From Aquimarina aggregata (GTDB lineage: Bacteria > Bacteroidota > Bacteroidia > Flavobacteriales > Flavobacteriaceae), in NCBI RefSeq assembly GCF_001632745.1, contig NZ_LQRT01000004.1, forward strand, positions 124,001 to 188,000: a DNA stretch of 64,000 bases, written 5' to 3'. The notes beneath the pieces were generated by a model. It was not told the origin of the DNA. It saw only the letters and a list, made by a program, of their open reading frames with translations, and ran no database searches. Within the stretch, counting starts at the first letter, position 1. Each line of letters begins with the position of its first letter. Both the position numbers and the translations under genes were made by a program. This document shows, piece after piece, positions 1-64,000 of the stretch.

Positions 1-717
1 TCATCAGGTAATTTTGCGCAAGCATTATCGCTTGCTGCCAAAAGCCTTGGTGTAAAAGCATATATCGTTATGCCTTCTAATGCACCGCAAGTAAAAAAAG
101 ACGCTGTAAAAGGTTATGGTGGTCAAATTATAGAATGCCCTCCTACCCTTCAGGATCGAGAAGAAACCGCTACAAAAATTCAAAATGAGAGAGGAGCTAC
201 TTTCATACATCCATCAGATGATCTTGATGTAATAATAGGTCAAGGAACAGCAGCACTAGAGTTGTTAGAAGATCACCCTGATTTGGATTATATTTTTACT
301 CCTGTTGGAGGAGGCGGACTTATTGCCGGAACAGCCTTGGCTGCTCATTATTATGGAAATAATTGTAAAGTAATCGGAGGAGAACCATTTGAAGTTGATG
401 ATGCCTATCGTTCTTTGTTAAGTGGTAAAATCGAAACAAATACCACTACCGACACTATCGCAGATGGCTTGAAAACGCAATTAGGTGTTATTAATTTTCC
501 TATTATACAAAAGCATGTTTCAGAAATCATTCGTGTTGAAGAACAAGAAATTATTGATGCTATGGGGCTTATATGGGAGCGTATGAAAATTATAATAGAA
601 CCTTCTTGCGCTGTGCCTTTTGCTGCATTACTTAAAGAAAAAGAAAAGTTTAAGCACAAAAAAATGGGTATTATCCTCTCTGGAGGAAATGTAGATTTGG
701 GAAATTTACCTTTTTAA
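1..717 (+). CDS. Threonine/serine dehydratase or serine racemase, 3' part
   Basis: This is a fold-type II PLP enzyme cut by the window start, so its N-terminus and catalytic lysine lie outside. The frame is open from base 1 and begins with SSGNFAQAL, the substrate/phosphate-loop region that follows the PLP lysine in threonine ammonia-lyases and serine racemases. The glycine-rich PLP-phosphate loop (PVGGGGLIAG) follows, then the typical C-terminus with ILSGGNVDL. There is no C-terminal ACT domain, so the form resembles the short catabolic dehydratase/racemase type rather than biosynthetic IlvA. Expected activity is deamination of L-Thr/L-Ser to 2-oxo acids and/or serine or aspartate racemisation. 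Sequence alone does not separate these. The family call is secure and the substrate is not. Confidence 0.85.
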   Translation, partial: SSGNFAQALSLAAKSLGVKAYIVMPSNAPQVKKDAVKGYGGQIIECPPTLQDREETATKIQNERGATFIHPSDDLDVIIGQGTAALELLEDHPDLDYIFTPVGGGGLIAGTALAAHYYGNNCKVIGGEPFEVDDAYRSLLSGKIETNTTTDTIADGLKTQLGVINFPIIQKHVSEIIRVEEQEIIDAMGLIWERMKIIIEPSCAVPFAALLKEKEKFKHKKMGIILSGGNVDLGNLPF

Positions 718-819
718 AAAAAGAGCACAAAACAGGGTACATAAAAATTTATTACCTAAGTAAGATCACTAGATATATCATGCATTTTGTCTTAACACCT
801 ATCGAGTAAAAATCTAATT

Positions 820-2106
820 TTAGATGATTTGATAATATGTTTGTAATCTATGAAACAACTGTTGTATCGATATCCAGATTCCCAGTTCGATGGCACTTTC
901 GGGTTTCATATATGGTGTTATTTCTATCAAAATAGTTTTATTTACTTCTGCCGGGCTGGTAGACATTGCTTTTGCCAAAATAACAGCAGCGGCTTCTTCT
1001 TTGGTGAGACATGTATTTTCTTCGAAATCTGATAAAATACTTTTACAAACTTTAGACTCTTTAGGAGTGCATTGTTTCGCTATATTTTTAACTTTATCCA
1101 AAGTCATAAGACCTATTTCTGGTGTTAATCTTGTAACAATTACTTCTGCTTCTTTTGCCAATGTTATATTATTAATCGTAATAAAATAGACCAGACTAGT
1201 TAAATATTTGACTCTAATTCCCAATTCACTTTTAACAGGATCAAGATTATCTTTTAAGACAGTGGTCAAAGCTTTAATCACTCGTTTACTTTTTATTTTT
1301 TCTAAAATTGGAAACGTATATCCTGTATGCTTTTTAAGATATAATGCACTTTGTGTATAATTATCAGGAACCCCTTTTGTCCATTTTTTTTCTAATAATA
1401 CTGCTTTCGGGGCAAATTTAAGGATACGCAAATAGGTCCAAAAATTATCTTTCTGTATTGGTGAAGAGATCAGTCCATCAAAATCAATTTCATCTCTTCT
1501 ATGTTTACCTGGATGCCAACCTGTGGCAGAAAGTAATTTACCCACATCTTTAAGCGAGGAGTTCTCTAACTCAATCCCTACAGCATCCATAAATTTATTA
1601 AGAAATCCCATTAAAGCCACAGACAATACTATTTCCTCAATTTCTTCCTTAGAAATATGAGTATTTAATAGTATTAATTCTTTTTTAGTAATCTTGACAG
1701 GAACTTCGGATATCCCTTTTGCTAATTCTACAATAGCATTTTCTAATACTGTATATTTTCGTTTTCCAGAAATCACTTCCGGATCTAGCCCTCTACGAAG
1801 TGCAAAAGAACAGGTATGAGCAGAACAATATTGGCATTCTGCTACTCTACTTGAAGTATACATAGCAAGCCCTTTTAATGCTTTCAAAGGTTTATTTTTC
1901 CATAAAGAATGTGGCAAATTTAACAAATTCGGAACTAGTAAATTATATGTTCTGAATCCTGTAGGCCATATTTCCATAATCGGATCGGCATTAGGAATAA
2001 CACCTATTAATTCGTTTACCAATGACAACATTGGACTATACTTTTTTTGTAAAACTTCAAAATCAATAGCAAGGGGCTCTAATTGTTGAGCTAGTGTATA
2101 TATCAT
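820..2106 (-). CDS. Long AhpD/carboxymuconolactone-decarboxylase-like protein
   Basis: The product has 428 residues. It carries a CxxCxxH motif at C91, C94 and H97 in the context SSRVAECQYCSAHTC, the redox-active site of AhpD-like alkylhydroperoxidases of the carboxymuconolactone decarboxylase superfamily. A further cysteine is C99. Typical AhpD proteins are under 200 residues. The second half here is also helical but shows no second CxxC, so it could be a degenerate duplicate domain or an unrelated extension. There is no signal peptide, so it is probably cytoplasmic. A role in peroxide defence is a family-based inference. The gene diverges from the BlaI-type regulator to its right and shares a 213-bp intergenic region with it, so it could belong to that regulon. 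Confidence 0.65.
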   Translation of the reverse strand: MIYTLAQQLEPLAIDFEVLQKKYSPMLSLVNELIGVIPNADPIMEIWPTGFRTYNLLVPNLLNLPHSLWKNKPLKALKGLAMYTSSRVAECQYCSAHTCSFALRRGLDPEVISGKRKYTVLENAIVELAKGISEVPVKITKKELILLNTHISKEEIEEIVLSVALMGFLNKFMDAVGIELENSSLKDVGKLLSATGWHPGKHRRDEIDFDGLISSPIQKDNFWTYLRILKFAPKAVLLEKKWTKGVPDNYTQSALYLKKHTGYTFPILEKIKSKRVIKALTTVLKDNLDPVKSELGIRVKYLTSLVYFITINNITLAKEAEVIVTRLTPEIGLMTLDKVKNIAKQCTPKESKVCKSILSDFEENTCLTKEEAAAVILAKAMSTSPAEVNKTILIEITPYMKPESAIELGIWISIQQLFHRLQTYYQII

Positions 2107-2237
2107 TACGAGGGAGTTTGGTTAATTATTCTTACAATTTAAAAAACCTTTGTGTTATTTCTAAATTATTAACAATAAGATCACATAACATAAAATGAGC
2201 TCAACAATATGAAATTTAACAATTTGCGATAACAAAA

Positions 2238-2291
2238 ACTAATTGATTAGTAGAAAAACTAACTGATTAGTTGTTTAACTAAAAGATTAGT
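2238..2291. promoter_or_regulatory. Three phased inverted-repeat operators upstream of the BlaI-type gene
   Basis: Three copies of ACTAA-N4-TTAGT lie at 2238-2251, 2258-2271 and 2278-2291. The period is exactly 20 bp (two helical turns) with 6-bp linkers, and both half-sites are perfect in all three. They sit immediately upstream of the winged-helix repressor gene. BlaI/MecI proteins bind short dyads as dimers and autoregulate, so these are the likely operators. That assignment is inference; the repeat itself is directly visible. Confidence 0.7.
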
Positions 2292-2319
2292 AGTATGTTT
2301 GTTTAATAAAATCAATACT

Positions 2320-2679
2320 ATGCAAAAGTTAGCTAAGAGAGAAGAACAGATTATGCAAAGTTTGTGGAAGTTAGAGAAGGCTTTTATTAAAGAAATTATT
2401 GAAGAGCTTACAGAGCCAAAACCTCATTATAATACAACCGCGACAATTGTAAAAATCCTTGAAGAAAAAGGGTTTATTAATCATGTAGCTTATGGCAATA
2501 GTTTTCAATATTACCCTCTTGTATCTAAAGATGAATATCAAAAAGAAGTATTAGGAGATGTAGTTCATAATTATTTTGATAACTCACCATTAGCCTTGGT
2601 TAAATTTTTTGCTAAAGAAGAGAAAATAAACTCAGAAGAATTAGAAGAAATCATCAAACTGATCAAAAACAAGAAATAA
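2320..2679 (+). CDS. BlaI/MecI-family transcriptional repressor
   Basis: This is a 119-residue winged-helix protein of the BlaI/MecI/CopY (penicillinase repressor) family. The N-terminal part matches the family pattern: EEQIMQSLWKL, then a helix-turn-helix recognition region around HYNTTATIVKIL and the wing ending in YYPLVSKDEY. The C-terminal third is a short helical dimerisation segment. The ATG at 2320 was chosen because the frame upstream offers only a TTG (2299). The stop codon overlaps the ATG of the M56 peptidase gene by one base (TAATG), which implies translational coupling. In the classical system the M56 sensor triggers cleavage of the repressor. Three phased dyads directly upstream suggest autoregulation. 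The inducing signal is unknown and no beta-lactamase gene is adjacent. Confidence 0.9.
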   Translation: MQKLAKREEQIMQSLWKLEKAFIKEIIEELTEPKPHYNTTATIVKILEEKGFINHVAYGNSFQYYPLVSKDEYQKEVLGDVVHNYFDNSPLALVKFFAKEEKINSEELEEIIKLIKNKK

Positions 2680-5345
2680 TGAATTATCTTATACATAGCT
2701 CGGCTTTGATAGGATTATCCTATATGGTCTATACACTTTTTCTTTCTAAAGAAACTTTTTATCATCTAAATAGATGGGTGTTATTATCCTTAATAGTTCT
2801 CTCACTAACATTACCCTTTATAAGTATTCCTGAGAACTTATCTTTTAAGTCACTAAATCATTCAGAACGTATACTGCCACCCACAAAAAATATAACAACA
2901 ACAAATCCATCTATAACAGATAATTTAGAACCAATTTTAGATGATACTGTTACAAAAGACACTACAACCACAAGTAGCGCGAGCATTGATTTTGATTGGA
3001 GATCGATTATAAAATATATCTATATTCTAGGTATTTTAGTTTTTGGGATCCATTTCTTGATACAACTAGGTGTTTTACTGTATCGAATGATAAAATATCC
3101 TACCGTAGAAGTTGATAACTATAAAATTATTGAAACTAATAAAAAACATGCCCCCTACTCTTTTTGGAATCGAATATTTATGAATCCAAGTCAATATGCT
3201 CCTGATACTTATCTGCAAATTTTAAAACACGAACAAGTACATATAAAAGGTAAACATAGTATTGATATGTTATTGGTAGAATTACTTGTCATGTTGCAGT
3301 GGTTCAATCCATTTGCGTGGCTTTACCGCAAAGCAATTGACAATAACTTAGAATATCTTACCGACAATAACATGCTCAACATCGGTGAAGATCCCGAAGT
3401 ATATCAAATGAACCTTTTAAAAGTCTCGACTCCCGATATGCCTACTGGCTTGGCAACAAGTTACAATCAATCATTTCTCAAAAAACGAATAATCATGATG
3501 AATTCAAAAAAATCAACAACAAAATCTGGGTGGAAATACCTAATCATTATTCCACTACTTGCTATTACAGTACTCTCTTTTAATCCCGTACAACCTAAAC
3601 AAACTCTTAGCAGTACAATTGAAGGAAATGTGAATACCCAAGTACAAACACAAGTAAAAATTCTAAATCAAAATGATTTTACAAAAGGAGTTTGGGATGC
3701 AGAAGTTGGTGGAGGAAAGCTCTGTATAATGTTTAGAAATGCAGAACCTTTAAAACGTAGTTTTTGGTCCACTACCAGATGTTATGACCCTTCATTTTTC
3801 GCTAATTTTCCAAAAGGAGACAAACAGCAACTTGCTATCACAAAAGATGCCGGAACTTTAACATTTGTAGGAGAATTCGACAATACTCTAGGAGATGGTA
3901 GATATACCTTTACTCCAAATACAGCATTTATACAATCATTAAAAAAACACGGTTTGACTGTAGAAGAAAATGATCTTATTCATTGTTTTCTTACCGGTTT
4001 TGATACAGCTTATCTTGATTATCTAAAAAAAGAAAAATTGGATATCAATCAAGATGATTTTGAGGATATTATTCACAAATCTCTTCCTTTAGACAAATTA
4101 AAAATGTATCGAAAAGAGCTTGAAAAAATTGGGTATCAAGACTACACAATGGAAGAAATTAGTAAACTCAATTTATTTAATGTAGACATTTCCTATATAA
4201 AATTTATTAATAGTATTACTAATGACAAACAACCGTTAAAAACCATTACTAAAGCTAAAATTCATAATTTATCTAAAGAATTTGTAAACGCTTACAAAAA
4301 GAAAGGATTTAATTCAATAGGGCTTAAAGAATACATGAATTTAAGTATTCACAAAGTAACTCCTGAATATATGGATTCTTTCAAAAAAGCAGGATACACT
4401 GACGTTTCTATTAAAGAAGTAAAAAACCTAAAAATACATAATGTAACTCCAGAATTTATTGACAGTTTTAAAAAGATAGGCTATCCAAATATATCACTAA
4501 AGGATGCCAAGAAACTTAAAATACATAATGTTACACCAGCACTTATAAAATCGTATAAAAAAACTGGTCAAACCAATATCACACTACAAGAAGCTATTAA
4601 ACTAAAAATTCATGATATCAATCCCTCACATGTAAAGGCTATCAAAAAGAATTCAAAAAACAAAAACGGGTATCAAGATCAAAAATCTAGTTCTACCAAT
4701 AGTATGGGGTCAGGAGACTTAAATGATGATCAACAAAACCCAAACGAGTTTATTAAACGTTTTAAAGCATTAGGATATGAAAATGCATCAATAGATGAAA
4801 TTATTGCCTTAAAAATACACAATGTAACTCCTGAATTTATAAAAAAGTATAATGATGCAGGATACAAAAACATACCTCTAGACGAGGTGGTTGGTTTAAA
4901 AATACATAACGTAACGCCAGAGTTTATTAATTCATTCAAAAAAGCGGGATATAAAAATATTTCTTTGGATGATGCTCGTTCTTTAAAAATCCATAATGTT
5001 ACCCCTGATTTTGCAGCTGCCTATAAAAAACTTGGGTATACAAACATTTCTTTAGACGACGTCAGAAAACTCAAAATACATAATGTTACTCCTGAGTACA
5101 TTAAGAAGTTTCAAAAAACACAATTTAGCAACCTTTCTTTAAATGAAATAACTTCATTTAAAATCCATAATGTAACTTCTGAATTTGTAAAATCTTTTAA
5201 AGACTTAGGGTTTACAAACGTTACAGCAGATCAAGCAAGAAGCTTAAAAATTCATGGAGTTACCCCAGAATTTGTAAAAAAACTAAAAGACGAGGACCCT
5301 AATATTTCATTAGATCAAGCCATTAGAATCAAAATTCATTTTTAA
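2679..5345 (+). CDS. M56-family sensor/antirepressor peptidase with 28-residue repeat tail
   Basis: This 888-residue membrane protein is of BlaR1/MecR1 type. Transmembrane segments lie near residues 4-22, 34-52, 108-130 and 284-300. The zinc-peptidase motif HEQVH is at 184-188, with a downstream Glu at about 225 (LEYLTDN). After the last membrane segment the family usually has a sensor domain. Here, after a beta-rich stretch (about 320-430), residues about 526-888 form roughly 11 tandem repeats of 28 residues with consensus KIHNVTPEFIKSFKKAGY followed by NISLDEARSL. A loose linker near residues 660-690 breaks the array. The repeats are amphipathic, probably helical, and would lie outside the inner membrane. 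Coupling to the BlaI-type gene suggests signal-induced proteolysis of that repressor. What the tail senses is unknown. Confidence 0.85.
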   Translation: MNYLIHSSALIGLSYMVYTLFLSKETFYHLNRWVLLSLIVLSLTLPFISIPENLSFKSLNHSERILPPTKNITTTNPSITDNLEPILDDTVTKDTTTTSSASIDFDWRSIIKYIYILGILVFGIHFLIQLGVLLYRMIKYPTVEVDNYKIIETNKKHAPYSFWNRIFMNPSQYAPDTYLQILKHEQVHIKGKHSIDMLLVELLVMLQWFNPFAWLYRKAIDNNLEYLTDNNMLNIGEDPEVYQMNLLKVSTPDMPTGLATSYNQSFLKKRIIMMNSKKSTTKSGWKYLIIIPLLAITVLSFNPVQPKQTLSSTIEGNVNTQVQTQVKILNQNDFTKGVWDAEVGGGKLCIMFRNAEPLKRSFWSTTRCYDPSFFANFPKGDKQQLAITKDAGTLTFVGEFDNTLGDGRYTFTPNTAFIQSLKKHGLTVEENDLIHCFLTGFDTAYLDYLKKEKLDINQDDFEDIIHKSLPLDKLKMYRKELEKIGYQDYTMEEISKLNLFNVDISYIKFINSITNDKQPLKTITKAKIHNLSKEFVNAYKKKGFNSIGLKEYMNLSIHKVTPEYMDSFKKAGYTDVSIKEVKNLKIHNVTPEFIDSFKKIGYPNISLKDAKKLKIHNVTPALIKSYKKTGQTNITLQEAIKLKIHDINPSHVKAIKKNSKNKNGYQDQKSSSTNSMGSGDLNDDQQNPNEFIKRFKALGYENASIDEIIALKIHNVTPEFIKKYNDAGYKNIPLDEVVGLKIHNVTPEFINSFKKAGYKNISLDDARSLKIHNVTPDFAAAYKKLGYTNISLDDVRKLKIHNVTPEYIKKFQKTQFSNLSLNEITSFKIHNVTSEFVKSFKDLGFTNVTADQARSLKIHGVTPEFVKKLKDEDPNISLDQAIRIKIHF

Positions 5346-5391
5346 AAACAGTTTATCAGTAGCCAAAACACATTCAATCAATCAAAAAACG

Positions 5392-5429
5392 AAAAAGATC
5401 ATTAGCTCATTTGTTAATGATCTTTTTTA
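5392..5429 (+). terminator. Rho-independent terminator after the M56 gene
   Basis: A 13-bp perfect stem (5392-5404 with 5415-5427), a 10-nt loop and a T-run on the plus side follow the stop codon by about 50 bp. The matching A-run on the left would also serve the minus strand. Confidence 0.8.
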
Positions 5430-5606
5430 TTTGAAAATAGTTTTTATTAGATATCCTCATAAAATTAACAATAAACTCATTACTTCACCAAACCACACTA
5501 CTGATTGTTAGTTAATTATGAATTATTATTTGTATCTTATACACTTAATTAATTATATATGAATTGCATTAAAAACAATTCTGGTAACACAAAAAACACT
5601 ATACTC

Positions 5607-7094
5607 ATGAAATTTAATTCTTTCCTAAGAATAGTAATGTCTATTCTTATCACTAGCCTAAGCTTTGGGGAGATGATTGCACAACCCAATGCCCCTTCTG
5701 GAAAAAAATGGCAAGCTGTAAATGAACTCACAGACGATTTTAATTCGTTTAATAGTAGTAAATGGCAAAAAGGACATCCCTATTGGGCAGGGAGATCCCC
5801 TAGCCAGTTTAATAACAATAACCTATCCTGGCAAAATGGAAATTTAAGGCTAAAAGGAACCTTACGATACCCAAACAGACAAGGGGATTTTATATGGACT
5901 GCATGTCTGACCTCTAAAGCTAAAAGTTTCAAAAAAGGCATGTATGCCGAGGCTCGAATCAAAAATGCCGATATGGCTATTGTATCATCTTTTTGGATGC
6001 AAGGAAATTATAGTGAGATTGATGTCATCGAAAATTGGGGTGAAGTTAAAAACAACCAATGGAGATACCTTGACTACACCATGGAAATGAACACCCATTA
6101 TTATCCTAAACCATGCGGATGGCCATGTGATAAAAAAACACCAAAACATGCAACTAATCCAGGAAATGTAGGCAATTCTGCTGAATATGCAGTTTATGGC
6201 GTTTGGTGGGTGGATAGTCGTAATATACGATGGTATCGAGACGGTGTGCAAGTTGCAAGCGTTACATTATCTCATGATTTTAATGAAGATATGTACATGT
6301 TTTTTGATATGGAAGCCTTTACCTGGGGACCAGGTCTTCCTTCAAATAATGACCTAAACAACGGAAACAAAAACACAGCTTTTTATGACTGGGTTCGCAC
6401 ATACCGCCTTGTTAATGGTGATTCTCCAGGTGGAGGTGGTGGTTCATTATCAGCACTGAAAGGAAACAATGGTAAATATGTAAGTTCTGAAAATGGAACA
6501 AAACCTATGAATTGTAATCGAAATAGTATTGGAGCTTGGGAGAAATTTGATATTTCTGTTGTGGGTTCTACTAACGGAAACGATATTGTAACCCTTAAAG
6601 GTAATAATGGTAAATATGTAAGTTCCGAAAATGGAAGTAAACCCATAACATGTAATAGAAATAGTGCATTAGGTTGGGAAAAATTTGAACTCATAAACCA
6701 CGGTAACAACGTTTATAGCTTTAAGGGAAACAACGGAAAGTACATAAGCTCTGTAAATGGTAACGGTGCAATGACGTGTAACAAAACAAACATTGGTGAT
6801 CAGGAAAAGTTTGCCATTCAATTTGGTTTATCAAAAACATTTGCAAATGATACTAATGCAGGATTCACAATGTCACCAAATCCAAGTTTAGGAAAACAAG
6901 TCACCTTAAACTTAGGGCAAGCCGAAGAAACAAGTGCTTTATCGATCTATGATATTCAAGGAAGAGAACTAATCAATACTACTTTTAAAGGCTCACAATA
7001 TCAAATTGATAAAAGTGTCCTAAGGTCCAGAGGGCTATATTTGATTAAAGTTAAAAATTCGTCTGGAGAATATTTAAAAAAACTAATTCATTAA
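5607..7094 (+). CDS. Secreted GH16 glycanase with beta-trefoil domain and T9SS type A sorting signal
   Basis: From the ATG at 5607 the product has 495 residues and a clean signal peptide ending near FGEMIAQP. An in-frame ATG at 5559 would add 16 polar residues and is less likely. The catalytic domain (about 25-270) carries EIDVIE, with nucleophile E137, assisting D139 and acid/base E142, the signature of glycoside hydrolase family 16. The surrounding residues look like the agarase/porphyranase/carrageenase side of GH16 rather than laminarinase. Three repeats starting with KGNNGKYVSSENG (about residues 285-410) would form one fascin-like beta-trefoil, plausibly carbohydrate binding. The last 75 residues (SPNPSLGKQV to the C-terminus) are a T9SS type A sorting domain. 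The predicted role is cleavage of algal galactans outside the cell; the exact polysaccharide is undetermined. Confidence 0.85.
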   Translation: MKFNSFLRIVMSILITSLSFGEMIAQPNAPSGKKWQAVNELTDDFNSFNSSKWQKGHPYWAGRSPSQFNNNNLSWQNGNLRLKGTLRYPNRQGDFIWTACLTSKAKSFKKGMYAEARIKNADMAIVSSFWMQGNYSEIDVIENWGEVKNNQWRYLDYTMEMNTHYYPKPCGWPCDKKTPKHATNPGNVGNSAEYAVYGVWWVDSRNIRWYRDGVQVASVTLSHDFNEDMYMFFDMEAFTWGPGLPSNNDLNNGNKNTAFYDWVRTYRLVNGDSPGGGGGSLSALKGNNGKYVSSENGTKPMNCNRNSIGAWEKFDISVVGSTNGNDIVTLKGNNGKYVSSENGSKPITCNRNSALGWEKFELINHGNNVYSFKGNNGKYISSVNGNGAMTCNKTNIGDQEKFAIQFGLSKTFANDTNAGFTMSPNPSLGKQVTLNLGQAEETSALSIYDIQGRELINTTFKGSQYQIDKSVLRSRGLYLIKVKNSSGEYLKKLIH

Positions 7095-7119
7095 TAGTAT
7101 AGTTATTTCTAAAACATAG

Positions 7120-7158
7120 TAAAGGCTGTTAACTCCCATATTAACAGCCTTTATCCTT
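7120..7158 (+). terminator. Terminator after the GH16 gene
   Basis: A perfect 12-bp stem (7121-7132 with 7141-7152), an 8-nt loop and a pyrimidine-rich tail lie 26 bp after the stop codon. Confidence 0.7.
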
Positions 7159-7174
7159 CTTTCATTTAACACTC

Positions 7175-7204
7175 AAAAAACTTTGGAAATTTAAGTTTCC
7201 AAAG
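7175..7204 (-). terminator. Terminator of the gltB-gltD transcript
   Basis: A 9-bp stem (7181-7189 with 7196-7204) is followed on the minus strand by six T residues (plus-strand A-run 7175-7180), just past the gltD stop. Confidence 0.75.
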
Positions 7205-7212
7205 CTTAATCT

Positions 7213-8676
7213 TTATACTCTTGGTAAATCTCCTTCTCCTTTTAGTGGTAAATTTGATGCTCCCATTAAATATGAATCTATATGATGAGCCGCTTGTCTA
7301 CCTTCTGCAATAGCCCAAACGATTAATGATTGTCCTCTTCGTGTATCACCTGCGGCAAAAACTCCTTTCACATTAGTTGCATAATCATTTTCTGTTGCTT
7401 TGATATTTGTTCTTGCATCCATTTCAATTCCCAATTGCTCTGCAATTGTAGGTTCTGAACCTGTAAACCCTAAAGCTAATAATGCAAGTTCGCATTTCCA
7501 TTCTTTTTCTGTATTAGGAATTTCTTTTAAGGTAAATCTTCCATTTTCTTTTACCCATTCTACCTCAGAAGTAATCAATCCTTTTAAATTTCCATCTTTA
7601 TCCCCTAAAAATTCTTTGGTCGAGATGCTCCAGTTACGCTCAACCCCTTCTTGATGAGAAGAACTTGTACGTAAGCGCATTGGCCAGAAAGGCCACGGCT
7701 GATTAGCCGGACGCTCTGTAGTACCTTTACCCATTATCTCAAAATTAGTTACAGAAGACGCTCCATGACGCACAGAAGTACCAATACAATCAGACCCTGT
7801 ATCTCCTCCTCCAATAACAATTACATTTTTATCTGTGGCTAAAATTTCTTCTCCTAAATCTTTGATACCATCAACTCTTCTGTTGTTTTGTGGCAGAAAA
7901 TCCATGGCTTGCACAACGCCTTTTAAATCTGACCCTTTAACTGGTAAATTACGGCGTACTGTAGCTCCTGTACACAACGCAATAGCATCAAAATCTTCTT
8001 TTAACTGATCAGCAAGGATATCTTTTCCTATTGCAGTATTCGTTTTAAATACAATACCTTCTTCTTCTAAAACTGTAATTCGGCGATCAATGACATTCTT
8101 TTCCATTTTAAAATCGGGGATACCATATCGCAATAATCCTCCTACTTTTTCGTCTCTTTCAAAAACAGTTACCAAATGACCCGCTCTATTTAATTGTTGA
8201 GCCGTTGCTAAACCTGCCGGACCTGAACCGATAACAGCTACAGTTTTTCCTGTTCTTTCTTTAGGAGGGTTTGCCTTTACCCATCCATTTTTAAATGCCT
8301 CTTCTACAATATTTTTTTCAATATTCTCTATGGTTACCGGGTCTTCATTAATTCCTAACACACATGCTTCTTCGCAAGGTGCTGGGCACAATCGTCCGGT
8401 AAACTCAGGAAAATTATTTGTAGAATGTAGTATGTTAGTCGCTTTTTCCCATTTACCACGATAAACAGCATCATTAAAATCCGGTATTAAATTTCCTAAT
8501 GGACAACCGCTATGGCAAAATGGAATACCACAATCCATGCAACGTGCGCCTTGATCTTTAAGTTTTTTCTCTGGCATGGCCACAGTAAACTCCTTATAAC
8601 CTTTTACGCGATCCTTAACAGGTTCGTACTGTTCGATCTCTCTTTCAAATTCTAAAAATCCAGTTATCTTTCCCAT
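7213..8676 (-). CDS. gltD: Glutamate synthase (NADPH) small subunit
   Basis: The product has 487 residues, the normal length for GltD. It supplies electrons from NADPH to GltB for making glutamate from 2-oxoglutarate and glutamine. Cysteines for the low-potential 4Fe-4S clusters are visible in CMDCGIPFCHSGCPLGN (about residues 41-57) and CPAPCEEAC (about 97-105). A Rossmann FAD site (VIGSGPAGLA) is near residue 150 and an NADPH site (VIGGGDTGSD) near 290. The C-terminal region holds GVFAAGDTRRGQSL, the FAD-binding GD motif. It lies 12 bp downstream of gltB in the same orientation, an obvious operon. No key residue is missing. Confidence 0.97.
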   Translation of the reverse strand: MGKITGFLEFEREIEQYEPVKDRVKGYKEFTVAMPEKKLKDQGARCMDCGIPFCHSGCPLGNLIPDFNDAVYRGKWEKATNILHSTNNFPEFTGRLCPAPCEEACVLGINEDPVTIENIEKNIVEEAFKNGWVKANPPKERTGKTVAVIGSGPAGLATAQQLNRAGHLVTVFERDEKVGGLLRYGIPDFKMEKNVIDRRITVLEEEGIVFKTNTAIGKDILADQLKEDFDAIALCTGATVRRNLPVKGSDLKGVVQAMDFLPQNNRRVDGIKDLGEEILATDKNVIVIGGGDTGSDCIGTSVRHGASSVTNFEIMGKGTTERPANQPWPFWPMRLRTSSSHQEGVERNWSISTKEFLGDKDGNLKGLITSEVEWVKENGRFTLKEIPNTEKEWKCELALLALGFTGSEPTIAEQLGIEMDARTNIKATENDYATNVKGVFAAGDTRRGQSLIVWAIAEGRQAAHHIDSYLMGASNLPLKGEGDLPRV

Positions 8677-8688
8677 GTTTACTATCGT

Positions 8689-11600
8689 TTATGCTTGTGC
8701 TAATTTTTCTTCTTCTAATCTCTTTAGTGCTTGCTTATATTCTTCTGGGAATATTTTTATGAATTTTGACACTTCTTTTTCCCAATTTTCAAGAATTCGT
8801 TGCGCTAATGGACTTAATGTAGCATTATAATGATTCTCTATTAGTGTTTTTAGCTCTTCAATATCCTGTTGTTCAACAACTGGATCAAGATTTAAGGCTT
8901 CCTTATTGCAATGTGCTTCAAAGGTCTTTTTATCATCGTAGATATATGCTATTCCTCCTGACATACCTGCTCCAAAATTTCTACCAACTTCTCCCAATAT
9001 AACTGCAACTCCACCTGTCATATATTCACAACCATGGTCTCCTATTCCTTCTACAACTGCTTTAGCTCCAGAGTTACGTACACAAAAACGTTCTCCCGCT
9101 TTACCATTAATATATACTTCACCGGCAGTAGCACCATAAAGAGTAACATTACCAGTAATTACATTTTCTTCTGGAATAATAGTAGCTTCTTCCGGAACTT
9201 TAATTATTAATTTTGCTCCAGAAAGTCCTTTTCCTAAGTAATCGTTGGTGTTACCATTTACAACCATAGTTAATCCTTTTGTTGCAAATGCTCCAAAACT
9301 TTGTCCGGCTGCCCCTGTAAAGTTTAATTTCAATGTATTATCTGGTAATCCCTGGGCTCCATATATTTTTGAAATTTCATTACTTAAAATAGCTCCTACT
9401 GCTCTATCGGTATTGCAGATATCGAAATCTATTGTTGTTTTTTCTTTTCTAAACAATGCAGGATGCGCTTGTTCTATAATTTCAAAATCTATTGATTTTC
9501 CAAGTCCATGATCTTGTGTTTCTGTATTATAAATAGCTACACCTTCTGGCGCTTCTACTTGGTGTAAAATAGGCGTAAGATCGATACCTGCAGCTTTATA
9601 ATGTGCAATAGCTTTATTATGATCTAATTTATTTACTTGCCCCACCATCTCATCAACAGTTCTAAATCCTAATTGTGCCATAATCTCACGTAATTCTTGA
9701 GCGACAAAATACATGTAGTTTACCACGTGTTCTGGTTTACCTTTGAATTTCTTACGTAGTTCAGGGTTTTGTGTAGCAATACCTACCGGACATGTATTTA
9801 AATGACATACCCTCATCATTACACAACCTGAAGCCACTAAAGGTGCAGTGGCAAAACCGAATTCTTCTGCTCCTAATAGACAAGCTACAGCAACATCTCT
9901 TCCTGTTTTTAACTGCCCATCACACTCTAACACAATACGACTACGTAGATTATTACCCACCAAAGTTTGTTGTGCTTCTGCAATTCCTAACTCCCATGGC
10001 AGTCCTGCATGTTTTAATGAAGTTAATGGGGATGCTCCTGTACCTCCATCAAAACCAGAAATTAATACCACATCTGCTTTTGCTTTTGCCACACCAGCAG
10101 CAACAGTTCCCACACCCACTTCTGAAACAAGTTTTACATTGATTCTAGCATCTCTGTTAGCAGATTTTAAATCATATATTAATTGTGATAAATCCTCGAT
10201 TGAATAAATATCATGATGTGGCGGTGGCGAAATCAATCCTACATATGGAGTAGAGTTTCTTGTCTTTGCTATTTCTGGGTTTACTTTTGGTCCTGGCAAC
10301 TGCCCCCCTTCTCCAGGTTTAGCCCCTTGTGCCATTTTTATTTGTATTTCGGCAGCACTGGTTAAATAATTTGAAGACACTCCAAATCGTCCCGAAGCAA
10401 CTTGTTTTATTGCGCTATTTTTCCAATCTCCATTTACATCTTTATAAAAACGAAGTGGATTCTCCCCTCCTTCTCCAGAATTACTTTTACCGCCAATACG
10501 ATTCATAGCAACAGCTAGATTTTCATGAGCTTCTTTACTAATGGACCCATAAGACATTGCTCCCGTTTTAAAACGTTTTACAATCTCTGTCCACGGTTCT
10601 ACCTCATCAATTGAAATTGGATCATAGTTAGAAAATTCTAACAATCCACGAATTGTCATTAAACTCTTTGATTGTTCATTAATCAATTCGGCATATTCTT
10701 TATATGTATTAGGGTCATTATCTCGAACTGACTTTTGCAATTTTGCAACTGACAATGGATTAAATTGATGCTTTTCTCCATTACGTCTCCAGCGATACTG
10801 TCCTCCTATTTCTAATTCTAAATCTGCTGCTACTTCTTGCTCTACGTATGCTTTTTTATGACGTTTAGCAATCTCTTTCTCTAATTCATATAATCCAATA
10901 CCTTCAATTCGTGTTGCTGTATTGGGAAAGTATTGATCCACAACTTTGGTATTAATCCCTATACATTCAAAAAGCTGTGAACTTCTATATGAATTTAAGG
11001 TAGAAATCCCAATCTTATTCATCACCTTAAGCACACCTTTACCAACGGCTTTATTATAATTTTTAATAGCTTCGTCGACCGTTATCCCTGTGATATTATT
11101 TTCTTGGATCTCTTCCCCAATAATTTCATTTACCATATAAGGATTTATTGCACTAGCTCCGTATCCAAACAATAAAGCAAAGTGATGAACCTCTCTTGGT
11201 TCTGCAGATTCTATGATAATACTTACTCTAGAACGTTTTCCTAGTTTTTGCAATCCACTGTTTACATATGAACATGCCAATAATGCAGGAATTGGTCCTC
11301 TATGCTTACTTACATTTCTATCAGACAGTATAACTACATTAGTTCCCTTATCGATAGCATCAGACACATTGTGAAGTAAAGTTTCTAATGCATCTTCAAG
11401 ACCATTTAGTCCTCTGTTTACATTATAAAGTATAGGAATAGAACTAACTTTAAATCCTTTATCAGTATATGTCTTTATTTTATCAAGATCTTCCTTAGAG
11501 ATTACAGGATTTTGAATTTTTAATTTATTACAATGTTTTTCATTAATATCAAAAATATTATGATCAGCTCCTAATGTTAAACTTATATCTGTAATTAACT

Positions 11601-13188
11601 CTTCACGAATACCATCTAATGGAGGGTTAGTAACTTGAGCAAATAATTGTTTGAAGTAATTATATATTAATTGAGGACGCTCAGAAAGAACCGCTATAGG
11701 CGTATCAGATCCCATCGATCCTATTGGTTCTTTACCTAATTGTCCCATTGGGGCAATAATTGTATCTATATCTTCTTGCGTGTAACCAAAAACAGCTTTA
11801 CGTTTTGTTACTGTTTCTTCACCTAAAAACAATGGGCAATCGTTATACGGAATATCTTTTAAATGAACTAAATTATTATCTAGCCATTCTCTGTATGGAT
11901 GTTTAGAAGCAATTTTTTCTTTAATTTCTTCATCATTAATAATTCGCCCTTCACTCATATCAACCAAGAACATTTTTCCTGGTTCTAATCTACCATGATA
12001 TTCTATATTACTAGGTTCAAGATCTACAACTCCAGTTTCTGAAGACATGATCACATATCCATTTTTAGTAACACTATATCTAGAAGGTCGTAACCCATTT
12101 CTATCTAGTACGGCTCCTATATAATTTCCATCTGTAAAAGGAATAGAAGCTGGGCCATCCCATGGTTCCATAGCACAAGAGTTGTATTCGTAGAAAGCTT
12201 TTTTTGCTTCAGACATGTCTGGGTTTTTTTCCCAAGCTTCTGGAACCATCATCATCATAACTTCTGGTAGCGATCTTCCTGTCATTAACAACAATTCTAC
12301 GACCATATCCATAGAAGCAGAATCTGACTTACCTTTTAACACTACAGGTAATATGTTTTTAATATCCTCTCCAAACCAATCGCTCTCTAAGAGTTCTTCT
12401 CTGGATCTCATTCTTGTCACGTTACCGCGCAACGTATTGATTTCACCATTATGACACATATATCTAAAAGGTTGTGCTAAATCCCAAGTCGGAAACGTAT
12501 TGGTTGAGAATCGCTGATGCACTAGAGCTAGCCTTGTCACCACCTTTGGATCCATAAGATCGGTATAATATAATTTAATATCCTCTGGCATTAAAAGCCC
12601 TTTAAATATTAAAGTCTTTGTAGACAAACTTGGTAAATAGAAAAATTTACTTTCAGAAAGTTTAGAACCATATATAGTATGTTCTGTAACTTTTCTTGCC
12701 GTGAATAGTTTTAAATTGAAATCAAAATAGCTTTGCTCATCACTTGATTTACCAATAAAAATTTGTTTAATAAATGGTTCTGTCGTTACAGCTATCTCTC
12801 CCAAATGAATATGGTCTACAGGAACATCTCTCCAACCCAATAACTCTAATCCTTGATCGACAATATTTTTTTCAAAAGTATCGATGCAAAATTTTCTTTG
12901 GTTTTCTTTTTTAGGAAGGAATACATTACTTACTGCATACTCTCCTGCCTCAGGCAAATCAAAATCACAGTTTTCTACAAAAAAATCATGAGGAATGTCT
13001 ATTAGGATACCTGCTCCATCTCCTGTCTTACCATCTGCACTTACTGCACCACGATGTTCTAGTTTTTCAAGAATTTCTAATGCTTTGTGTATAATGTCAT
13101 TTGATTTTTTCCCTTCTAAACTACATATAAATCCAGCACCACATGCGTCGTGTTCGAATTCTGGTAGATACATTCCTTGTTTCTTCAT
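8689..13188 (-). CDS. gltB: Glutamate synthase large subunit
   Basis: This 1499-residue subunit has the full GltB architecture. A short propeptide precedes the catalytic cysteine C16 (HDACGAGF) of the class II glutamine amidotransferase domain (about 16-420). A central domain leads into the FMN-binding synthase domain (about 800-1200), recognisable by KSNSGEGGENP and GAKPGEGGQLPG. The 3Fe-4S cluster cysteines lie in CVMMRVCHLNTCPVG. The C-terminal part is the glycine-rich GXGXG beta-helix. Ammonia released from glutamine is channelled to 2-oxoglutarate at the FMN site. The gene heads the operon with gltD and is transcribed away from the PII gene and amt, so the GOGAT and ammonium-uptake genes share one control region. 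Confidence 0.98.
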   Translation of the reverse strand: MKKQGMYLPEFEHDACGAGFICSLEGKKSNDIIHKALEILEKLEHRGAVSADGKTGDGAGILIDIPHDFFVENCDFDLPEAGEYAVSNVFLPKKENQRKFCIDTFEKNIVDQGLELLGWRDVPVDHIHLGEIAVTTEPFIKQIFIGKSSDEQSYFDFNLKLFTARKVTEHTIYGSKLSESKFFYLPSLSTKTLIFKGLLMPEDIKLYYTDLMDPKVVTRLALVHQRFSTNTFPTWDLAQPFRYMCHNGEINTLRGNVTRMRSREELLESDWFGEDIKNILPVVLKGKSDSASMDMVVELLLMTGRSLPEVMMMMVPEAWEKNPDMSEAKKAFYEYNSCAMEPWDGPASIPFTDGNYIGAVLDRNGLRPSRYSVTKNGYVIMSSETGVVDLEPSNIEYHGRLEPGKMFLVDMSEGRIINDEEIKEKIASKHPYREWLDNNLVHLKDIPYNDCPLFLGEETVTKRKAVFGYTQEDIDTIIAPMGQLGKEPIGSMGSDTPIAVLSERPQLIYNYFKQLFAQVTNPPLDGIREELITDISLTLGADHNIFDINEKHCNKLKIQNPVISKEDLDKIKTYTDKGFKVSSIPILYNVNRGLNGLEDALETLLHNVSDAIDKGTNVVILSDRNVSKHRGPIPALLACSYVNSGLQKLGKRSRVSIIIESAEPREVHHFALLFGYGASAINPYMVNEIIGEEIQENNITGITVDEAIKNYNKAVGKGVLKVMNKIGISTLNSYRSSQLFECIGINTKVVDQYFPNTATRIEGIGLYELEKEIAKRHKKAYVEQEVAADLELEIGGQYRWRRNGEKHQFNPLSVAKLQKSVRDNDPNTYKEYAELINEQSKSLMTIRGLLEFSNYDPISIDEVEPWTEIVKRFKTGAMSYGSISKEAHENLAVAMNRIGGKSNSGEGGENPLRFYKDVNGDWKNSAIKQVASGRFGVSSNYLTSAAEIQIKMAQGAKPGEGGQLPGPKVNPEIAKTRNSTPYVGLISPPPHHDIYSIEDLSQLIYDLKSANRDARINVKLVSEVGVGTVAAGVAKAKADVVLISGFDGGTGASPLTSLKHAGLPWELGIAEAQQTLVGNNLRSRIVLECDGQLKTGRDVAVACLLGAEEFGFATAPLVASGCVMMRVCHLNTCPVGIATQNPELRKKFKGKPEHVVNYMYFVAQELREIMAQLGFRTVDEMVGQVNKLDHNKAIAHYKAAGIDLTPILHQVEAPEGVAIYNTETQDHGLGKSIDFEIIEQAHPALFRKEKTTIDFDICNTDRAVGAILSNEISKIYGAQGLPDNTLKLNFTGAAGQSFGAFATKGLTMVVNGNTNDYLGKGLSGAKLIIKVPEEATIIPEENVITGNVTLYGATAGEVYINGKAGERFCVRNSGAKAVVEGIGDHGCEYMTGGVAVILGEVGRNFGAGMSGGIAYIYDDKKTFEAHCNKEALNLDPVVEQQDIEELKTLIENHYNATLSPLAQRILENWEKEVSKFIKIFPEEYKQALKRLEEEKLAQA

Positions 13189-13523
13189 AATATTTTCCGA
13201 TCTAATTGTGAACTATTCTTGAATTTTGATGTTTCAAGAGTTTGAAATTAACAAATCATTAAGGAATGAAAAAGAAAACAGAACCATTCTACTTCACTTT
13301 TTTGAGCTACATAAAAAAAGTGCCACTTATATAAAATAATCACAAAATAATGATCTCTGATTACGAATTTGATAACGCGGTTTTTGTTAAATAACCTCAA
13401 TAAAATTAGGGTTTCACCAAAATTATAGCCTTTTGATAACCAATTACTTCAAATGAAAACGTTTTCGTATTTATCATCTACTAATCAAGTATGAAATCTT
13501 CAATTTTAAATAGAAAAATTACA

Positions 13524-13546
13524 TACCCCCAATTTTTTAGGGGGTA
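13524..13546. promoter_or_regulatory. TACCCCC/GGGGGTA inverted repeat upstream of the PII gene
   Basis: Seven-base arms (13524-13530 and 13540-13546) flank an A/T-rich 9-base centre, inside otherwise almost GC-free DNA. It lies about 45 bp upstream of the likely promoter, a position expected for an activator or repressor site. The regulator is unknown. A transcribed hairpin is less likely, because it lies upstream of the promoter. Confidence 0.45.
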
Positions 13547-13588
13547 AATATTATAAAATGATAAAAATTACGTCTTTACCCTATAAAA

Positions 13589-13621
13589 TTTGGATGTAAA
13601 ATATAATTTCACATATTTTTG
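13589..13621 (+). promoter_or_regulatory. Bacteroidota-type promoter of the PII-amt genes
   Basis: TATTTTTG at 13614-13621 fits the TAnnTTTG -7 element, with TTTG at 13589-13592 at roughly -33 spacing. It predicts a start site about 30 bp before the PII ATG. Confidence 0.5.
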
Positions 13622-13657
13622 ACCTGAATTTAACATTAATTTTAACTTTTATTCTAT

Positions 13658-13996
13658 ATGAAAAAAATAGAAGCAGTCATCAGAAGGTCTAAATATCGAG
13701 TTGTAAAAGAAGCTCTTCACGATAAAGGAATAACATTCTTTTCATATTGGGATGTAACTGGTGTAGGAAACGAACAAAAGGGAAGTGTATACAGAGGAGT
13801 ATCATACAGCACAACAGATATCCAAAGACGATATTTATCTATAGTAGTCAATGATGATTTTGAAGAAGCTGCTATTTCTGCTATTCTAGAAGCAGGAAAG
13901 ACTGGAGAAGTTGGTGATGGAAAAATCTTTGTTTCGGATGTAAATGAAGCTTATAGAATTCGTACTTCAGAAAAAGGTGGAGGCACCTTAAATTAA
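13658..13996 (+). CDS. glnK: PII nitrogen regulatory protein
   Basis: The product is a 112-residue GlnB/GlnK-family trimeric signal protein that reads 2-oxoglutarate and ATP/ADP. The N-terminus (MKKIEAVIRRSKYRVVKEAL), the T-loop ending in YRGVSYS and the B-loop TGEVGDGKIFVSDV are all recognisable. Y50 sits at the place of the tyrosine that is uridylylated in enterobacterial PII, but modification here is not established. The gene directly precedes amt (58 bp). GlnK-AmtB pairs work together, with PII plugging the channel when nitrogen is plentiful. The amt linkage is why glnK is preferred over glnB as a name. Confidence 0.95.
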   Translation: MKKIEAVIRRSKYRVVKEALHDKGITFFSYWDVTGVGNEQKGSVYRGVSYSTTDIQRRYLSIVVNDDFEEAAISAILEAGKTGEVGDGKIFVSDVNEAYRIRTSEKGGGTLN

Positions 13997-14054
13997 GTCT
14001 TTATTATCATTAACCCAACTGAAAACAAAAAATAACTTTAATAGTATTTAAACA

Positions 14055-15311
14055 ATGGAAATGTTAACTATAAACAATGTATGGATGATGGTGTGTACAG
14101 CACTAGTTTTTTTCATGCACTTAGGATTTTCTTTTTTAGAAATAGGATTAACTCGTCAAAAAAACACAATTAATATTTTATTTAAAAATGTCTTTATTAT
14201 CTGCGTAGGTCTTTTACTCTATTGCTTAGTAGGATTTAATTTAATGTACCCAGGTTTTGAAGAAGGTGCTGCTGGATTTTTAGGTTTTGCAGGATTTGGA
14301 TTAGATTCTCCATTAACTGCTGAAGGAGCACTTGACCTTACGTATAACGAAGGGTATACCTATTGGACAGATTTCTTATTTCAAGGAATGTTTGCCGCTA
14401 CAGCAGCAACAATAGTTTCTGGAGCTGTTGCAGAACGTATTAAACTTGGATCATTTATGATATTCACTATCATATATGTAGGTTTAGTATATCCAATTGT
14501 TGGTTCTTGGCAATGGGGAGGTGGATTCTTATCTACATTCAAGATTGGTGAGACTGAAGGTTTTTATGACTTTGCCGGTTCTACGCTAGTACATTCTGTA
14601 GGAGGATGGGCAGCTTTAGTTGCGGTATATTTATTAGGATCGAGAATAGGTAAGTTTAGTTCTGACGGAAAGCCACAAGCTATCCCCGGGCACAACATAC
14701 CTCTAGCAGCAGCAGGTGTGCTTATTCTTTGGTTAGGATGGTTTGGATTTAATGGTGGTTCTGTTCTTTCTGCAGATGCAGCAGGTACTTCTCTTACTTT
14801 AGTTACAACATCTTTAGCAGCAGCAGCAGGAGGTGTAGTTGCATTTCTTGTGTCTACCTTATTATATAAGAACTATGACTTAACTATGTTCTTAAATGGT
14901 ATCCTTGGAGGACTAGTAGGTATAACAGCTGGTGCAGATCAAATGAGTCCAACAGATGCGGTATTAATAGGTGCAATTGCAGGAGCAATTATCGTTTTTG
15001 GTGTTGCCTTAATCGATAAATTAAAATTAGATGATCCTGTTGGAGCTATTGCAGTGCATTTAATATGTGGTATCTGGGGAACTTTAGCTGTAGGTATTTT
15101 TGGAGCTAAAGCAGGTTTCGATCAATTTTTAATACAAGGAGTAGGTGTATTATCGGCTGGAGTATTTTGTGTAGCAACTTCTTTTATCATCATCTTTGCA
15201 CTTAAGAAAACTATCGGCATTAGAGTTTCTGAAAAAGAAGAAATTGATGGTTTAGATGGACATGAGCATGGTATGGATGCTTATCCAGATTTTAGAATTA
15301 ATCAACACTAG
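14055..15311 (+). CDS. amt: Ammonium transporter
   Basis: This 418-residue integral membrane protein of the Amt/MEP/Rh family has about 11 hydrophobic segments and no separate signal peptide. Family signatures include the region around DFAGSTLVHSVGG, with the first pore histidine, and HLICGIWGTLAVGIF, with the second. GWFGFNGGS is also typical of the family. The protein conducts ammonium or ammonia into the cell under low-nitrogen conditions. It lies directly after the PII gene, and a strong bidirectional terminator follows. The C-terminal cytoplasmic tail, rich in His, Asp and Glu (DGLDGHEHGMDAYPDF), is where PII proteins typically contact the channel. Confidence 0.97.
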   Translation: MEMLTINNVWMMVCTALVFFMHLGFSFLEIGLTRQKNTINILFKNVFIICVGLLLYCLVGFNLMYPGFEEGAAGFLGFAGFGLDSPLTAEGALDLTYNEGYTYWTDFLFQGMFAATAATIVSGAVAERIKLGSFMIFTIIYVGLVYPIVGSWQWGGGFLSTFKIGETEGFYDFAGSTLVHSVGGWAALVAVYLLGSRIGKFSSDGKPQAIPGHNIPLAAAGVLILWLGWFGFNGGSVLSADAAGTSLTLVTTSLAAAAGGVVAFLVSTLLYKNYDLTMFLNGILGGLVGITAGADQMSPTDAVLIGAIAGAIIVFGVALIDKLKLDDPVGAIAVHLICGIWGTLAVGIFGAKAGFDQFLIQGVGVLSAGVFCVATSFIIIFALKKTIGIRVSEKEEIDGLDGHEHGMDAYPDFRINQH

Positions 15312-15351
15312 ATTAGATAGAGATTTATTTTTTATCTAGATAGATAGTATA

Positions 15352-15386
15352 AACCCGGGAGATCAATGATCTCCCGGGTTATTTTT
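15352..15386. terminator. Strong bidirectional terminator between amt and the DUF4870 gene
   Basis: A perfect 14-bp stem (15352-15365 with 15367-15380) containing CCCGGG is followed by T-rich DNA on the plus side. It separates two convergent genes. Confidence 0.85.
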
Positions 15387-15723
15387 ATTTGATGATCTGT
15401 ATTGATAAAGGGTATGATGGTGGTTCTCCATTACTGGCTTTAATTGCATTAAGTATTGGAAAAACAAAACATAACAAAGCGATAAGCATCAATCCTAATA
15501 TACCAACGCCAAACAGTAATATTAAAGGCACACATACTATTGCATAAATAAACATACTAATCTGAAAATTCATAATAGATTTACCATGCTCATCCATAGC
15601 TAACACTTTTTCTCTTTGCGTTAGCCACAGTAGTAAAGGAACAATAAATCCTCCAAAGCCTGTTACAATATCTAATAACTGTGATAAATGGGTAATAACC
15701 AATACTGATTTGTCCTGTCTCAT
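15385..15723 (-). CDS. DUF4870-like small membrane protein
   Basis: This 112-residue protein has about three hydrophobic segments: near residues 15-32 (LDIVTGFGGFIVPLLLW), 52-68 and 70-92. The arrangement, with a short amphipathic N-terminus and a loop before the second segment (MDEHGKSIMNFQISMFIY), is that of the DUF4870 (Tic20-like) family, whose function is unknown. Here it is a single gene, convergent with amt across a shared terminator. Nothing links it functionally to nitrogen transport. Confidence 0.7.
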   Translation of the reverse strand: MRQDKSVLVITHLSQLLDIVTGFGGFIVPLLLWLTQREKVLAMDEHGKSIMNFQISMFIYAIVCVPLILLFGVGILGLMLIALLCFVFPILNAIKASNGEPPSYPLSIQIIK

Positions 15724-15812
15724 AATTTCTATACGTTTTTGATTGATTGATGAATTGCTAATATTATTAGCATATATCTATATGACGAAAGAATCTATAT
15801 TTTGTTACAGCA

Positions 15813-15850
15813 TAAAAAAATACATCCTAAAAATTAATTTAGGATGTATA
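15813..15850 (-). terminator. Terminator of the secreted protease gene
   Basis: An 11-bp stem (15821-15831 with 15838-15848) is followed on the minus strand by a run of seven T (plus-strand A-run 15814-15820). Confidence 0.8.
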
Positions 15851-15880
15851 TTTAATAATCTAATGTCTTTTGTTTATTTT

Positions 15881-18334
15881 TTAATTTATTATTAATTTTT
15901 GAGTAGATAATCCATCCTCACTATCTATTCTAATCAAATAAATGCCTTTTCCTAATGATAAACTTTGCGCTGATACTATATTAACACCGGGCTTAAGTTC
16001 TTTTTGCCCCACTTTTCTTCCAAGAACACTATAAAAAGTCGCGTTAATATTACCTTTTACGTAATCATTGATATAAATTGAAAATCTAGATTTTGCAGGG
16101 TTAGGGTGAATTCTTGTATTCAATAAACTATTTTCGCTTTCATCTCCTAATATTGGTGTTACAGACTCTAATGCCGAAATTAAACTTTCAGCTGTAGCCG
16201 ATTGTCCACAAGAACCCTCATAAATTTTCACATTTGAAAATATAGAAGTATTACCAGAACCTGCATCATTATCATTAATAAAAACTAACTGATTCATATT
16301 ACCAGTATAAAAATTACCAACAGGAATTGTATATTTCTTTGTACCACTTGTATAATCATCATAATTTGTTACTCCATAATTCTGAGTACCATGTACTTTG
16401 AAATAACGATTTGCTGTTAATGCATTGTCATCATCAAAACCAACGGCATGAATCTCTCCTTCAGCACTACTACTAAAATCAAATTCAAGTACTGTGTTTG
16501 CTGTCACGTTATAATTAAGTGTTATATATTTCCAAGTGTTATTTGATAATGACAATCCCGAACCACCACTTACAACTGATGAATTATTACCTGAAGAATC
16601 CTGATTAGCATACGCATTAATTTGAAAATCGTTAAAGTTTAACGTTGGACAACTTGGATCTGGATTTCCTGTTCCGTTTTGAATAGCAACGGCATCTATA
16701 GCGATATCACTTTGCCAGCCTTGTCCACCATCACCAGTTACTGCATTAAATCGTAATTGCACGCTTGCTTCACCTGCATAAGAAGAAAGATCTACATCTG
16801 CAGCATTCCAATCTGAACCTTGCGCTCCCGTTCTATTAAATACAGATACCCAATTTCCTGTATTATTCGTTCTTGCTTCTACAGCAAGACTTTCTATTGC
16901 ACTACCAACCATGTGATATTGAAATGTTAATTTTGGTGACGTTAAACTTCCAAAATCTAAACAAGGTGAGTTTAAAATTGCACGCTTATTAGGATAACCT
17001 GTTCCGTTTCCAGAAGCTTCTACATAAAGATAAGTTGAACCATCATTAGCTGCACTTGGACCTGTACCATTAGAAGGTGTTCCCCCAGAGTTTCTTGTCC
17101 AGTTAATATCATCTCCCGAAGTAGCTTGTTTCCATTGACCAAGATTACTTTCAAAACTTTCACTAAAAGGAAAAGAAGAAACATCACCGGTACACTCATC
17201 TGTTGGTGGATTACCTCCTCCATCAAGCCCCATAGCATCCCAAAATGCAGGAATAGTCGCTCTTTCTCCAGAATTAGAACCTCCTGATCCTGTACATCCC
17301 CCATAGGCATGAACTCCAATGGCATTTCCTGTAGCGGTATCAATTATAGGGCTACCAGAGTTTCCTCCTGTTGTATCTGTTCTATATCGCACAAAAGTAT
17401 TTGTAACTGAACTAAGAGGTCCGGTATGGATTTGTTGTGTTTGATTATCAATACCAGTATCTGTACCAAAACCTGTTATTGTGATATTGTTCCCTGGTGC
17501 GCTTTGCACTACATTAAACGATTTACCTTGTGCTTGAATAGGTGTTTGGCCTGTTAAAGAATTTGCACTTGCTGTAAAAACTGCCCAGTCATTTGCTTGA
17601 CTTGGTTGATTTGTATAAGGAGTCACAAAATTTCCTATTGGATATTGATCTTCTGGTCCAGGATGTACGATAGTTCGGTCAGGATTAGATTTAGGCACAT
17701 TAAACTCTATAATCTCTGCTCTACTACTTACGCAATGTCCTGCAGTTACTAATTTACCATTGGTGATAATCCACCCAGTACACCCAATTGGAACTATTCT
17801 TCCAATTGCTGCATCGTTTGAATCTACTCTATCATCTACTGATCCACATTGAGATTTAATCTGAAGAGAAGGATCTCCAACTGCTAGTTCCATAACATCT
17901 AACCCAATAGCGGTTTCACCTGGAGCAATTGACAATTCTAAAATAACACTATCCCCGTTAAAGTAGGCACTAGAGTTTTTCCAATCTTTAATATTAGAGG
18001 TAGTTAGTATCTGTTTTGCACCATCAAGTTTGGAAGTAATAGTCAAGGTACTATTTACACCTAAATTAACATCTTTAAAGAATAAACGTAGCCAAATTGC
18101 ATCTTTCTCTGAAATGGTTTTGGTTATAACCTGAGCACTACTTTTTCCAATGTTATCTCCTGCTCTCAATGTTAAGCTTGAAGCTTTAATATGCTGAGGC
18201 AAGCCTCCTGTTTGCCCCCAATTAAGTAATGGCAAACACATGAAAGCCATGAGCATAAGTACTCCAAATCTTCGAAAGGAATAACGGCCCTTAAATTTTG
18301 TTAAGTTTTTTGAGTTTGTGTTGTAAAAATTCAT
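15881..18334 (-). CDS. Secreted trypsin-like serine endopeptidase with MAM-like domain and T9SS type A signal
   Basis: The product has 817 residues. An N-terminal signal segment (about 22-40) is followed by a propeptide-like region. The chymotrypsin-fold protease domain (about 165-375) has its triad visible as H200 in VTAGHC, D249 in ANDWAVF and S326 in GGNSGSPI. The domain resembles V8/glutamyl-endopeptidase-like bacterial proteases. A MAM-like domain follows (about 385-555, starting FPFSESFES), then a beta-sandwich segment (about 560-710) and a T9SS type A sorting domain in the last 75 residues (RIHPNPAKSRFSIYIN onward). It is predicted to be exported through the outer membrane by T9SS and released or anchored at the surface as a digestive protease. 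It has its own terminator and no operon partner. Confidence 0.88.
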   Translation of the reverse strand: MNFYNTNSKNLTKFKGRYSFRRFGVLMLMAFMCLPLLNWGQTGGLPQHIKASSLTLRAGDNIGKSSAQVITKTISEKDAIWLRLFFKDVNLGVNSTLTITSKLDGAKQILTTSNIKDWKNSSAYFNGDSVILELSIAPGETAIGLDVMELAVGDPSLQIKSQCGSVDDRVDSNDAAIGRIVPIGCTGWIITNGKLVTAGHCVSSRAEIIEFNVPKSNPDRTIVHPGPEDQYPIGNFVTPYTNQPSQANDWAVFTASANSLTGQTPIQAQGKSFNVVQSAPGNNITITGFGTDTGIDNQTQQIHTGPLSSVTNTFVRYRTDTTGGNSGSPIIDTATGNAIGVHAYGGCTGSGGSNSGERATIPAFWDAMGLDGGGNPPTDECTGDVSSFPFSESFESNLGQWKQATSGDDINWTRNSGGTPSNGTGPSAANDGSTYLYVEASGNGTGYPNKRAILNSPCLDFGSLTSPKLTFQYHMVGSAIESLAVEARTNNTGNWVSVFNRTGAQGSDWNAADVDLSSYAGEASVQLRFNAVTGDGGQGWQSDIAIDAVAIQNGTGNPDPSCPTLNFNDFQINAYANQDSSGNNSSVVSGGSGLSLSNNTWKYITLNYNVTANTVLEFDFSSSAEGEIHAVGFDDDNALTANRYFKVHGTQNYGVTNYDDYTSGTKKYTIPVGNFYTGNMNQLVFINDNDAGSGNTSIFSNVKIYEGSCGQSATAESLISALESVTPILGDESENSLLNTRIHPNPAKSRFSIYINDYVKGNINATFYSVLGRKVGQKELKPGVNIVSAQSLSLGKGIYLIRIDSEDGLSTQKLIIN

Positions 18335-18639
18335 ACGAATAAGATTAAAATTTATTGGTTAAGACATTAAATTCGTTAGTTAATTGAATGGTCATAACTT
18401 TTGTTACAACTATCTTGTATTCCATATTACGAACTAATTATCCAATATTTTAATCAGATAGAAAGGAAAATTTTTCTCTTATTTTTTTTCTTCCAGATGA
18501 TATGGAAGATAGTAATGCAGTGCACACTATTGGAATTGAGTTACAATATAAGAAAGAAAAACAACTCTTCAAAAAAGATATCTTCCAAAATTTATAGTAA
18601 TTATATTAATGTCTATTTTTGCACTTCATTGCATAAAAA
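18335..18639. other. Intergenic region upstream of mnmE
   Basis: This 305-bp AT-rich region separates the divergent protease gene and mnmE. A TAnnTTTG match (TATTTTTG, 18614-18621) lies 18 bp before the mnmE ATG and is the probable mnmE promoter element. An 80-codon open frame here has no family resemblance and was not called. Confidence 0.5.
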
Positions 18640-20031
18640 ATGATCACACAAGATACTATAGTAGCATTAGCTACACCTTCTGGAGCTGGAGCAATTGCCG
18701 TAATCCGAATTTCTGGTAAAGATGCTATTACTATATGCGCTCCCCTATTTAAATCCATTCATGATAAAGATCTCAGTGTTCAAAAAAGTCACACAATTCA
18801 TCTTGGACATATTATTGATGGAAACAGAATATTAGACGAGGTATTAGTATCTATTTTTAAAGGAACTAGTTCATATACGGGAGAACCTACTATAGAAATT
18901 TCATGTCATGGTTCTACTTATATACAACAGGAAATTATTCAACTTTTACTTCGTAAAGGATGCAGAATGGCCAATGCGGGAGAATTTACTTTACGTTCTT
19001 TTATTAATGGCAAATTAGACTTATCTCAAGCCGAGGCTGTAGCCGATCTTATTGCATCAGACTCTGAAGCTTCACACCAAATTGCAATGCAACAAATGCG
19101 AGGTGGATTTTCTAATGAAATCCAAAAACTGCGAGAAGAATTACTCAATTTTGCTTCACTTATAGAATTAGAACTTGATTTTGCCGAAGAAGATGTTGAG
19201 TTTGCAGATCGAACTCAATTCAAAAGTTTAATTTCAAGAATTATAGATGTATTAAAACGTCTTATCGATTCTTTTGCCGTTGGAAACGTTATCAAAAATG
19301 GAATACCTGTAGCTATTGTTGGAGAACCTAATGTTGGTAAATCTACTTTGCTAAATGCTTTACTTAATGAAGAGCGCGCTATTGTTTCTGATATTGCAGG
19401 AACAACACGTGATACTATAGAAGATGAAATCAATATCGGCGGTATTGGATTTAGATTTATAGATACTGCTGGGATTAGAGACACTAAAGATGTAGTTGAA
19501 TCGATTGGTATCAAAAAAACTTTTGAGAAAATTGAACAGGCTCAAGTAGTTATTTATTTAATAGATAGTTATAACCTGACTACAGAAAGTTTACTAGAAA
19601 TAAAAACTGAAATTGGTAAAATTAAAAATCAACACCCGCAAAAACCTTTGATTATTGTTGCCAATAAAGTAGACAAATTAAATGATTCTCAAATTAATGT
19701 ATTAACTACTGAAATTGAAAATATTCATTTGCTCTCTGCTAAGAAAAATATAGGAATTGATGACTTACAAAACAAACTCTTAGAATTTGTAAATACTGGT
19801 GCTTTACGTAATAATGATACGATAGTAACGAATACTCGACATTATGACGCTTTACTAAAGGCCTTAGAAGAAATTCAAAAAGTACAATATGGCTTAGACT
19901 CTGGATTATCAGGAGACCTAATGGCTATCGATATTAGACAAGCCCTATATCACTTTGGTGAAATTACTGGTGAAATTACGAGTGATGATTTACTAGGCAA
20001 CATCTTTGCTAATTTTTGTATTGGGAAATAG
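18640..20031 (+). CDS. mnmE: tRNA modification GTPase MnmE
   Basis: The product has 463 residues, the usual length. MnmE works with MnmG to install the (carboxymethyl)aminomethyl group at C5 of wobble uridine 34 in certain tRNAs. The N-terminal formyl-THF-binding domain begins DTIVALATPSGAGAIAVIRI. The inserted G domain starts at about residue 228 with the P-loop GEPNVGKSTLL and has DTAGIR (G3) and NKVDKL (G4). The C-terminal helical domain ends with the invariant FCIGK, whose cysteine is characteristic of the family. The gene stands alone, convergent with the OmpA-family gene. Confidence 0.98.
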   Translation: MITQDTIVALATPSGAGAIAVIRISGKDAITICAPLFKSIHDKDLSVQKSHTIHLGHIIDGNRILDEVLVSIFKGTSSYTGEPTIEISCHGSTYIQQEIIQLLLRKGCRMANAGEFTLRSFINGKLDLSQAEAVADLIASDSEASHQIAMQQMRGGFSNEIQKLREELLNFASLIELELDFAEEDVEFADRTQFKSLISRIIDVLKRLIDSFAVGNVIKNGIPVAIVGEPNVGKSTLLNALLNEERAIVSDIAGTTRDTIEDEINIGGIGFRFIDTAGIRDTKDVVESIGIKKTFEKIEQAQVVIYLIDSYNLTTESLLEIKTEIGKIKNQHPQKPLIIVANKVDKLNDSQINVLTTEIENIHLLSAKKNIGIDDLQNKLLEFVNTGALRNNDTIVTNTRHYDALLKALEEIQKVQYGLDSGLSGDLMAIDIRQALYHFGEITGEITSDDLLGNIFANFCIGK

Positions 20032-20057
20032 ATTTCACCCCGAGTACTTTTCGGATT

Positions 20058-22055
20058 TTAATTATCCAAAACAACAAACTCGCTTCTTCGATTAAGCGCA
20101 TGTTCATCTTTAGAACATTCAACCCTATTACCACATTTATTGATCAATATTGTTTCGCCATACCCTCTACTTTTTACTCTTGATGAGTCGATACCTTTAC
20201 TAATTATGTAATTAGCTGTCGACTTGGCTCTGCGTTGAGAAAGTTTCATATTATAACTATCTTTTCCCTTACTATCTGTATGAGATCCTATTTCAATCCT
20301 AATACTTTGGTTTTCTTTCATAAATGCTACAATCTTATCCAATTCTTTAGCTGTATTACCAATAACTAATGCTTTATTTGAAGCAAAATATATCGGTTCT
20401 AAATTCAATAATTTGGCTAAATCCGTCCCTTTCTCAGGAAGATTGCTTTTCAGATTTAAGATTTGTTCTTTCTTTGGTTCATCTCTGGAAAAAGAAATTT
20501 TTTGAACCTTTGTATCGAAATCTTTCTTGGCTAAAGTAATTTCATAAGCTTGATCAGCGCAATCTAGTTCTAACGAAAAAACTCCTTTAAAATCTGTCAA
20601 TCCCTTATAAATAATTTCCTGCTCCTGGTTCTTAATCTCGACTTTCGTTTCTGGAATTACATTTCCCGATTTTTGATCCTTTACTATTCCTTTAAAACTC
20701 CCTTTGCAAATAGTAACCAAAGGTTTGGTTTCTTCAAACGAATAAATATCATCGCTTCCTTTCCCCCCAGATCGGTTGGAAGCAAAAAACCCCTTCTTAC
20801 TTCTGTCATCAATAATAAAAGTAACATCATCGGCAGCACTGTTAACCGGTTCTCCTAGGTTATATACATTTTTATCTCGGTCGTTAAGGCCTATTGCAAA
20901 AACATCAAACCCTCCTAGCCCTAAATGCCCATCTGAGGCAAAATACAATATTCCAGATTTACTCATAAAAGGAAAAGAATCTCTTCCTTCTGTATTAATT
21001 CCAGGTCCCAAATTTTGTAAATTTCCAAAGGTTCCATCTTTATTAATCTCTACAACATATAGATCCGACATACCGTATCCTCCCGGCATATCCGAAGCAA
21101 AGTATAATTTCGTTCCATCAGCATTCAATGATGGGTGCGCAACAGAATATTGGTTATTATTAAAAGGAAGCTCCTTTATTGAATTCCATTCAAATTCCTG
21201 ATTTAAAGATGCCTTGTAAATTTTTAAGTGGCTCACTCCCAAAGAATCTTTACCTAATTTTGCACCTGAAAGGTTATTTCTTGTAAAATATACCATCTTT
21301 CCATCTTTTGAGAAAGAAGAGGTAGATTCGTGAAATTTAGAATTTAAAGTCTCCGGTAATTTCAGAGAATAGTTTAATTCCAGGGAATCACTATTTGTAA
21401 ACTTGTATAGATTCAGATAAGGCTGGTTTGTCCATGTATTTTTTTTAACCGAACTCTTATTACTTCTTGAAGAGGAAAAAACAATTTCTTCTTTATAAAA
21501 TGAAGGTGCAAAATCTACCCCCAAAGAATTTTGAGAAATATTCTTTATACTATACCTACCCGATTGCAATGCTATTTTGTCCAGGTAATCCGGTTGTTCG
21601 ATAAGTCTTTTTACACGTGAATCTTCACTACTAATTGACTTCAAAAGAACCATCAGGCTATCTGATGCCTTATATCTCTTCATAAATTTATATGATTGTG
21701 CAGTTCTAAAATAATATTCTGCTGAGATATTAAATGATTCCTCTGTTTGATCTTCTAGTGTTGAAACATCCTTAGCTTTAGTTTTTATTTCTTCTTGTCT
21801 TTTCCACATCTTATCATACCATCTGGCAGCATCTTTTAGATTAGAAGTATAATAATAACAATCTCCAAGCCTTTTGTATATTTCAAAGCTACCGTTTCCT
21901 TTTTTAATTATTTTTTTATAGGAATCTATAGCTTCAGAATAGGCAAAATTATTAAACAAATCATGAGCTTTTTTAGTAGATTTTTGTTGTGCATTAATTT
22001 GAAATACAGAACCTATCAAAGCTATCAAGAATATATATGTAATGAATGGTTTCAT
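20058..22055 (-). CDS. OmpA-family outer-membrane protein with TPR and WD40-like repeats (surface module 1)
   Basis: The product has 665 residues from the ATG at 22055, which gives a proper signal peptide (MKPFITYIFLIALIGSVFQINAQ, cut after about 21). An earlier in-frame start would run into the upstream PorP gene. Order of domains: TPR-like helices (about 25-160), WD40/TolB-like PD40 beta-propeller repeats with SADMPGGYG-type motifs (about 170-450), a carboxypeptidase-regulatory-like beta sandwich (about 455-535), and an OmpA C-terminal peptidoglycan-binding domain (about 555-665, with EIGSHTDSKG). PorE-type proteins of this build accompany PorP/SprF and are thought to link the T9SS or its cargo complex to peptidoglycan. 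It is the last gene of a PorP/adhesin cluster. Confidence 0.88.
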   Translation of the reverse strand: MKPFITYIFLIALIGSVFQINAQQKSTKKAHDLFNNFAYSEAIDSYKKIIKKGNGSFEIYKRLGDCYYYTSNLKDAARWYDKMWKRQEEIKTKAKDVSTLEDQTEESFNISAEYYFRTAQSYKFMKRYKASDSLMVLLKSISSEDSRVKRLIEQPDYLDKIALQSGRYSIKNISQNSLGVDFAPSFYKEEIVFSSSRSNKSSVKKNTWTNQPYLNLYKFTNSDSLELNYSLKLPETLNSKFHESTSSFSKDGKMVYFTRNNLSGAKLGKDSLGVSHLKIYKASLNQEFEWNSIKELPFNNNQYSVAHPSLNADGTKLYFASDMPGGYGMSDLYVVEINKDGTFGNLQNLGPGINTEGRDSFPFMSKSGILYFASDGHLGLGGFDVFAIGLNDRDKNVYNLGEPVNSAADDVTFIIDDRSKKGFFASNRSGGKGSDDIYSFEETKPLVTICKGSFKGIVKDQKSGNVIPETKVEIKNQEQEIIYKGLTDFKGVFSLELDCADQAYEITLAKKDFDTKVQKISFSRDEPKKEQILNLKSNLPEKGTDLAKLLNLEPIYFASNKALVIGNTAKELDKIVAFMKENQSIRIEIGSHTDSKGKDSYNMKLSQRRAKSTANYIISKGIDSSRVKSRGYGETILINKCGNRVECSKDEHALNRRSEFVVLDN

Positions 22056-22077
22056 AGTTTTAGTGTAAAATTTAGCA

Positions 22078-23022
22078 TTAAAAGAACCTTGGGTATACAA
22101 CTTTTTCGCGTTTCTTGAAAATCTCATAACGCAGTATAAATTCATATGAACCTGAATTAAATTCTGTATTTCCTAACCCGGTTGTTTCCCAATCATAAGC
22201 AAACCCTAACATAAGGTTATCCGCAATCTGAAAACCTACCAATGCACTCAAAGCCGAACTCCATCTATAAGCTAATCCTAAAGTTAGTTTTTCTCTATAA
22301 AGAAAATTAGCTGACACATCTACTTGTAAAGGAGCACCTCCAACTACTTTAAATAATGTTGCAGGTTTAAATTTTAGGTTTTCATTAAGCTCAAAAACAT
22401 ATCCTGAAATTAGATAATAATTAATTCTTTCGGTTGCTAAAAAAGATGAAGCCAGATTTTCATTAGAAGATTCATTAAAATGTTTTGTCTGAAGCAAATT
22501 TGGGGCTGATATCCCTAAATAAAATTTCTCTGTATGATAATAAATTCCTACCCCAACATTAGGAGAAAATTTATTATCAATATTGGTATCCAAAAGAATA
22601 TCTGAATTCGTAAATCTATTTAACTCATCAAAATTAACATCCAATAAGTGCCCGCCTGCCTTTATTCCCAAAGCCAATTGACCTTCTTCTGAAGTGTTTA
22701 AAGTATAGGAAAAATCAATATCAATATAGGTTTCCTGCGTAGGACCTATCTTATCATTAACAATAGAAAACCCCAATCCAACTTTTTCACTTGGACCAAT
22801 AGGAGAATGTATGTTAAGTGTTTGTGTAACTGGAGCTCCGCCAATACCTACCCATTGATTTCTGTACAACCCAGTAATACTAATAGCATCTCTTGAGCCT
22901 GCATAGGCAGGATTTACACTTAGAGTGTTGTACATGTATTGTGTGTATTGAGCATCTTGTTGTGCTAAGATCTCTTTGGTTGTTATAATTAGTAAAAGAA
23001 CTAGGATATATATCTTATTCAT
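22078..23022 (-). CDS. PorP/SprF-family type IX secretion membrane protein (surface module 1)
   Basis: The product has 314 residues from the ATG at 23022, giving a signal peptide ending in KEILAQQ. An earlier in-frame start would add a non-signal extension. The mature start QDAQYTQYMYNTLSVNPAYAG is the hallmark of the PorP/SprF family, followed by an outer-membrane beta-barrel rich in alternating Gly/aromatic strands and a C-terminal aromatic end (YPRFF). SprF is required for the secretion or surface attachment of the SprB adhesin in Flavobacterium. This copy lies directly downstream of a giant type B adhesin gene and upstream of an OmpA-family gene, and it is paralogous to the gene at 59314-60267. 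Confidence 0.92.
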   Translation of the reverse strand: MNKIYILVLLLIITTKEILAQQDAQYTQYMYNTLSVNPAYAGSRDAISITGLYRNQWVGIGGAPVTQTLNIHSPIGPSEKVGLGFSIVNDKIGPTQETYIDIDFSYTLNTSEEGQLALGIKAGGHLLDVNFDELNRFTNSDILLDTNIDNKFSPNVGVGIYYHTEKFYLGISAPNLLQTKHFNESSNENLASSFLATERINYYLISGYVFELNENLKFKPATLFKVVGGAPLQVDVSANFLYREKLTLGLAYRWSSALSALVGFQIADNLMLGFAYDWETTGLGNTEFNSGSYEFILRYEIFKKREKVVYPRFF

Positions 23023-23084
23023 CTTAAAATATGGGGTTGTTATTTTGATATGGGAGTTTACTTTGCTCTCCATAGATTCTTTAT

Positions 23085-26000
23085 TTATCGATTGATGTAT
23101 AAATAATCCGATTTCTTCTTGGTTTCGCCTGTTGGCACTTTGTAGATAAGGGTATAAAAATAGGTCCCTACCGGAAGTTGTCGTTCTGTATTGACCGTAG
23201 CTCTACCGTTTGATTCACCTCTGAAGAATCTTCCATTTATGCCATAACCTTTTGTTTCATATACTACAACTCCCCATCTATTAAATATTTTCAATTCATT
23301 ATCAGGGAAATTTTGAATATTTCTTATCACTAATACATCATGATCTCCATCACCATTTGGTGTCACTACATTGAATACCTCTACTCCATCTTCTGCATTG
23401 GGATCAGCATTATTTGCTTCTTCATTATCCGGAGTACCATCATTGTCGTCGTCATTCATCTCATCTTGATCAGGAATTCCATCTCCGTCTGTATCGCAAA
23501 CATTAGAGACATCTGGGACACAAGGATCAAAAGGATCTGGATCAATGCAGTCGTCTACTCCATCATTATCATTGTCCACAAAAGGGACTATGCTTACTGT
23601 TTCAGCCAAACTACTTAAAGTCAAATCACAACCGGTCGTTGGATTGTTGACATTGGTCAGGTTTAATGTCGTATCTGAAGTTACTGAGTTAATTGTTACA
23701 TCGACAGTACCATCTACTCCAATAATAGCCGTTCCGTTTTCTGCTCCTGTATAAGTTACTACATCTCCTGTAGTTCCTATGATCGTAAACACTGCATCTT
23801 CCATAAAACATATTGGACTATTACCAATCAAAGTAGCCGGTAATGGTAAATCATTGACTGTAACCGTTATCGCTGCGGTGTTTTCACATCCATTGCTATC
23901 TATTCCTGTAACAGTATACGTTGTTGTTATAGTAGGCACAAAGGCAACACCATCTGTAACACGATTGTTCCAAGTGTATGTAGCAGCTCCTCCTCCGGAT
24001 AAGGTTACACTTTCTCCTGAACATACCTCAGTAACTGAAGCATTTGCCGTTACGGTGGGTAAAGTATTTACTATAGCCGTTTCACTAACACCGCTTAAGG
24101 GCAAGTCACAACCCGTAGTTGGATTATTAACATTGGTTAGGTTTAAAGTCGTATCAGATGTTACTCCGTTAATCGTAACATCTACGGTGCCACCTGCTCC
24201 AATCGTTGCTGTTCCTGTTGCAGCGCCAGTATAGGTAACTACATCGCCTGCGGTTCCACTAATCGTAAAAACTGCATCTTCTCCTGAACATACCGGAGTA
24301 TTCGAACTGATCGTAGCAGCAATTGGTAAGGCATCTACAATGACCGTTTCACTAACTCCACTTAATGGCAAGTCACAACCGGTAGTTGGATTATTGACAT
24401 TAGTTAGGTTTAAAGTCGTATCAGATGTCACTCCGTTAACCGTTACATCTACGGTGCCTCCTGCTCCGATGGTAGCGGTTCCACTTGCAGCTCCGGAATA
24501 GGTAACGATGTCTCCTGCGGTTCCACTAATCGTAAAAACTGCATCTTCTCCTGAACAAACAGGTGTGTTCGAACTGATCGTAGATACAATCGGTAAGGCA
24601 TCTACAATGACCGTTTCACTAACACCGCTTAAGGGCAAGTCACAACCGGTAGTTGGATTATTGACATTGGTTAGGTTTAAAGTCGTATCAGATGTCACTC
24701 CGTTAACCGTTACATCTAGAGTTCCTCCTGCTCCGATGGTTGCTGTTCCTGTCGTAGCGCCAGTATAGGTAACTACATCGCCTGCGGTTCCACTAATCGT
24801 AAAAACTGCATCTTCTCCTGAACAAACAGGTGTATTCGAACTGATCGTAGCAGCAATCGGTAAGGCATCTACAATGACCGTTTCACTAACTCCACTTAAT
24901 GGCAAGTCACAACCCGTAGTTGGATTATTAACATTGGTTAGGTTTAAAGTCGTATCAGATGTTACTCCGTTAATCGTTACATCTACAGTGCCTCCTGCTC
25001 CGATGGTTGCTGTTCCTGTTGCAGCGCCAGTATAGGTAACGATGTCTCCTGCGGTTCCACTAATCGTAAAAACTGCATCTTCTCCTGAACAAACAGGTGT
25101 GTTCGAGCTGATCGTAGCAGCAATCGGTAAAGCATCTACCGTCAAAGTAACTATTGTCGCTGTACTTTCGCATCCAATTGTTTGCGTAACATATACCATT
25201 GTTACACCGGTGGATACCGTATCGAACCCTAATTCAACAGCCGTTGGAGCAGCTGGGTTAGCTGTAGTAATGAGAGAAGTTAATGTAGCGTCACTATACC
25301 ATTGTAGTGATGTACCTGTAGCAGTAGGTGGTGTAATGGTATCTCCAATGCAATAAGTGTTCGAGTTAAAAGTAACCGATGGGGCTGCTGGAGGTGTACA
25401 AGTTCCATCTATAGTTACCGTAAAAGGAACTGGTACAGAAATACAACTTGTACTTGAATTAATAACGGTTATTGTTCCATTATAAGTACCTGAAGGAGCT
25501 CCTGCCGGAACTGTTAATATAATAGGAGAAATGGGTAACGAAGTTGGTGTAGTAATATCGGTAAACCCGGCTGTATTTGCAACTTCATCATAATCCAAGG
25601 TATATTGATCAGGAGTATTAGTTATAGAAATATAGGGTAAATTAGCGGTTGTTACTCCTGAACTTACAGTAGGACTAGTTCCCAATGTAATAGTAGGGCC
25701 ACTCAAATTTACTAATGTTGTTGGTCCGGGTATTGTATTTGATTGACAACTAGTAGCGTCCGAAATAGAGATATTAGTATAATTACCTGGTCCTAAACTT
25801 GTTATTTGAATTCCACTAGCTGAAGCTGTTAAAGATTGTGTCGGTTGAGGGGTTCCGTTAAAAGAAAAATTAACGTTATAGGTTCCCGAAACTACACCCG
25901 TAATTACAATTGTTCCATCCGGAGTAATACAATTAGTAGGATTGATATGAGTTCCTTCTGTGATCACTGCTCCTCCCGGATCACTAATAATAACAGGCCC

Positions 26001-29000
26001 TACTGTATTCGAATCACAACCATTTAATGTAACGATGATATCGGTATAAGATCCTGCATCTAGCCCTGTAATTTGATATGCTCCACTGATATCTGAAGTA
26101 AAGCTTCCGTGATTTACAGAAACTCCATCATCCTCATAGTTCAGGTCATCATACAGTGTTGAAGACTGTAACCCACTCAAGGTAATAAATCCATTCACTC
26201 CTCCACAGGTTGTGGGGTTTGTTGGCACAGCTGAACTAATTGAAACTCCATTAACGATTATTGTGAATGTTTCAGGCAAACTTTCACATTCGATAGAGTT
26301 TGAATTTTTTATGGTAAAAGTTCCCGTATACGTTCCTATAGGAATACTAGAAGGTATAGCGATAGTTATTGGGCTAGTAAAATTAGTGTCTTCTAAAATG
26401 TCAATAAACCCGGCTGTATTGGCATCCGCTTCAAAATCTATACTATAATTACTAGGTGGGCCGTTGGCAGCAACCAAATATTCTAAATCTACAGAAGTTT
26501 CTCCTTCACATACTTCTAACGAATTTGATGTTAGTGATATTTCTGGTAATACGTTAACTATAATATTAATAGGAGGAGATAAAACCGTTTCGCATAGGAT
26601 TCCTCCAGTTTTTTGAGCTTTAACCGAAACACTTGTTACGGATGTTGACAGTGCAAAAGTTGTCAAGTTTAATGCAGAACCATCCCCTAAAGCAGCAGGA
26701 CCGATACCATTACCAGCTTGATCCACTAACTCATAAATCACTAGATTTTCTGTTCCAGAAATATTGAAGTTAATAGTTTCTCCCTCACAAATAACAGTAG
26801 TTGAAGTAGCACTAAATGTTTGATTGATTGGTAACCTACAAACTATTGTTGGCCCCGTAACTAAAATACTTTCGCACAATACACCATTTTGAACTGTAAC
26901 ACCTACTACTCCCCCTGCGTACAAAACATCAAATCCAGCACTTACCGCATCTAATCCAGTAATGGTCCAAAGACCACCAGAAGCCAAGGCTGTAAAACCT
27001 GTTATTTCAGTATCGTCGATATAAAGTTGAATAATACTTCCATCTGGGGCAGTTGTGGTACCAGAAACACTCGAGTCTCCTTCTTCAAGTGGGGTTGCGT
27101 CAACTGTAATTGCATCAGTTGTTTGACTTAGCACCTCTACTTCATTAGAAAGGGCACTTTCTAATTCCCCAGTATTAGTTACCGTTGCAGCCAGAAAATT
27201 ACCAACTGGTACAGAAATACTACCTACTGTCCAACTTCCGTTTGCTGTAACAGTTGTCATACCAATTGGTGTTCCTATCGTAACAGGAGGCGTTGCAGAT
27301 ATGTACAAATTAAGAGTAGCTCCACTTTCTGCTGAAATACCACTAATCTCGTTAATGATACCGGTTGAAGTACAATATTCTCCTTCAATAATCGGTGTTA
27401 AAGATTGTGTTTGAACATTAACTGTACCAGATTCTTGAGGACACTCTCCTACTTCCTGATTAAATGCAGAAATCACATCTCCGTTCATTAAGCCGGAAAT
27501 ACCCGAGATCGTCCAATTTGTTCCAATAGTAGTGGTAGTAAAAGAAGATGCTATCCCATTAATATACAATATGATTGTGGTTGTACCCGATGGTGTAGCA
27601 TCTAACGTTCCAGATATAACTGTTGTATTTTCTAGTATAGGCGTGGCTGTTATAGTAGGAATTTGGGAAGAGGATGTACCTGAAATACAAATAAAAGGAG
27701 ATGGATCGGATTCGCAATTCCCCGATTCTTGAACTGTAAAATAATACGTTCCGGACAAAGGAGTACCACAATTACCTCCCTGATTACAATTTGAAGTATT
27801 GAAATTACCATTACAACTAAATGCAAAGTCTCCAGTAGTTCCATTCTCAACTGCATCTCCAACGAATCCTGTAACAGTATTATAGAATCTAATGGTCGCT
27901 CCAGTTGGTAATCCAGTAACTACAATTCTTCTATTCGTATCCGCACAAAAGATATTGGCGGTTGTTGGTGTTGCAGAGCACGTTGCTCCGACAGTAATTA
28001 AGTTGCACGTATCGTAGGATTCGGATTTTTCTGTTGTTCCAGTTGCGGTTGCCACAGCTTCGGTTACCAGAGCAGTAGCAGTAAAAACCTGACCAGCAAC
28101 AAACGGTGTTAATCCTGAAAGTGACCAAGTTCCCCCTGAAACAGTCGCTGTACTAACTTCAGCAATACCATCTCTATAAACTGTAATAGCAGCCCCATCG
28201 ACTTCTGTTGACGTTCCGGAAACCGCAGTCGATCCCACTGCTAACGGGCCTGTAATAGTTGGACAATCAGCTCTTGAAGGTAAACCATTATTTATATCAT
28301 CGAGATCTGTTGGAGGAAAAATATCTATCAAATCCTCGAACAAATCATCATCAATACCTGCCTGATCATCAATCCCTCCGATATCCGATATACCATTATT
28401 TCCAATAGCTTCATTCGGATTTATAATTGTAGTACCTACCATTCGTAAGGGTGTACCGGTCGTTACACCTGGAAAAGCAGCTGTAATATCAGCAAATGGA
28501 ATATAAAAGTCATAGAAATAATCGTCATCTCCACAGATTTCTGAAAAAGCAATGGATTTTTGCGCAAAATCATCAAAAGGTCTATCTATGGTAGCATCAC
28601 CTATTTCTGTAGGCGAAGTAGTTCCATCTACATCATACAATCCCACACCAAAATTAGTTAGCAACACAAGTTCAATTTCAAAACCAGGATTACCAGCGAC
28701 GGCATTGGGATCAGCATTTATGCCGGTAAAACCGAATTTCTGATCTACATCTATGAGTATTGTGTATCCTTTGGAATTATTAGCTGTTCCTCCTAATCTA
28801 AAGCGGAACATTAAATTTTGGTTACCGTCAAAATGCGTGTATATCGTATGGTTATTATCGGATTTTACTAAATCGGTAAATCCGCAAGATGGTCCGGGTT
28901 GTAGATCGCTATCGGGTTCGAAAGCTCCAGCTGACGGAAGCGGAGTGTAAGCAATCTCGCTTTCGGCCTCATCATTACTCATGAAACCTAAAGAAGATGT

Positions 29001-29165
29001 AGAAGTATATCCATTTCCATCGGGGTCAAGTACTATCTGCCCTGTTCCGGCTGGATCATAAATGAGTCCTTTAGTTTGAGCTTGTACGTTTTGGGTAAAA
29101 ACCAAAAGAAGAAAAAATATTATATAAATTTTATACAACGGTTTGACGATGGTAGATTTGTTCAT
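23085..29165 (-). CDS. Giant T9SS type B surface protein (SprB-like adhesin)
   Basis: The product has about 2026 residues from the ATG at 29165, with a signal peptide ending near NVQAQT. The N-terminal region (about 30-310) resembles a carbohydrate-binding-type sandwich. It is followed by many Ig-like beta domains. Residues about 1343-1698 are four nearly identical 89-residue repeats (267 bp each), with a degenerate fifth copy further on. A calcium-binding thrombospondin-3-like stretch rich in DxDxDG (about 1870-1930) precedes the C-terminal gliding-motility/CHU_C sorting domain (VVTPNGDGDHDVLVIRN to the end), a T9SS type B signal. Type B proteins of this kind need a PorP/SprF partner, which is the next gene. 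It probably acts as a surface adhesin in gliding or biofilm formation; the ligand is unknown. Confidence 0.9.
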   Translation of the reverse strand: MNKSTIVKPLYKIYIIFFLLLVFTQNVQAQTKGLIYDPAGTGQIVLDPDGNGYTSTSSLGFMSNDEAESEIAYTPLPSAGAFEPDSDLQPGPSCGFTDLVKSDNNHTIYTHFDGNQNLMFRFRLGGTANNSKGYTILIDVDQKFGFTGINADPNAVAGNPGFEIELVLLTNFGVGLYDVDGTTSPTEIGDATIDRPFDDFAQKSIAFSEICGDDDYFYDFYIPFADITAAFPGVTTGTPLRMVGTTIINPNEAIGNNGISDIGGIDDQAGIDDDLFEDLIDIFPPTDLDDINNGLPSRADCPTITGPLAVGSTAVSGTSTEVDGAAITVYRDGIAEVSTATVSGGTWSLSGLTPFVAGQVFTATALVTEAVATATGTTEKSESYDTCNLITVGATCSATPTTANIFCADTNRRIVVTGLPTGATIRFYNTVTGFVGDAVENGTTGDFAFSCNGNFNTSNCNQGGNCGTPLSGTYYFTVQESGNCESDPSPFICISGTSSSQIPTITATPILENTTVISGTLDATPSGTTTIILYINGIASSFTTTTIGTNWTISGISGLMNGDVISAFNQEVGECPQESGTVNVQTQSLTPIIEGEYCTSTGIINEISGISAESGATLNLYISATPPVTIGTPIGMTTVTANGSWTVGSISVPVGNFLAATVTNTGELESALSNEVEVLSQTTDAITVDATPLEEGDSSVSGTTTAPDGSIIQLYIDDTEITGFTALASGGLWTITGLDAVSAGFDVLYAGGVVGVTVQNGVLCESILVTGPTIVCRLPINQTFSATSTTVICEGETINFNISGTENLVIYELVDQAGNGIGPAALGDGSALNLTTFALSTSVTSVSVKAQKTGGILCETVLSPPINIIVNVLPEISLTSNSLEVCEGETSVDLEYLVAANGPPSNYSIDFEADANTAGFIDILEDTNFTSPITIAIPSSIPIGTYTGTFTIKNSNSIECESLPETFTIIVNGVSISSAVPTNPTTCGGVNGFITLSGLQSSTLYDDLNYEDDGVSVNHGSFTSDISGAYQITGLDAGSYTDIIVTLNGCDSNTVGPVIISDPGGAVITEGTHINPTNCITPDGTIVITGVVSGTYNVNFSFNGTPQPTQSLTASASGIQITSLGPGNYTNISISDATSCQSNTIPGPTTLVNLSGPTITLGTSPTVSSGVTTANLPYISITNTPDQYTLDYDEVANTAGFTDITTPTSLPISPIILTVPAGAPSGTYNGTITVINSSTSCISVPVPFTVTIDGTCTPPAAPSVTFNSNTYCIGDTITPPTATGTSLQWYSDATLTSLITTANPAAPTAVELGFDTVSTGVTMVYVTQTIGCESTATIVTLTVDALPIAATISSNTPVCSGEDAVFTISGTAGDIVTYTGAATGTATIGAGGTVDVTINGVTSDTTLNLTNVNNPTTGCDLPLSGVSETVIVDALPIAATISSNTPVCSGEDAVFTISGTAGDVVTYTGATTGTATIGAGGTLDVTVNGVTSDTTLNLTNVNNPTTGCDLPLSGVSETVIVDALPIVSTISSNTPVCSGEDAVFTISGTAGDIVTYSGAASGTATIGAGGTVDVTVNGVTSDTTLNLTNVNNPTTGCDLPLSGVSETVIVDALPIAATISSNTPVCSGEDAVFTISGTAGDVVTYTGAATGTATIGAGGTVDVTINGVTSDTTLNLTNVNNPTTGCDLPLSGVSETAIVNTLPTVTANASVTEVCSGESVTLSGGGAATYTWNNRVTDGVAFVPTITTTYTVTGIDSNGCENTAAITVTVNDLPLPATLIGNSPICFMEDAVFTIIGTTGDVVTYTGAENGTAIIGVDGTVDVTINSVTSDTTLNLTNVNNPTTGCDLTLSSLAETVSIVPFVDNDNDGVDDCIDPDPFDPCVPDVSNVCDTDGDGIPDQDEMNDDDNDGTPDNEEANNADPNAEDGVEVFNVVTPNGDGDHDVLVIRNIQNFPDNELKIFNRWGVVVYETKGYGINGRFFRGESNGRATVNTERQLPVGTYFYTLIYKVPTGETKKKSDYLYINR
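24073..25139. repeat. Four near-identical 267-bp tandem repeats inside the adhesin gene
   Basis: Units begin near 24073, 24338, 24605 and 24871 and keep the reading frame (89 codons). Differences between units are scattered single bases, implying recent duplication or gene conversion. A more diverged copy lies at about 23590-23850. Confidence 0.85.
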
Positions 29166-29171
29166 GAACAA

Positions 29172-29486
29172 ATGGTGAGGTTAGGACTTAATGTTAGCAA
29201 ACTTGAAATGAATTTAACATTTGCTTAGCAAAATAAAGCAAAAAAGATTCATTTTACAAGCAAAATTATCGACAAAAAACCAAAAAACTCGATTAAGTAA
29301 GGTTTTACCTTACTTTGTTTAACATACTAATGAGATATCATCATCTTATCAAAAGAAAACAAAATCTAGCACCTCCATTTCACCTCCAACTCTCCTACCC
29401 CTTTATTTAAAAAGGTGTATTACATATTGTATTGGGGAAATAGGTTCCTTTTAGCAGGTTTTTGTTTTCCTTGTGTTTTACTTCTT
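29172..29486. other. Intergenic region upstream of the giant adhesin gene
   Basis: This stretch of about 315 AT-rich bases has no credible gene. It contains an 8-bp inverted repeat AAGTAAGG/CCTTACTT (29295-29302 with 29308-29315), which could be an operator of the adhesin gene or a weak terminator. Nothing else was seen. Confidence 0.4.
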
Positions 29487-29741
29487 TTAGATAAGTTTTA
29501 ATTTCTCAATTCTGAAGGACACAAGATCTTCATCATCATCTTCGATATATTCTGAATAAGTAATTTCAAAACTCTTGTCCTTAAACCTATCTGATTTAAG
29601 ATCGAATTTTCTAATAACATTAGGAGATACTTCCTCAAATACGATAATCTCTTCGTTATCCATTACAAATTGATAGTATCCGTCATAGTATTTCTTAAAT
29701 ACTCCAGACTCTACATTTTGATTAATAATTGAGCCATTCAT
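29487..29741 (-). CDS. Hypothetical 84-residue protein
   Basis: I do not recognise a family. The frame has normal codon use, an ATG start and an acidic C-terminal half (EYIEDDDEDLVSF). No signal peptide or membrane segment is present. The alternating hydrophobic pattern (YYQFVMDNEEIIVFEEV) suggests a small beta-rich cytoplasmic protein. It lies downstream of the SET-domain gene on the same strand, separated by 209 bp, so it is probably transcribed separately. It is kept as a gene because the composition is protein-like and nothing competes on the other strand. Confidence 0.55.
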   Translation of the reverse strand: MNGSIINQNVESGVFKKYYDGYYQFVMDNEEIIVFEEVSPNVIRKFDLKSDRFKDKSFEITYSEYIEDDDEDLVSFRIEKLKLI

Positions 29742-29950
29742 GTTTGTTAATTTTCGTAATTCAGTTTACAAGGTTTAAATAAAGATTTCACTACTTTTTA
29801 TCTGATTTTCCCATAAATTTTACGGTATCTTTCCAATACACCCACTCGATTTTTCTCAACTTATGTGGTTCAGCAAGCAAAAATGGTTTTGTATAATCAC
29901 TACACAAAAAAAATTACATTAAAGAACCATATTGATTTGTTTTCTAACTC

Positions 29951-30538
29951 TTATATTTTGTAATAGTAATTTTTTAAAATAGAGTCCATTTCTTTTTCTC
30001 CCTTACTAATTTGTACTGCTAATTGCCATAGTTCTTCATCTAGTAACCCAATTAATGGTTGCTTTACTTTTGATATGTACTTAAAAGCTTTTAGTAATTT
30101 TTTATCCCAAGACTTATGATATCTTAATAAGTCATCAGGATACACAATTTTTCTTTTTGTTCCTTCGTCGATACCTCTAAAAGGATTATCAATATTTAAA
30201 TAGCCATAATCATCTGTTAATTGTTCTCCAGGATGAATATCCCGAATAGCTAGTTCAAAATTATAAGCTGTAGTGAGACAATTGGCATTAAAGCTATGAT
30301 TTACAAAGCGTCCATTATCCCAACATAACACCTGATTCCCCAAATTATTTTTATAGGCGTAAGTTTCTAAAATATTCTTATATACAGGTTCTAATACTTC
30401 ATATTGATCTGGAGTGAACTCACGATCAAACTTATCTAATATCCAAGTAATCGTTCCAATGGGAATTATTTTTTTAGCAACTACACCGTAACCAATTTCA
30501 TTGCTTATAAACCGTATTTCTGTATCGGGGTGTATCAT
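29951..30538 (-). CDS. SET-domain protein (putative lysine methyltransferase)
   Basis: The product has 195 residues. The SET core is clear: [14 protein letters not shown] near the N-terminus (about 17-30), [11 protein letters not shown] matching the NHxxxxNC cofactor motif (about 92-102), and [10 protein letters not shown] matching GExLxxDY with the catalytic tyrosine (about 121-130). SET proteins transfer methyl groups from S-adenosylmethionine to lysine side chains. Bacterial examples modify ribosomal or other proteins, and the substrate here is unknown. No pre-SET or post-SET cysteine cluster was seen. The start codon overlaps the stop of the RimK-fusion gene by four bases (ATGA), so the two proteins are translationally coupled and may act on the same target. 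Confidence 0.82.
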
Positions 30539-31923
30539 CGTTTAAATTTTAATTTCTTTTCGATAGCTTCAATCATAATATTAGCTATATCCAATCCGGT
30601 AGCATTTTCTATTCCTTCTAGTCCTGGTGATGAATTCACTTCTAATAATAAGGGTCCTTTATTGGATCGAATAATGTCAACACCAGCTACTGGAAGATTC
30701 AAAATCTTAGCCGCCTTAATCGCTAGTTTACGCTCTTCGGTAGTTATTTTGATTTTAGAGGCCGATCCACCTTGATGAATATTAGCTCTAAATTCTCCTT
30801 TTGCAGCTTGTCTTTGCATGGATGCTACTACTTTTCCGTTTACCACGAAACATCGAATGTCCTGTCCATTAGCTTCTTTTATAAATTCCTGTACAAGAAT
30901 ATTAGTTTGTACACTTTTAAAAGCGTTAATAACACTTTCTGCAGCCTTATTTGTTTCTGCCAGTACGACTCCTTTTCCTTGAGTACTTTCTAAAAGTTTA
31001 ATGATTAATGGAGCACCATTTACCATTTTTATTAAATCTTTTGTATCTAAAGGCGATTTTGCAAATCCAGTTATGGGAATATGGATATCATGTTTGGCAA
31101 AAAGCTGGGTTGCCAATAGTTTATCTCTGGATTGGGTAATCGCTTCTGCTGTATTCAAGCAAAAGGCTCCCATAGAATCAAATTGTCTTATTAAGGCGCA
31201 CGCATAAAATGTCATTGAGGGTCGTATCCTAGGGATAATAGCATCAAACTCATCAATGATGTTCCCTCCGCGGTACCGTATTTCAGGTTCTGTAGCATCT
31301 AATTTCATATAAGCTTGCTCTACATTTAGAAATACCATTTCGTGACCTTTGGCTATACCTGCTTCAACGATACGTTTATTACTGTACAATTCTGGATTAC
31401 TAGCCAGTAATGCAATCTTTAGTCCTGATTTTTCTTTAAAAAAGGGTCTATACTTTGTTAGAATTTCTTCATTTGTAAAATTTTGCTGTGCAAAACTAAT
31501 AGATGGGTTTACAATGTATCTATTCATAAGGGCTTCACGTCCTAATAACATTCTAAATTCCATTGCGTCACGATTCGCAAGTGTAAGTTCAATATCAAAG
31601 GTTGTATCACCCAGATTCACAGGTGTTTTGATTACAAAACGCTGCTCGGAAATACCTGATGAACTTTTTACTATACGTTTATCGTGTATTTTAGTTTCAC
31701 ATCGAATCACGATACTTCTATTATCCTGAATAGGGTTTACCTCAAAACGTACCCATTCTTCGGTTCCTTTATGAATAAGTTTAATATTATTTGCTTGTAT
31801 AGAAGAGGTTTTTGCTCCAGAATCCACACGTGCCTTTATTGCGGGTATTCCAAACTCTCCGAATACACACCATTCTTCACTTCCTATTATTTTTAGGTCG
31901 TTATTTATTAAAGTTTTTACCAC
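30535..31923 (-). CDS. RimK-family ATP-grasp ligase fused to a retropepsin-like domain
   Basis: The product has 462 residues and two parts. Residues about 10-150 match the RimB-like, so-called ATP-dependent zinc protease family, an aspartic retropepsin-like fold with the motif [12 protein letters not shown]. Residues about 165-455 are a RimK-type ATP-grasp domain with [28 protein letters not shown] and the Mg-binding [18 protein letters not shown]. RimK adds glutamates to the C-terminus of ribosomal protein S6 in Escherichia coli, and other members ligate amino acids to cofactors or peptides. A fusion of a protease-like and a ligase domain could add and remove residues on one substrate. It is followed by the overlapping SET gene. 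Activity and target are inferred only from families. Confidence 0.82.
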
Positions 31924-32080
31924 TTGATTTGTTTTCTTATATATTTAGTTCCTGAGAGCTCTCGTAAAAGAGTTCATCAGTATCTTGGTATAGTAATTTT
32001 GACTCAAAGTTCTTTTCTATAATCCTTTATAAAAATTGCATCAGCAATTTGTACCGCGTATGCTTCTGTATTTATTTTTA

Positions 32081-32497
32081 TTACACAGTAAATATTTCTC
32101 TGTGGTCTTTAAAACTTTTAAACTCTACCATATATCCATTGGGATCTTTCACAAAAAAGGAAAGGTGCTCTCCAACCTTCTTTTCAAAAAACGTTACTTC
32201 GGTAGTTACATCAAGATCCATAGAGAAGAGTCTAGAATACAATTTACCCCAACTATGGATATCTATGATCACGCCAAAGTGAAAAGAAGGTAATACATGA
32301 TCTCCCAAACGGTAATTTTTGAAATCAAAGTTAAAATCTCCTACTTTGGTAAAAGTGATCTGATTTCCGTACAAATTGATATCTATCCAACCATCTGTAG
32401 ATCTTCCTAATTTAGCACCTAGTTTATAGGTATAGAAATCTTTTGTTTTTTCTATATCCTCACAGGGAAGGGCCAAATGAAATTCTGCATTTTTCAT
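32081..32497 (-). CDS. VOC (glyoxalase/bleomycin-resistance) superfamily protein
   Basis: This 138-residue protein begins AEFHLALPCEDIEKTKDFY, the opening strand and helix of the vicinal-oxygen-chelate fold, and contains LGRSTDGWIDINLYGNQITF, HFGVIIDI and FVKDPNGYMVEFKSF, which is the C-terminal VOC motif. Metal ligands His at the N-terminal HLAL, His in FHFGV and Glu in YMVEFK are all present. The family contains lyases, dioxygenases and resistance proteins, so the reaction cannot be assigned. It follows the small acidic protein gene by 18 bp, consistent with co-transcription from the polyamine genes. Confidence 0.8.
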   Translation of the reverse strand: MKNAEFHLALPCEDIEKTKDFYTYKLGAKLGRSTDGWIDINLYGNQITFTKVGDFNFDFKNYRLGDHVLPSFHFGVIIDIHSWGKLYSRLFSMDLDVTTEVTFFEKKVGEHLSFFVKDPNGYMVEFKSFKDHREIFTV

Positions 32498-32515
32498 TAT
32501 TCTAAAGTTTTACGA

Positions 32516-32809
32516 TTATTCCATTTCTGGTTCCTCTGGTAAATCAGTTTCTTCACCTTGGTCATCTTCATCTTCATGGCTTTCCATTGCACTAACCAGG
32601 CGTTTACTAACTTTAACCAAGTACAGGGTATCTTCTGTTTTTACTTCTACACATTCTACGATTTCGTTTTGTGCATTTCTAAACGTAATGATATTTTGAT
32701 CATCATATCCATCAGGATATTCGTTTACCAATAGATCTAAAATAGTATTGTTTAATTTTTTATAATCAACAATTACTCTTTTCAAATTTGCGTTTCGTTC
32801 TGTTTTCAT
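32516..32809 (-). CDS. Conserved-looking small acidic protein
   Basis: I do not recognise a family for these 97 residues. The N-terminal 80 residues look folded (LKRVIVDYKKLNNTILDLLV, then two short strands). The tail is strongly acidic (DEDDQGEETDLPEEPEME). There is no signal peptide and no membrane segment. It sits 5 bp after the deoxyhypusine-synthase-like gene on the same strand, so it is very probably co-transcribed with the polyamine genes. Functional linkage to them is a guess. Confidence 0.65.
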   Translation of the reverse strand: MKTERNANLKRVIVDYKKLNNTILDLLVNEYPDGYDDQNIITFRNAQNEIVECVEVKTEDTLYLVKVSKRLVSAMESHEDEDDQGEETDLPEEPEME

Positions 32810-32814
32810 TTTGT

Positions 32815-33798
32815 TTACATATCTAATAAATAGGCAAATATTAATGGTGCCACAATGGTTGCATCACTTTCTATGATAAACTTTGGAGTATCTACATCCA
32901 GTTTACCCCAAGTGATTTTTTCATTAGGTACTGCTCCGCTGTAAGATCCATAGCTTGTGGTTGAGTCACTTATCTGACAGAAATAATTCCAGAACGGGGT
33001 ATCTGTCCTTTCTAAATCTTGATATAACATTGGTACGACACAAATAGGAAAATCTCCTGCAATACCGCCTCCAATTTGGAAGAAACCTATTCCATCCTTA
33101 GAGTTTTTGGTATACCAGTCTGCAAGAAAGGTCATATACTCGATACCGGATTTCATTGTACTTGCTTTGAGTTCTCCTTTCACTACATAGCTAGCAAAAA
33201 TGTTACCCATTGTACTATCTTCCCATCCTGGAACTACCAATGGTAAATTTGCTTTTGCAGCAGCATACACCCAACTATCTTGAATATCTATCTCGTAGTA
33301 TTGTTCTAAAACTCCAGACAATAACATCTTATACATAAATTCATGTGGAAAATATCGCTCTCCCGCTTCTTCAGCATCTTTCCAAATCTTAAAAATATGT
33401 TCTTGTAATCTTCTAAAAGCTTCTTCTTCTGGTATACAAGTATCGGTTACACGATTTAATCCTTGCTCTAATAAACCCCACTCCTGTTGTGGTGTTAAAT
33501 CTCGATAATTTGGCACTCTTTTATAATGGCTATGCGCCACCAGATTCATAATATCCTCTTCGAGGTTAGCTCCAGTACATGAAACAATATTCACTTTCTC
33601 CTTACGAATCATTTCTGCAAAAATTTTTCCCAATTCGGCAGTACTCATCGCTCCAGCAAGAGATACCAGCATTTTTGAATCCTTTTCTATTTGGGTTTCA
33701 TATGCTTTGGCAGCATCTACTACGGAAGCTGCATTAAAATGTAGGTAATACTTTTCTAAAAATTGAGATATAGCTCCTTTATCCTTCATATTCATCAT
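32815..33798 (-). CDS. Deoxyhypusine synthase-like protein (probable homospermidine/spermidine-type synthase)
   Basis: The product has 327 residues across the whole deoxyhypusine synthase fold. NAD-binding landmarks include SLAGAMSTAELG, SCTGANLEED and FFQIGGGIAGDFPICVVPM. The catalytic lysine is retained in SGAVPNEKITWGKLD, equivalent to Lys in WGKI of the human enzyme. Bacteria lack eIF5A, so the enzyme is expected to transfer an aminobutyl group to a small polyamine, as in bacterial homospermidine synthases of this family. The gene overlaps agmatinase by 20 bases and follows arginine decarboxylase, giving a logical path arginine, agmatine, putrescine, longer polyamine. The product polyamine is inferred. 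Confidence 0.88.
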   Translation of the reverse strand: MMNMKDKGAISQFLEKYYLHFNAASVVDAAKAYETQIEKDSKMLVSLAGAMSTAELGKIFAEMIRKEKVNIVSCTGANLEEDIMNLVAHSHYKRVPNYRDLTPQQEWGLLEQGLNRVTDTCIPEEEAFRRLQEHIFKIWKDAEEAGERYFPHEFMYKMLLSGVLEQYYEIDIQDSWVYAAAKANLPLVVPGWEDSTMGNIFASYVVKGELKASTMKSGIEYMTFLADWYTKNSKDGIGFFQIGGGIAGDFPICVVPMLYQDLERTDTPFWNYFCQISDSTTSYGSYSGAVPNEKITWGKLDVDTPKFIIESDATIVAPLIFAYLLDM

Positions 33799-34726
33799 CT
33801 GTAAATTTTAGGGAGTTATTTTTATCATTTCCTTTAAGAACAAATAAATTTTCATTCTCATCATCAACATCTTGTTCTTCAAATTTGTAACTCAACATTT
33901 TATAATATAATTTGGCTGCAGCAAAATCTGAGGATTTATCATCTTTATTTGGACATAATTCTACAATATCAAATCCTACTACATTTTTCTCTTCAAATAT
34001 TTTCTTAAGAAATTCAAGGGTTTCATACCATAACAACCCGCCAGGTTCTGGGGTTCCTGTTGAAGGTAAAATAGAAGGATCTAAAGCGTCCAGATCAAAA
34101 GTGATATAGACATTATCTGTCATTAGCTCGATAGCATTATCCATCCAATAATCATCTGTTGCCATTTCATGAGCAAAAAACACTTGGTCTTTATTCATTA
34201 CTAAATTTTCTGAAGCATCCATACTCCGAACACCTACTTGAACAAGGTTGGTATTTTGATTAGCTTCATATAACGCGCAAGCATGATTGTACTTAGAACC
34301 TTCATATTCTTTTCTTAGATCCGCATGGGCATCTATATGCACTACTGTTAAATCCTTAAAACACTCATCAAAAGCACGTATAGCTCCTATAGAAATGGAA
34401 TGTTCACCTCCTACCAGAGTCACAAATTTGTTACGTTTTATATTAGACTTGACAATAGCATGTACGCTTGTAACCATAGCTTCTGGAGAATCATTTTCAT
34501 TAACAGCTTCTGTAAGGTAAATACCTTGCTTATATACTTCGCTATTGGTTTCTATATCATATAACTCCATATTCTCTGAAGCATGTAAAAATGCTTCAGG
34601 GCCTTTGTCTGCTCCTTTCCCCCAAGTGCTAGTTCCATCATACGGAACAGGTATTAATACTACTTTTGATTTGTCATAGCCAGCAAATCGTTCTGGAATT
34701 CCGGCATATGTTTTCTGAGTTTCCAT
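33779..34726 (-). CDS. speB: Agmatinase
   Basis: This 315-residue ureohydrolase has all binuclear manganese motifs: GGEHSIS (about 104), HIDAHADLR (about 128-136), TFDLDALDPS (about 211-220) and a terminal FDIVELCP Glu/Asp segment. The family includes agmatinase, arginase, guanidinobutyrase and formimidoylglutamase. The neighbouring arginine decarboxylase makes agmatinase, releasing putrescine and urea, the best reading. It lies 25 bp downstream of the decarboxylase and overlaps the next gene, so the three form a tight operon. Confidence 0.93.
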   Translation of the reverse strand: METQKTYAGIPERFAGYDKSKVVLIPVPYDGTSTWGKGADKGPEAFLHASENMELYDIETNSEVYKQGIYLTEAVNENDSPEAMVTSVHAIVKSNIKRNKFVTLVGGEHSISIGAIRAFDECFKDLTVVHIDAHADLRKEYEGSKYNHACALYEANQNTNLVQVGVRSMDASENLVMNKDQVFFAHEMATDDYWMDNAIELMTDNVYITFDLDALDPSILPSTGTPEPGGLLWYETLEFLKKIFEEKNVVGFDIVELCPNKDDKSSDFAAAKLYYKMLSYKFEEQDVDDENENLFVLKGNDKNNSLKFTDDEYEG

Positions 34727-34751
34727 TTTAACAATGTTTGGATTTAATAAA

Positions 34752-36206
34752 TTAATTAGGATTTATAAATGTTTCTTTTTGTGAATATTCTACAACTTCT
34801 TCTTTTGTTATTTTTTGATATCCAAGAATGGATAATAATTGTTCTGAAGTTTGTTGCGGTGCAAAAACTTCTGTAGTTAAATTTCCATTCTCGTCACGAT
34901 CTATCAAAATATGTTTAGGTTGTGGGATCAAGCAATGTTGTAATCCACCAAAACCACCAATAGTTTCTTGATATGCTCCAGTATTGAAAAACCCGATATA
35001 CAACGGTTTATCTTTTTTATATTTAGGTAGATAAATGGCATTCATATGTTGTTCGGAGTTATAATAATCATCACTATCACAGGTTAATCCTCCGAGTAAC
35101 ACTCGTTCATACTCATCTTGCCATCTATTTACAGGAAGCATTACAAAACGCTTATTTATTGCCCAAGTATCTGGAATTGTTGTGATAAAGGACGAATTGA
35201 TCATATTCCATTTTTCACGATCATTTTGCTGTTTTTGATATAGTACTTCATAAATAGCACCACCACTTTCGCCAACTGTAAAACTTCCAAACTCTGTAAA
35301 GATATTAGGAACATCTACTCGTGCTTCTTCACAGGCAATCTGAATTTGATTTACGATTTCATTAATCATATACTGATAATCATAATCAAATGCCAAAGAA
35401 TTTTTTATGGGGAATCCACCCCCAATATTTAAGCTATCCAGCGACGGGCATATTTTCTTAAGACTTATATAAACCTTTAAACATTTTAATAATTCATTCC
35501 AATAGTAAGCGGTATCACGAATACCTGTATTAATAAAAAAGTGAAGCATTTTTAATTTCACTTTCGGGTTATTCTTGATTTGGTTATTATAAAAAGACAC
35601 AATATTTCGATACCCTATTCCTAACCTAGAAGTATAAAACTCAAACTTTGGTTCCTCTTCTGAGGCAATGCGGATCCCTACTTGAAAGTCTTCATTGATT
35701 ACGTTGCTTAATAAATCTAACTCCTCATAATTATCAATTATTGGAATACAATTACGATGGCCTTTATTAATTAATCGAGCTATGTTTTGGATATACTGGT
35801 CTCTTTTAAAACCATTGCAGATCACATATGCATTACTACTGATTTTGCCTTGGGTCTTTAAGTTTTCTACGATATCAATATCAAAAGCCGAAGATGTTTC
35901 TATATGAATATCATTTTTTAACGCTTCGTTTAACACGTGTCGAAAGTGAGAACTTTTAGTACAATAACAATAGCTATAATCACCAGCATAATTATTCGCT
36001 TTAATGGCACTCTTGAACCAGTATTTTGCTCGGTTAATGTTTTCAGATATTTTTGGTAGATAGGTGAATTTTAGAGGTGCTCCATATTGAGCAATCAGCT
36101 CCATAAGATTAATACCATGAAACTGTAATTGATTATCCTCTAGTTTAAACTCTTCTTGAGGAAAATGAAAGGTTTGGTCGATAAGATCGATGTATTTTGT
36201 TTTCAT
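34752..36206 (-). CDS. speA: Biosynthetic-type arginine decarboxylase (PLP fold type III)
   Basis: The product has 484 residues from the ATG at 36206 (MKTKYIDLIDQTFHFPQEEF). A longer frame to 36275 exists but adds residues unlike the family start. It is an alanine-racemase-fold decarboxylase. The PLP lysine is in YCYCTKSSHFRH (about residue 88), and the phosphate-binding glycine loop is SLNIGGGFPI (about 263-272). GLTCDSDDYY (about 396-405) carries the CDS/D substrate motif, and YIGFFNTGAY follows. It is shorter than enterobacterial SpeA (about 650) but of normal size for Bacteroidota. Agmatine is the expected product, used by the adjacent agmatinase. Diaminopimelate decarboxylase is the main alternative but fits the context less well. 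Confidence 0.88.
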   Translation of the reverse strand: MKTKYIDLIDQTFHFPQEEFKLEDNQLQFHGINLMELIAQYGAPLKFTYLPKISENINRAKYWFKSAIKANNYAGDYSYCYCTKSSHFRHVLNEALKNDIHIETSSAFDIDIVENLKTQGKISSNAYVICNGFKRDQYIQNIARLINKGHRNCIPIIDNYEELDLLSNVINEDFQVGIRIASEEEPKFEFYTSRLGIGYRNIVSFYNNQIKNNPKVKLKMLHFFINTGIRDTAYYWNELLKCLKVYISLKKICPSLDSLNIGGGFPIKNSLAFDYDYQYMINEIVNQIQIACEEARVDVPNIFTEFGSFTVGESGGAIYEVLYQKQQNDREKWNMINSSFITTIPDTWAINKRFVMLPVNRWQDEYERVLLGGLTCDSDDYYNSEQHMNAIYLPKYKKDKPLYIGFFNTGAYQETIGGFGGLQHCLIPQPKHILIDRDENGNLTTEVFAPQQTSEQLLSILGYQKITKEEVVEYSQKETFINPN

Positions 36207-36381
36207 CTGTTTTATTTTTGTTTTGCAGATAAAAATCACCATTGCATGCACGGACCAGAGTAGTCCTGCGATCAATAGATCATTCCATTATAAGGGATTT
36301 AAAAAATCAGAAATAGATAAAATAAATGGTTAAATCATTTACATAAATTATTTCATATTCGAATAATGGAAATAGTATAGG

Positions 36382-36400
36382 GAACGAATGACATTCGTTC
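36382..36400. promoter_or_regulatory. Perfect 9-1-9 palindrome
   Basis: GAACGAATG at 36382-36390, one central base, then CATTCGTTC at 36392-36400. The A-run on the right is on the wrong side for a terminator of the speA strand, and plus-strand transcripts would see A rather than T. An operator for a dimeric regulator is therefore more likely. It lies 176 bp upstream of the speA start and 31 bp upstream of the candidate RNA. Confidence 0.5.
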
Positions 36401-36430
36401 AAAAAATTGAAGTGCAATTGTATACTTTTT

Positions 36431-36555
36431 GGAAGTCAGCCTGAGAATTCGGTTCCTCATCCCTGAGGCAGCTTTTGGAGTAGACTTCTTTATGCTCCTA
36501 AGCCCGAATCTGAAAAACGTTTTCATTTATGTAGGCAATGCGTCCTTAGTGGACT
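36431..36555. ncRNA. Candidate structured RNA or speA leader element
   Basis: The segment is GC-richer than its surroundings and can fold. One fold has a closing stem ATTCGG/CCGAAT (36447-36452 with 36504-36509) enclosing hairpin CCTCA/TGAGG (36455-36459 with 36464-36468) and hairpin GGAG/CTCC (36477-36480 with 36495-36498), followed by hairpin GTCC/GGAC (36542-36545 with 36551-36554). An alternative pairing GAAGTC/GACTTC (36432-36437 with 36483-36488) competes. TATACT at 36421-36426 could start a plus-strand RNA here. On the minus strand the segment would lie in the speA leader. A 6S-like RNA or a riboswitch is possible, but no known class was recognised. Confidence 0.33.
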
Positions 36556-36912
36556 CATTATTTGTTATATTCAAATGTAATAAAAAACTAATATCAAAAA
36601 CTTTTTTGTGTACTTTTTTTTAAAATTCCGTTTTACATAAAATAGTAACTCAAGATTTAATTTAAGAATTAATAAAAATGCCCCAATAGTGTATACCAAA
36701 AAAATTAATCAGAAAATCCATGACTACTATTAAATGTTAACATCGTTAATAAAAGCATGAATGCTTAAAAGGTTAACAGACCAAGAGAATATACCTATAA
36801 TAAAGGGTGAGTTTTATGAGCATCCACTTAACCTGAGAAACATGTCATGTAAATAGATAACCTCATCTTATTATCTATAATCATTCTGAAATAATTATTG
36901 TATTTTCATTCT

Positions 36913-39180
36913 ATGAATGTAATTAACTATACCCAAGGAGTTTTACAATATATTCCTTTCTTTTATGTAATCTGGTCTGATGATTTGTTATCCTACTCTG
37001 AAATTTCTGTCATAAAAACGGCAATACATGAAGACGAAACACTGCGAAAAGATGATCAAGATATTTTGATTAGTTGGTTAAACCCAAAAGCCCCACCTAA
37101 AGATAAGGAACTTAAAAACTGGAAAAAAACAATAACAAATTCTTATATTAAACTTGTAGAAAGTGAAGTGCATCCACTTACTACATTCTGTCAAAAATTA
37201 GTCTGTTACTATCATGCTGATTGCCCTTTTAATGTTCGTTTAAAAGACATCGAAATAAATCTTGGCATTCAGCCCAACCACTATAAGCACTTATTTGATT
37301 TAGAAGTAGTCCAAGAAATTACATCTAATCATTATGATTCTTCTAAAATTGACTTAATTCTAAAAGGAAAACACACTACTGTTGTGGATGATTTTAGAAA
37401 AGTTCTTAAAGCCCCCATTTTTGATTGGGGTATTAAAAGAACAAAAGAAGAGTTTAGGGAACATGTTTTACAACAAGTAAAATTCCTTGCTAAAGAAGGA
37501 TATGGCGCAATGGCATATCCAGAGGCTTATGGAGGTACAGAAAATATGCCTGGATATGCAGCTATTTTTGAAAACTTAATGTATGTAGATGGCAGCTTAG
37601 CTATAAAATTTGGGGTTCAGTTTGGTCTTTTTGGAGGAAGTATCCAAAAATTAGGAACAAAAAAACATCATGATCAATATCTAACAAATACTGGCGAAAC
37701 AAAACTATTAGGATGTTTTGCCATGACTGAAACTGGTCATGGATCTAATGTAAGAGGTGTTAAAACCACTGCTACATATCATAAAGAAACAGATAGTATT
37801 ATAGTACATACACCTGGCAAAAATGATAATAAAGAATATATTGGGAATGCATTACATTCTACAATGGCATCTGTTTTTGCTCAATTAATCGTTAATGGTA
37901 AAAATGAAGGAGTACATGCCATTTTGGTTCCTATTAGAAATAAGGAACACAAATTAATGCCTGGTGTTACTATCGAGGACAACGGTTACAAATTGGGGCT
38001 TAACGGCGTAGACAATGGAAAAATATGGTTTCATCAAGTGCGTGTTCCCCGAGAGAACCTATTAAATAAGTATGGTGATATTAATGCCAATGGTATGTAT
38101 CATTCTGATATCAAAAATCCAAACAAAAGGTTTTTTACAATGTTGGGGACTCTGGTTGGAGGTAGAATATGTGTTGCTCGAGCTGGATTGGGAGGCGCTA
38201 AAAAAGCTCTGGCCATAGCAGTTAAACATGCCTTAAAAAGAAGACAATTTAATGACAGTATCAAAATACAAGAAGATCTTCTTATGGATTATCCAACACA
38301 TCAATTACGATTAACACCTGCAGTTGCCGCCTGTTATGTATATGACGTTACGTTAACACATATGATGGAAATATACAGTGACAAATCCGTAGTAGATAAA
38401 CGAAAAATTGAAACTCAGGCAGCCGGACTTAAATCAATAATTACCTGGTTTTCAAATAACACAATACAAGAATGTAGAGAAGCATGTGGTGGAAAAGGAT
38501 ATTTATTAGAAAATCAAATTGCCAACCTAAAGAATGATGTAGACATTTTTACCACTTTTGAAGGAGATAACCATGTATTACTTCTATTAGCAGCCAAAGG
38601 CATATTATCAGAATTTAAATCCGAGTTTAATAGTGCTGGTTTTACCGCAGTATTAAAACTGTTAGGTTCTAGACTTACTGATAAATTAAGCACTATCAAC
38701 CCTGCATATACCAATAATACAGATAAGGATCACCTATATAGTTCAAAATTTCATAAACATGCATTTGATTATCGCACCAGAAGGCTTACCTATACACTAG
38801 CTATGCGAATTCGAGATTATGTAAAAAAAGGAATTCCTTCGTATCAAGCTTTTCTGAAAGTACAAACACATTTATTAGCCTTAGGAAAAGCATACAGTAT
38901 TGAACTAGCATATACAACCTTCACAAATTTTACAGAAACCATCGAAGATGAAAAGTATCGACAACTATTTCAGAAAATGGGTACTATATATGCATTACAC
39001 GAATTACGAAAAGATGCATCTTGGTATCTCGAACAACGATATATCAGTGGTACAAAATCAAAAGCGATACGAAGTCGTGTAGAACGACTTTCTACAGAAT
39101 TGAGACCTCATATAAAAACATTAGTCGATGGATATGGGATACCAGAGCATTGTATGAATGCACCTATTTCAAAAAATTAA
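36913..39180 (+). CDS. Acyl-CoA oxidase/dehydrogenase family protein
   Basis: The product has 755 residues from the ATG at 36913; a TTG five codons earlier is less likely. It has the length and architecture of the acyl-CoA oxidase branch rather than the 380-residue dehydrogenases. An alpha-helical N-terminus is followed by the flavin/substrate motif FAMTETGHGSNVRGV (about 275-289), the beta domain and GGRICVARAGLGGAKKA. ACGGKGYLLENQI and TFEGDNHVLL come next, with the catalytic Glu near residue 550, and then a second helical domain. It catalyses FAD-dependent alpha-beta desaturation of acyl-CoA. Whether electrons go to oxygen or to ETF is not decided by sequence. It has no operon partner and ends at a strong shared terminator. 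Confidence 0.87.
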   Translation: MNVINYTQGVLQYIPFFYVIWSDDLLSYSEISVIKTAIHEDETLRKDDQDILISWLNPKAPPKDKELKNWKKTITNSYIKLVESEVHPLTTFCQKLVCYYHADCPFNVRLKDIEINLGIQPNHYKHLFDLEVVQEITSNHYDSSKIDLILKGKHTTVVDDFRKVLKAPIFDWGIKRTKEEFREHVLQQVKFLAKEGYGAMAYPEAYGGTENMPGYAAIFENLMYVDGSLAIKFGVQFGLFGGSIQKLGTKKHHDQYLTNTGETKLLGCFAMTETGHGSNVRGVKTTATYHKETDSIIVHTPGKNDNKEYIGNALHSTMASVFAQLIVNGKNEGVHAILVPIRNKEHKLMPGVTIEDNGYKLGLNGVDNGKIWFHQVRVPRENLLNKYGDINANGMYHSDIKNPNKRFFTMLGTLVGGRICVARAGLGGAKKALAIAVKHALKRRQFNDSIKIQEDLLMDYPTHQLRLTPAVAACYVYDVTLTHMMEIYSDKSVVDKRKIETQAAGLKSIITWFSNNTIQECREACGGKGYLLENQIANLKNDVDIFTTFEGDNHVLLLLAAKGILSEFKSEFNSAGFTAVLKLLGSRLTDKLSTINPAYTNNTDKDHLYSSKFHKHAFDYRTRRLTYTLAMRIRDYVKKGIPSYQAFLKVQTHLLALGKAYSIELAYTTFTNFTETIEDEKYRQLFQKMGTIYALHELRKDASWYLEQRYISGTKSKAIRSRVERLSTELRPHIKTLVDGYGIPEHCMNAPISKN

Positions 39181-39267
39181 TGATACACGTATATGCTAAA
39201 TTTACTAGTTTTTTAAACTTTAGGTATGCAATAAAATCAGTGTTTTATTTTTAATAATTTGACAATA

Positions 39268-39308
39268 AAAAACCCATACATAAAAAGTGTTTTTATGTAT
39301 GGGTTTTT
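39268..39308. terminator. Bidirectional terminator, 19-bp perfect stem
   Basis: Arms 39268-39286 and 39290-39308 are perfectly complementary around a 3-nt loop, with A- and T-runs at the two ends. It serves the convergent acyl-CoA oxidase and histidine-heptad lipoprotein genes. Confidence 0.9.
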
Positions 39309-39330
39309 CGATGACTACATCTATTGTTAT

Positions 39331-39840
39331 TTACTTTTGGTCTGAAACTTCTTCTGTAGCTTTCTCTTTATCTTCCTTTATCATTTTTTCATCTTCTTCA
39401 GTAATTCGTTTATGTTCGGCTGCTACATTTTTGTGCTCTTTCTCCATATTTTCATGTTCAGCTTTCACAGACTCATGTTCTTCTTTCATTTGTTCTAAAG
39501 TTATCTGACCAGAAGCATGTTTAATTTCTATCTCCTTATGTTTTTCTATTAATGCTTTGTGAGCCGAGATAAGTTCACTGTGCTTAGCTAATAAAGTTGT
39601 GTGATTCTTTTCAGTAACTATATGTATAGAATCGTTCTCTATAGTTTTATGAGCATCTACCATTTGTTGATGATCATCTTTCATATCATTGTGCTCTTTG
39701 GCCATAGCTTCATGAGAAGCCTCCATTTCTTGATGCTTTTCTACCATTGCTTTATGCTCTGGTGCTTCGGCAGGGTTTTGTTTGCAAGAAACAAACAAAA
39801 GAACTGTTGCAACTACTGCTAATTTACTAAGTGTTTTCAT
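39331..39840 (-). CDS. Histidine-heptad coiled-coil lipoprotein
   Basis: This 169-residue protein has a lipoprotein signal (LLFVSC, lipidation at C19), so it is probably periplasmic and membrane-anchored. The mature part is one long charged helix. Histidines recur every seven residues, at 29, 36, 43, 50, 57, 64, then after a two-residue stutter 73, 80, 87, 94, 101, 108, then one missed heptad, then 122, 129, 136 and 143. Sixteen histidines thus line one face of the predicted helix or coiled coil. Met or Ile often occupies the +3 position. Metal buffering (Zn, Cu, Ni) or pH-dependent assembly are possible. No family was recognised. It borders a locus rich in metal-homeostasis genes. A -7-like TACATTTG lies at 39866-39873. 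Confidence 0.75.
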   Translation of the reverse strand: MKTLSKLAVVATVLLFVSCKQNPAEAPEHKAMVEKHQEMEASHEAMAKEHNDMKDDHQQMVDAHKTIENDSIHIVTEKNHTTLLAKHSELISAHKALIEKHKEIEIKHASGQITLEQMKEEHESVKAEHENMEKEHKNVAAEHKRITEEDEKMIKEDKEKATEEVSDQK

Positions 39841-40103
39841 GATTTTGATTAATTGGTTTACGTTTCAAATGTATAAAACTAATTTTTCACTAAATTATTT
39901 TAAGTCCTCTTTTTTTAAATTAAACACTTCGTTTATCTAACAAGGAGTGTCAAAAAAGTATTTACTTATAACCAAAATTAAAATTGTTAAATGATTTGTA
40001 ATTTATTTTAAATAAAAGTTATTTTTTATTTAATCTTTTGCCAAAATTAGTTCTTTTGATCATCTTCAGGTAGGCGAACCTTTTTAATTATTATATTTAC
40101 CAA

Positions 40104-40418
40104 ATGAGATTGAACATTAATAAAAATATAATTTCTCTCTTTTTTGTTTCGGCTTTTATATTTCTTAAAGTTGTTAATGCTCATGCTTTTTCTCATTTTT
40201 CTGAAGACGATGATGATCAAACTCATTGTGAGCTATGTGAAATATTCACCACCACAAATCAGCTCACACCTTTTACCAATAATTCGTTAACGGAAATAGA
40301 ACAAAAGTTCATAGTTGCTTTTCAGGAACAGAAGATTAATTTTTGTTACGAAACTTCTCAATATAGTATTACACAACCCAAAAGTATTTATAACAAACCC
40401 CCTCCTTCAAAGTCATAA
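40104..40418 (+). CDS. Small exported Cys/His protein
   Basis: This 104-residue protein has an N-terminal signal or membrane segment (ISLFFVSAFIFLKVVNAHA) and a short acidic/His region HFSEDDDDQTHCELCEIF. The HCELC motif plus nearby His and Asp would suit metal binding, similar in style to DUF2946-like or CELCD-type exported proteins found near metal transporters. The remaining 60 residues are polar. No enzymatic domain is visible. It precedes a run of plus-strand genes that look metal-related. Function is unknown. Confidence 0.6.
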   Translation: MRLNINKNIISLFFVSAFIFLKVVNAHAFSHFSEDDDDQTHCELCEIFTTTNQLTPFTNNSLTEIEQKFIVAFQEQKINFCYETSQYSITQPKSIYNKPPPSKS

Positions 40419-40680
40419 GTATTGCTTTATTATTAGAACATTAATCTGTTTTATTACTTAATCATATTCTATTTTTTTTTAATCTGATAAATGCTTCATC
40501 CTGACTTTATAGGGATAAGCCTGCTTGTAGTAATTACATCTATTATATTCTAATATACAAATACTAGCATATTTTCTAACGGAATATCGTCTTTTGCAAT
40601 ACTTATTCTCTCCGTAATTTAAAAGATACAGCGGCAGAATGTATCCTTTTCTGCTATTTACAAATATAAATTCAGTAATA

Positions 40681-41154
40681 ATGATTACAAAACAAGATTT
40701 AGAAAATGCTCAAAAAGTATGGGGGCAAGGAGTAGTGCATATCGGAACATTACAATCTGATAGAGTTCAATGCGAAAATTATACGCAAAATTTTGTAGAT
40801 GAACTTTATGACTTTAAAAACAAACAGGTATTATTTAAACCTACTAAGGCTGCAATTGATCAATTCAGAACTACTAGTAAAAGTGCCATTTCGTATTTCA
40901 TTGGCGGAAATTCAAAATATACAGAAGATAAAGGATTTGCTCTCCAACCCTGGACATAAGTTAGGTTTGAAAATGCTGCTTTGATCTTAGAAGAAAACCG
41001 AGCGCTAGCTATGGGTAATTATTTTTTCACTGATATAAATGGACAAGATACCAAAGTCGAATACACTTTTGGGTATCGCAAAGACACGAATGGAAAACTA
41101 AAAATAGACGTACATCATTCGTCTTTACCATTTAATATAGAAGAAAGTGTATGA
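40681..41154 (+). pseudogene. Gene interrupted by one in-frame TAA (NTF2/SnoaL-like protein)
   Basis: Reading from the ATG at 40681, the frame runs 92 codons to a TAA at 40957-40959 and then continues open for 64 more codons to TGA at 41152-41154. That TGA overlaps the next ATG as ATGA. The post-stop part reads VRFENAALILEENRALAMGN, then a strand-rich segment (YFFTDINGQD) and a normal C-terminus, so the whole was recently one 157-residue protein. A single A-to-T change (AAA to TAA) would explain the break. The fold pattern and length resemble NTF2/SnoaL-like proteins. Similar proteins are often labelled phosphoribosyl-AMP cyclohydrolase, which I do not support, as no HisI zinc motif is seen. 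Sequencing error, true pseudogene or tolerated truncation are all possible. Confidence 0.75.
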
Positions 41155-41687
41155 GTTTTAATAAACTAGAATCCAGCAACTGCCTATTTCTGATTTGTCC
41201 AACAGATCATATAGAAATTATTTTAAGGCAAACTTGTAGTACTAATGCATTTTTCTATACGGCTCTTGGAGCTAATTTTAGGTGGGACATTGATACTCAA
41301 AAAAACCTTATTACCCTAATCGAGAATCAAAAAGTAGCCCAAATTGTTTTTGTAACAAAATACACGAACATGTTCTATAAAGAAATACTCGAACCCGAAA
41401 TTGAACCTTTTTTTCATGTTAGTGAAACATTTTTACAACTGGATAAGACGTTACCGGACTACTTATTAAATCAAAGTCATCCTATTTTAAGAACAATGCT
41501 TTTAGCATCTCGGCATTTACAAACACAACAAAAGTATATGCTAGAAACTGCTATTCTAGGAAAAGTCTTGAAACATAATGAAGTCACTACCCAAAGTTTT
41601 GTATACCACCCTAATAATCAAATTTTTTATCCCCCAAAAATAATTGAAAATAAGGTGTTATCGCACGGGCAAATATCACTTAACTAA
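41151..41687 (+). CDS. Degenerate beta-carbonic-anhydrase-like protein
   Basis: The product has 178 residues and starts inside the stop of the interrupted gene (ATGA overlap). The strand order LFLICPTDHIEIILRQ, then AFFYTALGANF, then LITLIENQKVAQIVFVTKYTN follows the core of beta-carbonic anhydrases (CADSRV, then VVRNAGN, then SLEYAVEHLGVKHIVVCGHS). The paired zinc ligands are missing: the first motif keeps a Cys and an Asp in altered spacing, and the HxxC motif is replaced. It would be a pseudoenzyme or bind something else. The resemblance is weak and is a hypothesis from pattern only. Coupling to the preceding gene and the neighbouring COG0523 GTPase fit a metal-stress set. Confidence 0.45.
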   Translation: MSFNKLESSNCLFLICPTDHIEIILRQTCSTNAFFYTALGANFRWDIDTQKNLITLIENQKVAQIVFVTKYTNMFYKEILEPEIEPFFHVSETFLQLDKTLPDYLLNQSHPILRTMLLASRHLQTQQKYMLETAILGKVLKHNEVTTQSFVYHPNNQIFYPPKIIENKVLSHGQISLN

Positions 41688-41702
41688 GATAATGTATAGA
41701 AC

Positions 41703-43910
41703 ATGTTTAGAGTTACAATTTTACTGCTTCTTATATATCATTTTAATGGATGGTCCCAGAAGGAAGAACAAAACTTTCCTCCTCAAAAGACACCTTTAGA
41801 AATTAAGGCAACAAAAACGGTAGGAAAAATAACAATTGATGGGGAGTTAAATGAAGCTGAATGGCAAAATACCGAAGCGGTCACAGATTTTTTTAGAGTA
41901 GAACCGATTCAAGGCGGATCCATTAAAAATGCAACTACAGTTCGTGTACTGTATGATAATAAGAATCTATATTTTGGTGTATTTGCCAAGGATTCTATGG
42001 GTAAAAAAGGTATCCGTATACAAGACCTAAGGCGTGACTTTAATAGTGGAGAAAATGATGTGTTTGGTATTCAAATTGATGCGCAGAATACCAAACAGTA
42101 TGCCGCTTCTTTTCAAACAACACCTTACGGTAATCAATTAGATCTTCAGAACTTTAATGATAATAACACTGATAGAGATTGGAATGCACTTTGGAGCGTA
42201 CGAACAAAGCGAACAGATATAGGATATTATGCCGAGTTCGCAATTCCGTTTAAATCTATACGTTATGATAAATCTATTAAAGGAGTTCCAGTAGAATGGG
42301 GCATTACCTTTTATCGACTTGCAAGAAAAGATTTTGAAAAGACAGTTTTTCCGGCAATTCCACAATCTTTCTCACAAAACAGGATGGTTTATGCAGCCAA
42401 ACTTATAGGTTTAGAAGTACCTCCCCCATCAGCTAACATTCGCATCGAACCATATACTTTGTATCAATATGATGAAAATAAGACTGGTAATACCATTACA
42501 AATAAATCGAATGACCCAAAAATTGGAGGAGATGTAAAATGGGCGATCAATCCTAATGCCGTACTAGATTTAACTTTAAATACTGATTTTGCACAGGCAG
42601 ATGTTGATAGGGCTGTAAATAACCTAGAACGTTTTACAATTTTCTTTCCAGAAAGACGGCAATTCTTTCTGGAAAATTCTGGTATATGGGCCGGAGGAGG
42701 TAACTCTCAAGTTCGTCCTTTCTTTAGTAGAACTATTGGTCTAGAAAATACTTTTAATGCCGCTCCCGCTCCTTTAGATGTTGGTGCTCGTTATACAGAC
42801 AGAAACGAAAACAGGACAATCGCTGCGCTTGCTGTTCGTCAACGAGATACCGATAATAGTCCCGCTAGTACTTTTGGTGTAGCCAGATACACCCAAAACT
42901 ATGGCAAAGAAAATAATATCGGAGCTATGGTTACGTATCGATTAGACGATTCTTCTAGAGATTTAGGAGTTTCTTCACAAAATAACACAACCATTTCTAT
43001 TGATGGATTTATCCGCCCTAAAAGCGAAATCACACTTTCTTATTTACTATCTACATCATTAGATAGTGAAACTGGTGATACAGGTTATTCTGGAAGAGTA
43101 TTTGCAGGATCTCGAACTAACAAATATTACCTTGGTTATGTTAATACTTTTGTAAGCAATTCCTATGCTCCGGATATGGGTTTTGTATTTCAAAAAGACG
43201 TCATGTATCATAGTCCGGGAGGATACGCTATTGTTCGACCTAAATGGTTACCTTTTGTACGAAGATGGGATCCTGGGGCCTTTTTAAATTACTATCATGA
43301 CTTTGAAGATTTTGGTAATTTTCAACAAGCAAGTATTTATATCTTTCCTATTTATACATGGTTTAAGGATAATAGTTTTATCGAAGCTTCTTTTACTCCT
43401 ACTTGGCAAAATATAAATTTTAATTTTGCTCCTCTAGGTCTGGAAATTCAAGAAGATGAATACCAATATACTAGGTTTCTATTGAGATACAATACAGACC
43501 AATCTAAAAAGTTATCAGCATCTATTCGGTATGATTTTGGGAATTTTTATAATGGTACGCGAAATACTGTTATAGCCGGATTACGCTATGCTCCTGTTCC
43601 GCATATTGCACTCTCTGCAGATTATGAACACAATGATATTAATGGATTAGGAATATTACAGGAAGACCTAGATACCGATTTGTATACTGCAAATCTGCGA
43701 TTGGCTCTTAATCCTCGCATGCAACTGTCAACTTTTTATCAATACAATAGCTTTAACGAACAAGGTAGATGGAATGTTCGCTTTAGCTGGGAGTATATGC
43801 CATTGTCGTTTATTTATTTAGTGTTTAATGATACACAAACTGATGTATTTGACCCGCTACAGCGCAATACACAATTCATTAGTAAAATAACCTTCTTAAA
43901 ACAGTTTTAA
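41703..43910 (+). CDS. DUF5916 outer-membrane protein with CBM9-like domain
   Basis: The product has 735 residues and a signal peptide ending near NGWSQ. Residues about 30-235 form a carbohydrate-binding-module-9-like sandwich (ITIDGELNEAEWQN, VRVLYDNKNLYFGVFA, YYAEFAIPFKSIRY). Residues about 240-735 are a DUF5916 beta-barrel region with DFAQADVDRAVNNLERFTIFFPERRQFF, the family's most conserved stretch, and a C-terminal aromatic strand ending in KITFLKQF. The family is widespread in Bacteroidota outer membranes and its function is not established. The gene starts 15 bp after the carbonic-anhydrase-like gene, so it is probably in the same transcript. Confidence 0.85.
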   Translation: MFRVTILLLLIYHFNGWSQKEEQNFPPQKTPLEIKATKTVGKITIDGELNEAEWQNTEAVTDFFRVEPIQGGSIKNATTVRVLYDNKNLYFGVFAKDSMGKKGIRIQDLRRDFNSGENDVFGIQIDAQNTKQYAASFQTTPYGNQLDLQNFNDNNTDRDWNALWSVRTKRTDIGYYAEFAIPFKSIRYDKSIKGVPVEWGITFYRLARKDFEKTVFPAIPQSFSQNRMVYAAKLIGLEVPPPSANIRIEPYTLYQYDENKTGNTITNKSNDPKIGGDVKWAINPNAVLDLTLNTDFAQADVDRAVNNLERFTIFFPERRQFFLENSGIWAGGGNSQVRPFFSRTIGLENTFNAAPAPLDVGARYTDRNENRTIAALAVRQRDTDNSPASTFGVARYTQNYGKENNIGAMVTYRLDDSSRDLGVSSQNNTTISIDGFIRPKSEITLSYLLSTSLDSETGDTGYSGRVFAGSRTNKYYLGYVNTFVSNSYAPDMGFVFQKDVMYHSPGGYAIVRPKWLPFVRRWDPGAFLNYYHDFEDFGNFQQASIYIFPIYTWFKDNSFIEASFTPTWQNINFNFAPLGLEIQEDEYQYTRFLLRYNTDQSKKLSASIRYDFGNFYNGTRNTVIAGLRYAPVPHIALSADYEHNDINGLGILQEDLDTDLYTANLRLALNPRMQLSTFYQYNSFNEQGRWNVRFSWEYMPLSFIYLVFNDTQTDVFDPLQRNTQFISKITFLKQF

Positions 43911-44061
43911 TATGTTAAATCAATTTAAAATCTACACTTTTCTTCATGATTTTTTGGGTATAGAAAAGAATAAAACCGAGCTAATCATAAAAAACGTAAT
44001 AATCAGTACAACTATAACAGTATCGCCAAAAAACCCCTACAAATAACTAACACATATTAAA

Positions 44062-44592
44062 ATGAAACTATCAACAAAATTTTATACCATATGGTTACTA
44101 GTAAATGTAGTATTTTTTTCTACCTCATTTACAAGTTCACATCCTATTAAATTAACCTCATCTTTAATTGAATACAATCCTAAAACATCTCGTTTACAAA
44201 TAGAATGCAGAGTTTTTATTGATGATTTCACATACAGTATAGATGGTACATTTACTAATAACATAAATCTTTCTAACCTCTCAAAAGAGGATAAAAAAGG
44301 AATTGAAAGGTACTTTGAAAAATTTTATCCAATAACCATTAATGACCATAGATTTCCTCTAAAATACGAGAATTCTAAGGTTCTAGAAGAACACAATGTA
44401 TTTATTCTTAAGTTTTCGCAAGAGGTCTTACCCATTAAAAAAGGCGATCAACTTTGTGTAGAAAATACTCTTTTTTTTGAAGAATTTGCATTTATGCAAA
44501 CCAATATGATTACAGTACGTGTCCCTCCTTTTATTAATGAAAATTACTTTGAAGCTACATTTGACGACTTTTCTTTACCTATAAATTTATAA
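44062..44592 (+). CDS. DUF6702-family exported protein
   Basis: This 176-residue protein has an N-terminal signal segment (TIWLLVNVVFFSTSFTSSHP). The mature part begins HPIKLTSSLIEYNPKTSRLQIECRVFIDDF, the characteristic opening of DUF6702, and continues as a beta-rich domain. It sits 12 bp before the HupE/UreJ-like membrane protein. In many Bacteroidota this pair is adjacent to zinc peptidases or metal genes. A periplasmic partner of the HupE-like permease is a reasonable inference, with no direct evidence here. Confidence 0.75.
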   Translation: MKLSTKFYTIWLLVNVVFFSTSFTSSHPIKLTSSLIEYNPKTSRLQIECRVFIDDFTYSIDGTFTNNINLSNLSKEDKKGIERYFEKFYPITINDHRFPLKYENSKVLEEHNVFILKFSQEVLPIKKGDQLCVENTLFFEEFAFMQTNMITVRVPPFINENYFEATFDDFSLPINL

Positions 44593-44604
44593 ACATATTT
44601 ACTA

Positions 44605-45192
44605 ATGAATAATTTAAGTTCTTTTTTTACTAATGGATGGGATCATATTGTTGATATACATGCGTATGACCATCTGTTATTTGTTATGACGTTATGCGCA
44701 GCATTCAAATTAACACAATGGAAACAAATACTGGTAATTATAACTGCATTTACCATAGGACATAGTGGAACTCTTATACTAAGTGCTTTAGATATTATTC
44801 CTGCAAATTCTACAATAGTAGATATGCTAATTCCCTTTACCATAATGATCACAGCACTAGCAAACATCATTAATTATAATAAACATGGTAAATTTTCTGA
44901 TACGAAAGTAAAATATGGAATCGCATTGGTTTTTGGCTTAATTCACGGACTAGCATTTGCAAGCAATTTTAAATTCATGCTATTTAGCGACAGTATTATC
45001 ATGCCTTTATTAGCATTTAATATTGGTATCGAAGTAGGGCAAATATTTATTGTGTTACTTTTTATGACCTCACTTTGGTTATATACAAAATTTATAAATG
45101 GAGCACATTTTAAATGGAATTTATTTATCTCTGGAGCGGGTTTTGGTATTGCCGCAACCATACTACTAAATGCTGTTAACGATGTACAATAA
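44605..45192 (+). CDS. HupE/UreJ-family membrane protein (putative metal permease)
   Basis: This 195-residue protein has about six transmembrane segments. Histidine motifs in the membrane are GWDHIVDIHAYDHLLF (about 12-27), TIGHSGTL (about 51-58) and GLIHGLAFAS (about 112-121). HupE and UreJ are nickel permeases in hydrogenase and urease clusters. In zinc-starvation loci the same family is suspected to carry zinc or cobalt. No hydrogenase or urease gene occurs in this window, so zinc is favoured by context. It follows the DUF6702 gene closely. Confidence 0.85.
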   Translation: MNNLSSFFTNGWDHIVDIHAYDHLLFVMTLCAAFKLTQWKQILVIITAFTIGHSGTLILSALDIIPANSTIVDMLIPFTIMITALANIINYNKHGKFSDTKVKYGIALVFGLIHGLAFASNFKFMLFSDSIIMPLLAFNIGIEVGQIFIVLLFMTSLWLYTKFINGAHFKWNLFISGAGFGIAATILLNAVNDVQ

Positions 45193-45249
45193 TGAATCAA
45201 TAATTGTTACTACGAAAACTAATTATTTAGCAAAATTCACTTTTAAAAA

Positions 45250-46215
45250 ATGATTTCAATTATGTTTCAACGTATAGCTATTTGTTCGATTCTTTTACTA
45301 TCCTTTGGTTCTTGTATTACACAAGGAAAAAAAGAAAATGACAATACTATTATCGATCGAAAAAAGATTGATGCAGTTTTTAATAAGGATATATCTAAAG
45401 TATTATTGGACCATTTATATGTGGTTGTAGATAGTATTACATATACCAAACTAACAAAAGATAATCAATGGAAAAATAAGTATGGTTCTCTAGATTCAGG
45501 ATTACCAGATTTTGCACCTGTTCATGATAAGGCACTTACTTGTTTTTTACGTGGGCATCAGCATTATATTGAGATTTTGAGTCCAAAAAATTCATACAAT
45601 GAACCTATAGGGAAAAGTGGTATTGGTTTCTCTTTAAAAAACAAAAATGAACATTTTCATTTAGGTGTCAAACCTAGATTGAAAATAACTAAAAACTCAT
45701 TTCTTTATGCTACCGAAACTGTAAAAATGCCTTTGAGAAACCATAAACATACGTGGTTTAAGGCTTTTTATACGCCTAGTCCCGGTACAGCTTTACATAC
45801 CTGGTATGGTTTCTATAATCCTACTTTTTTAGATAGTCTTTATGGAAACTATCATGCTACATATTCACGCGAAGCATTCCTTGAACCGGTATATACAGAT
45901 CAAAAACTTTTTAATGCAATTAAAGAAATTTACTTAAACTGTACTTTAAATGATTATCGTCGTATTATTCAGGAATTGAATTATTTAGGATGTAAATTCT
46001 TAGAAAAAAAAGGCAATATACTTACTATTGCCAGTGAGGATATTATCATTAACATACAACCTTCTGATCAGATTGAATATAGTAGAATCACTAAAATAAT
46101 TTGTCGACTGAATGATAAAGATGATAGTATTACCCAATTAGGTAACGTTACCATCACTAATCAAGGAACTGAATCGATCTGGGACTTTGATGAGCTTTAC
46201 AGAAATAATCCTTAA
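45250..46215 (+). CDS. DUF5829-like lipoprotein
   Basis: The product has 321 residues. The start at 45250 and an internal Met four codons later both give a lipoprotein signal ending SFGSC. The body resembles a VOC-like two-domain arrangement described as DUF5829: VLLDHLYVVVDSITYTKL at the start of the mature region, RGHQHYIEILSPKN and HTWYGFYNPTFLD further on. His residues are frequent (HLYV, HQHY, HFHLG, HKHTW). No catalytic assignment is possible. It lies between the HupE-like gene and the COG0523 GTPase on the same strand. Confidence 0.6.
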   Translation: MISIMFQRIAICSILLLSFGSCITQGKKENDNTIIDRKKIDAVFNKDISKVLLDHLYVVVDSITYTKLTKDNQWKNKYGSLDSGLPDFAPVHDKALTCFLRGHQHYIEILSPKNSYNEPIGKSGIGFSLKNKNEHFHLGVKPRLKITKNSFLYATETVKMPLRNHKHTWFKAFYTPSPGTALHTWYGFYNPTFLDSLYGNYHATYSREAFLEPVYTDQKLFNAIKEIYLNCTLNDYRRIIQELNYLGCKFLEKKGNILTIASEDIIINIQPSDQIEYSRITKIICRLNDKDDSITQLGNVTITNQGTESIWDFDELYRNNP

Positions 46216-46302
46216 AAGACTCTAATGTATAACTCCTGTTTAAAAAGTAATACATAGAATTTTATTAAAACATTAAAATTTACAACGAAAATATTCAAGC
46301 AA

Positions 46303-47520
46303 ATGAAAAAACTACCTGTAACTGTATTAAGTGGCTTTCTTGGTGCAGGAAAAACAACATTATTAAATCATATTTTACATAACAAAGAGGGACTAAAAGT
46401 TGCTGTTATTGTAAATGACATGAGTGAAGTCAATATTGATGTGCAACTTGTTGAAAACGAAAACACACTTTCTAGAACCGAAGAGAAACTTGTGGAAATG
46501 TCAAATGGATGTATCTGCTGCACCTTACGAGAAGACCTTATGCTAGAAGTAGAAAAACTAGCAAAAGAACAACGGTTTGATTATTTAATTATCGAAAGTA
46601 CTGGAATTTCAGAACCAATTCCTGTAGCACAAACTTTTAGTTTTGCCAGTGAAGATGGACAACTAGATCTAAGCCGATTCAGTTATGTTGATACAATGGT
46701 TACTGTTGTAGATGCATATAATTTCTTAAAAGATTTTTCAAGCTCACAGTATTTAATAGATAGAGAACTCACCAATATTGAAGGTGATGACCGAACTATT
46801 GTTAACCTACTTACCGATCAAGTAGAGTTTGCGAATGTAATTTTGTTAAATAAGGTGGATTTGGTAACAGAATCAGAATTAAGGAATTTATATGATATTA
46901 TTCATAAATTAAACCCAAATGCTCATGTTATTCCTACTCAAAATTCTAAAGTTTCCTTGCACGAAGTAATTGATACAGGTCTATTTGATTTTGAGGAAGC
47001 AGAAGCATCGGCAGGATGGATTCAAGAACTTGAAAATGAACACATCCCCGAAACCGAAGAATATGGAATTGGTTCTTTTGTTTATAGAAAACGTAGCCCT
47101 TTTCATCCTAATCGATTTTTAAATTTTGCTACACATCACTTCCCTTCAAATATTATTCGTAGTAAGGGATTATTTTGGCTTGCCTCTCGTCCCGACCAAG
47201 CTCTAGTTTGGGGTTCTGCTGGAGGATCACTTAAAACAGACCCTGCAGGAGTTTGGTGGGCTTCTATGCCTTTTAGCGAACGAATTAGTTATGCCTCATT
47301 TTTAGATAATCAAAATACAATAGAAGAAGATTGGGATGTTTCTTTTGGCGACCGTAAAACTGAATTAGTATTTATCGGTCAAAATATCGATGTAAAATTG
47401 GTCACTAAACATCTGGATGACTGTTTACTCACAGAACCAGAACTTGCACAATGGAAAAAAGGAGAATTCTCTACAAATGATAATTGGCCAATTCCAAATT
47501 ATCAAGAGTCATCAATGTAA
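46303..47520 (+). CDS. COG0523 (CobW/ZigA/YjiA) GTPase, putative metal chaperone
   Basis: This 405-residue protein has the Walker A motif [14 protein letters not shown] (about 10-23), the metal-binding CxCC motif in [11 protein letters not shown] (about 69-79), a G3-like ESTGISEP and the G4 motif NKVDL. A CobW C-terminal domain (about 245-385) holds the family signature FHPNRFLNF and GLFWLASRP. The family uses GTP hydrolysis to load metal into client proteins; zinc-linked members (ZigA type) are induced under zinc limitation. There is no poly-His stretch. Metal identity is inferred from neighbours: HupE-like permease, FolE copy, MerC and ABC transporter. Confidence 0.92.
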
Positions 47521-47554
47521 TGAATTCAAAATAGAATAATATGCAACAATGAAC

Positions 47555-47590
47555 AATCCGGTTTGCCTACAATCTTACCGGATTTGTTGC
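47555..47590 (+). terminator. Hairpin after the COG0523 gene
   Basis: An 8-bp perfect stem (47555-47562 with 47577-47584) with a 14-nt loop lies 35 bp after the stop, between convergent genes. The T-tail is short, so termination strength is doubtful. Confidence 0.45.
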
Positions 47591-47660
47591 TACAGTATTT
47601 TCTGCATCTAAAATCTTAATCTTATTAAATTTATATGTGTATAAGCTAATTATTAGAATT

Positions 47661-48575
47661 TTACACCATGAGGGCTCGTCCATATGAAGCTTTATTTTTT
47701 TGACTATCAAAATAAAAATCTATTCTTCCTAAATACAAACCATAGCACCCAACTTGATTTACAAGCACATCTTTATCCTTTCTATTCTTTACTAAAGTCG
47801 GTTCTTTAAGGAAAGTATGGGTATGTCCGCCAATAATAAGATCAATATTATCTGTAGCTTTGGCAAGACTTAAATCACTTACTTTATTTGATTCATTTTT
47901 ATAATCATACCCTAAATGTGATAGACATATAACCAAATCACATTTTTCTTCATTTTTTAATGTAGCACTCATATCTTGAGCAATTTCTATAGGGTTAAGA
48001 TATTTAGTTTCCTTATATAAATCTTTCATTACTAAACCTTCCAGGGCAATTCCCAAACCAAATATTCCTATTTTTATATTATCCTTTATGATGATTTCAT
48101 AAGGTTTAACAAACGTATCCATAACTGTATTGGTAAAATCATAGTTGGCAGAAACAAATTTAAATCCGGCATACGGCATTTGGGCATGTAACCCTTCAAT
48201 CCCGTTATCAAAATCATGATTACCTATAGTGACAACATCATATTTAAGCATACTCATTAATTTAAATTCAAGTTCACCCCCATAAAAATTGAAATAAGGA
48301 GTTCCTTGAAAAATATCGCCAGCATCTAGTAATAAAGTATTTGGGTTTTCTTTTCTAATATCTTCAATAATAGTCGCTCTTCTTGCCACTCCGCCCTTAT
48401 TTGCATTTCTACCATCATCAGGGCCAAATGGATCTATATGGCTATGTACGTCGTTTGTATGTAAAATCGTTATTTTTTTTGCTTTGTTATCAGCAAAAGA
48501 TGATAAACCAACTCCTCCTATAGTCATCAAACCCGTGGTTAATGCCGTATGTTTTATAAATTCTCTTCGTTTCAT
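47661..48575 (-). CDS. Metallophosphoesterase half of a 5'-nucleotidase
   Basis: The product has 304 residues. The N-terminus MKRREFIKHTALTTGLMTIGG looks like a Tat-type signal (RREFIK). The calcineurin-like motifs of UshA/5'-nucleotidases are present: ILHTNDVHSHIDP (about 34-46), GDIFQGTPYF, IGNHDFDNG (about 116-124) and IGGHTHTF (about 246-253). The metal site is therefore complete. The C-terminal nucleotide-recognition domain is absent and is encoded by the preceding separate gene (48588-49382), 12 bp upstream. The two halves probably work together on periplasmic nucleotides or UDP-sugars. Confidence 0.87.
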   Translation of the reverse strand: MKRREFIKHTALTTGLMTIGGVGLSSFADNKAKKITILHTNDVHSHIDPFGPDDGRNANKGGVARRATIIEDIRKENPNTLLLDAGDIFQGTPYFNFYGGELEFKLMSMLKYDVVTIGNHDFDNGIEGLHAQMPYAGFKFVSANYDFTNTVMDTFVKPYEIIIKDNIKIGIFGLGIALEGLVMKDLYKETKYLNPIEIAQDMSATLKNEEKCDLVICLSHLGYDYKNESNKVSDLSLAKATDNIDLIIGGHTHTFLKEPTLVKNRKDKDVLVNQVGCYGLYLGRIDFYFDSQKNKASYGRALMV

Positions 48576-48587
48576 TTCTTTATTTAA

Positions 48588-49382
48588 TTAGTTGATCTGT
48601 GAAAATCTATCATCAATCTTTGGTGCAATTGTATCTACTTTTTTAAAATAGTCAATCATTGCATTTCGAATTTTATAATTTAATTTATGAGCTTTGCCTC
48701 CTTCTTCAAAAAAATACATCTCACTACCACCATGATACAGATAATCATTGGTTGCAACAAAATACACCTCTTTGTCATCAATTTCCTTGTTATTGATCAA
48801 TGCTTGTACAATATTATTATCTGCATCAATAGTCAATTTTAATCCTGAAATTGGATGTGCTTTTTGAGATTCTTGTAAATAAGTAATCAATTTCCAAATA
48901 TGAGTACCTTTCATTTCAACTACTACAATACTATTCTCAAATGGCATCACTTGATAAGCGGTACGTGCAGTAACATTACCTTTTGGTATTGGTGCTCGTA
49001 TTCCTCCGTGATTTAACAATACCATATCGATTGTATTTTTAGTCTTTGATTTAAAAAAAGGAATTGACTGTTCTAAAACAATATCTGCCATTAAATTTCC
49101 TATAGCTGTATTCAAAATACCATCCTTTTTAGAATATGTTTCTGGTGCATACGCCAGAACACTATCTAAAGTCTTATTTACGTGCATCATATAAGGTTTA
49201 ACAAAAGCTTGGATGTCTGGATTATCAGGAGTGGTATTATTTACTTCAATCCTTGCTCCTTCTACCTTTACAAGATGTTTATTTTTCTGACAAGAAGAAA
49301 GGGTGATTATACATGTAAGTATAAAAAGACTTTTACTAATTATATTTTTTATGCAGCAATTATGGTATATTATTTTATCCAT
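48588..49382 (-). CDS. 5'-nucleotidase C-terminal-domain lipoprotein
   Basis: The product has 264 residues and a signal ending LSSCQ, a lipobox. The rest is the 5_nucleotid_C domain: GNLMADIV (about 115-122), DMVLLNHGGIRAPIPKGNVTART (about 139-161), the VMPFENSIVVVEMKG motif and YFVATNDYLYHGGSEM. No phosphoesterase catalytic motif is present; that part is encoded by the next gene. The split arrangement is seen in Bacteroidota and is not a recent break, since each half has its own export signal. Confidence 0.87.
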   Translation of the reverse strand: MDKIIYHNCCIKNIISKSLFILTCIITLSSCQKNKHLVKVEGARIEVNNTTPDNPDIQAFVKPYMMHVNKTLDSVLAYAPETYSKKDGILNTAIGNLMADIVLEQSIPFFKSKTKNTIDMVLLNHGGIRAPIPKGNVTARTAYQVMPFENSIVVVEMKGTHIWKLITYLQESQKAHPISGLKLTIDADNNIVQALINNKEIDDKEVYFVATNDYLYHGGSEMYFFEEGGKAHKLNYKIRNAMIDYFKKVDTIAPKIDDRFSQIN

Positions 49383-49440
49383 TTATTCTTAAATTTAATT
49401 AATCTCTTCTTTAATAGCTAATGTATAATTTTAATTCAAT

Positions 49441-49878
49441 TTATTGCACTAATCTAGCTGTTGCTTCTTTTAATATATAATTACAGTGATCTACATCATC
49501 TACATTCAATTCTAATATTCCTACAACTTCTATTATCTGATCGGTTTTATAGTTTGGTTTATCTTTAAAAATAACTTCAATGATAGTTTCAGGGCCTGCA
49601 CCCCCACAGAAAAAACAGGAAGACATTGGATTTCGGGAAACCATATAAAATTCTTCTTCATAAGAAAAATCTAAGAAATAGCCTTTGATACTAATTTTGG
49701 ATCCTTGATATGATTTTATTTTATTATCAAATGTTGGTTTTAAAAAATAGTCATCATAGTATACATTATAAATATTATGAAAACTAACATTTGATAAATC
49801 ACTCCAAGATAATTTCTGTTGAGCAAAAAAATGAAATGGAATACTTATAAAAATAAGCAATAAAAGTACTTTACGCAT
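49441..49878 (-). CDS. DUF3299-like exported protein, ABC transporter partner
   Basis: This 145-residue protein has a signal peptide ending FHFFAQQ. The mature part starts LSWSDLSNVSFHN and contains ISIKGYFLDFSYEEEFYMVSRN, SSCFFCGGAGPET (about 86-98) and an OB-like C-terminal strand set (IIEVVGILELN). This matches the pattern of DUF3299 proteins. The CFFCGG motif may bind metal. It overlaps the permease gene by 8 bases. From memory, a similar set (FtsX-type ABC pair plus DUF3299 protein) is a Zur-regulated operon in Pseudomonas aeruginosa, PA4063-PA4066. The link is by analogy and unverified here. Confidence 0.65.
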   Translation of the reverse strand: MRKVLLLLIFISIPFHFFAQQKLSWSDLSNVSFHNIYNVYYDDYFLKPTFDNKIKSYQGSKISIKGYFLDFSYEEEFYMVSRNPMSSCFFCGGAGPETIIEVIFKDKPNYKTDQIIEVVGILELNVDDVDHCNYILKEATARLVQ

Positions 49879-51058
49879 CTCCCAGGGTTTTAGAAATATT
49901 TAACTTAAATAAAGAGAAAGAAGCCAAAATCGTGGCAAGTATTGTTATTAAAATTATTGCAATTAATAAAAAAAACTCTTCTATATCTGGCACACTTATC
50001 TCAAAATGATATGTATAACCATTTGTAGCCAAAGTTGAAAACAATAAAATGCCTACTCTTCCTAAAAACCACCCCAGGACACCCCCGATTAAAGATAAAA
50101 AAAGTGCTTCAAAAAAAATTAATTTTAATAGTTGAAAGGTGTTAGTTCCATAGGTTCTTAATAAAGCCAATTCATGTTTTCTTTCTCTTACTGTTTTTAT
50201 AAGATTAATAAAAATGCTTAAGCCCGCAATCAGAAATATTACTATAGCAATACTATTTATCGTTCGAAAACCAATACCTAGAAACTTTAATAACCGATCA
50301 ATTTCGAATTTTGGGAATGCCGCCTGTAATCCCGTTTCTTTATTGATAAATCTGGAAAATTGCAATGCCCCAATGGGATTCCTGAAGTTTAACAATAACG
50401 CTGTAATTTCTTTATGTTCTTCACTATATTCTTCATGCTCATCTTCAAAATCGTGAACTTTCCAAATACTTTCAAGGTTTGTGATTATTAGATTATCTAT
50501 TACCGTTCCTGTAGGCGCCAAGATACCTGTCACTATAAAAGGTTTTTCATCATGTACTTCTATTTCATTTTGTAATAATCCATGAGAACTTACAACAGAA
50601 TCCCCTATACGAATATTCAGTTTTTTTGCTACTTCAAAACCGAAAACTGTTTCAAAGTCTTGAACATTTAGTGCACCCTCTTTTAAAGTAGCTCTATATC
50701 TAAGTAAATATTTGTCTGAAGTACCTAGAATTTTATACCCCTTATAATTATCACCATAAGAAACTGGTATAGCATCTTTTACCATAGGGTTTTTAAGTAC
50801 TCCTAAAGCTTCATCCAGAGATATATTACCTGTTGGATTATCTATATGAAGTATTGCTGATAATACTAATTGTAATGGACTTCCTTTTGCACCAATTACC
50901 ATATCAAATGGTTTACTATTTTCCTGCAAGTGATGATTAAGTTGTTTACTTATTTGTAAAACAAAAGTAGTTAACACAATGCTTAATGTTAAAAGTGAAA
51001 TACTCAAAACAGTATTCAAAGGCTTGGAAATAAGATTTTTGAAAGCTAAGTGTAACAA
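49871..51058 (-). CDS. FtsX/MacB-like ABC transporter permease
   Basis: This 395-residue protein has one N-terminal membrane segment (about 14-36, VLSISLLTLSIVLTTFVLQI), a long periplasmic MacB_PCD-type domain (about 40-260) and three C-terminal segments (about 270-293, 318-340, 358-383) typical of FtsX permeases. The periplasmic region contains an acidic His-bearing stretch (WKVHDFEDEHEEYSEEHKEI) that could touch metal. It follows the ATPase gene by 2 bp and overlaps the DUF3299-like gene. Transport substrate is not shown by sequence; context suggests a role in metal supply or extraction of an envelope component. Confidence 0.85.
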   Translation of the reverse strand: MLHLAFKNLISKPLNTVLSISLLTLSIVLTTFVLQISKQLNHHLQENSKPFDMVIGAKGSPLQLVLSAILHIDNPTGNISLDEALGVLKNPMVKDAIPVSYGDNYKGYKILGTSDKYLLRYRATLKEGALNVQDFETVFGFEVAKKLNIRIGDSVVSSHGLLQNEIEVHDEKPFIVTGILAPTGTVIDNLIITNLESIWKVHDFEDEHEEYSEEHKEITALLLNFRNPIGALQFSRFINKETGLQAAFPKFEIDRLLKFLGIGFRTINSIAIVIFLIAGLSIFINLIKTVRERKHELALLRTYGTNTFQLLKLIFFEALFLSLIGGVLGWFLGRVGILLFSTLATNGYTYHFEISVPDIEEFFLLIAIILITILATILASFSLFKLNISKTLGDA

Positions 51059-51060
51059 TT

Positions 51061-51693
51061 TTATAAAGTTATGTGTTTCTTAAAATGTGATTTAACTCTT
51101 TGGTCATGGGTAATAATTACCAAATTACTTTTACAAATTTGAGCCTCTTTTTTTAGCAGAGAAATCACCCTTTCACAATTCGCATCATCTAAGTTAGAGG
51201 TAGGTTCATCTGCTAATATCACTTTTGGTTTATGTACAACACCAAGGGCAATAGAAAGTCGCTGCCGCTGTCCTTCACTTATTTCATGTACTTTTTTGTT
51301 TTTAATTTCAGTCAATTCTAATTGTTCGATTAATTGTTTTCTTCTGTGTAGATCTATTGTTTTTCTAGACAGTTTTTCACGCATGCTTAGATTTTCTTGT
51401 ACAGTCAAAGACTTAATAAAATATGCTCTTTGAAAAATTAACCCAATATGCTTTCCTCTAAAATCGTTTAATTGACTTCTTGTGAGTTGATGTATAAGCG
51501 TATTACCAATATATACATTTCCTTTTTTCGGAATCAAAAGACCTGCCATAAGATGAAGTAAAGTGGTTTTCCCGATACCCGAAGGTCCTATAATTAAAGC
51601 GTTTTCTTTAGATGTTAAATCTATACGAGGGAAATAAAAAGTATGATTTTTTGAATTTTGATATGCAAAACTTAATGATGTCGTTCGGACCAT
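51061..51693 (-). CDS. ABC transporter ATP-binding protein
   Basis: This 210-residue ATPase has Walker A GPSGIGKTTLLHL (about 34-46), the signature EISEGQRQRLSIA (about 134-146), Walker B VILADEPTSNLDD (about 154-166) and the H-loop histidine in VIITHDQR. It is of the LolD/MacB type that pairs with FtsX-like permeases. The start at 51693 is close to a divergent promoter region containing a large palindrome. It leads a three-gene operon with the permease and the DUF3299-like protein. Confidence 0.93.
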   Translation of the reverse strand: MVRTTSLSFAYQNSKNHTFYFPRIDLTSKENALIIGPSGIGKTTLLHLMAGLLIPKKGNVYIGNTLIHQLTRSQLNDFRGKHIGLIFQRAYFIKSLTVQENLSMREKLSRKTIDLHRRKQLIEQLELTEIKNKKVHEISEGQRQRLSIALGVVHKPKVILADEPTSNLDDANCERVISLLKKEAQICKSNLVIITHDQRVKSHFKKHITL

Positions 51694-51707
51694 AAAATCA
51701 TTTTTGC

Positions 51708-51735
51708 CAAAAATAAATAAATTTTATTAATGCAA
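51708..51735 (-). promoter_or_regulatory. Candidate promoter of the ABC operon
   Basis: On the minus strand TATTTTTG (plus 51708-51715) fits the TAnnTTTG element, with TTG (plus 51733-51735) at 17 bp spacing inside the palindrome. The predicted leader is very short. Confidence 0.45.
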
Positions 51736-51755
51736 CTTTGTTGCATTAATAAAAT
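51721..51755. promoter_or_regulatory. Perfect 16-3-16 palindromic operator (Fur/Zur-like)
   Basis: The arms 51721-51736 and 51740-51755 are perfect inverted copies around TTT, with core ATGCAAC-TTT-GTTGCAT. The site covers the -33 elements of both divergent promoters and is ideally placed to repress both the ABC operon and merC-folE. Its size and dyad are like operators of Fur-family repressors. The gene content suggests Zur, which is inference. Confidence 0.65.
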
Positions 51756-51769
51756 ATGTATTATCTTTG
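51741..51769 (+). promoter_or_regulatory. Promoter of the merC-folE genes
   Basis: TTG at 51741-51743 and TATCTTTG at 51762-51769 match the Bacteroidota -33/-7 consensus with 18 bp spacing. The upstream element lies within the palindrome. Confidence 0.6.
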
Positions 51770-51798
51770 CCCCTCATTAAAACACATATTCTTTTATT

Positions 51799-52203
51799 TT
51801 GAACATTTTATACAAACGCACTCACTCAGACATCTTAGGAATTATAGCCAGTAGTTTATGTTTAATACACTGCTTGTTTACTCCTTTTTTATTTATTGCC
51901 CATACGGGATCTGTCCTATATCAAGATGGATATTCTGTTTTGTGGAAATCATTAGACATCGTCTTTTTAGCACTCTCCTTTATAGCGATTCATCGATCTA
52001 CTAAAACAACTACAAATCCAACAATAAAATATGCTTTTTGGATAAATTGGGTATTACTATTATGTATTATAGTCAATGAAAAGCTATCCTTGTTTCCTTT
52101 GTTTGAAGAAGTTATTTACATAGTATCCATACTATTAGTAGGATTACATTTTTATAATAAAAAATACTGCGGTTGTAAACGTGAAAAGTGTTGTGCTAAT
52201 TAA
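51799..52203 (+). CDS. MerC-domain membrane protein
   Basis: The product has 134 residues. The start is a TTG at 51799, since no ATG exists between the upstream stop and the conserved N-terminus, and family members begin only a few residues before SDILGIIASSLCLIHCLFTP. MerC features are the CLIHC motif in the first membrane segment (about 21-25), four hydrophobic segments and a cysteine-rich tail (YCGCKREKCCAN). MerC proteins were described as mercury importers. In Bacteroidota and others the domain is also found with zinc-responsive genes, which suits this context, 7 bp before folE and behind the palindromic operator. Confidence 0.82.
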   Translation: MNILYKRTHSDILGIIASSLCLIHCLFTPFLFIAHTGSVLYQDGYSVLWKSLDIVFLALSFIAIHRSTKTTTNPTIKYAFWINWVLLLCIIVNEKLSLFPLFEEVIYIVSILLVGLHFYNKKYCGCKREKCCAN

Positions 52204-52210
52204 TTGAAAT

Positions 52211-52888
52211 ATGAACAAAATGAATAGAGAAAAAATAGAATATGAAGGAGATGCACATATTTCTAGCAGCGTGGACACTCCTTTGGTTAAGAATGCTTTT
52301 GAAACATCCGACAATGATAAAATTAAAAATATTCAACATCATTTTTCGGAAATCATGAAAGAATTAGGACTTGATTTAACCGATGATAGTCTTCGAGGTA
52401 CACCCTATAGGGTTGCTAAAATGTATGTAAAAGAGCTCTTTTATGGTCTAAATCCTCACAATAGACCAAAAATATCGACTTTTGAAAACAAATATGGATA
52501 TCAAAAGATGTTAGTAGAACAAAATATTAACATAGATTCTGCTTGTGAACATCATTTCTTACCGATAGTTGGCACTGCCCATGTTGGATATATCCCAAAA
52601 GATAAAGTAGTTGGATTGTCAAAAATTAACCGACTTGTCGATTATTATTCTCATCGTCCGCAGGTACAAGAAAGACTTTGTTTACAAATTCTAAAAGACT
52701 TACAACAAACTTTAGAAACCAAAGATGTTATTGTGGTGATAAATGCGAAACATTTATGTGTTTCTTCCCGTGGAATCAAAGATAAAAGTAGTTTTACAAC
52801 AACCTTAGAATATGGGGGGCAGTTTAAAGAAGTTTCTTTACGAAATGAATTCTTGGAAATTATAAAGAACGATAACAACACTTTTTGA
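52211..52888 (+). CDS. folE: GTP cyclohydrolase I
   Basis: This 225-residue FolE type IA enzyme converts GTP to dihydroneopterin triphosphate for folate or biopterin synthesis. Key motifs are DSACEHHFLPIVGTAHVGYIP (about 112-132), with the zinc Cys and catalytic His, GLSKINRLVDYYSHRPQVQE, and KHLCVSSRGIKD with the second zinc Cys. Zinc ligands are therefore retained, so this is not the zinc-independent FolE2 form. Placement after merC and under a Fur/Zur-like palindrome suggests a back-up copy expressed in metal limitation. Whether another folE exists in the genome cannot be seen. Confidence 0.95.
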   Translation: MNKMNREKIEYEGDAHISSSVDTPLVKNAFETSDNDKIKNIQHHFSEIMKELGLDLTDDSLRGTPYRVAKMYVKELFYGLNPHNRPKISTFENKYGYQKMLVEQNINIDSACEHHFLPIVGTAHVGYIPKDKVVGLSKINRLVDYYSHRPQVQERLCLQILKDLQQTLETKDVIVVINAKHLCVSSRGIKDKSSFTTTLEYGGQFKEVSLRNEFLEIIKNDNNTF

Positions 52889-54296
52889 ATACATGATAAT
52901 ACGCCCAACTTTTACGTTATATTATCCTTAACAAAGTATTGGTTATTTTGCAATACGAAAATGGTAAAACATCATTAAAAAGGCACCTAAAACAAATAAA
53001 TTTTATCAATGAAATGATTTCATTTTTAAAAATCTCATACATACTACTACCCTATTTATTTCATTTTATCTTAAAATAATTGTTTATTGTAACAACTAGT
53101 TCTTTCATATAGAAAAGTTATTTTTAATTTGGTTTTGATAAGAAAAGATTATGTTTTTTGAATTTTATTAAAATCTTAATTATCAGACACATAAAGATAT
53201 AATTAACATTTAATGTATTGATTTTCAATGTTTTTTCTTAAAATAACGTTAAAAAACATAATAAAAACATAAAATCACTAGGATTCAAATCGATAAACAT
53301 ATACTTTTAACGCATCATAGTACATCATTTTGATTTAATAAACCCCTAATTAAACAAACGTAATATATGACAAGAAAAATACTCTTAAACCCTATAAGAT
53401 TTAAATTTAATTATCAAAATTCTTTTACAACACATCACAATTACTCTCTTAGATGTGTAAAGAAAATGTAAAATAATTATCTTCTTTTTTTATAGACACA
53501 CTAATTTATTCAAACTACAAGAAAAATACTTTTATTAAGACTATTATACTAATAGCCATCTTTTAGTTTTTCATTTGTTAAAGGAATAAATGCAAAAAAC
53601 TACAACTAGTATAAACTATTTGTAAGACATGCTTTTTTAAAACCCCAATAAACCAACATCATATGGCAAAAAAATACACTACTACCTATAAGATATAATC
53701 ACTAAAGCTCTCTTATTTCTATACATAAAATTAAGAGACAGCTTGAAGTAATTACTCTTCATTTTATAGCAATATCAGTTCAGACTGATCACAGAAAATT
53801 TATATCGAAATGACCATTGTTATACTAAAATGATATGGCAACCCCTTTACTATTACCATACATTTAGTCGTGCAATGAGCGAATGGTATTTACTGTTATA
53901 CTAATAAACCATATAACAGCTATTTTGTTTTAATTAACCCCCCATTAAACCAATACTATATGGCAAGAAAATACTCTTAAAACCTTTTAAAACACAAGGA
54001 TTATTTAGACAGTCTTCTTACATAAAATGTACTAAGTACCAACCAAAAATGTAATGAAAACACCAAATAACTATCTACTTTTTTAAAAAGGTTTATTAGT
54101 TACTACTCAAGATCTTATTCACACTTGAGAAACTACTACCACAAATAAAATAATCGTACTACTTGCATAGTGGAACGCAATACTTCTATACATCTATCTT
54201 AATTGGAAAGAGATGGTTAAATATACGGTATTGTCGCTACCGTTAATGTTTGGGTCACCTATTTTGTTTTAATAAACCCCGTTAAATCAATAGTAT
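52889..54296. other. 1.4-kb region with repeated adhesin-leader units
   Basis: No long gene is present. Three decayed copies of the leader and start-codon region of the gene at 54297 occur at about 53328-53400, 53630-53690 and 53925-53990, spaced 296-297 bp, with the functional start 337 bp further. Each retains an A/C-rich run (AACCCC), an ATG and an A-rich start of frame, then stops after 34, 11 and 6 codons. Other small signals are an 8-1-8 palindrome (53008-53024) and a 6-bp hairpin ACGGTA/TACCGT (54225-54243). Confidence 0.65.
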
Positions 54297-54330
54297 ATGA
54301 CAAAAAAAACACTCTTAAAACATAAACATA
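53328..54330 (+). repeat. Four tandem leader/start-codon repeats, period about 300 bp
   Basis: Start codons lie at 53367, 53663, 53960 and 54297. Around each, the order is a T-rich stretch, AACCCC, TTAAA or TAAAC, ATATG, a short run of A with AAATAC or AACAC, and CTTAAAAC (lost in the second copy). Between copies weaker similarity continues, for example AATGTAA followed by ACTATC and T-runs, so whole units were duplicated and have diverged. Only the last copy leads into a long frame. Confidence 0.6.
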
Positions 54331-57300
54331 ATTCCATAAATTTTAGAAAGACACTACAACCCAGTAAAGTATTACTAATAGCTAAAAAACGTACAATAAT
54401 CATTTGCCTTTTTTGGATATTTGGAACATCAATCCATGCTCAGGATTTTATTACTACATGGGAAACAACAACTGCAAATGAAATTATTACACTACCCAAT
54501 AGTGGAATGGCTGCAGGTTATAATTTTACTGTAGATTGGGGAGATGGAACACCGATTGAATTAAATGTAAATACTCCCGGAAAACAGCATACATATATAA
54601 CCCCTGGTACTTATACAGTCAGGATTAGCGGGCAATTTGAAGAGTTTGATTTTACTGGTACCCCAACAAGTCCGAGTGCCAACAATTTATTATTTGTTAA
54701 CCAGTGGGGAAATTTAGCCGTATCTAAACTTAATTTTAGTGGTGCAAGCAGATTTCAAATTACAGCAACCGATAATCCAGATTTAACCAATGTAACTTCA
54801 TTTGACAACCTATTTAGTGGTGCCTCTACAGTAAACGCTGATTTATCTGGTTGGATAGTTTCAGGAATTACAAGTATGAACGGAACCTTTCGTGATGCTA
54901 TAGCATTTAATGGAAATGTTAGTACTTGGAATACAAGTGAGGTAACGAGTATGGTAGACACTTTTTCTGGAGCCTCTGCTTTTGATCAAAATATCTCTGG
55001 TTGGAATACTGCTAAAGTAACCGACATGTCAACTATGTTTTTTAACGCCTTAATATTTAATCAAGATATAAGCGGTTGGGTTACTAATGAAGTTCTTAAT
55101 ATGACAGGAATGTTTAACGGTGCTGCTAGATTTAATCAAAATATTGGTGGCTGGAATACAAGTAAAGTAACTAACCTAAGTTTTATGTTTTTTAGAGCTA
55201 CAGCATTTAATGCAACTATTGGTAGTTGGAATACAAGTATGGTAACCGACATGACCTTTATGTTTGCAAGTGCATCAACATTTAATCAAGATATTAGCGG
55301 ATGGATTACTAGTGAAGTGAGGGATATGAGCAGTATGTTTTCTGGTAGTTTAAGGTTTAATCAAAATATTGGAAGTTGGGATACTACTAAAGTAGAAAGA
55401 ATGGCATTTATGTTCGCTAATGCCAGAGCGTTTAATCAAAATATTAGTGGTTGGGATACCGCTAATGTACTTAGTATGTCATTTATGTTTAATAGTGCCA
55501 TTGCATTTAATCAAAGTTTAGCAAATTGGAATATCAGTAAGGTTACATCACTATTCAATACTTTATCAAATACTGGTTTATCTACCTTAAATTATGATGC
55601 GACATTGATAGGATGGGCCAATCAGACAGTACAATCTGGACTTAATTTAGGAGCAAATGGATTGACATACTGTTTAGGAGAAACTGCCCGAAATACACTA
55701 ACAAATGCTCCAAATCTATGGGTAATAACTGATGATGGGTTGGATTGTTCTTCTTTATTTATAACCTCTTGGGAAACCAACACTACAAGTGAAATGATCA
55801 CTTTACCTAATGACAATGGTAATGGATCACTACAATATAATTTTAGTATTGATTGGGGAGATGGCACAGCTATTGAAACCAATGTTACCACTCCTAATAT
55901 GACACATACCTACGCTATACCTGGTGTATACACAGTGACTATTGATGGGCAGTTCGAGAGTTTTGATTTTGAAACGGTTCCTAACAATACTACAAATATC
56001 TTATCTGTAGAACAATGGGGAAACTTGTTAGTATCAAAACTTAACTTCAAAGATGCTATCAATTTTCAAATAAACGACATCAATGCGCCAGACTTATCAA
56101 GAGTAACTTCGTTTGATAACTTGTTTAATGGTGCAACTACAGTAAATGCTGATCTCTCAGGGTGGAATGTCATCACTATCCAAAGTATGAATAGAACTTT
56201 TCTTGGTGCTACAGCTTTTAATGGAAACATTAGTACATGGAATACAGCCAATGTCGAAAGTATGAGTTCTATGTTTAACAATGCTACAACATTCAATCAG
56301 GACATTAGCAATTGGGATACAAGTAATGTTCTAAAAATGGATGCTATGTTCGAAAATGCAATTGTTTTCAATCAAAATATCAGAACATCAGGTACAAGTT
56401 GGGATACAAGCAAAGTGGATGATATGAGCTTTATGTTTAATAATGCTCTTGTATTTAATCGGGATATAAGCAACTGGTCCACAAATACTGTCACCGATAT
56501 GTCAAACATGTTTAACAATGCTCCTGAATTTAATCAAAATATTGGTAGTTGGATTACGGATAATGTAACTGATATGAGTGCCATATTTAATGCAGCAACT
56601 GCATTTAATCAAGATCTTGGTGGTTGGAATATTAGTAAGGTAGCATCAATGTCTGATGCACTTTCTAATTCTGGTTTATCTACACAAAATTATGATGCTA
56701 CATTAATAGGATGGGAAAGTCAAACCGTATTAACTAATGTAATTTTAGGTGCAGATGGATTAACATACTGCTTGGCCGGAAATGAAAGAAACCGATTAAT
56801 CAACAACGATTTATGGACTATTAATGGGGATAGATTGGGGTGCTCATCAATATTAGCCTTTTCCATTTCTAAAACTACAGATGCGATTGAAGGCACTTCA
56901 AACGCTACATTTACGATAAGTATTGATGGAGGAATAATCAACACTACCGGAGCCCCTATTACAGGAACACTTACACTAACAGGTACCGCCACTAATGGCT
57001 CAGATTATACAGATGTAACTACATTTTCTATTCCTAATGGAGATACCAATATTATTGTCACCATTCCGGTAATTGATGATACAGAAGTAGAAGTACTCGA
57101 GACAATTATTGCCACTTTATCTACCACAAATACTGGTAATATAAATGCTACAAATAATACCGCTATTGCAACAATAACAGATGATGATAGTGCATCTTTA
57201 ACTATTTCTATTGGATCTCCTGTAGATGCTATCGAAGGAACTTCTGATGCTACTTTTACTGTTAACTTAGATAACGGTGTGAGTAATAATACCGGTACAT

Positions 57301-59270
57301 CAATTACTGGAACACTTACACTTACAGGTACTGCCACTAACGGAGCAGATTATAGCAATGTGAGTCTGTTCGAAATTCCAAACGGGAGTACTTCCGCAAC
57401 GATAACCATTCCTGTAATTAATGACAATGAGATAGAACCACAAGAAACTATTATTGCCACAATATCTTCACCAAGTCTAGGGACTATAAATACATTGAAC
57501 AATTTTGATACTGCATTCATAACAGATGATGATGCATCGGCACTCTCCTATTCTATTACCAAAACAACAGACGCCATTGAAGGTACTTCTGATGCTTCTT
57601 TCACCGTAAGTATTGATGGAGGAATTGTTAATACTACCGGAATGCCTATCACAGGCATATTTACATTTAGTGGTACTGCTACTAACGGAGTTGATTATAC
57701 CAATGTAACAGGGTTTTCAATTCCAAACGGAAGTGCTAGTGTGATAGTTACCATTCCGATAATCGATGATCTCGCAGTAGAATTACCGGAAACTATCATT
57801 GCCGAAATTTCTAATCCAAGTATAGGAAATATAAATTCTACAAATACTACAGATACTGCGATTATCGCAGACGATGACAGTACATCATTAACTATTTCGA
57901 TTGGATCACCAGTAGATGCTGTCGAAGGTACATCAGATGCTACTTTTATAGTAAGCTTAGACAACGGATTACGCAATGAAACAGGAAGCCCTATTATCGG
58001 ATCGATTACCTATAGCGGTACGGCAATTAATGGTATCGATTATACAAACATAATGGCTTTCTCAATTCCAGATGCAGCTTCTAATGTGATCGTAACTATT
58101 CCTGTCATTGATGACACCTTAGTAGAACCTATAGAAACTATAATTTCAACAATATCTGCACCAAATATTGGAGCAATAAATATTAACAATACTAGCGCCA
58201 TAGCTAATATAATTGATGATGAAAGTACATCGCTCACTATTTCTATTGGATCCCCGATAGATGCGGTAGAAGGGTTTTCTGATGTGAATTTTACGATAAG
58301 CTTAGATAACGGAGTAACCAATCAAACCGGATCTCCTATTACAGGAACGATAGTACTTACAGGAACAGCAAGTAACGGAGTAGATTATACAAACGTAGTG
58401 ACATTCTCAATTCCTGACGGTAGTACTACCCAAACAGTAGTAGTTCCTGTTATTGATGATACCGAAGTAGAACCATTAGAAACTATTATTGCTACAATAT
58501 CATTTCCAAATATCGGATCAATTAATGCATCATCAGCTACCGCAAGTATAACAGATGATGATATTCCACCAAACCCTAATTTGGCTTTATCAAAAATCGG
58601 GAACTATGAAGACTCAAATAATGATGGCGTATTAAATCTAGGAGACCAAATTGTATATACTTTTACTATTGAAAATAATGGTACTGAAACAATTACCAAT
58701 ATTAGGCTTACCGATCCATTACCTGGGATTATTTTGAATGGAGAATCAATTAATCTTGATTCTGGCGAAATTGATAATTCAACATTTACTGCAATATATG
58801 AACTTACCGAAAATGATATTCTTACGGGTAGTGTTATAAATCAGGCTTTTGTAACCGGTATAGATCCATTAAATATGGAAATAATTGACTTTTCTGATGA
58901 TCCAAATAACGATACCAATATTGATGATGACAATGATGGCGATGGTGAAGACCCAACAATTACTGATCTTATTATTGAAGATGAATTGATTGTATATGAA
59001 ATAATTACTCCAAATGGAGATGGATTAAATGATGAATTAAGGATTTCCGGATTAACCAAGTTTCCAAATAATACCATAATCATATATAATCGTTGGGGTG
59101 CTAAAGTCTTTGAAGCAAGCGGCTATGAACAAAAAGGTGTCCCTTTATTTAATGGAATTGCCAAAGGAGAAAAAAAAGTACTCCCAACAGGTTCCTATTT
59201 CTTCACATTACAATATCAAAATACAATTGGCAATTCATCTAGTAAATCTGGGTTTATACACATCAACTAA
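54297..59270 (+). CDS. T9SS type B surface protein with BspA-like and Calx-beta repeats (surface module 2)
   Basis: The product has 1657 residues. A long charged N-terminal region leads into the export segment IIICLFWIFGTSIHAQ (about 34-49). Two homologous halves follow (about 50-485 and 487-855). Each opens with a PKD-like sandwich containing DWGDGT and continues with DUF285/BspA-type leucine-rich units of about 25 residues (consensus FNQDISGWNTSKVTDMSFMF). Next come five Calx-beta domains of about 115 residues (about 857-1423), with DAIEGTSDATFTV and VDYTNV motifs. A DUF11-like sandwich follows (about 1425-1530). The end is a CHU_C/gliding-associated type B sorting domain (ITPNGDGLNDELRISG to the end). 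It is likely an adhesin handled by the PorP/SprF and OmpA genes immediately downstream. Confidence 0.9.
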   Translation: MTKKTLLKHKHNSINFRKTLQPSKVLLIAKKRTIIICLFWIFGTSIHAQDFITTWETTTANEIITLPNSGMAAGYNFTVDWGDGTPIELNVNTPGKQHTYITPGTYTVRISGQFEEFDFTGTPTSPSANNLLFVNQWGNLAVSKLNFSGASRFQITATDNPDLTNVTSFDNLFSGASTVNADLSGWIVSGITSMNGTFRDAIAFNGNVSTWNTSEVTSMVDTFSGASAFDQNISGWNTAKVTDMSTMFFNALIFNQDISGWVTNEVLNMTGMFNGAARFNQNIGGWNTSKVTNLSFMFFRATAFNATIGSWNTSMVTDMTFMFASASTFNQDISGWITSEVRDMSSMFSGSLRFNQNIGSWDTTKVERMAFMFANARAFNQNISGWDTANVLSMSFMFNSAIAFNQSLANWNISKVTSLFNTLSNTGLSTLNYDATLIGWANQTVQSGLNLGANGLTYCLGETARNTLTNAPNLWVITDDGLDCSSLFITSWETNTTSEMITLPNDNGNGSLQYNFSIDWGDGTAIETNVTTPNMTHTYAIPGVYTVTIDGQFESFDFETVPNNTTNILSVEQWGNLLVSKLNFKDAINFQINDINAPDLSRVTSFDNLFNGATTVNADLSGWNVITIQSMNRTFLGATAFNGNISTWNTANVESMSSMFNNATTFNQDISNWDTSNVLKMDAMFENAIVFNQNIRTSGTSWDTSKVDDMSFMFNNALVFNRDISNWSTNTVTDMSNMFNNAPEFNQNIGSWITDNVTDMSAIFNAATAFNQDLGGWNISKVASMSDALSNSGLSTQNYDATLIGWESQTVLTNVILGADGLTYCLAGNERNRLINNDLWTINGDRLGCSSILAFSISKTTDAIEGTSNATFTISIDGGIINTTGAPITGTLTLTGTATNGSDYTDVTTFSIPNGDTNIIVTIPVIDDTEVEVLETIIATLSTTNTGNINATNNTAIATITDDDSASLTISIGSPVDAIEGTSDATFTVNLDNGVSNNTGTSITGTLTLTGTATNGADYSNVSLFEIPNGSTSATITIPVINDNEIEPQETIIATISSPSLGTINTLNNFDTAFITDDDASALSYSITKTTDAIEGTSDASFTVSIDGGIVNTTGMPITGIFTFSGTATNGVDYTNVTGFSIPNGSASVIVTIPIIDDLAVELPETIIAEISNPSIGNINSTNTTDTAIIADDDSTSLTISIGSPVDAVEGTSDATFIVSLDNGLRNETGSPIIGSITYSGTAINGIDYTNIMAFSIPDAASNVIVTIPVIDDTLVEPIETIISTISAPNIGAININNTSAIANIIDDESTSLTISIGSPIDAVEGFSDVNFTISLDNGVTNQTGSPITGTIVLTGTASNGVDYTNVVTFSIPDGSTTQTVVVPVIDDTEVEPLETIIATISFPNIGSINASSATASITDDDIPPNPNLALSKIGNYEDSNNDGVLNLGDQIVYTFTIENNGTETITNIRLTDPLPGIILNGESINLDSGEIDNSTFTAIYELTENDILTGSVINQAFVTGIDPLNMEIIDFSDDPNNDTNIDDDNDGDGEDPTITDLIIEDELIVYEIITPNGDGLNDELRISGLTKFPNNTIIIYNRWGAKVFEASGYEQKGVPLFNGIAKGEKKVLPTGSYFFTLQYQNTIGNSSSKSGFIHIN

Positions 59271-59313
59271 AAAATGACATTACCCCTATATCAATCAACA
59301 AAAATTACCGCTT

Positions 59314-60267
59314 ATGAAAAAACTATTACTTTTTATATCCATAATTACTTGTTCTATTCCTGCTGTATGCTATACACAACAGGATAGTCAATATACGCAA
59401 TACATGTATAACACCATTAGTGTTAACCCTGCCTATGCAGGTAGTAGAGGAATACTTAGTATAATGGGATTATACCGAACTCAATGGGTAGGATTAGATG
59501 GAGCACCAAGTACACAAACTCTTACTTTAAATTCTCCTATAAACGAAAAGAATAAATTAGGAATCGGATTATCCATCATAAATGATGCAATCGGTGCTAC
59601 AAACGAAACAAATTTTAATGCAAGTATTTCTTATACTATTCCTGTATCAAGAATTGGTAAGTTAAATTTTGGTGTAAATGCCGGAGGAAATTTATTAAAT
59701 GTAGACCTCATAACACTAAGAAGATTTAACCCTGATGATTCATTACTTGAAAATAACATTGACAATAAATTTAGCCCTAATGTTGGGGTAGGTTTTTATT
59801 ATCATACAAATCGCTTTTATTTAGGCATCAGTACTCCTAATCTATTAGAAACAAATCATTTCAACAAAGACATCTTATCAAACATTGATAATCAAGTAAG
59901 TGTTTTTGCTAAAGAACGCGTGAATTACTACTTCATAACGGGTCATGTTTTCGAAATAGTCCCCTACATAAAATTTAAGCCGGCAGTATTAGCTAAATAT
60001 ATAGAAGGAAGCCCAATTCAATTTGATGCATCTGCAAACTTTATGTTTAACGAGAAATTTACTATAGGAACAGCTTATCGGTGGAGTAAAGCTGTTAGTG
60101 CTATTGCAGGATTTCAAATTTCAGACAGTTTAATGATAGGGTTTTCGTATGATCGAGAAATCACTGATCTAGGGCAAACACGTTTTAATAATGGATCTTA
60201 TGAAGCCATACTGCGTTTTGAATTAAAAAACAACCATCATCAGTTTCTAACGCCTAGATTCTTTTAA
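59314..60267 (+). CDS. PorP/SprF-family type IX secretion membrane protein (surface module 2)
   Basis: The product has 317 residues and a signal peptide ending AVCYTQQ. The mature start DSQYTQYMYNTISVNPAYAG and the rest of the barrel match the copy at 22078-23022 throughout, including NKFSPNVGVGFYYHTNRFYLG and the terminal TPRFF. It should assist export or surface retention of the type B protein encoded 43 bp upstream. Two PorP copies, each tied to its own adhesin, suggest dedicated secretion partners. Confidence 0.92.
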   Translation: MKKLLLFISIITCSIPAVCYTQQDSQYTQYMYNTISVNPAYAGSRGILSIMGLYRTQWVGLDGAPSTQTLTLNSPINEKNKLGIGLSIINDAIGATNETNFNASISYTIPVSRIGKLNFGVNAGGNLLNVDLITLRRFNPDDSLLENNIDNKFSPNVGVGFYYHTNRFYLGISTPNLLETNHFNKDILSNIDNQVSVFAKERVNYYFITGHVFEIVPYIKFKPAVLAKYIEGSPIQFDASANFMFNEKFTIGTAYRWSKAVSAIAGFQISDSLMIGFSYDREITDLGQTRFNNGSYEAILRFELKNNHHQFLTPRFF

Positions 60268-60283
60268 CAAATTCAATACACCA

Positions 60284-62542
60284 ATGAACAAAGTAATATA
60301 TACCCCACTTATTATTTTTATCACCTCACTTTGGGGAGGTTCAGGAATAGCACAACAAAGAATAGTAAATATCGCTAACAAAATGTTTGATCAACATAAA
60401 TATGTTAGTGCACAAGAAGCTTACCTTAAAGCAGTAGAACGACAATATAAAAATGCAGAAATCTTAAAAAATCTTGGAGATAGTTACTACCTAAATGGAC
60501 AACCTGAAAATGCTGCAAAATGGTACAAAGAATTTATAGAATCTTATGCCGATCAAGTCGAACCCGAGTACTTTTTTAAATATGCTCAATCTCTAAAATC
60601 TATACAGGATTATAACAGTGCCGATAACTATATGGATCAACTACTGTTATCACGACCAGAGGATCAACGGGCCAACCTATTTGATAAGAAAAGAGATTAT
60701 CTTGAACGAGTCGAATATCAATCTGGGCGGTATCAAATAGATAATTTAGCTATTAATTCTAGCTTTACTGATTTTGGAGCAACCTACTATGAAGATGCAA
60801 TTGTATTTAGCTCATCAAGAGATACTTTGCTTTTTAACAAAAGAGTACATAAATGGACCGAGGAGTCTTTCTTAGAGTTGTATCTCACAAAATATGATCC
60901 AGAAAACAATTTATATTCAGATCCTAAACCGTTTTCAAAAGAGTTAAGTACAAGATTTCATGAATCTACTCCTGCATTTACAAATAATGGTAGTACCATA
61001 TACTTTACACGAAACCATGACATTGCCAATAAAAATGAAATGATTCGATTAAAAATATATAGGTCTTACAAAAATGATAATGGTGAGTGGACTATTCCCG
61101 AAGATCTGCCTTTTAATGATAATACCTATTCCACTTCTCACCCATCAATTAGTCCAGATGGGCAAACACTATATTTTTCTTCAGATATGCCCGGAGGATA
61201 TGGGATGTCTGATATTTATTCTATCGCTATCAATAATGACGGGAGCTTTGGTATGCCAATTAATTTGGGTAACCAAATAAATACAGAAGGAAAAGAAACT
61301 TTTCCATTTGTAACACAAGATGAATTGTATTTTTCTTCGGATGGACATCCGGGATTAGGAGGTTTAGATATTTTCGTTACCAAAATCAACACTCCTTTTT
61401 TAGATATTATTAATGTTGGAAGACCTGTAAATAGTCCACAAGATGATTTTTCTTTTGTACTAAACGCTCAAACCGAAAAAGGGTACTTTTCTTCTAATAG
61501 AAGTGACGGAAAAGGTGGTGATGATATTTATAGTGTATTACAATTAAAACCAATTAGGAGTTTTGACCTTACCACAGTTTTAGGTACAATCATAGATAAT
61601 GATAATGACGAAGCCTTAAATGATGCGACCATTACTATCTATGATAATGAAAACAATGTCATACAAGAAAAAGTTTCGGTAGATAATGGTAATTATATCT
61701 TTTCTGATAATGAAAAATTAAAAGATGCATATTTAATTACGGTAAACAAAACCGGATATAAGCCTTATGAACACATTATTTATAAGGAAGAGTTTGCCGA
61801 TGTTTATGAAAAACTTATTAAACTAGAAAAGAATTACGATAAAGATCTTGCTCTAGATAAAGTAAACAAAAGCTCTAATGAACTGGAAAATGTTTTCAAT
61901 TTTGAATTGATAATAGACCCCATACATTTTCAAAATGACCTCACAAATATTTCAAAAAAATCAAAGGATAAATTAGATGAATTAATCCTCTTAATGAAAA
62001 AATATCCAAAAGTATACACCGATATAAAATCATATACTTACGATAACAATAGTGACAATGTAATTGCTCAAAATCAAGCTGAAGCAATTAAACTGTATTT
62101 AATTGACAAAGGAATACCGGAGTACCGATTAAGTGCAAAAGGAGTATCCAAAAACACCATAAAACCAGAAGAAAGACTAAAACTAATGATGGTTGTTCCC
62201 TTACCAATTCACTTTAATTTTAATTCTGAAGAAATACGCCCCGAAGTTGAAACCGGACTAACAAAAGTTATCGAACTAATGAATACGTATCAAAGTATGA
62301 AAATGGAAGTTCACTCGCATGCAGATAGCAGATCAAGTTATTGGTATAACAAACAACTTAGTGTAAAAAGAATGAGAGCTACACTTAATTATATTACAGA
62401 AAAAGGTCGCATTAATTGGCGACGTATACGAGGTAGAGCATATGGAGAGCGTAGATTGTTCAACGATTGTGGAGATGGGGTTCCTTGTTCAGAAGAAGAG
62501 CACCAAAAAAATAGACGAAGTGAGTTCATCATTGTCAAATAA
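60284..62542 (+). CDS. OmpA-family protein with TPR, PD40 and two OmpA-like domains (surface module 2)
   Basis: The product has 752 residues and an N-terminal signal segment ending SGIAQQ. TPR-like helices (about 25-130) are followed by WD40/TolB-like repeats (about 150-420, with YFSSDMPGGYGMSDIY), then a carboxypeptidase-regulatory-like sandwich (about 430-515). Unlike the module 1 relative, the C-terminal part contains two OmpA-like segments. The first (about 540-635) lacks the usual arginine/aspartate peptidoglycan-binding residues, while the second (about 640-752, with EVHSHADSRSSYWYNKQLS and GRAYGERR) is intact. It probably anchors the PorP/adhesin complex to peptidoglycan. It is 16 bp downstream of porP in the same operon. 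Confidence 0.87.
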   Translation: MNKVIYTPLIIFITSLWGGSGIAQQRIVNIANKMFDQHKYVSAQEAYLKAVERQYKNAEILKNLGDSYYLNGQPENAAKWYKEFIESYADQVEPEYFFKYAQSLKSIQDYNSADNYMDQLLLSRPEDQRANLFDKKRDYLERVEYQSGRYQIDNLAINSSFTDFGATYYEDAIVFSSSRDTLLFNKRVHKWTEESFLELYLTKYDPENNLYSDPKPFSKELSTRFHESTPAFTNNGSTIYFTRNHDIANKNEMIRLKIYRSYKNDNGEWTIPEDLPFNDNTYSTSHPSISPDGQTLYFSSDMPGGYGMSDIYSIAINNDGSFGMPINLGNQINTEGKETFPFVTQDELYFSSDGHPGLGGLDIFVTKINTPFLDIINVGRPVNSPQDDFSFVLNAQTEKGYFSSNRSDGKGGDDIYSVLQLKPIRSFDLTTVLGTIIDNDNDEALNDATITIYDNENNVIQEKVSVDNGNYIFSDNEKLKDAYLITVNKTGYKPYEHIIYKEEFADVYEKLIKLEKNYDKDLALDKVNKSSNELENVFNFELIIDPIHFQNDLTNISKKSKDKLDELILLMKKYPKVYTDIKSYTYDNNSDNVIAQNQAEAIKLYLIDKGIPEYRLSAKGVSKNTIKPEERLKLMMVVPLPIHFNFNSEEIRPEVETGLTKVIELMNTYQSMKMEVHSHADSRSSYWYNKQLSVKRMRATLNYITEKGRINWRRIRGRAYGERRLFNDCGDGVPCSEEEHQKNRRSEFIIVK

Positions 62543-62714
62543 TACGATCTAAAAACCAATAGAACACTAAATTAAAGAATAAGCAAAAGTAATACACTTT
62601 TACTTTCAGTATAGATCATTCACAAATTTTATACTAGTATCATAAAACAGAATATCATGTATGAAATACTAGTAGTATATAACTATTTTTTCTAACTAAC
62701 CAACCCCCTAAAAA

Positions 62715-64000
62715 ATGAAAAAAAATTACTTAAAACCTTTTATTCTATCAATACTTATAGGGCTATTGATAAATCACATAAAGGCAAGCCCCGAACACCC
62801 TATACATGAAGAAGATTCTATTGGATTTATAATTGAAAATACATTTAATCCAAAAAACACAAAGCGGTATACTAATAATGATACTATAAGTGACTTCTTT
62901 TTTAGCAAAAAGTTAAACAACCATCAGAAAACTAAACATTATGAAAACACAAAAACATCTAATCTAACTACTAATTGTTCAGAGACTATATGGTTAGAAA
63001 AATTTAATTTAAACAACGGAACAACATCTGATTCTGGATCCACAGCTTGGACTACTCAAAATACAAGTTCTGGTAATTTTCATGTAAGAGACAATAGATT
63101 TAAAGTTAATAATACAGGAAAGAATAACAAAGGAATATGGACTTCTGAATCAATTGATATTACTGGTAAAGACAATGTGAGCATTTCTGTTCATTTGCAT
63201 AGTACAGGTGGTTTAGAAAACTCTGGCGAAAGTCTAGATTTTATTGATCTTTATTATAGACTAAATGGAGGTCAAAGAATTCTTTTTAGTGAAAATTCGG
63301 GATCTATAAATGGTAATAGTGCTTCTGGTAAGGTCGTTTCTATAGGTTCATTGAATGGAAATAGTCTACAAATTATAATCAAATCAAGGACTACAGCGTC
63401 TGATGAATTTTATTATTTTGATCATGTTAAAGTAACGGGAAAAGGAAACATTAATGCTTCGGCTTCAGTAGATGATATACTTACTTGCAAAAATCAATCC
63501 GTAACTATTACAGGAGCACCTTCTGCAAATAATGTAACTTATTCATGGACAGGACCCAATAATTTTTCTGCAAATACAAGGGTAATAAATGTAAATGAGC
63601 CTGGGGATTACAGATTAAAAGTGACCAATAATCAAGGTTGTAAAGGGTTTGCAACAGCAACTGTAAAACGAAATATCCGAAAACCTAATATATCAGCTTC
63701 AGTCAATGGTACTTTAAGCTGCTCGATATCTTCAGTTATATTATCAGGTAACTCTACTACCCCAAATGTGATTTACAACTGGTCAGGACCTAACGGCTTT
63801 AGTTCAACGATACAAAATCCTACGGTAAATGAAGCAGGAACCTATGTATTACAGGTAACTGATCCGGATAGTGAGTGTACCTCTTCGTATATAATTAATG
63901 TACTAAACTCTGATAGTACAGAAAATGTTCTTTGGTTAGAAAAATTCAATTTACCCAATGGCACAACCTCCGACACAGGTACAACAAGCTGGTCTTCCCA
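62715..64000 (+). CDS. Large surface protein, 5' part, cut by window end
   Basis: The frame is open from the ATG at 62715 to the end of the window, giving 428 residues with the rest outside. A signal peptide ends near NHIKASP. After a polar linker, a domain opening TIWLEKFNLNNGTTSDSGST (about 93-250) looks like a jelly-roll/sandwich module. PKD/Ig-like units with SWTGPNNFSA and NWSGPNGFSS follow (about 255-400), typical of Bacteroidota surface proteins. A second copy of the first module begins at 63933, 942 bp later (314 codons). Its leader, AACCCCC then ATG and CTTAAAACC, resembles that of the gene at 54297. A type B sorting domain outside the window is expected but unseen. Confidence 0.8.
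   Translation, partial: MKKNYLKPFILSILIGLLINHIKASPEHPIHEEDSIGFIIENTFNPKNTKRYTNNDTISDFFFSKKLNNHQKTKHYENTKTSNLTTNCSETIWLEKFNLNNGTTSDSGSTAWTTQNTSSGNFHVRDNRFKVNNTGKNNKGIWTSESIDITGKDNVSISVHLHSTGGLENSGESLDFIDLYYRLNGGQRILFSENSGSINGNSASGKVVSIGSLNGNSLQIIIKSRTTASDEFYYFDHVKVTGKGNINASASVDDILTCKNQSVTITGAPSANNVTYSWTGPNNFSANTRVINVNEPGDYRLKVTNNQGCKGFATATVKRNIRKPNISASVNGTLSCSISSVILSGNSTTPNVIYNWSGPNGFSSTIQNPTVNEAGTYVLQVTDPDSECTSSYIINVLNSDSTENVLWLEKFNLPNGTTSDTGTTSWSS

Follow-up and report, generated by a model that had tools for sequence, protein, structure and literature searches.

Gene neighborhood of the dyad

The window analyzed here, a 64-kb stretch of an Aquimarina aggregata contig, contains two divergently oriented gene sets separated by a perfect inverted repeat (dyad) at 51721–51755, which we predict to be a Zur operator. 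To its left, on the minus strand, lie a LolD/ZrgC-like ABC ATPase (51061–51693) and an FtsX/LolE-type, ZrgB-like permease (49871–51058), both assigned by profile matches and together providing the ATPase and FtsX-type permease of a Zrg-type ABC system. The next gene on that strand (49441–49878), in the position of ZrgE, encodes a 145-aa protein that by eye appears to be exported and carries an invariant CFFC motif. Profile matches did not reach an assignment of this protein to DUF3299, the ZrgE family, as the window protein gave no match and one of 12 homologues matched with an E value of 0.077. Because no ZrgA was recognized in the operon (DUF2796 matched none of the nine neighboring proteins scanned), we call the ABC system only zrgCBE-like.

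To the right, on the plus strand, a MerC-family membrane protein (PF03203; 51799–52203) is followed by a GTP cyclohydrolase I, FolE (52211–52888). MerC is known as a mercury carrier, and the protein encoded here is a candidate zinc or metal permease. The FolE gene, one of four PF01227 genes in the genome, encodes an ordinary FolE with CEHH and LCVS ligand motifs identified by eye. The left part of the window also holds a ZigA-like COG0523 GTPase gene (46303–47520, plus strand; 564.6 bits against a cut-off of 600), a member of what we refer to as the zinc island. A second box ahead of this gene was considered and rejected, since 46000–46330 contains no Zur box within four mismatches. In relatives, several small conserved genes with no assigned function (at 39331, 40104, 40639 and 41151, a DUF6702 gene and a HupE-like gene; 39331–45192) are found alongside ZigA in the zinc island. 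Beyond folE, the region 54297–59270 encodes a surface protein of 1657 aa that has DUF285 and Calx-beta repeats and bears a type IX secretion signal.

A perfect dyad over two predicted promoters

The dyad consists of the arms ATTTTATTAATGCAAC and GTTGCATTAATAAAAT around a TTT center, with the outer parts of the arms made up of A and T only and the conserved core lying within TGCAAC-N3-GTTGCA (51731–51745). The initial annotation had described it as a perfect 16-3-16 palindrome, among the longest perfect dyads of the window and overlapping −33 elements on both sides, and each part of that description was recovered. The palindrome was re-found and ranks second among the perfect dyads with loops of up to 10 nt, while the overlap was found on promoters that are themselves predicted. 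When the 64 kb were resampled 30 times under a first-order Markov model, the longest arm was 13, and no resampling gave one of 16. The one longer dyad, a 19-3-19 repeat at 39268–39308, lies between convergent genes and resembles a two-way terminator. Elsewhere in the window the motif ATGCAAC-N3-GTTGCAT had a single further match, with three mismatches, and the total of two matches is not above the chance mean of 3.23.

The predicted promoters were called with what we take to be the Bacteroidota-type −33/−7 consensus. The predicted merC-folE promoter (51737–51769, plus strand) combines a −33 element TTTG (51737–51740), a spacer of 21 nt and the −7 element TATCTTTG (51762–51769); a TTG at 51741–51743 with an 18-nt spacer offers an alternative −33 element on the same strand. 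The predicted promoter of the ABC operon (51708–51735, minus strand) has a −33 element TTG (51735–51733), a 17-nt spacer and the −7 element TATTTTTG (51715–51708). In both cases the −33 element lies within the dyad and the −7 element outside it, and the genus alignment (best 20 of 24 loci) shows largely conserved sequence around each −7 element. The size of the dyad fits the Fur family, and its overlap with predicted promoter elements is what would be expected of a Zur operator.

Conservation of a short core within the genus

The ABC ATPase is present in 29 of 56 relatives, 24 of which are among the 33 genomes of the genus, the genus figures being counted from the listing. We aligned the best 20 of the 24 ATPase-bearing genus genomes, the window included, and inspected G554 additionally. 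GCAAC-NNN-GT(T/C)GC was kept at the same place before merC in all 20 of these best loci, the conservation in related genomes expected of a Zur operator. The arms around it vary: among the same 20 of 24 loci, the perfect arm is 16 nt in the window, 14 nt in G545, 8 nt in one locus, 5 nt in sixteen and 2 nt in one, where the right half reads GTCGC. The center is AAA in 17 loci, AAT in one, AAC in one and TTT in the window only. Since arms longer than 8 nt occur in only two of these 20 loci, conservation does not extend to the long arms, which suggests that the arm length of the window dyad is largely incidental and that the smaller core is what is conserved. The G545 locus, whose 14-3-14 repeat is the sole other long palindrome at the genus operator among the best 20 of 24, lies on an island that runs off its contig.

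The core motif in the own genome and in other Bacteroidota

No second perfect core was found in the window's own genome. Ten sites there differ from the core by one mismatch, eight of them inside genes, and the two intergenic ones (L009 and L014) adjoin no recognizable zinc gene. A relaxed motif gave 14 one-mismatch sites, 11 inside genes. Scans of the same genome allowing two mismatches (126 matches against 66 for the control) were mostly uninformative, and the relaxed motif scan gave 198 against 105. One near-copy, C60:236989, upstream of a subtilase gene, was not counted, as it sits in a longer palindrome and its changes read as G-U wobbles. At L218:2365, a relative of the near-copy, and at L014:1501, a long palindrome containing the core (23-3-23 in L218) precedes a subtilase gene by about 190 bp; the wobble-type changes between these two suggest an RNA hairpin, which the near-copy may be. 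All nine genus mates compared, by contrast with the own genome, have a second site within one substitution of the core, intact in eight of them.

Across 149 Flavobacteriaceae genomes the perfect core occurred at 59 sites in 44 genomes against eight matches of the reversed control, and the flanked core at 89 sites in 58 of 395 Bacteroidota genomes against 12 control matches (these totals were counted by hand from listings, and the 59 was verified by a recount). Of the 59 family cores, 25 have a Zur-like gene (21), merC (16) or both no more than 400 bp downstream, a count that drew on 66 of 147 FUR entries and 33 of 39 MerC entries, such that the omitted ones could only increase it; about 0.01 would be expected, computed with an assumed 153 + 39 genes. 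The other 34 cores are near neither gene, and 10 of the 13 of these that were opened are inside an ORF. Seen from the side of merC, a perfect core stands upstream of 16 of the 33 genes typed, and cores with one or two mismatches precede several more. At least nine loci have a pair of cores upstream of merC, spaced 37–40 bp apart, and in most of these loci the pair separates divergent zur and merC genes. Such pairs of cores or near-cores (L093–L096, L100, L103, L106, L109 and L114) apparently provide one site per promoter, and the window has one for both.

In a scan of named genomes (at least 117 stretches), the genes that cores faced included fur, merC, cobW and zrg-like ones. The Pfam families of 149 facing genes, a set that includes the window itself and leaves out genes shorter than 85 aa or cut by contig ends, were led by MerC (21) and FUR (17), with Pyr_redox_2 (11), ABC_tran (10), cobW (9), TonB plug (4) and ZnuA (1) also represented. 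These genes matched 74 families in all; 15 of the 149 are in part not zinc-linked by name, 11 of them Pyr_redox_2 proteins. In 149 background genes, drawn from L127–L243 only, FUR was matched three times and MerC and cobW were outside the 25 most common families. The search for the motif upstream of other metal genes that the initial annotation had called for was thus positive in relatives, with zur-like, merC, CobW, ABC and ZnuA genes behind it; its expectation of a second core near metal genes was borne out in relatives and failed in the own genome, which has no second perfect copy. At four loci (L025, L026, L030 and the site at 1501 of L047) a perfect core precedes a gene for a small exported protein, in three cases near an RND-type efflux gene as judged by eye, and a Fur-family gene lies about 2.7 to 7 kb away, possibly representing a second type of regulon.

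Candidate repressors

In most of the genus mates examined, a Fur-family regulator is encoded in the zinc island itself. We obtained 16 genus-mate stretches, of which 15 were informative; that of G545 (1.9 kb, at a contig end) was not. Of these 15, 12 carried a linked zur gene in the island, and beside it lay a subtilase gene together with a second site, either a core or a near-core. The exceptions were G567, which has the second core and no zur, and G536 and G554, which have other layouts. The corresponding place in the window, 39841–40103, contains neither a zur gene nor a core, and no subtilase gene; no Zur-like gene linked to the operator was found in this species. Because both the linked zur and the second site are absent, an unlinked paralogue presumably binds the operator here.

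The genome encodes three PF01475 proteins, the Fur-like L001, which by eye adjoins a purA-like gene, and the Zur-like L002 and L003. L002 matches PF01475 above the cut-off and belongs to the Fur family. An HxHF motif, the CxxC that follows it and the last CxxC are invariant in all 20 aligned Zur-like proteins, and the CxxC pairs and HxH motif that L002 shows in this alignment are presumably metal ligands. Pfam, NCBIfam and PDB searches did not distinguish Zur from Fur for either L002 or L003: against solved chains, Fur and Zur score alike with L002, and its only NCBIfam matches, to Fur and Irr, are below the cut-off.

The island Zur of the genus mates shares about 36% identity with L002 and belongs to a different clade. 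The tree places L002 with the L002-type proteins of G567 and G560 (support 0.935). G567, which has no zur in its island stretch and keeps two cores, has an L002-type protein that is 64% identical; G560 carries both Zur types, and its L002-type protein is 61% identical. The merC gene of G567 (L320; L366:999–1223) is shortened to 74 codons. We take the binder in this species to be presumably the unlinked L002, encoded on contig C7, and less likely L003; the comparison weakly favors L002.

Some relatives of these proteins have sites of their own. Three genes of the L002 clade (L276, L277 and L329) carry TGCAACAAAGTCGCA, which differs from the usual core by one mismatch, at their start or immediately ahead of it, and no site of that type precedes L328 of G567. 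The TCGCA half-site, slightly unlike the window core, is frequent before genes of the L002 and L003 clades, and variant operators built from it, often paired, stand upstream of Fur-family genes at L276, L277, L278 and L329–L335. The 200 bp upstream of L002 contain no site within three mismatches, and there is accordingly no sign that L002 regulates itself. L003 lies, by eye, near a gene for a thioredoxin-reductase-like flavoprotein. A separate 7-1-7 motif considered for L003 was dropped, because beyond its own tandem copies it had one perfect match, inside a gene.

A proposed zinc-dependent operator and its alternatives

We propose that the dyad is a Zur-type operator that probably places two divergent promoters under joint, zinc-dependent control. 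In abundant zinc, a Fur-family repressor would bind TGCAAC-N3-GTTGCA as a zinc-loaded dimer, cover both −33 elements and silence the two flanking operons, the zrgCBE-like ABC operon to the left and merC-folE to the right. Under zinc scarcity, the dimer would lose its zinc and leave, and both operons would fire together, supplying proteins for zinc uptake or handling (the ABC system and MerC) and extra FolE. The dyad overlaps both predicted promoters, its core is conserved throughout the genus loci aligned, and elsewhere the same core is associated with zur-like, merC, cobW/ZigA and znuA genes; from this we infer the binding, the zinc signal, the repression and the identity of the binder. The operator for the ABC operon and merC-folE that the initial annotation had predicted is supported by the metal genes of relatives and by the consensus of the Desulfovibrio box described below.

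The dyad might instead work as an RNA hairpin, either a terminator or an attenuator, and it does give a strong predicted RNA fold on both strands (z about −6). Any perfect palindrome in DNA would fold, however, and arms longer than 8 nt were found in only two of 20 loci (best 20 of 24). The dyad also lies upstream of both predicted −7 elements, such that neither transcript should contain it and the dyad would act as DNA; we therefore rejected this very improbable reading. That the palindrome is a functionless product of chance is harder still to believe, given that no resampling in 30 reached an arm of 16 and that the core is conserved in 20 of 20 loci (best 20 of 24), although for the outer arms, which are A and T only while most relatives have 5-nt arms, chance is still a plausible origin.

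Two other explanations accept an operator. The site could be a relic, left without a binder after the linked Zur was lost, with both operons constitutive or otherwise controlled: this genome lacks the linked zur and second site that 12 of 15 genus mates have, and the Fur-family search found only the Fur-like L001 and the Zur-like L002 and L003. A relic is nevertheless unlikely, as the core is intact, its arms are the longest among the genus loci (best 20 of 24), and G567, also without an island zur, keeps two cores and an L002-type protein (64% identity). It is likewise improbable that the operator serves a Fur-family sensor of another signal, such as iron, manganese or redox state. The flavoprotein gene near L003 and the 11 Pyr_redox_2 members among 149 facing genes would fit such a sensor, but MerC is the most common facing family and FUR the next, ABC, CobW and ZnuA are also present, and the Desulfovibrio counterpart fronts znuABC.

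Under the preferred reading of zinc-dependent control, one may go further and picture a swap of repressors, in which the linked Zur, the second site and the subtilase gene were deleted and L002 took over the sole remaining site, now a long palindrome, with MerC serving as a dedicated zinc importer of a Bacteroidota Zur regulon. This scenario is possible, and we offer it tentatively. For Bacteroidota, the locus provides a zinc-repressor motif that can be put to the test, together with a candidate regulon of merC, folE, zrgCBE-like genes, zigA and zur; the core would link MerC proteins to zinc starvation, and the genus pairs with and without a linked regulator are material for studying repressor replacement.

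Comparison with known Zur regulons

No description of a Zur motif for Bacteroidota was found in the literature covered (titles, abstract openings and passages). No Zur operator appears in the excerpts of two Porphyromonas Fur papers, and the string 'bacteroid' is absent from the main text of both Haas (2009; PMC2770081) and a Zur review (PMC6103462). The passages of the former place Zur-linked COG0523 genes mainly in Firmicutes, Proteobacteria and some cyanobacteria. The present locus resembles the Zur-linked COG0523/folate clusters in that one zinc locus holds both a ZigA-like GTPase and a GTP cyclohydrolase; in the passages describing those clusters, however, the cyclohydrolase is the zinc-independent FolE2 or the metal-promiscuous FolE_IB, whereas here it is an ordinary FolE (PMC2770081, PMC10882993).

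The ABC operon recalls the ZrgABCDE system of Vibrio parahaemolyticus, in which, in the sections consulted, zrgC (ATPase), zrgB (permease) and zrgE (DUF3299) belong to one operon of the Zur regulon whose expression rises under zinc deficiency (PMC9817125). Both loci have an ATPase, a permease and a small protein in one operon, with Zur control predicted here. The differences are that neither ZrgA (the zinc-binding DUF2796 protein) nor ZrgD was recognized at our locus and that DUF3299 is not established for the small protein.

The closest counterpart of the operator comes from another phylum. As given in the relevant passage of Rodionov (2004; PMC545781), ATGCAACnnnGTTGCAT is predicted to be the Zur box ahead of znuABC-zur in two Desulfovibrio species. 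In our own searches, Nitratidesulfovibrio liaohensis had ATGCAACnnnGTTGCAT where a ZnuA gene starts, with ABC and FUR genes coming next, and in another deltaproteobacterium it preceded FUR, ABC and ABC-3 genes. The Desulfovibrio box has the same 17-bp consensus as the site here, with a Fur-family gene nearby and zinc transport genes downstream; its target is znuABC, whereas the targets here are the zrgCBE-like operon and merC-folE, and the single site here would serve two divergent promoters, both sites being predictions. The window site is very probably a docking site for Zur, as predicted from its sequence, and could be a starting point for defining the Zur motif of Bacteroidota.
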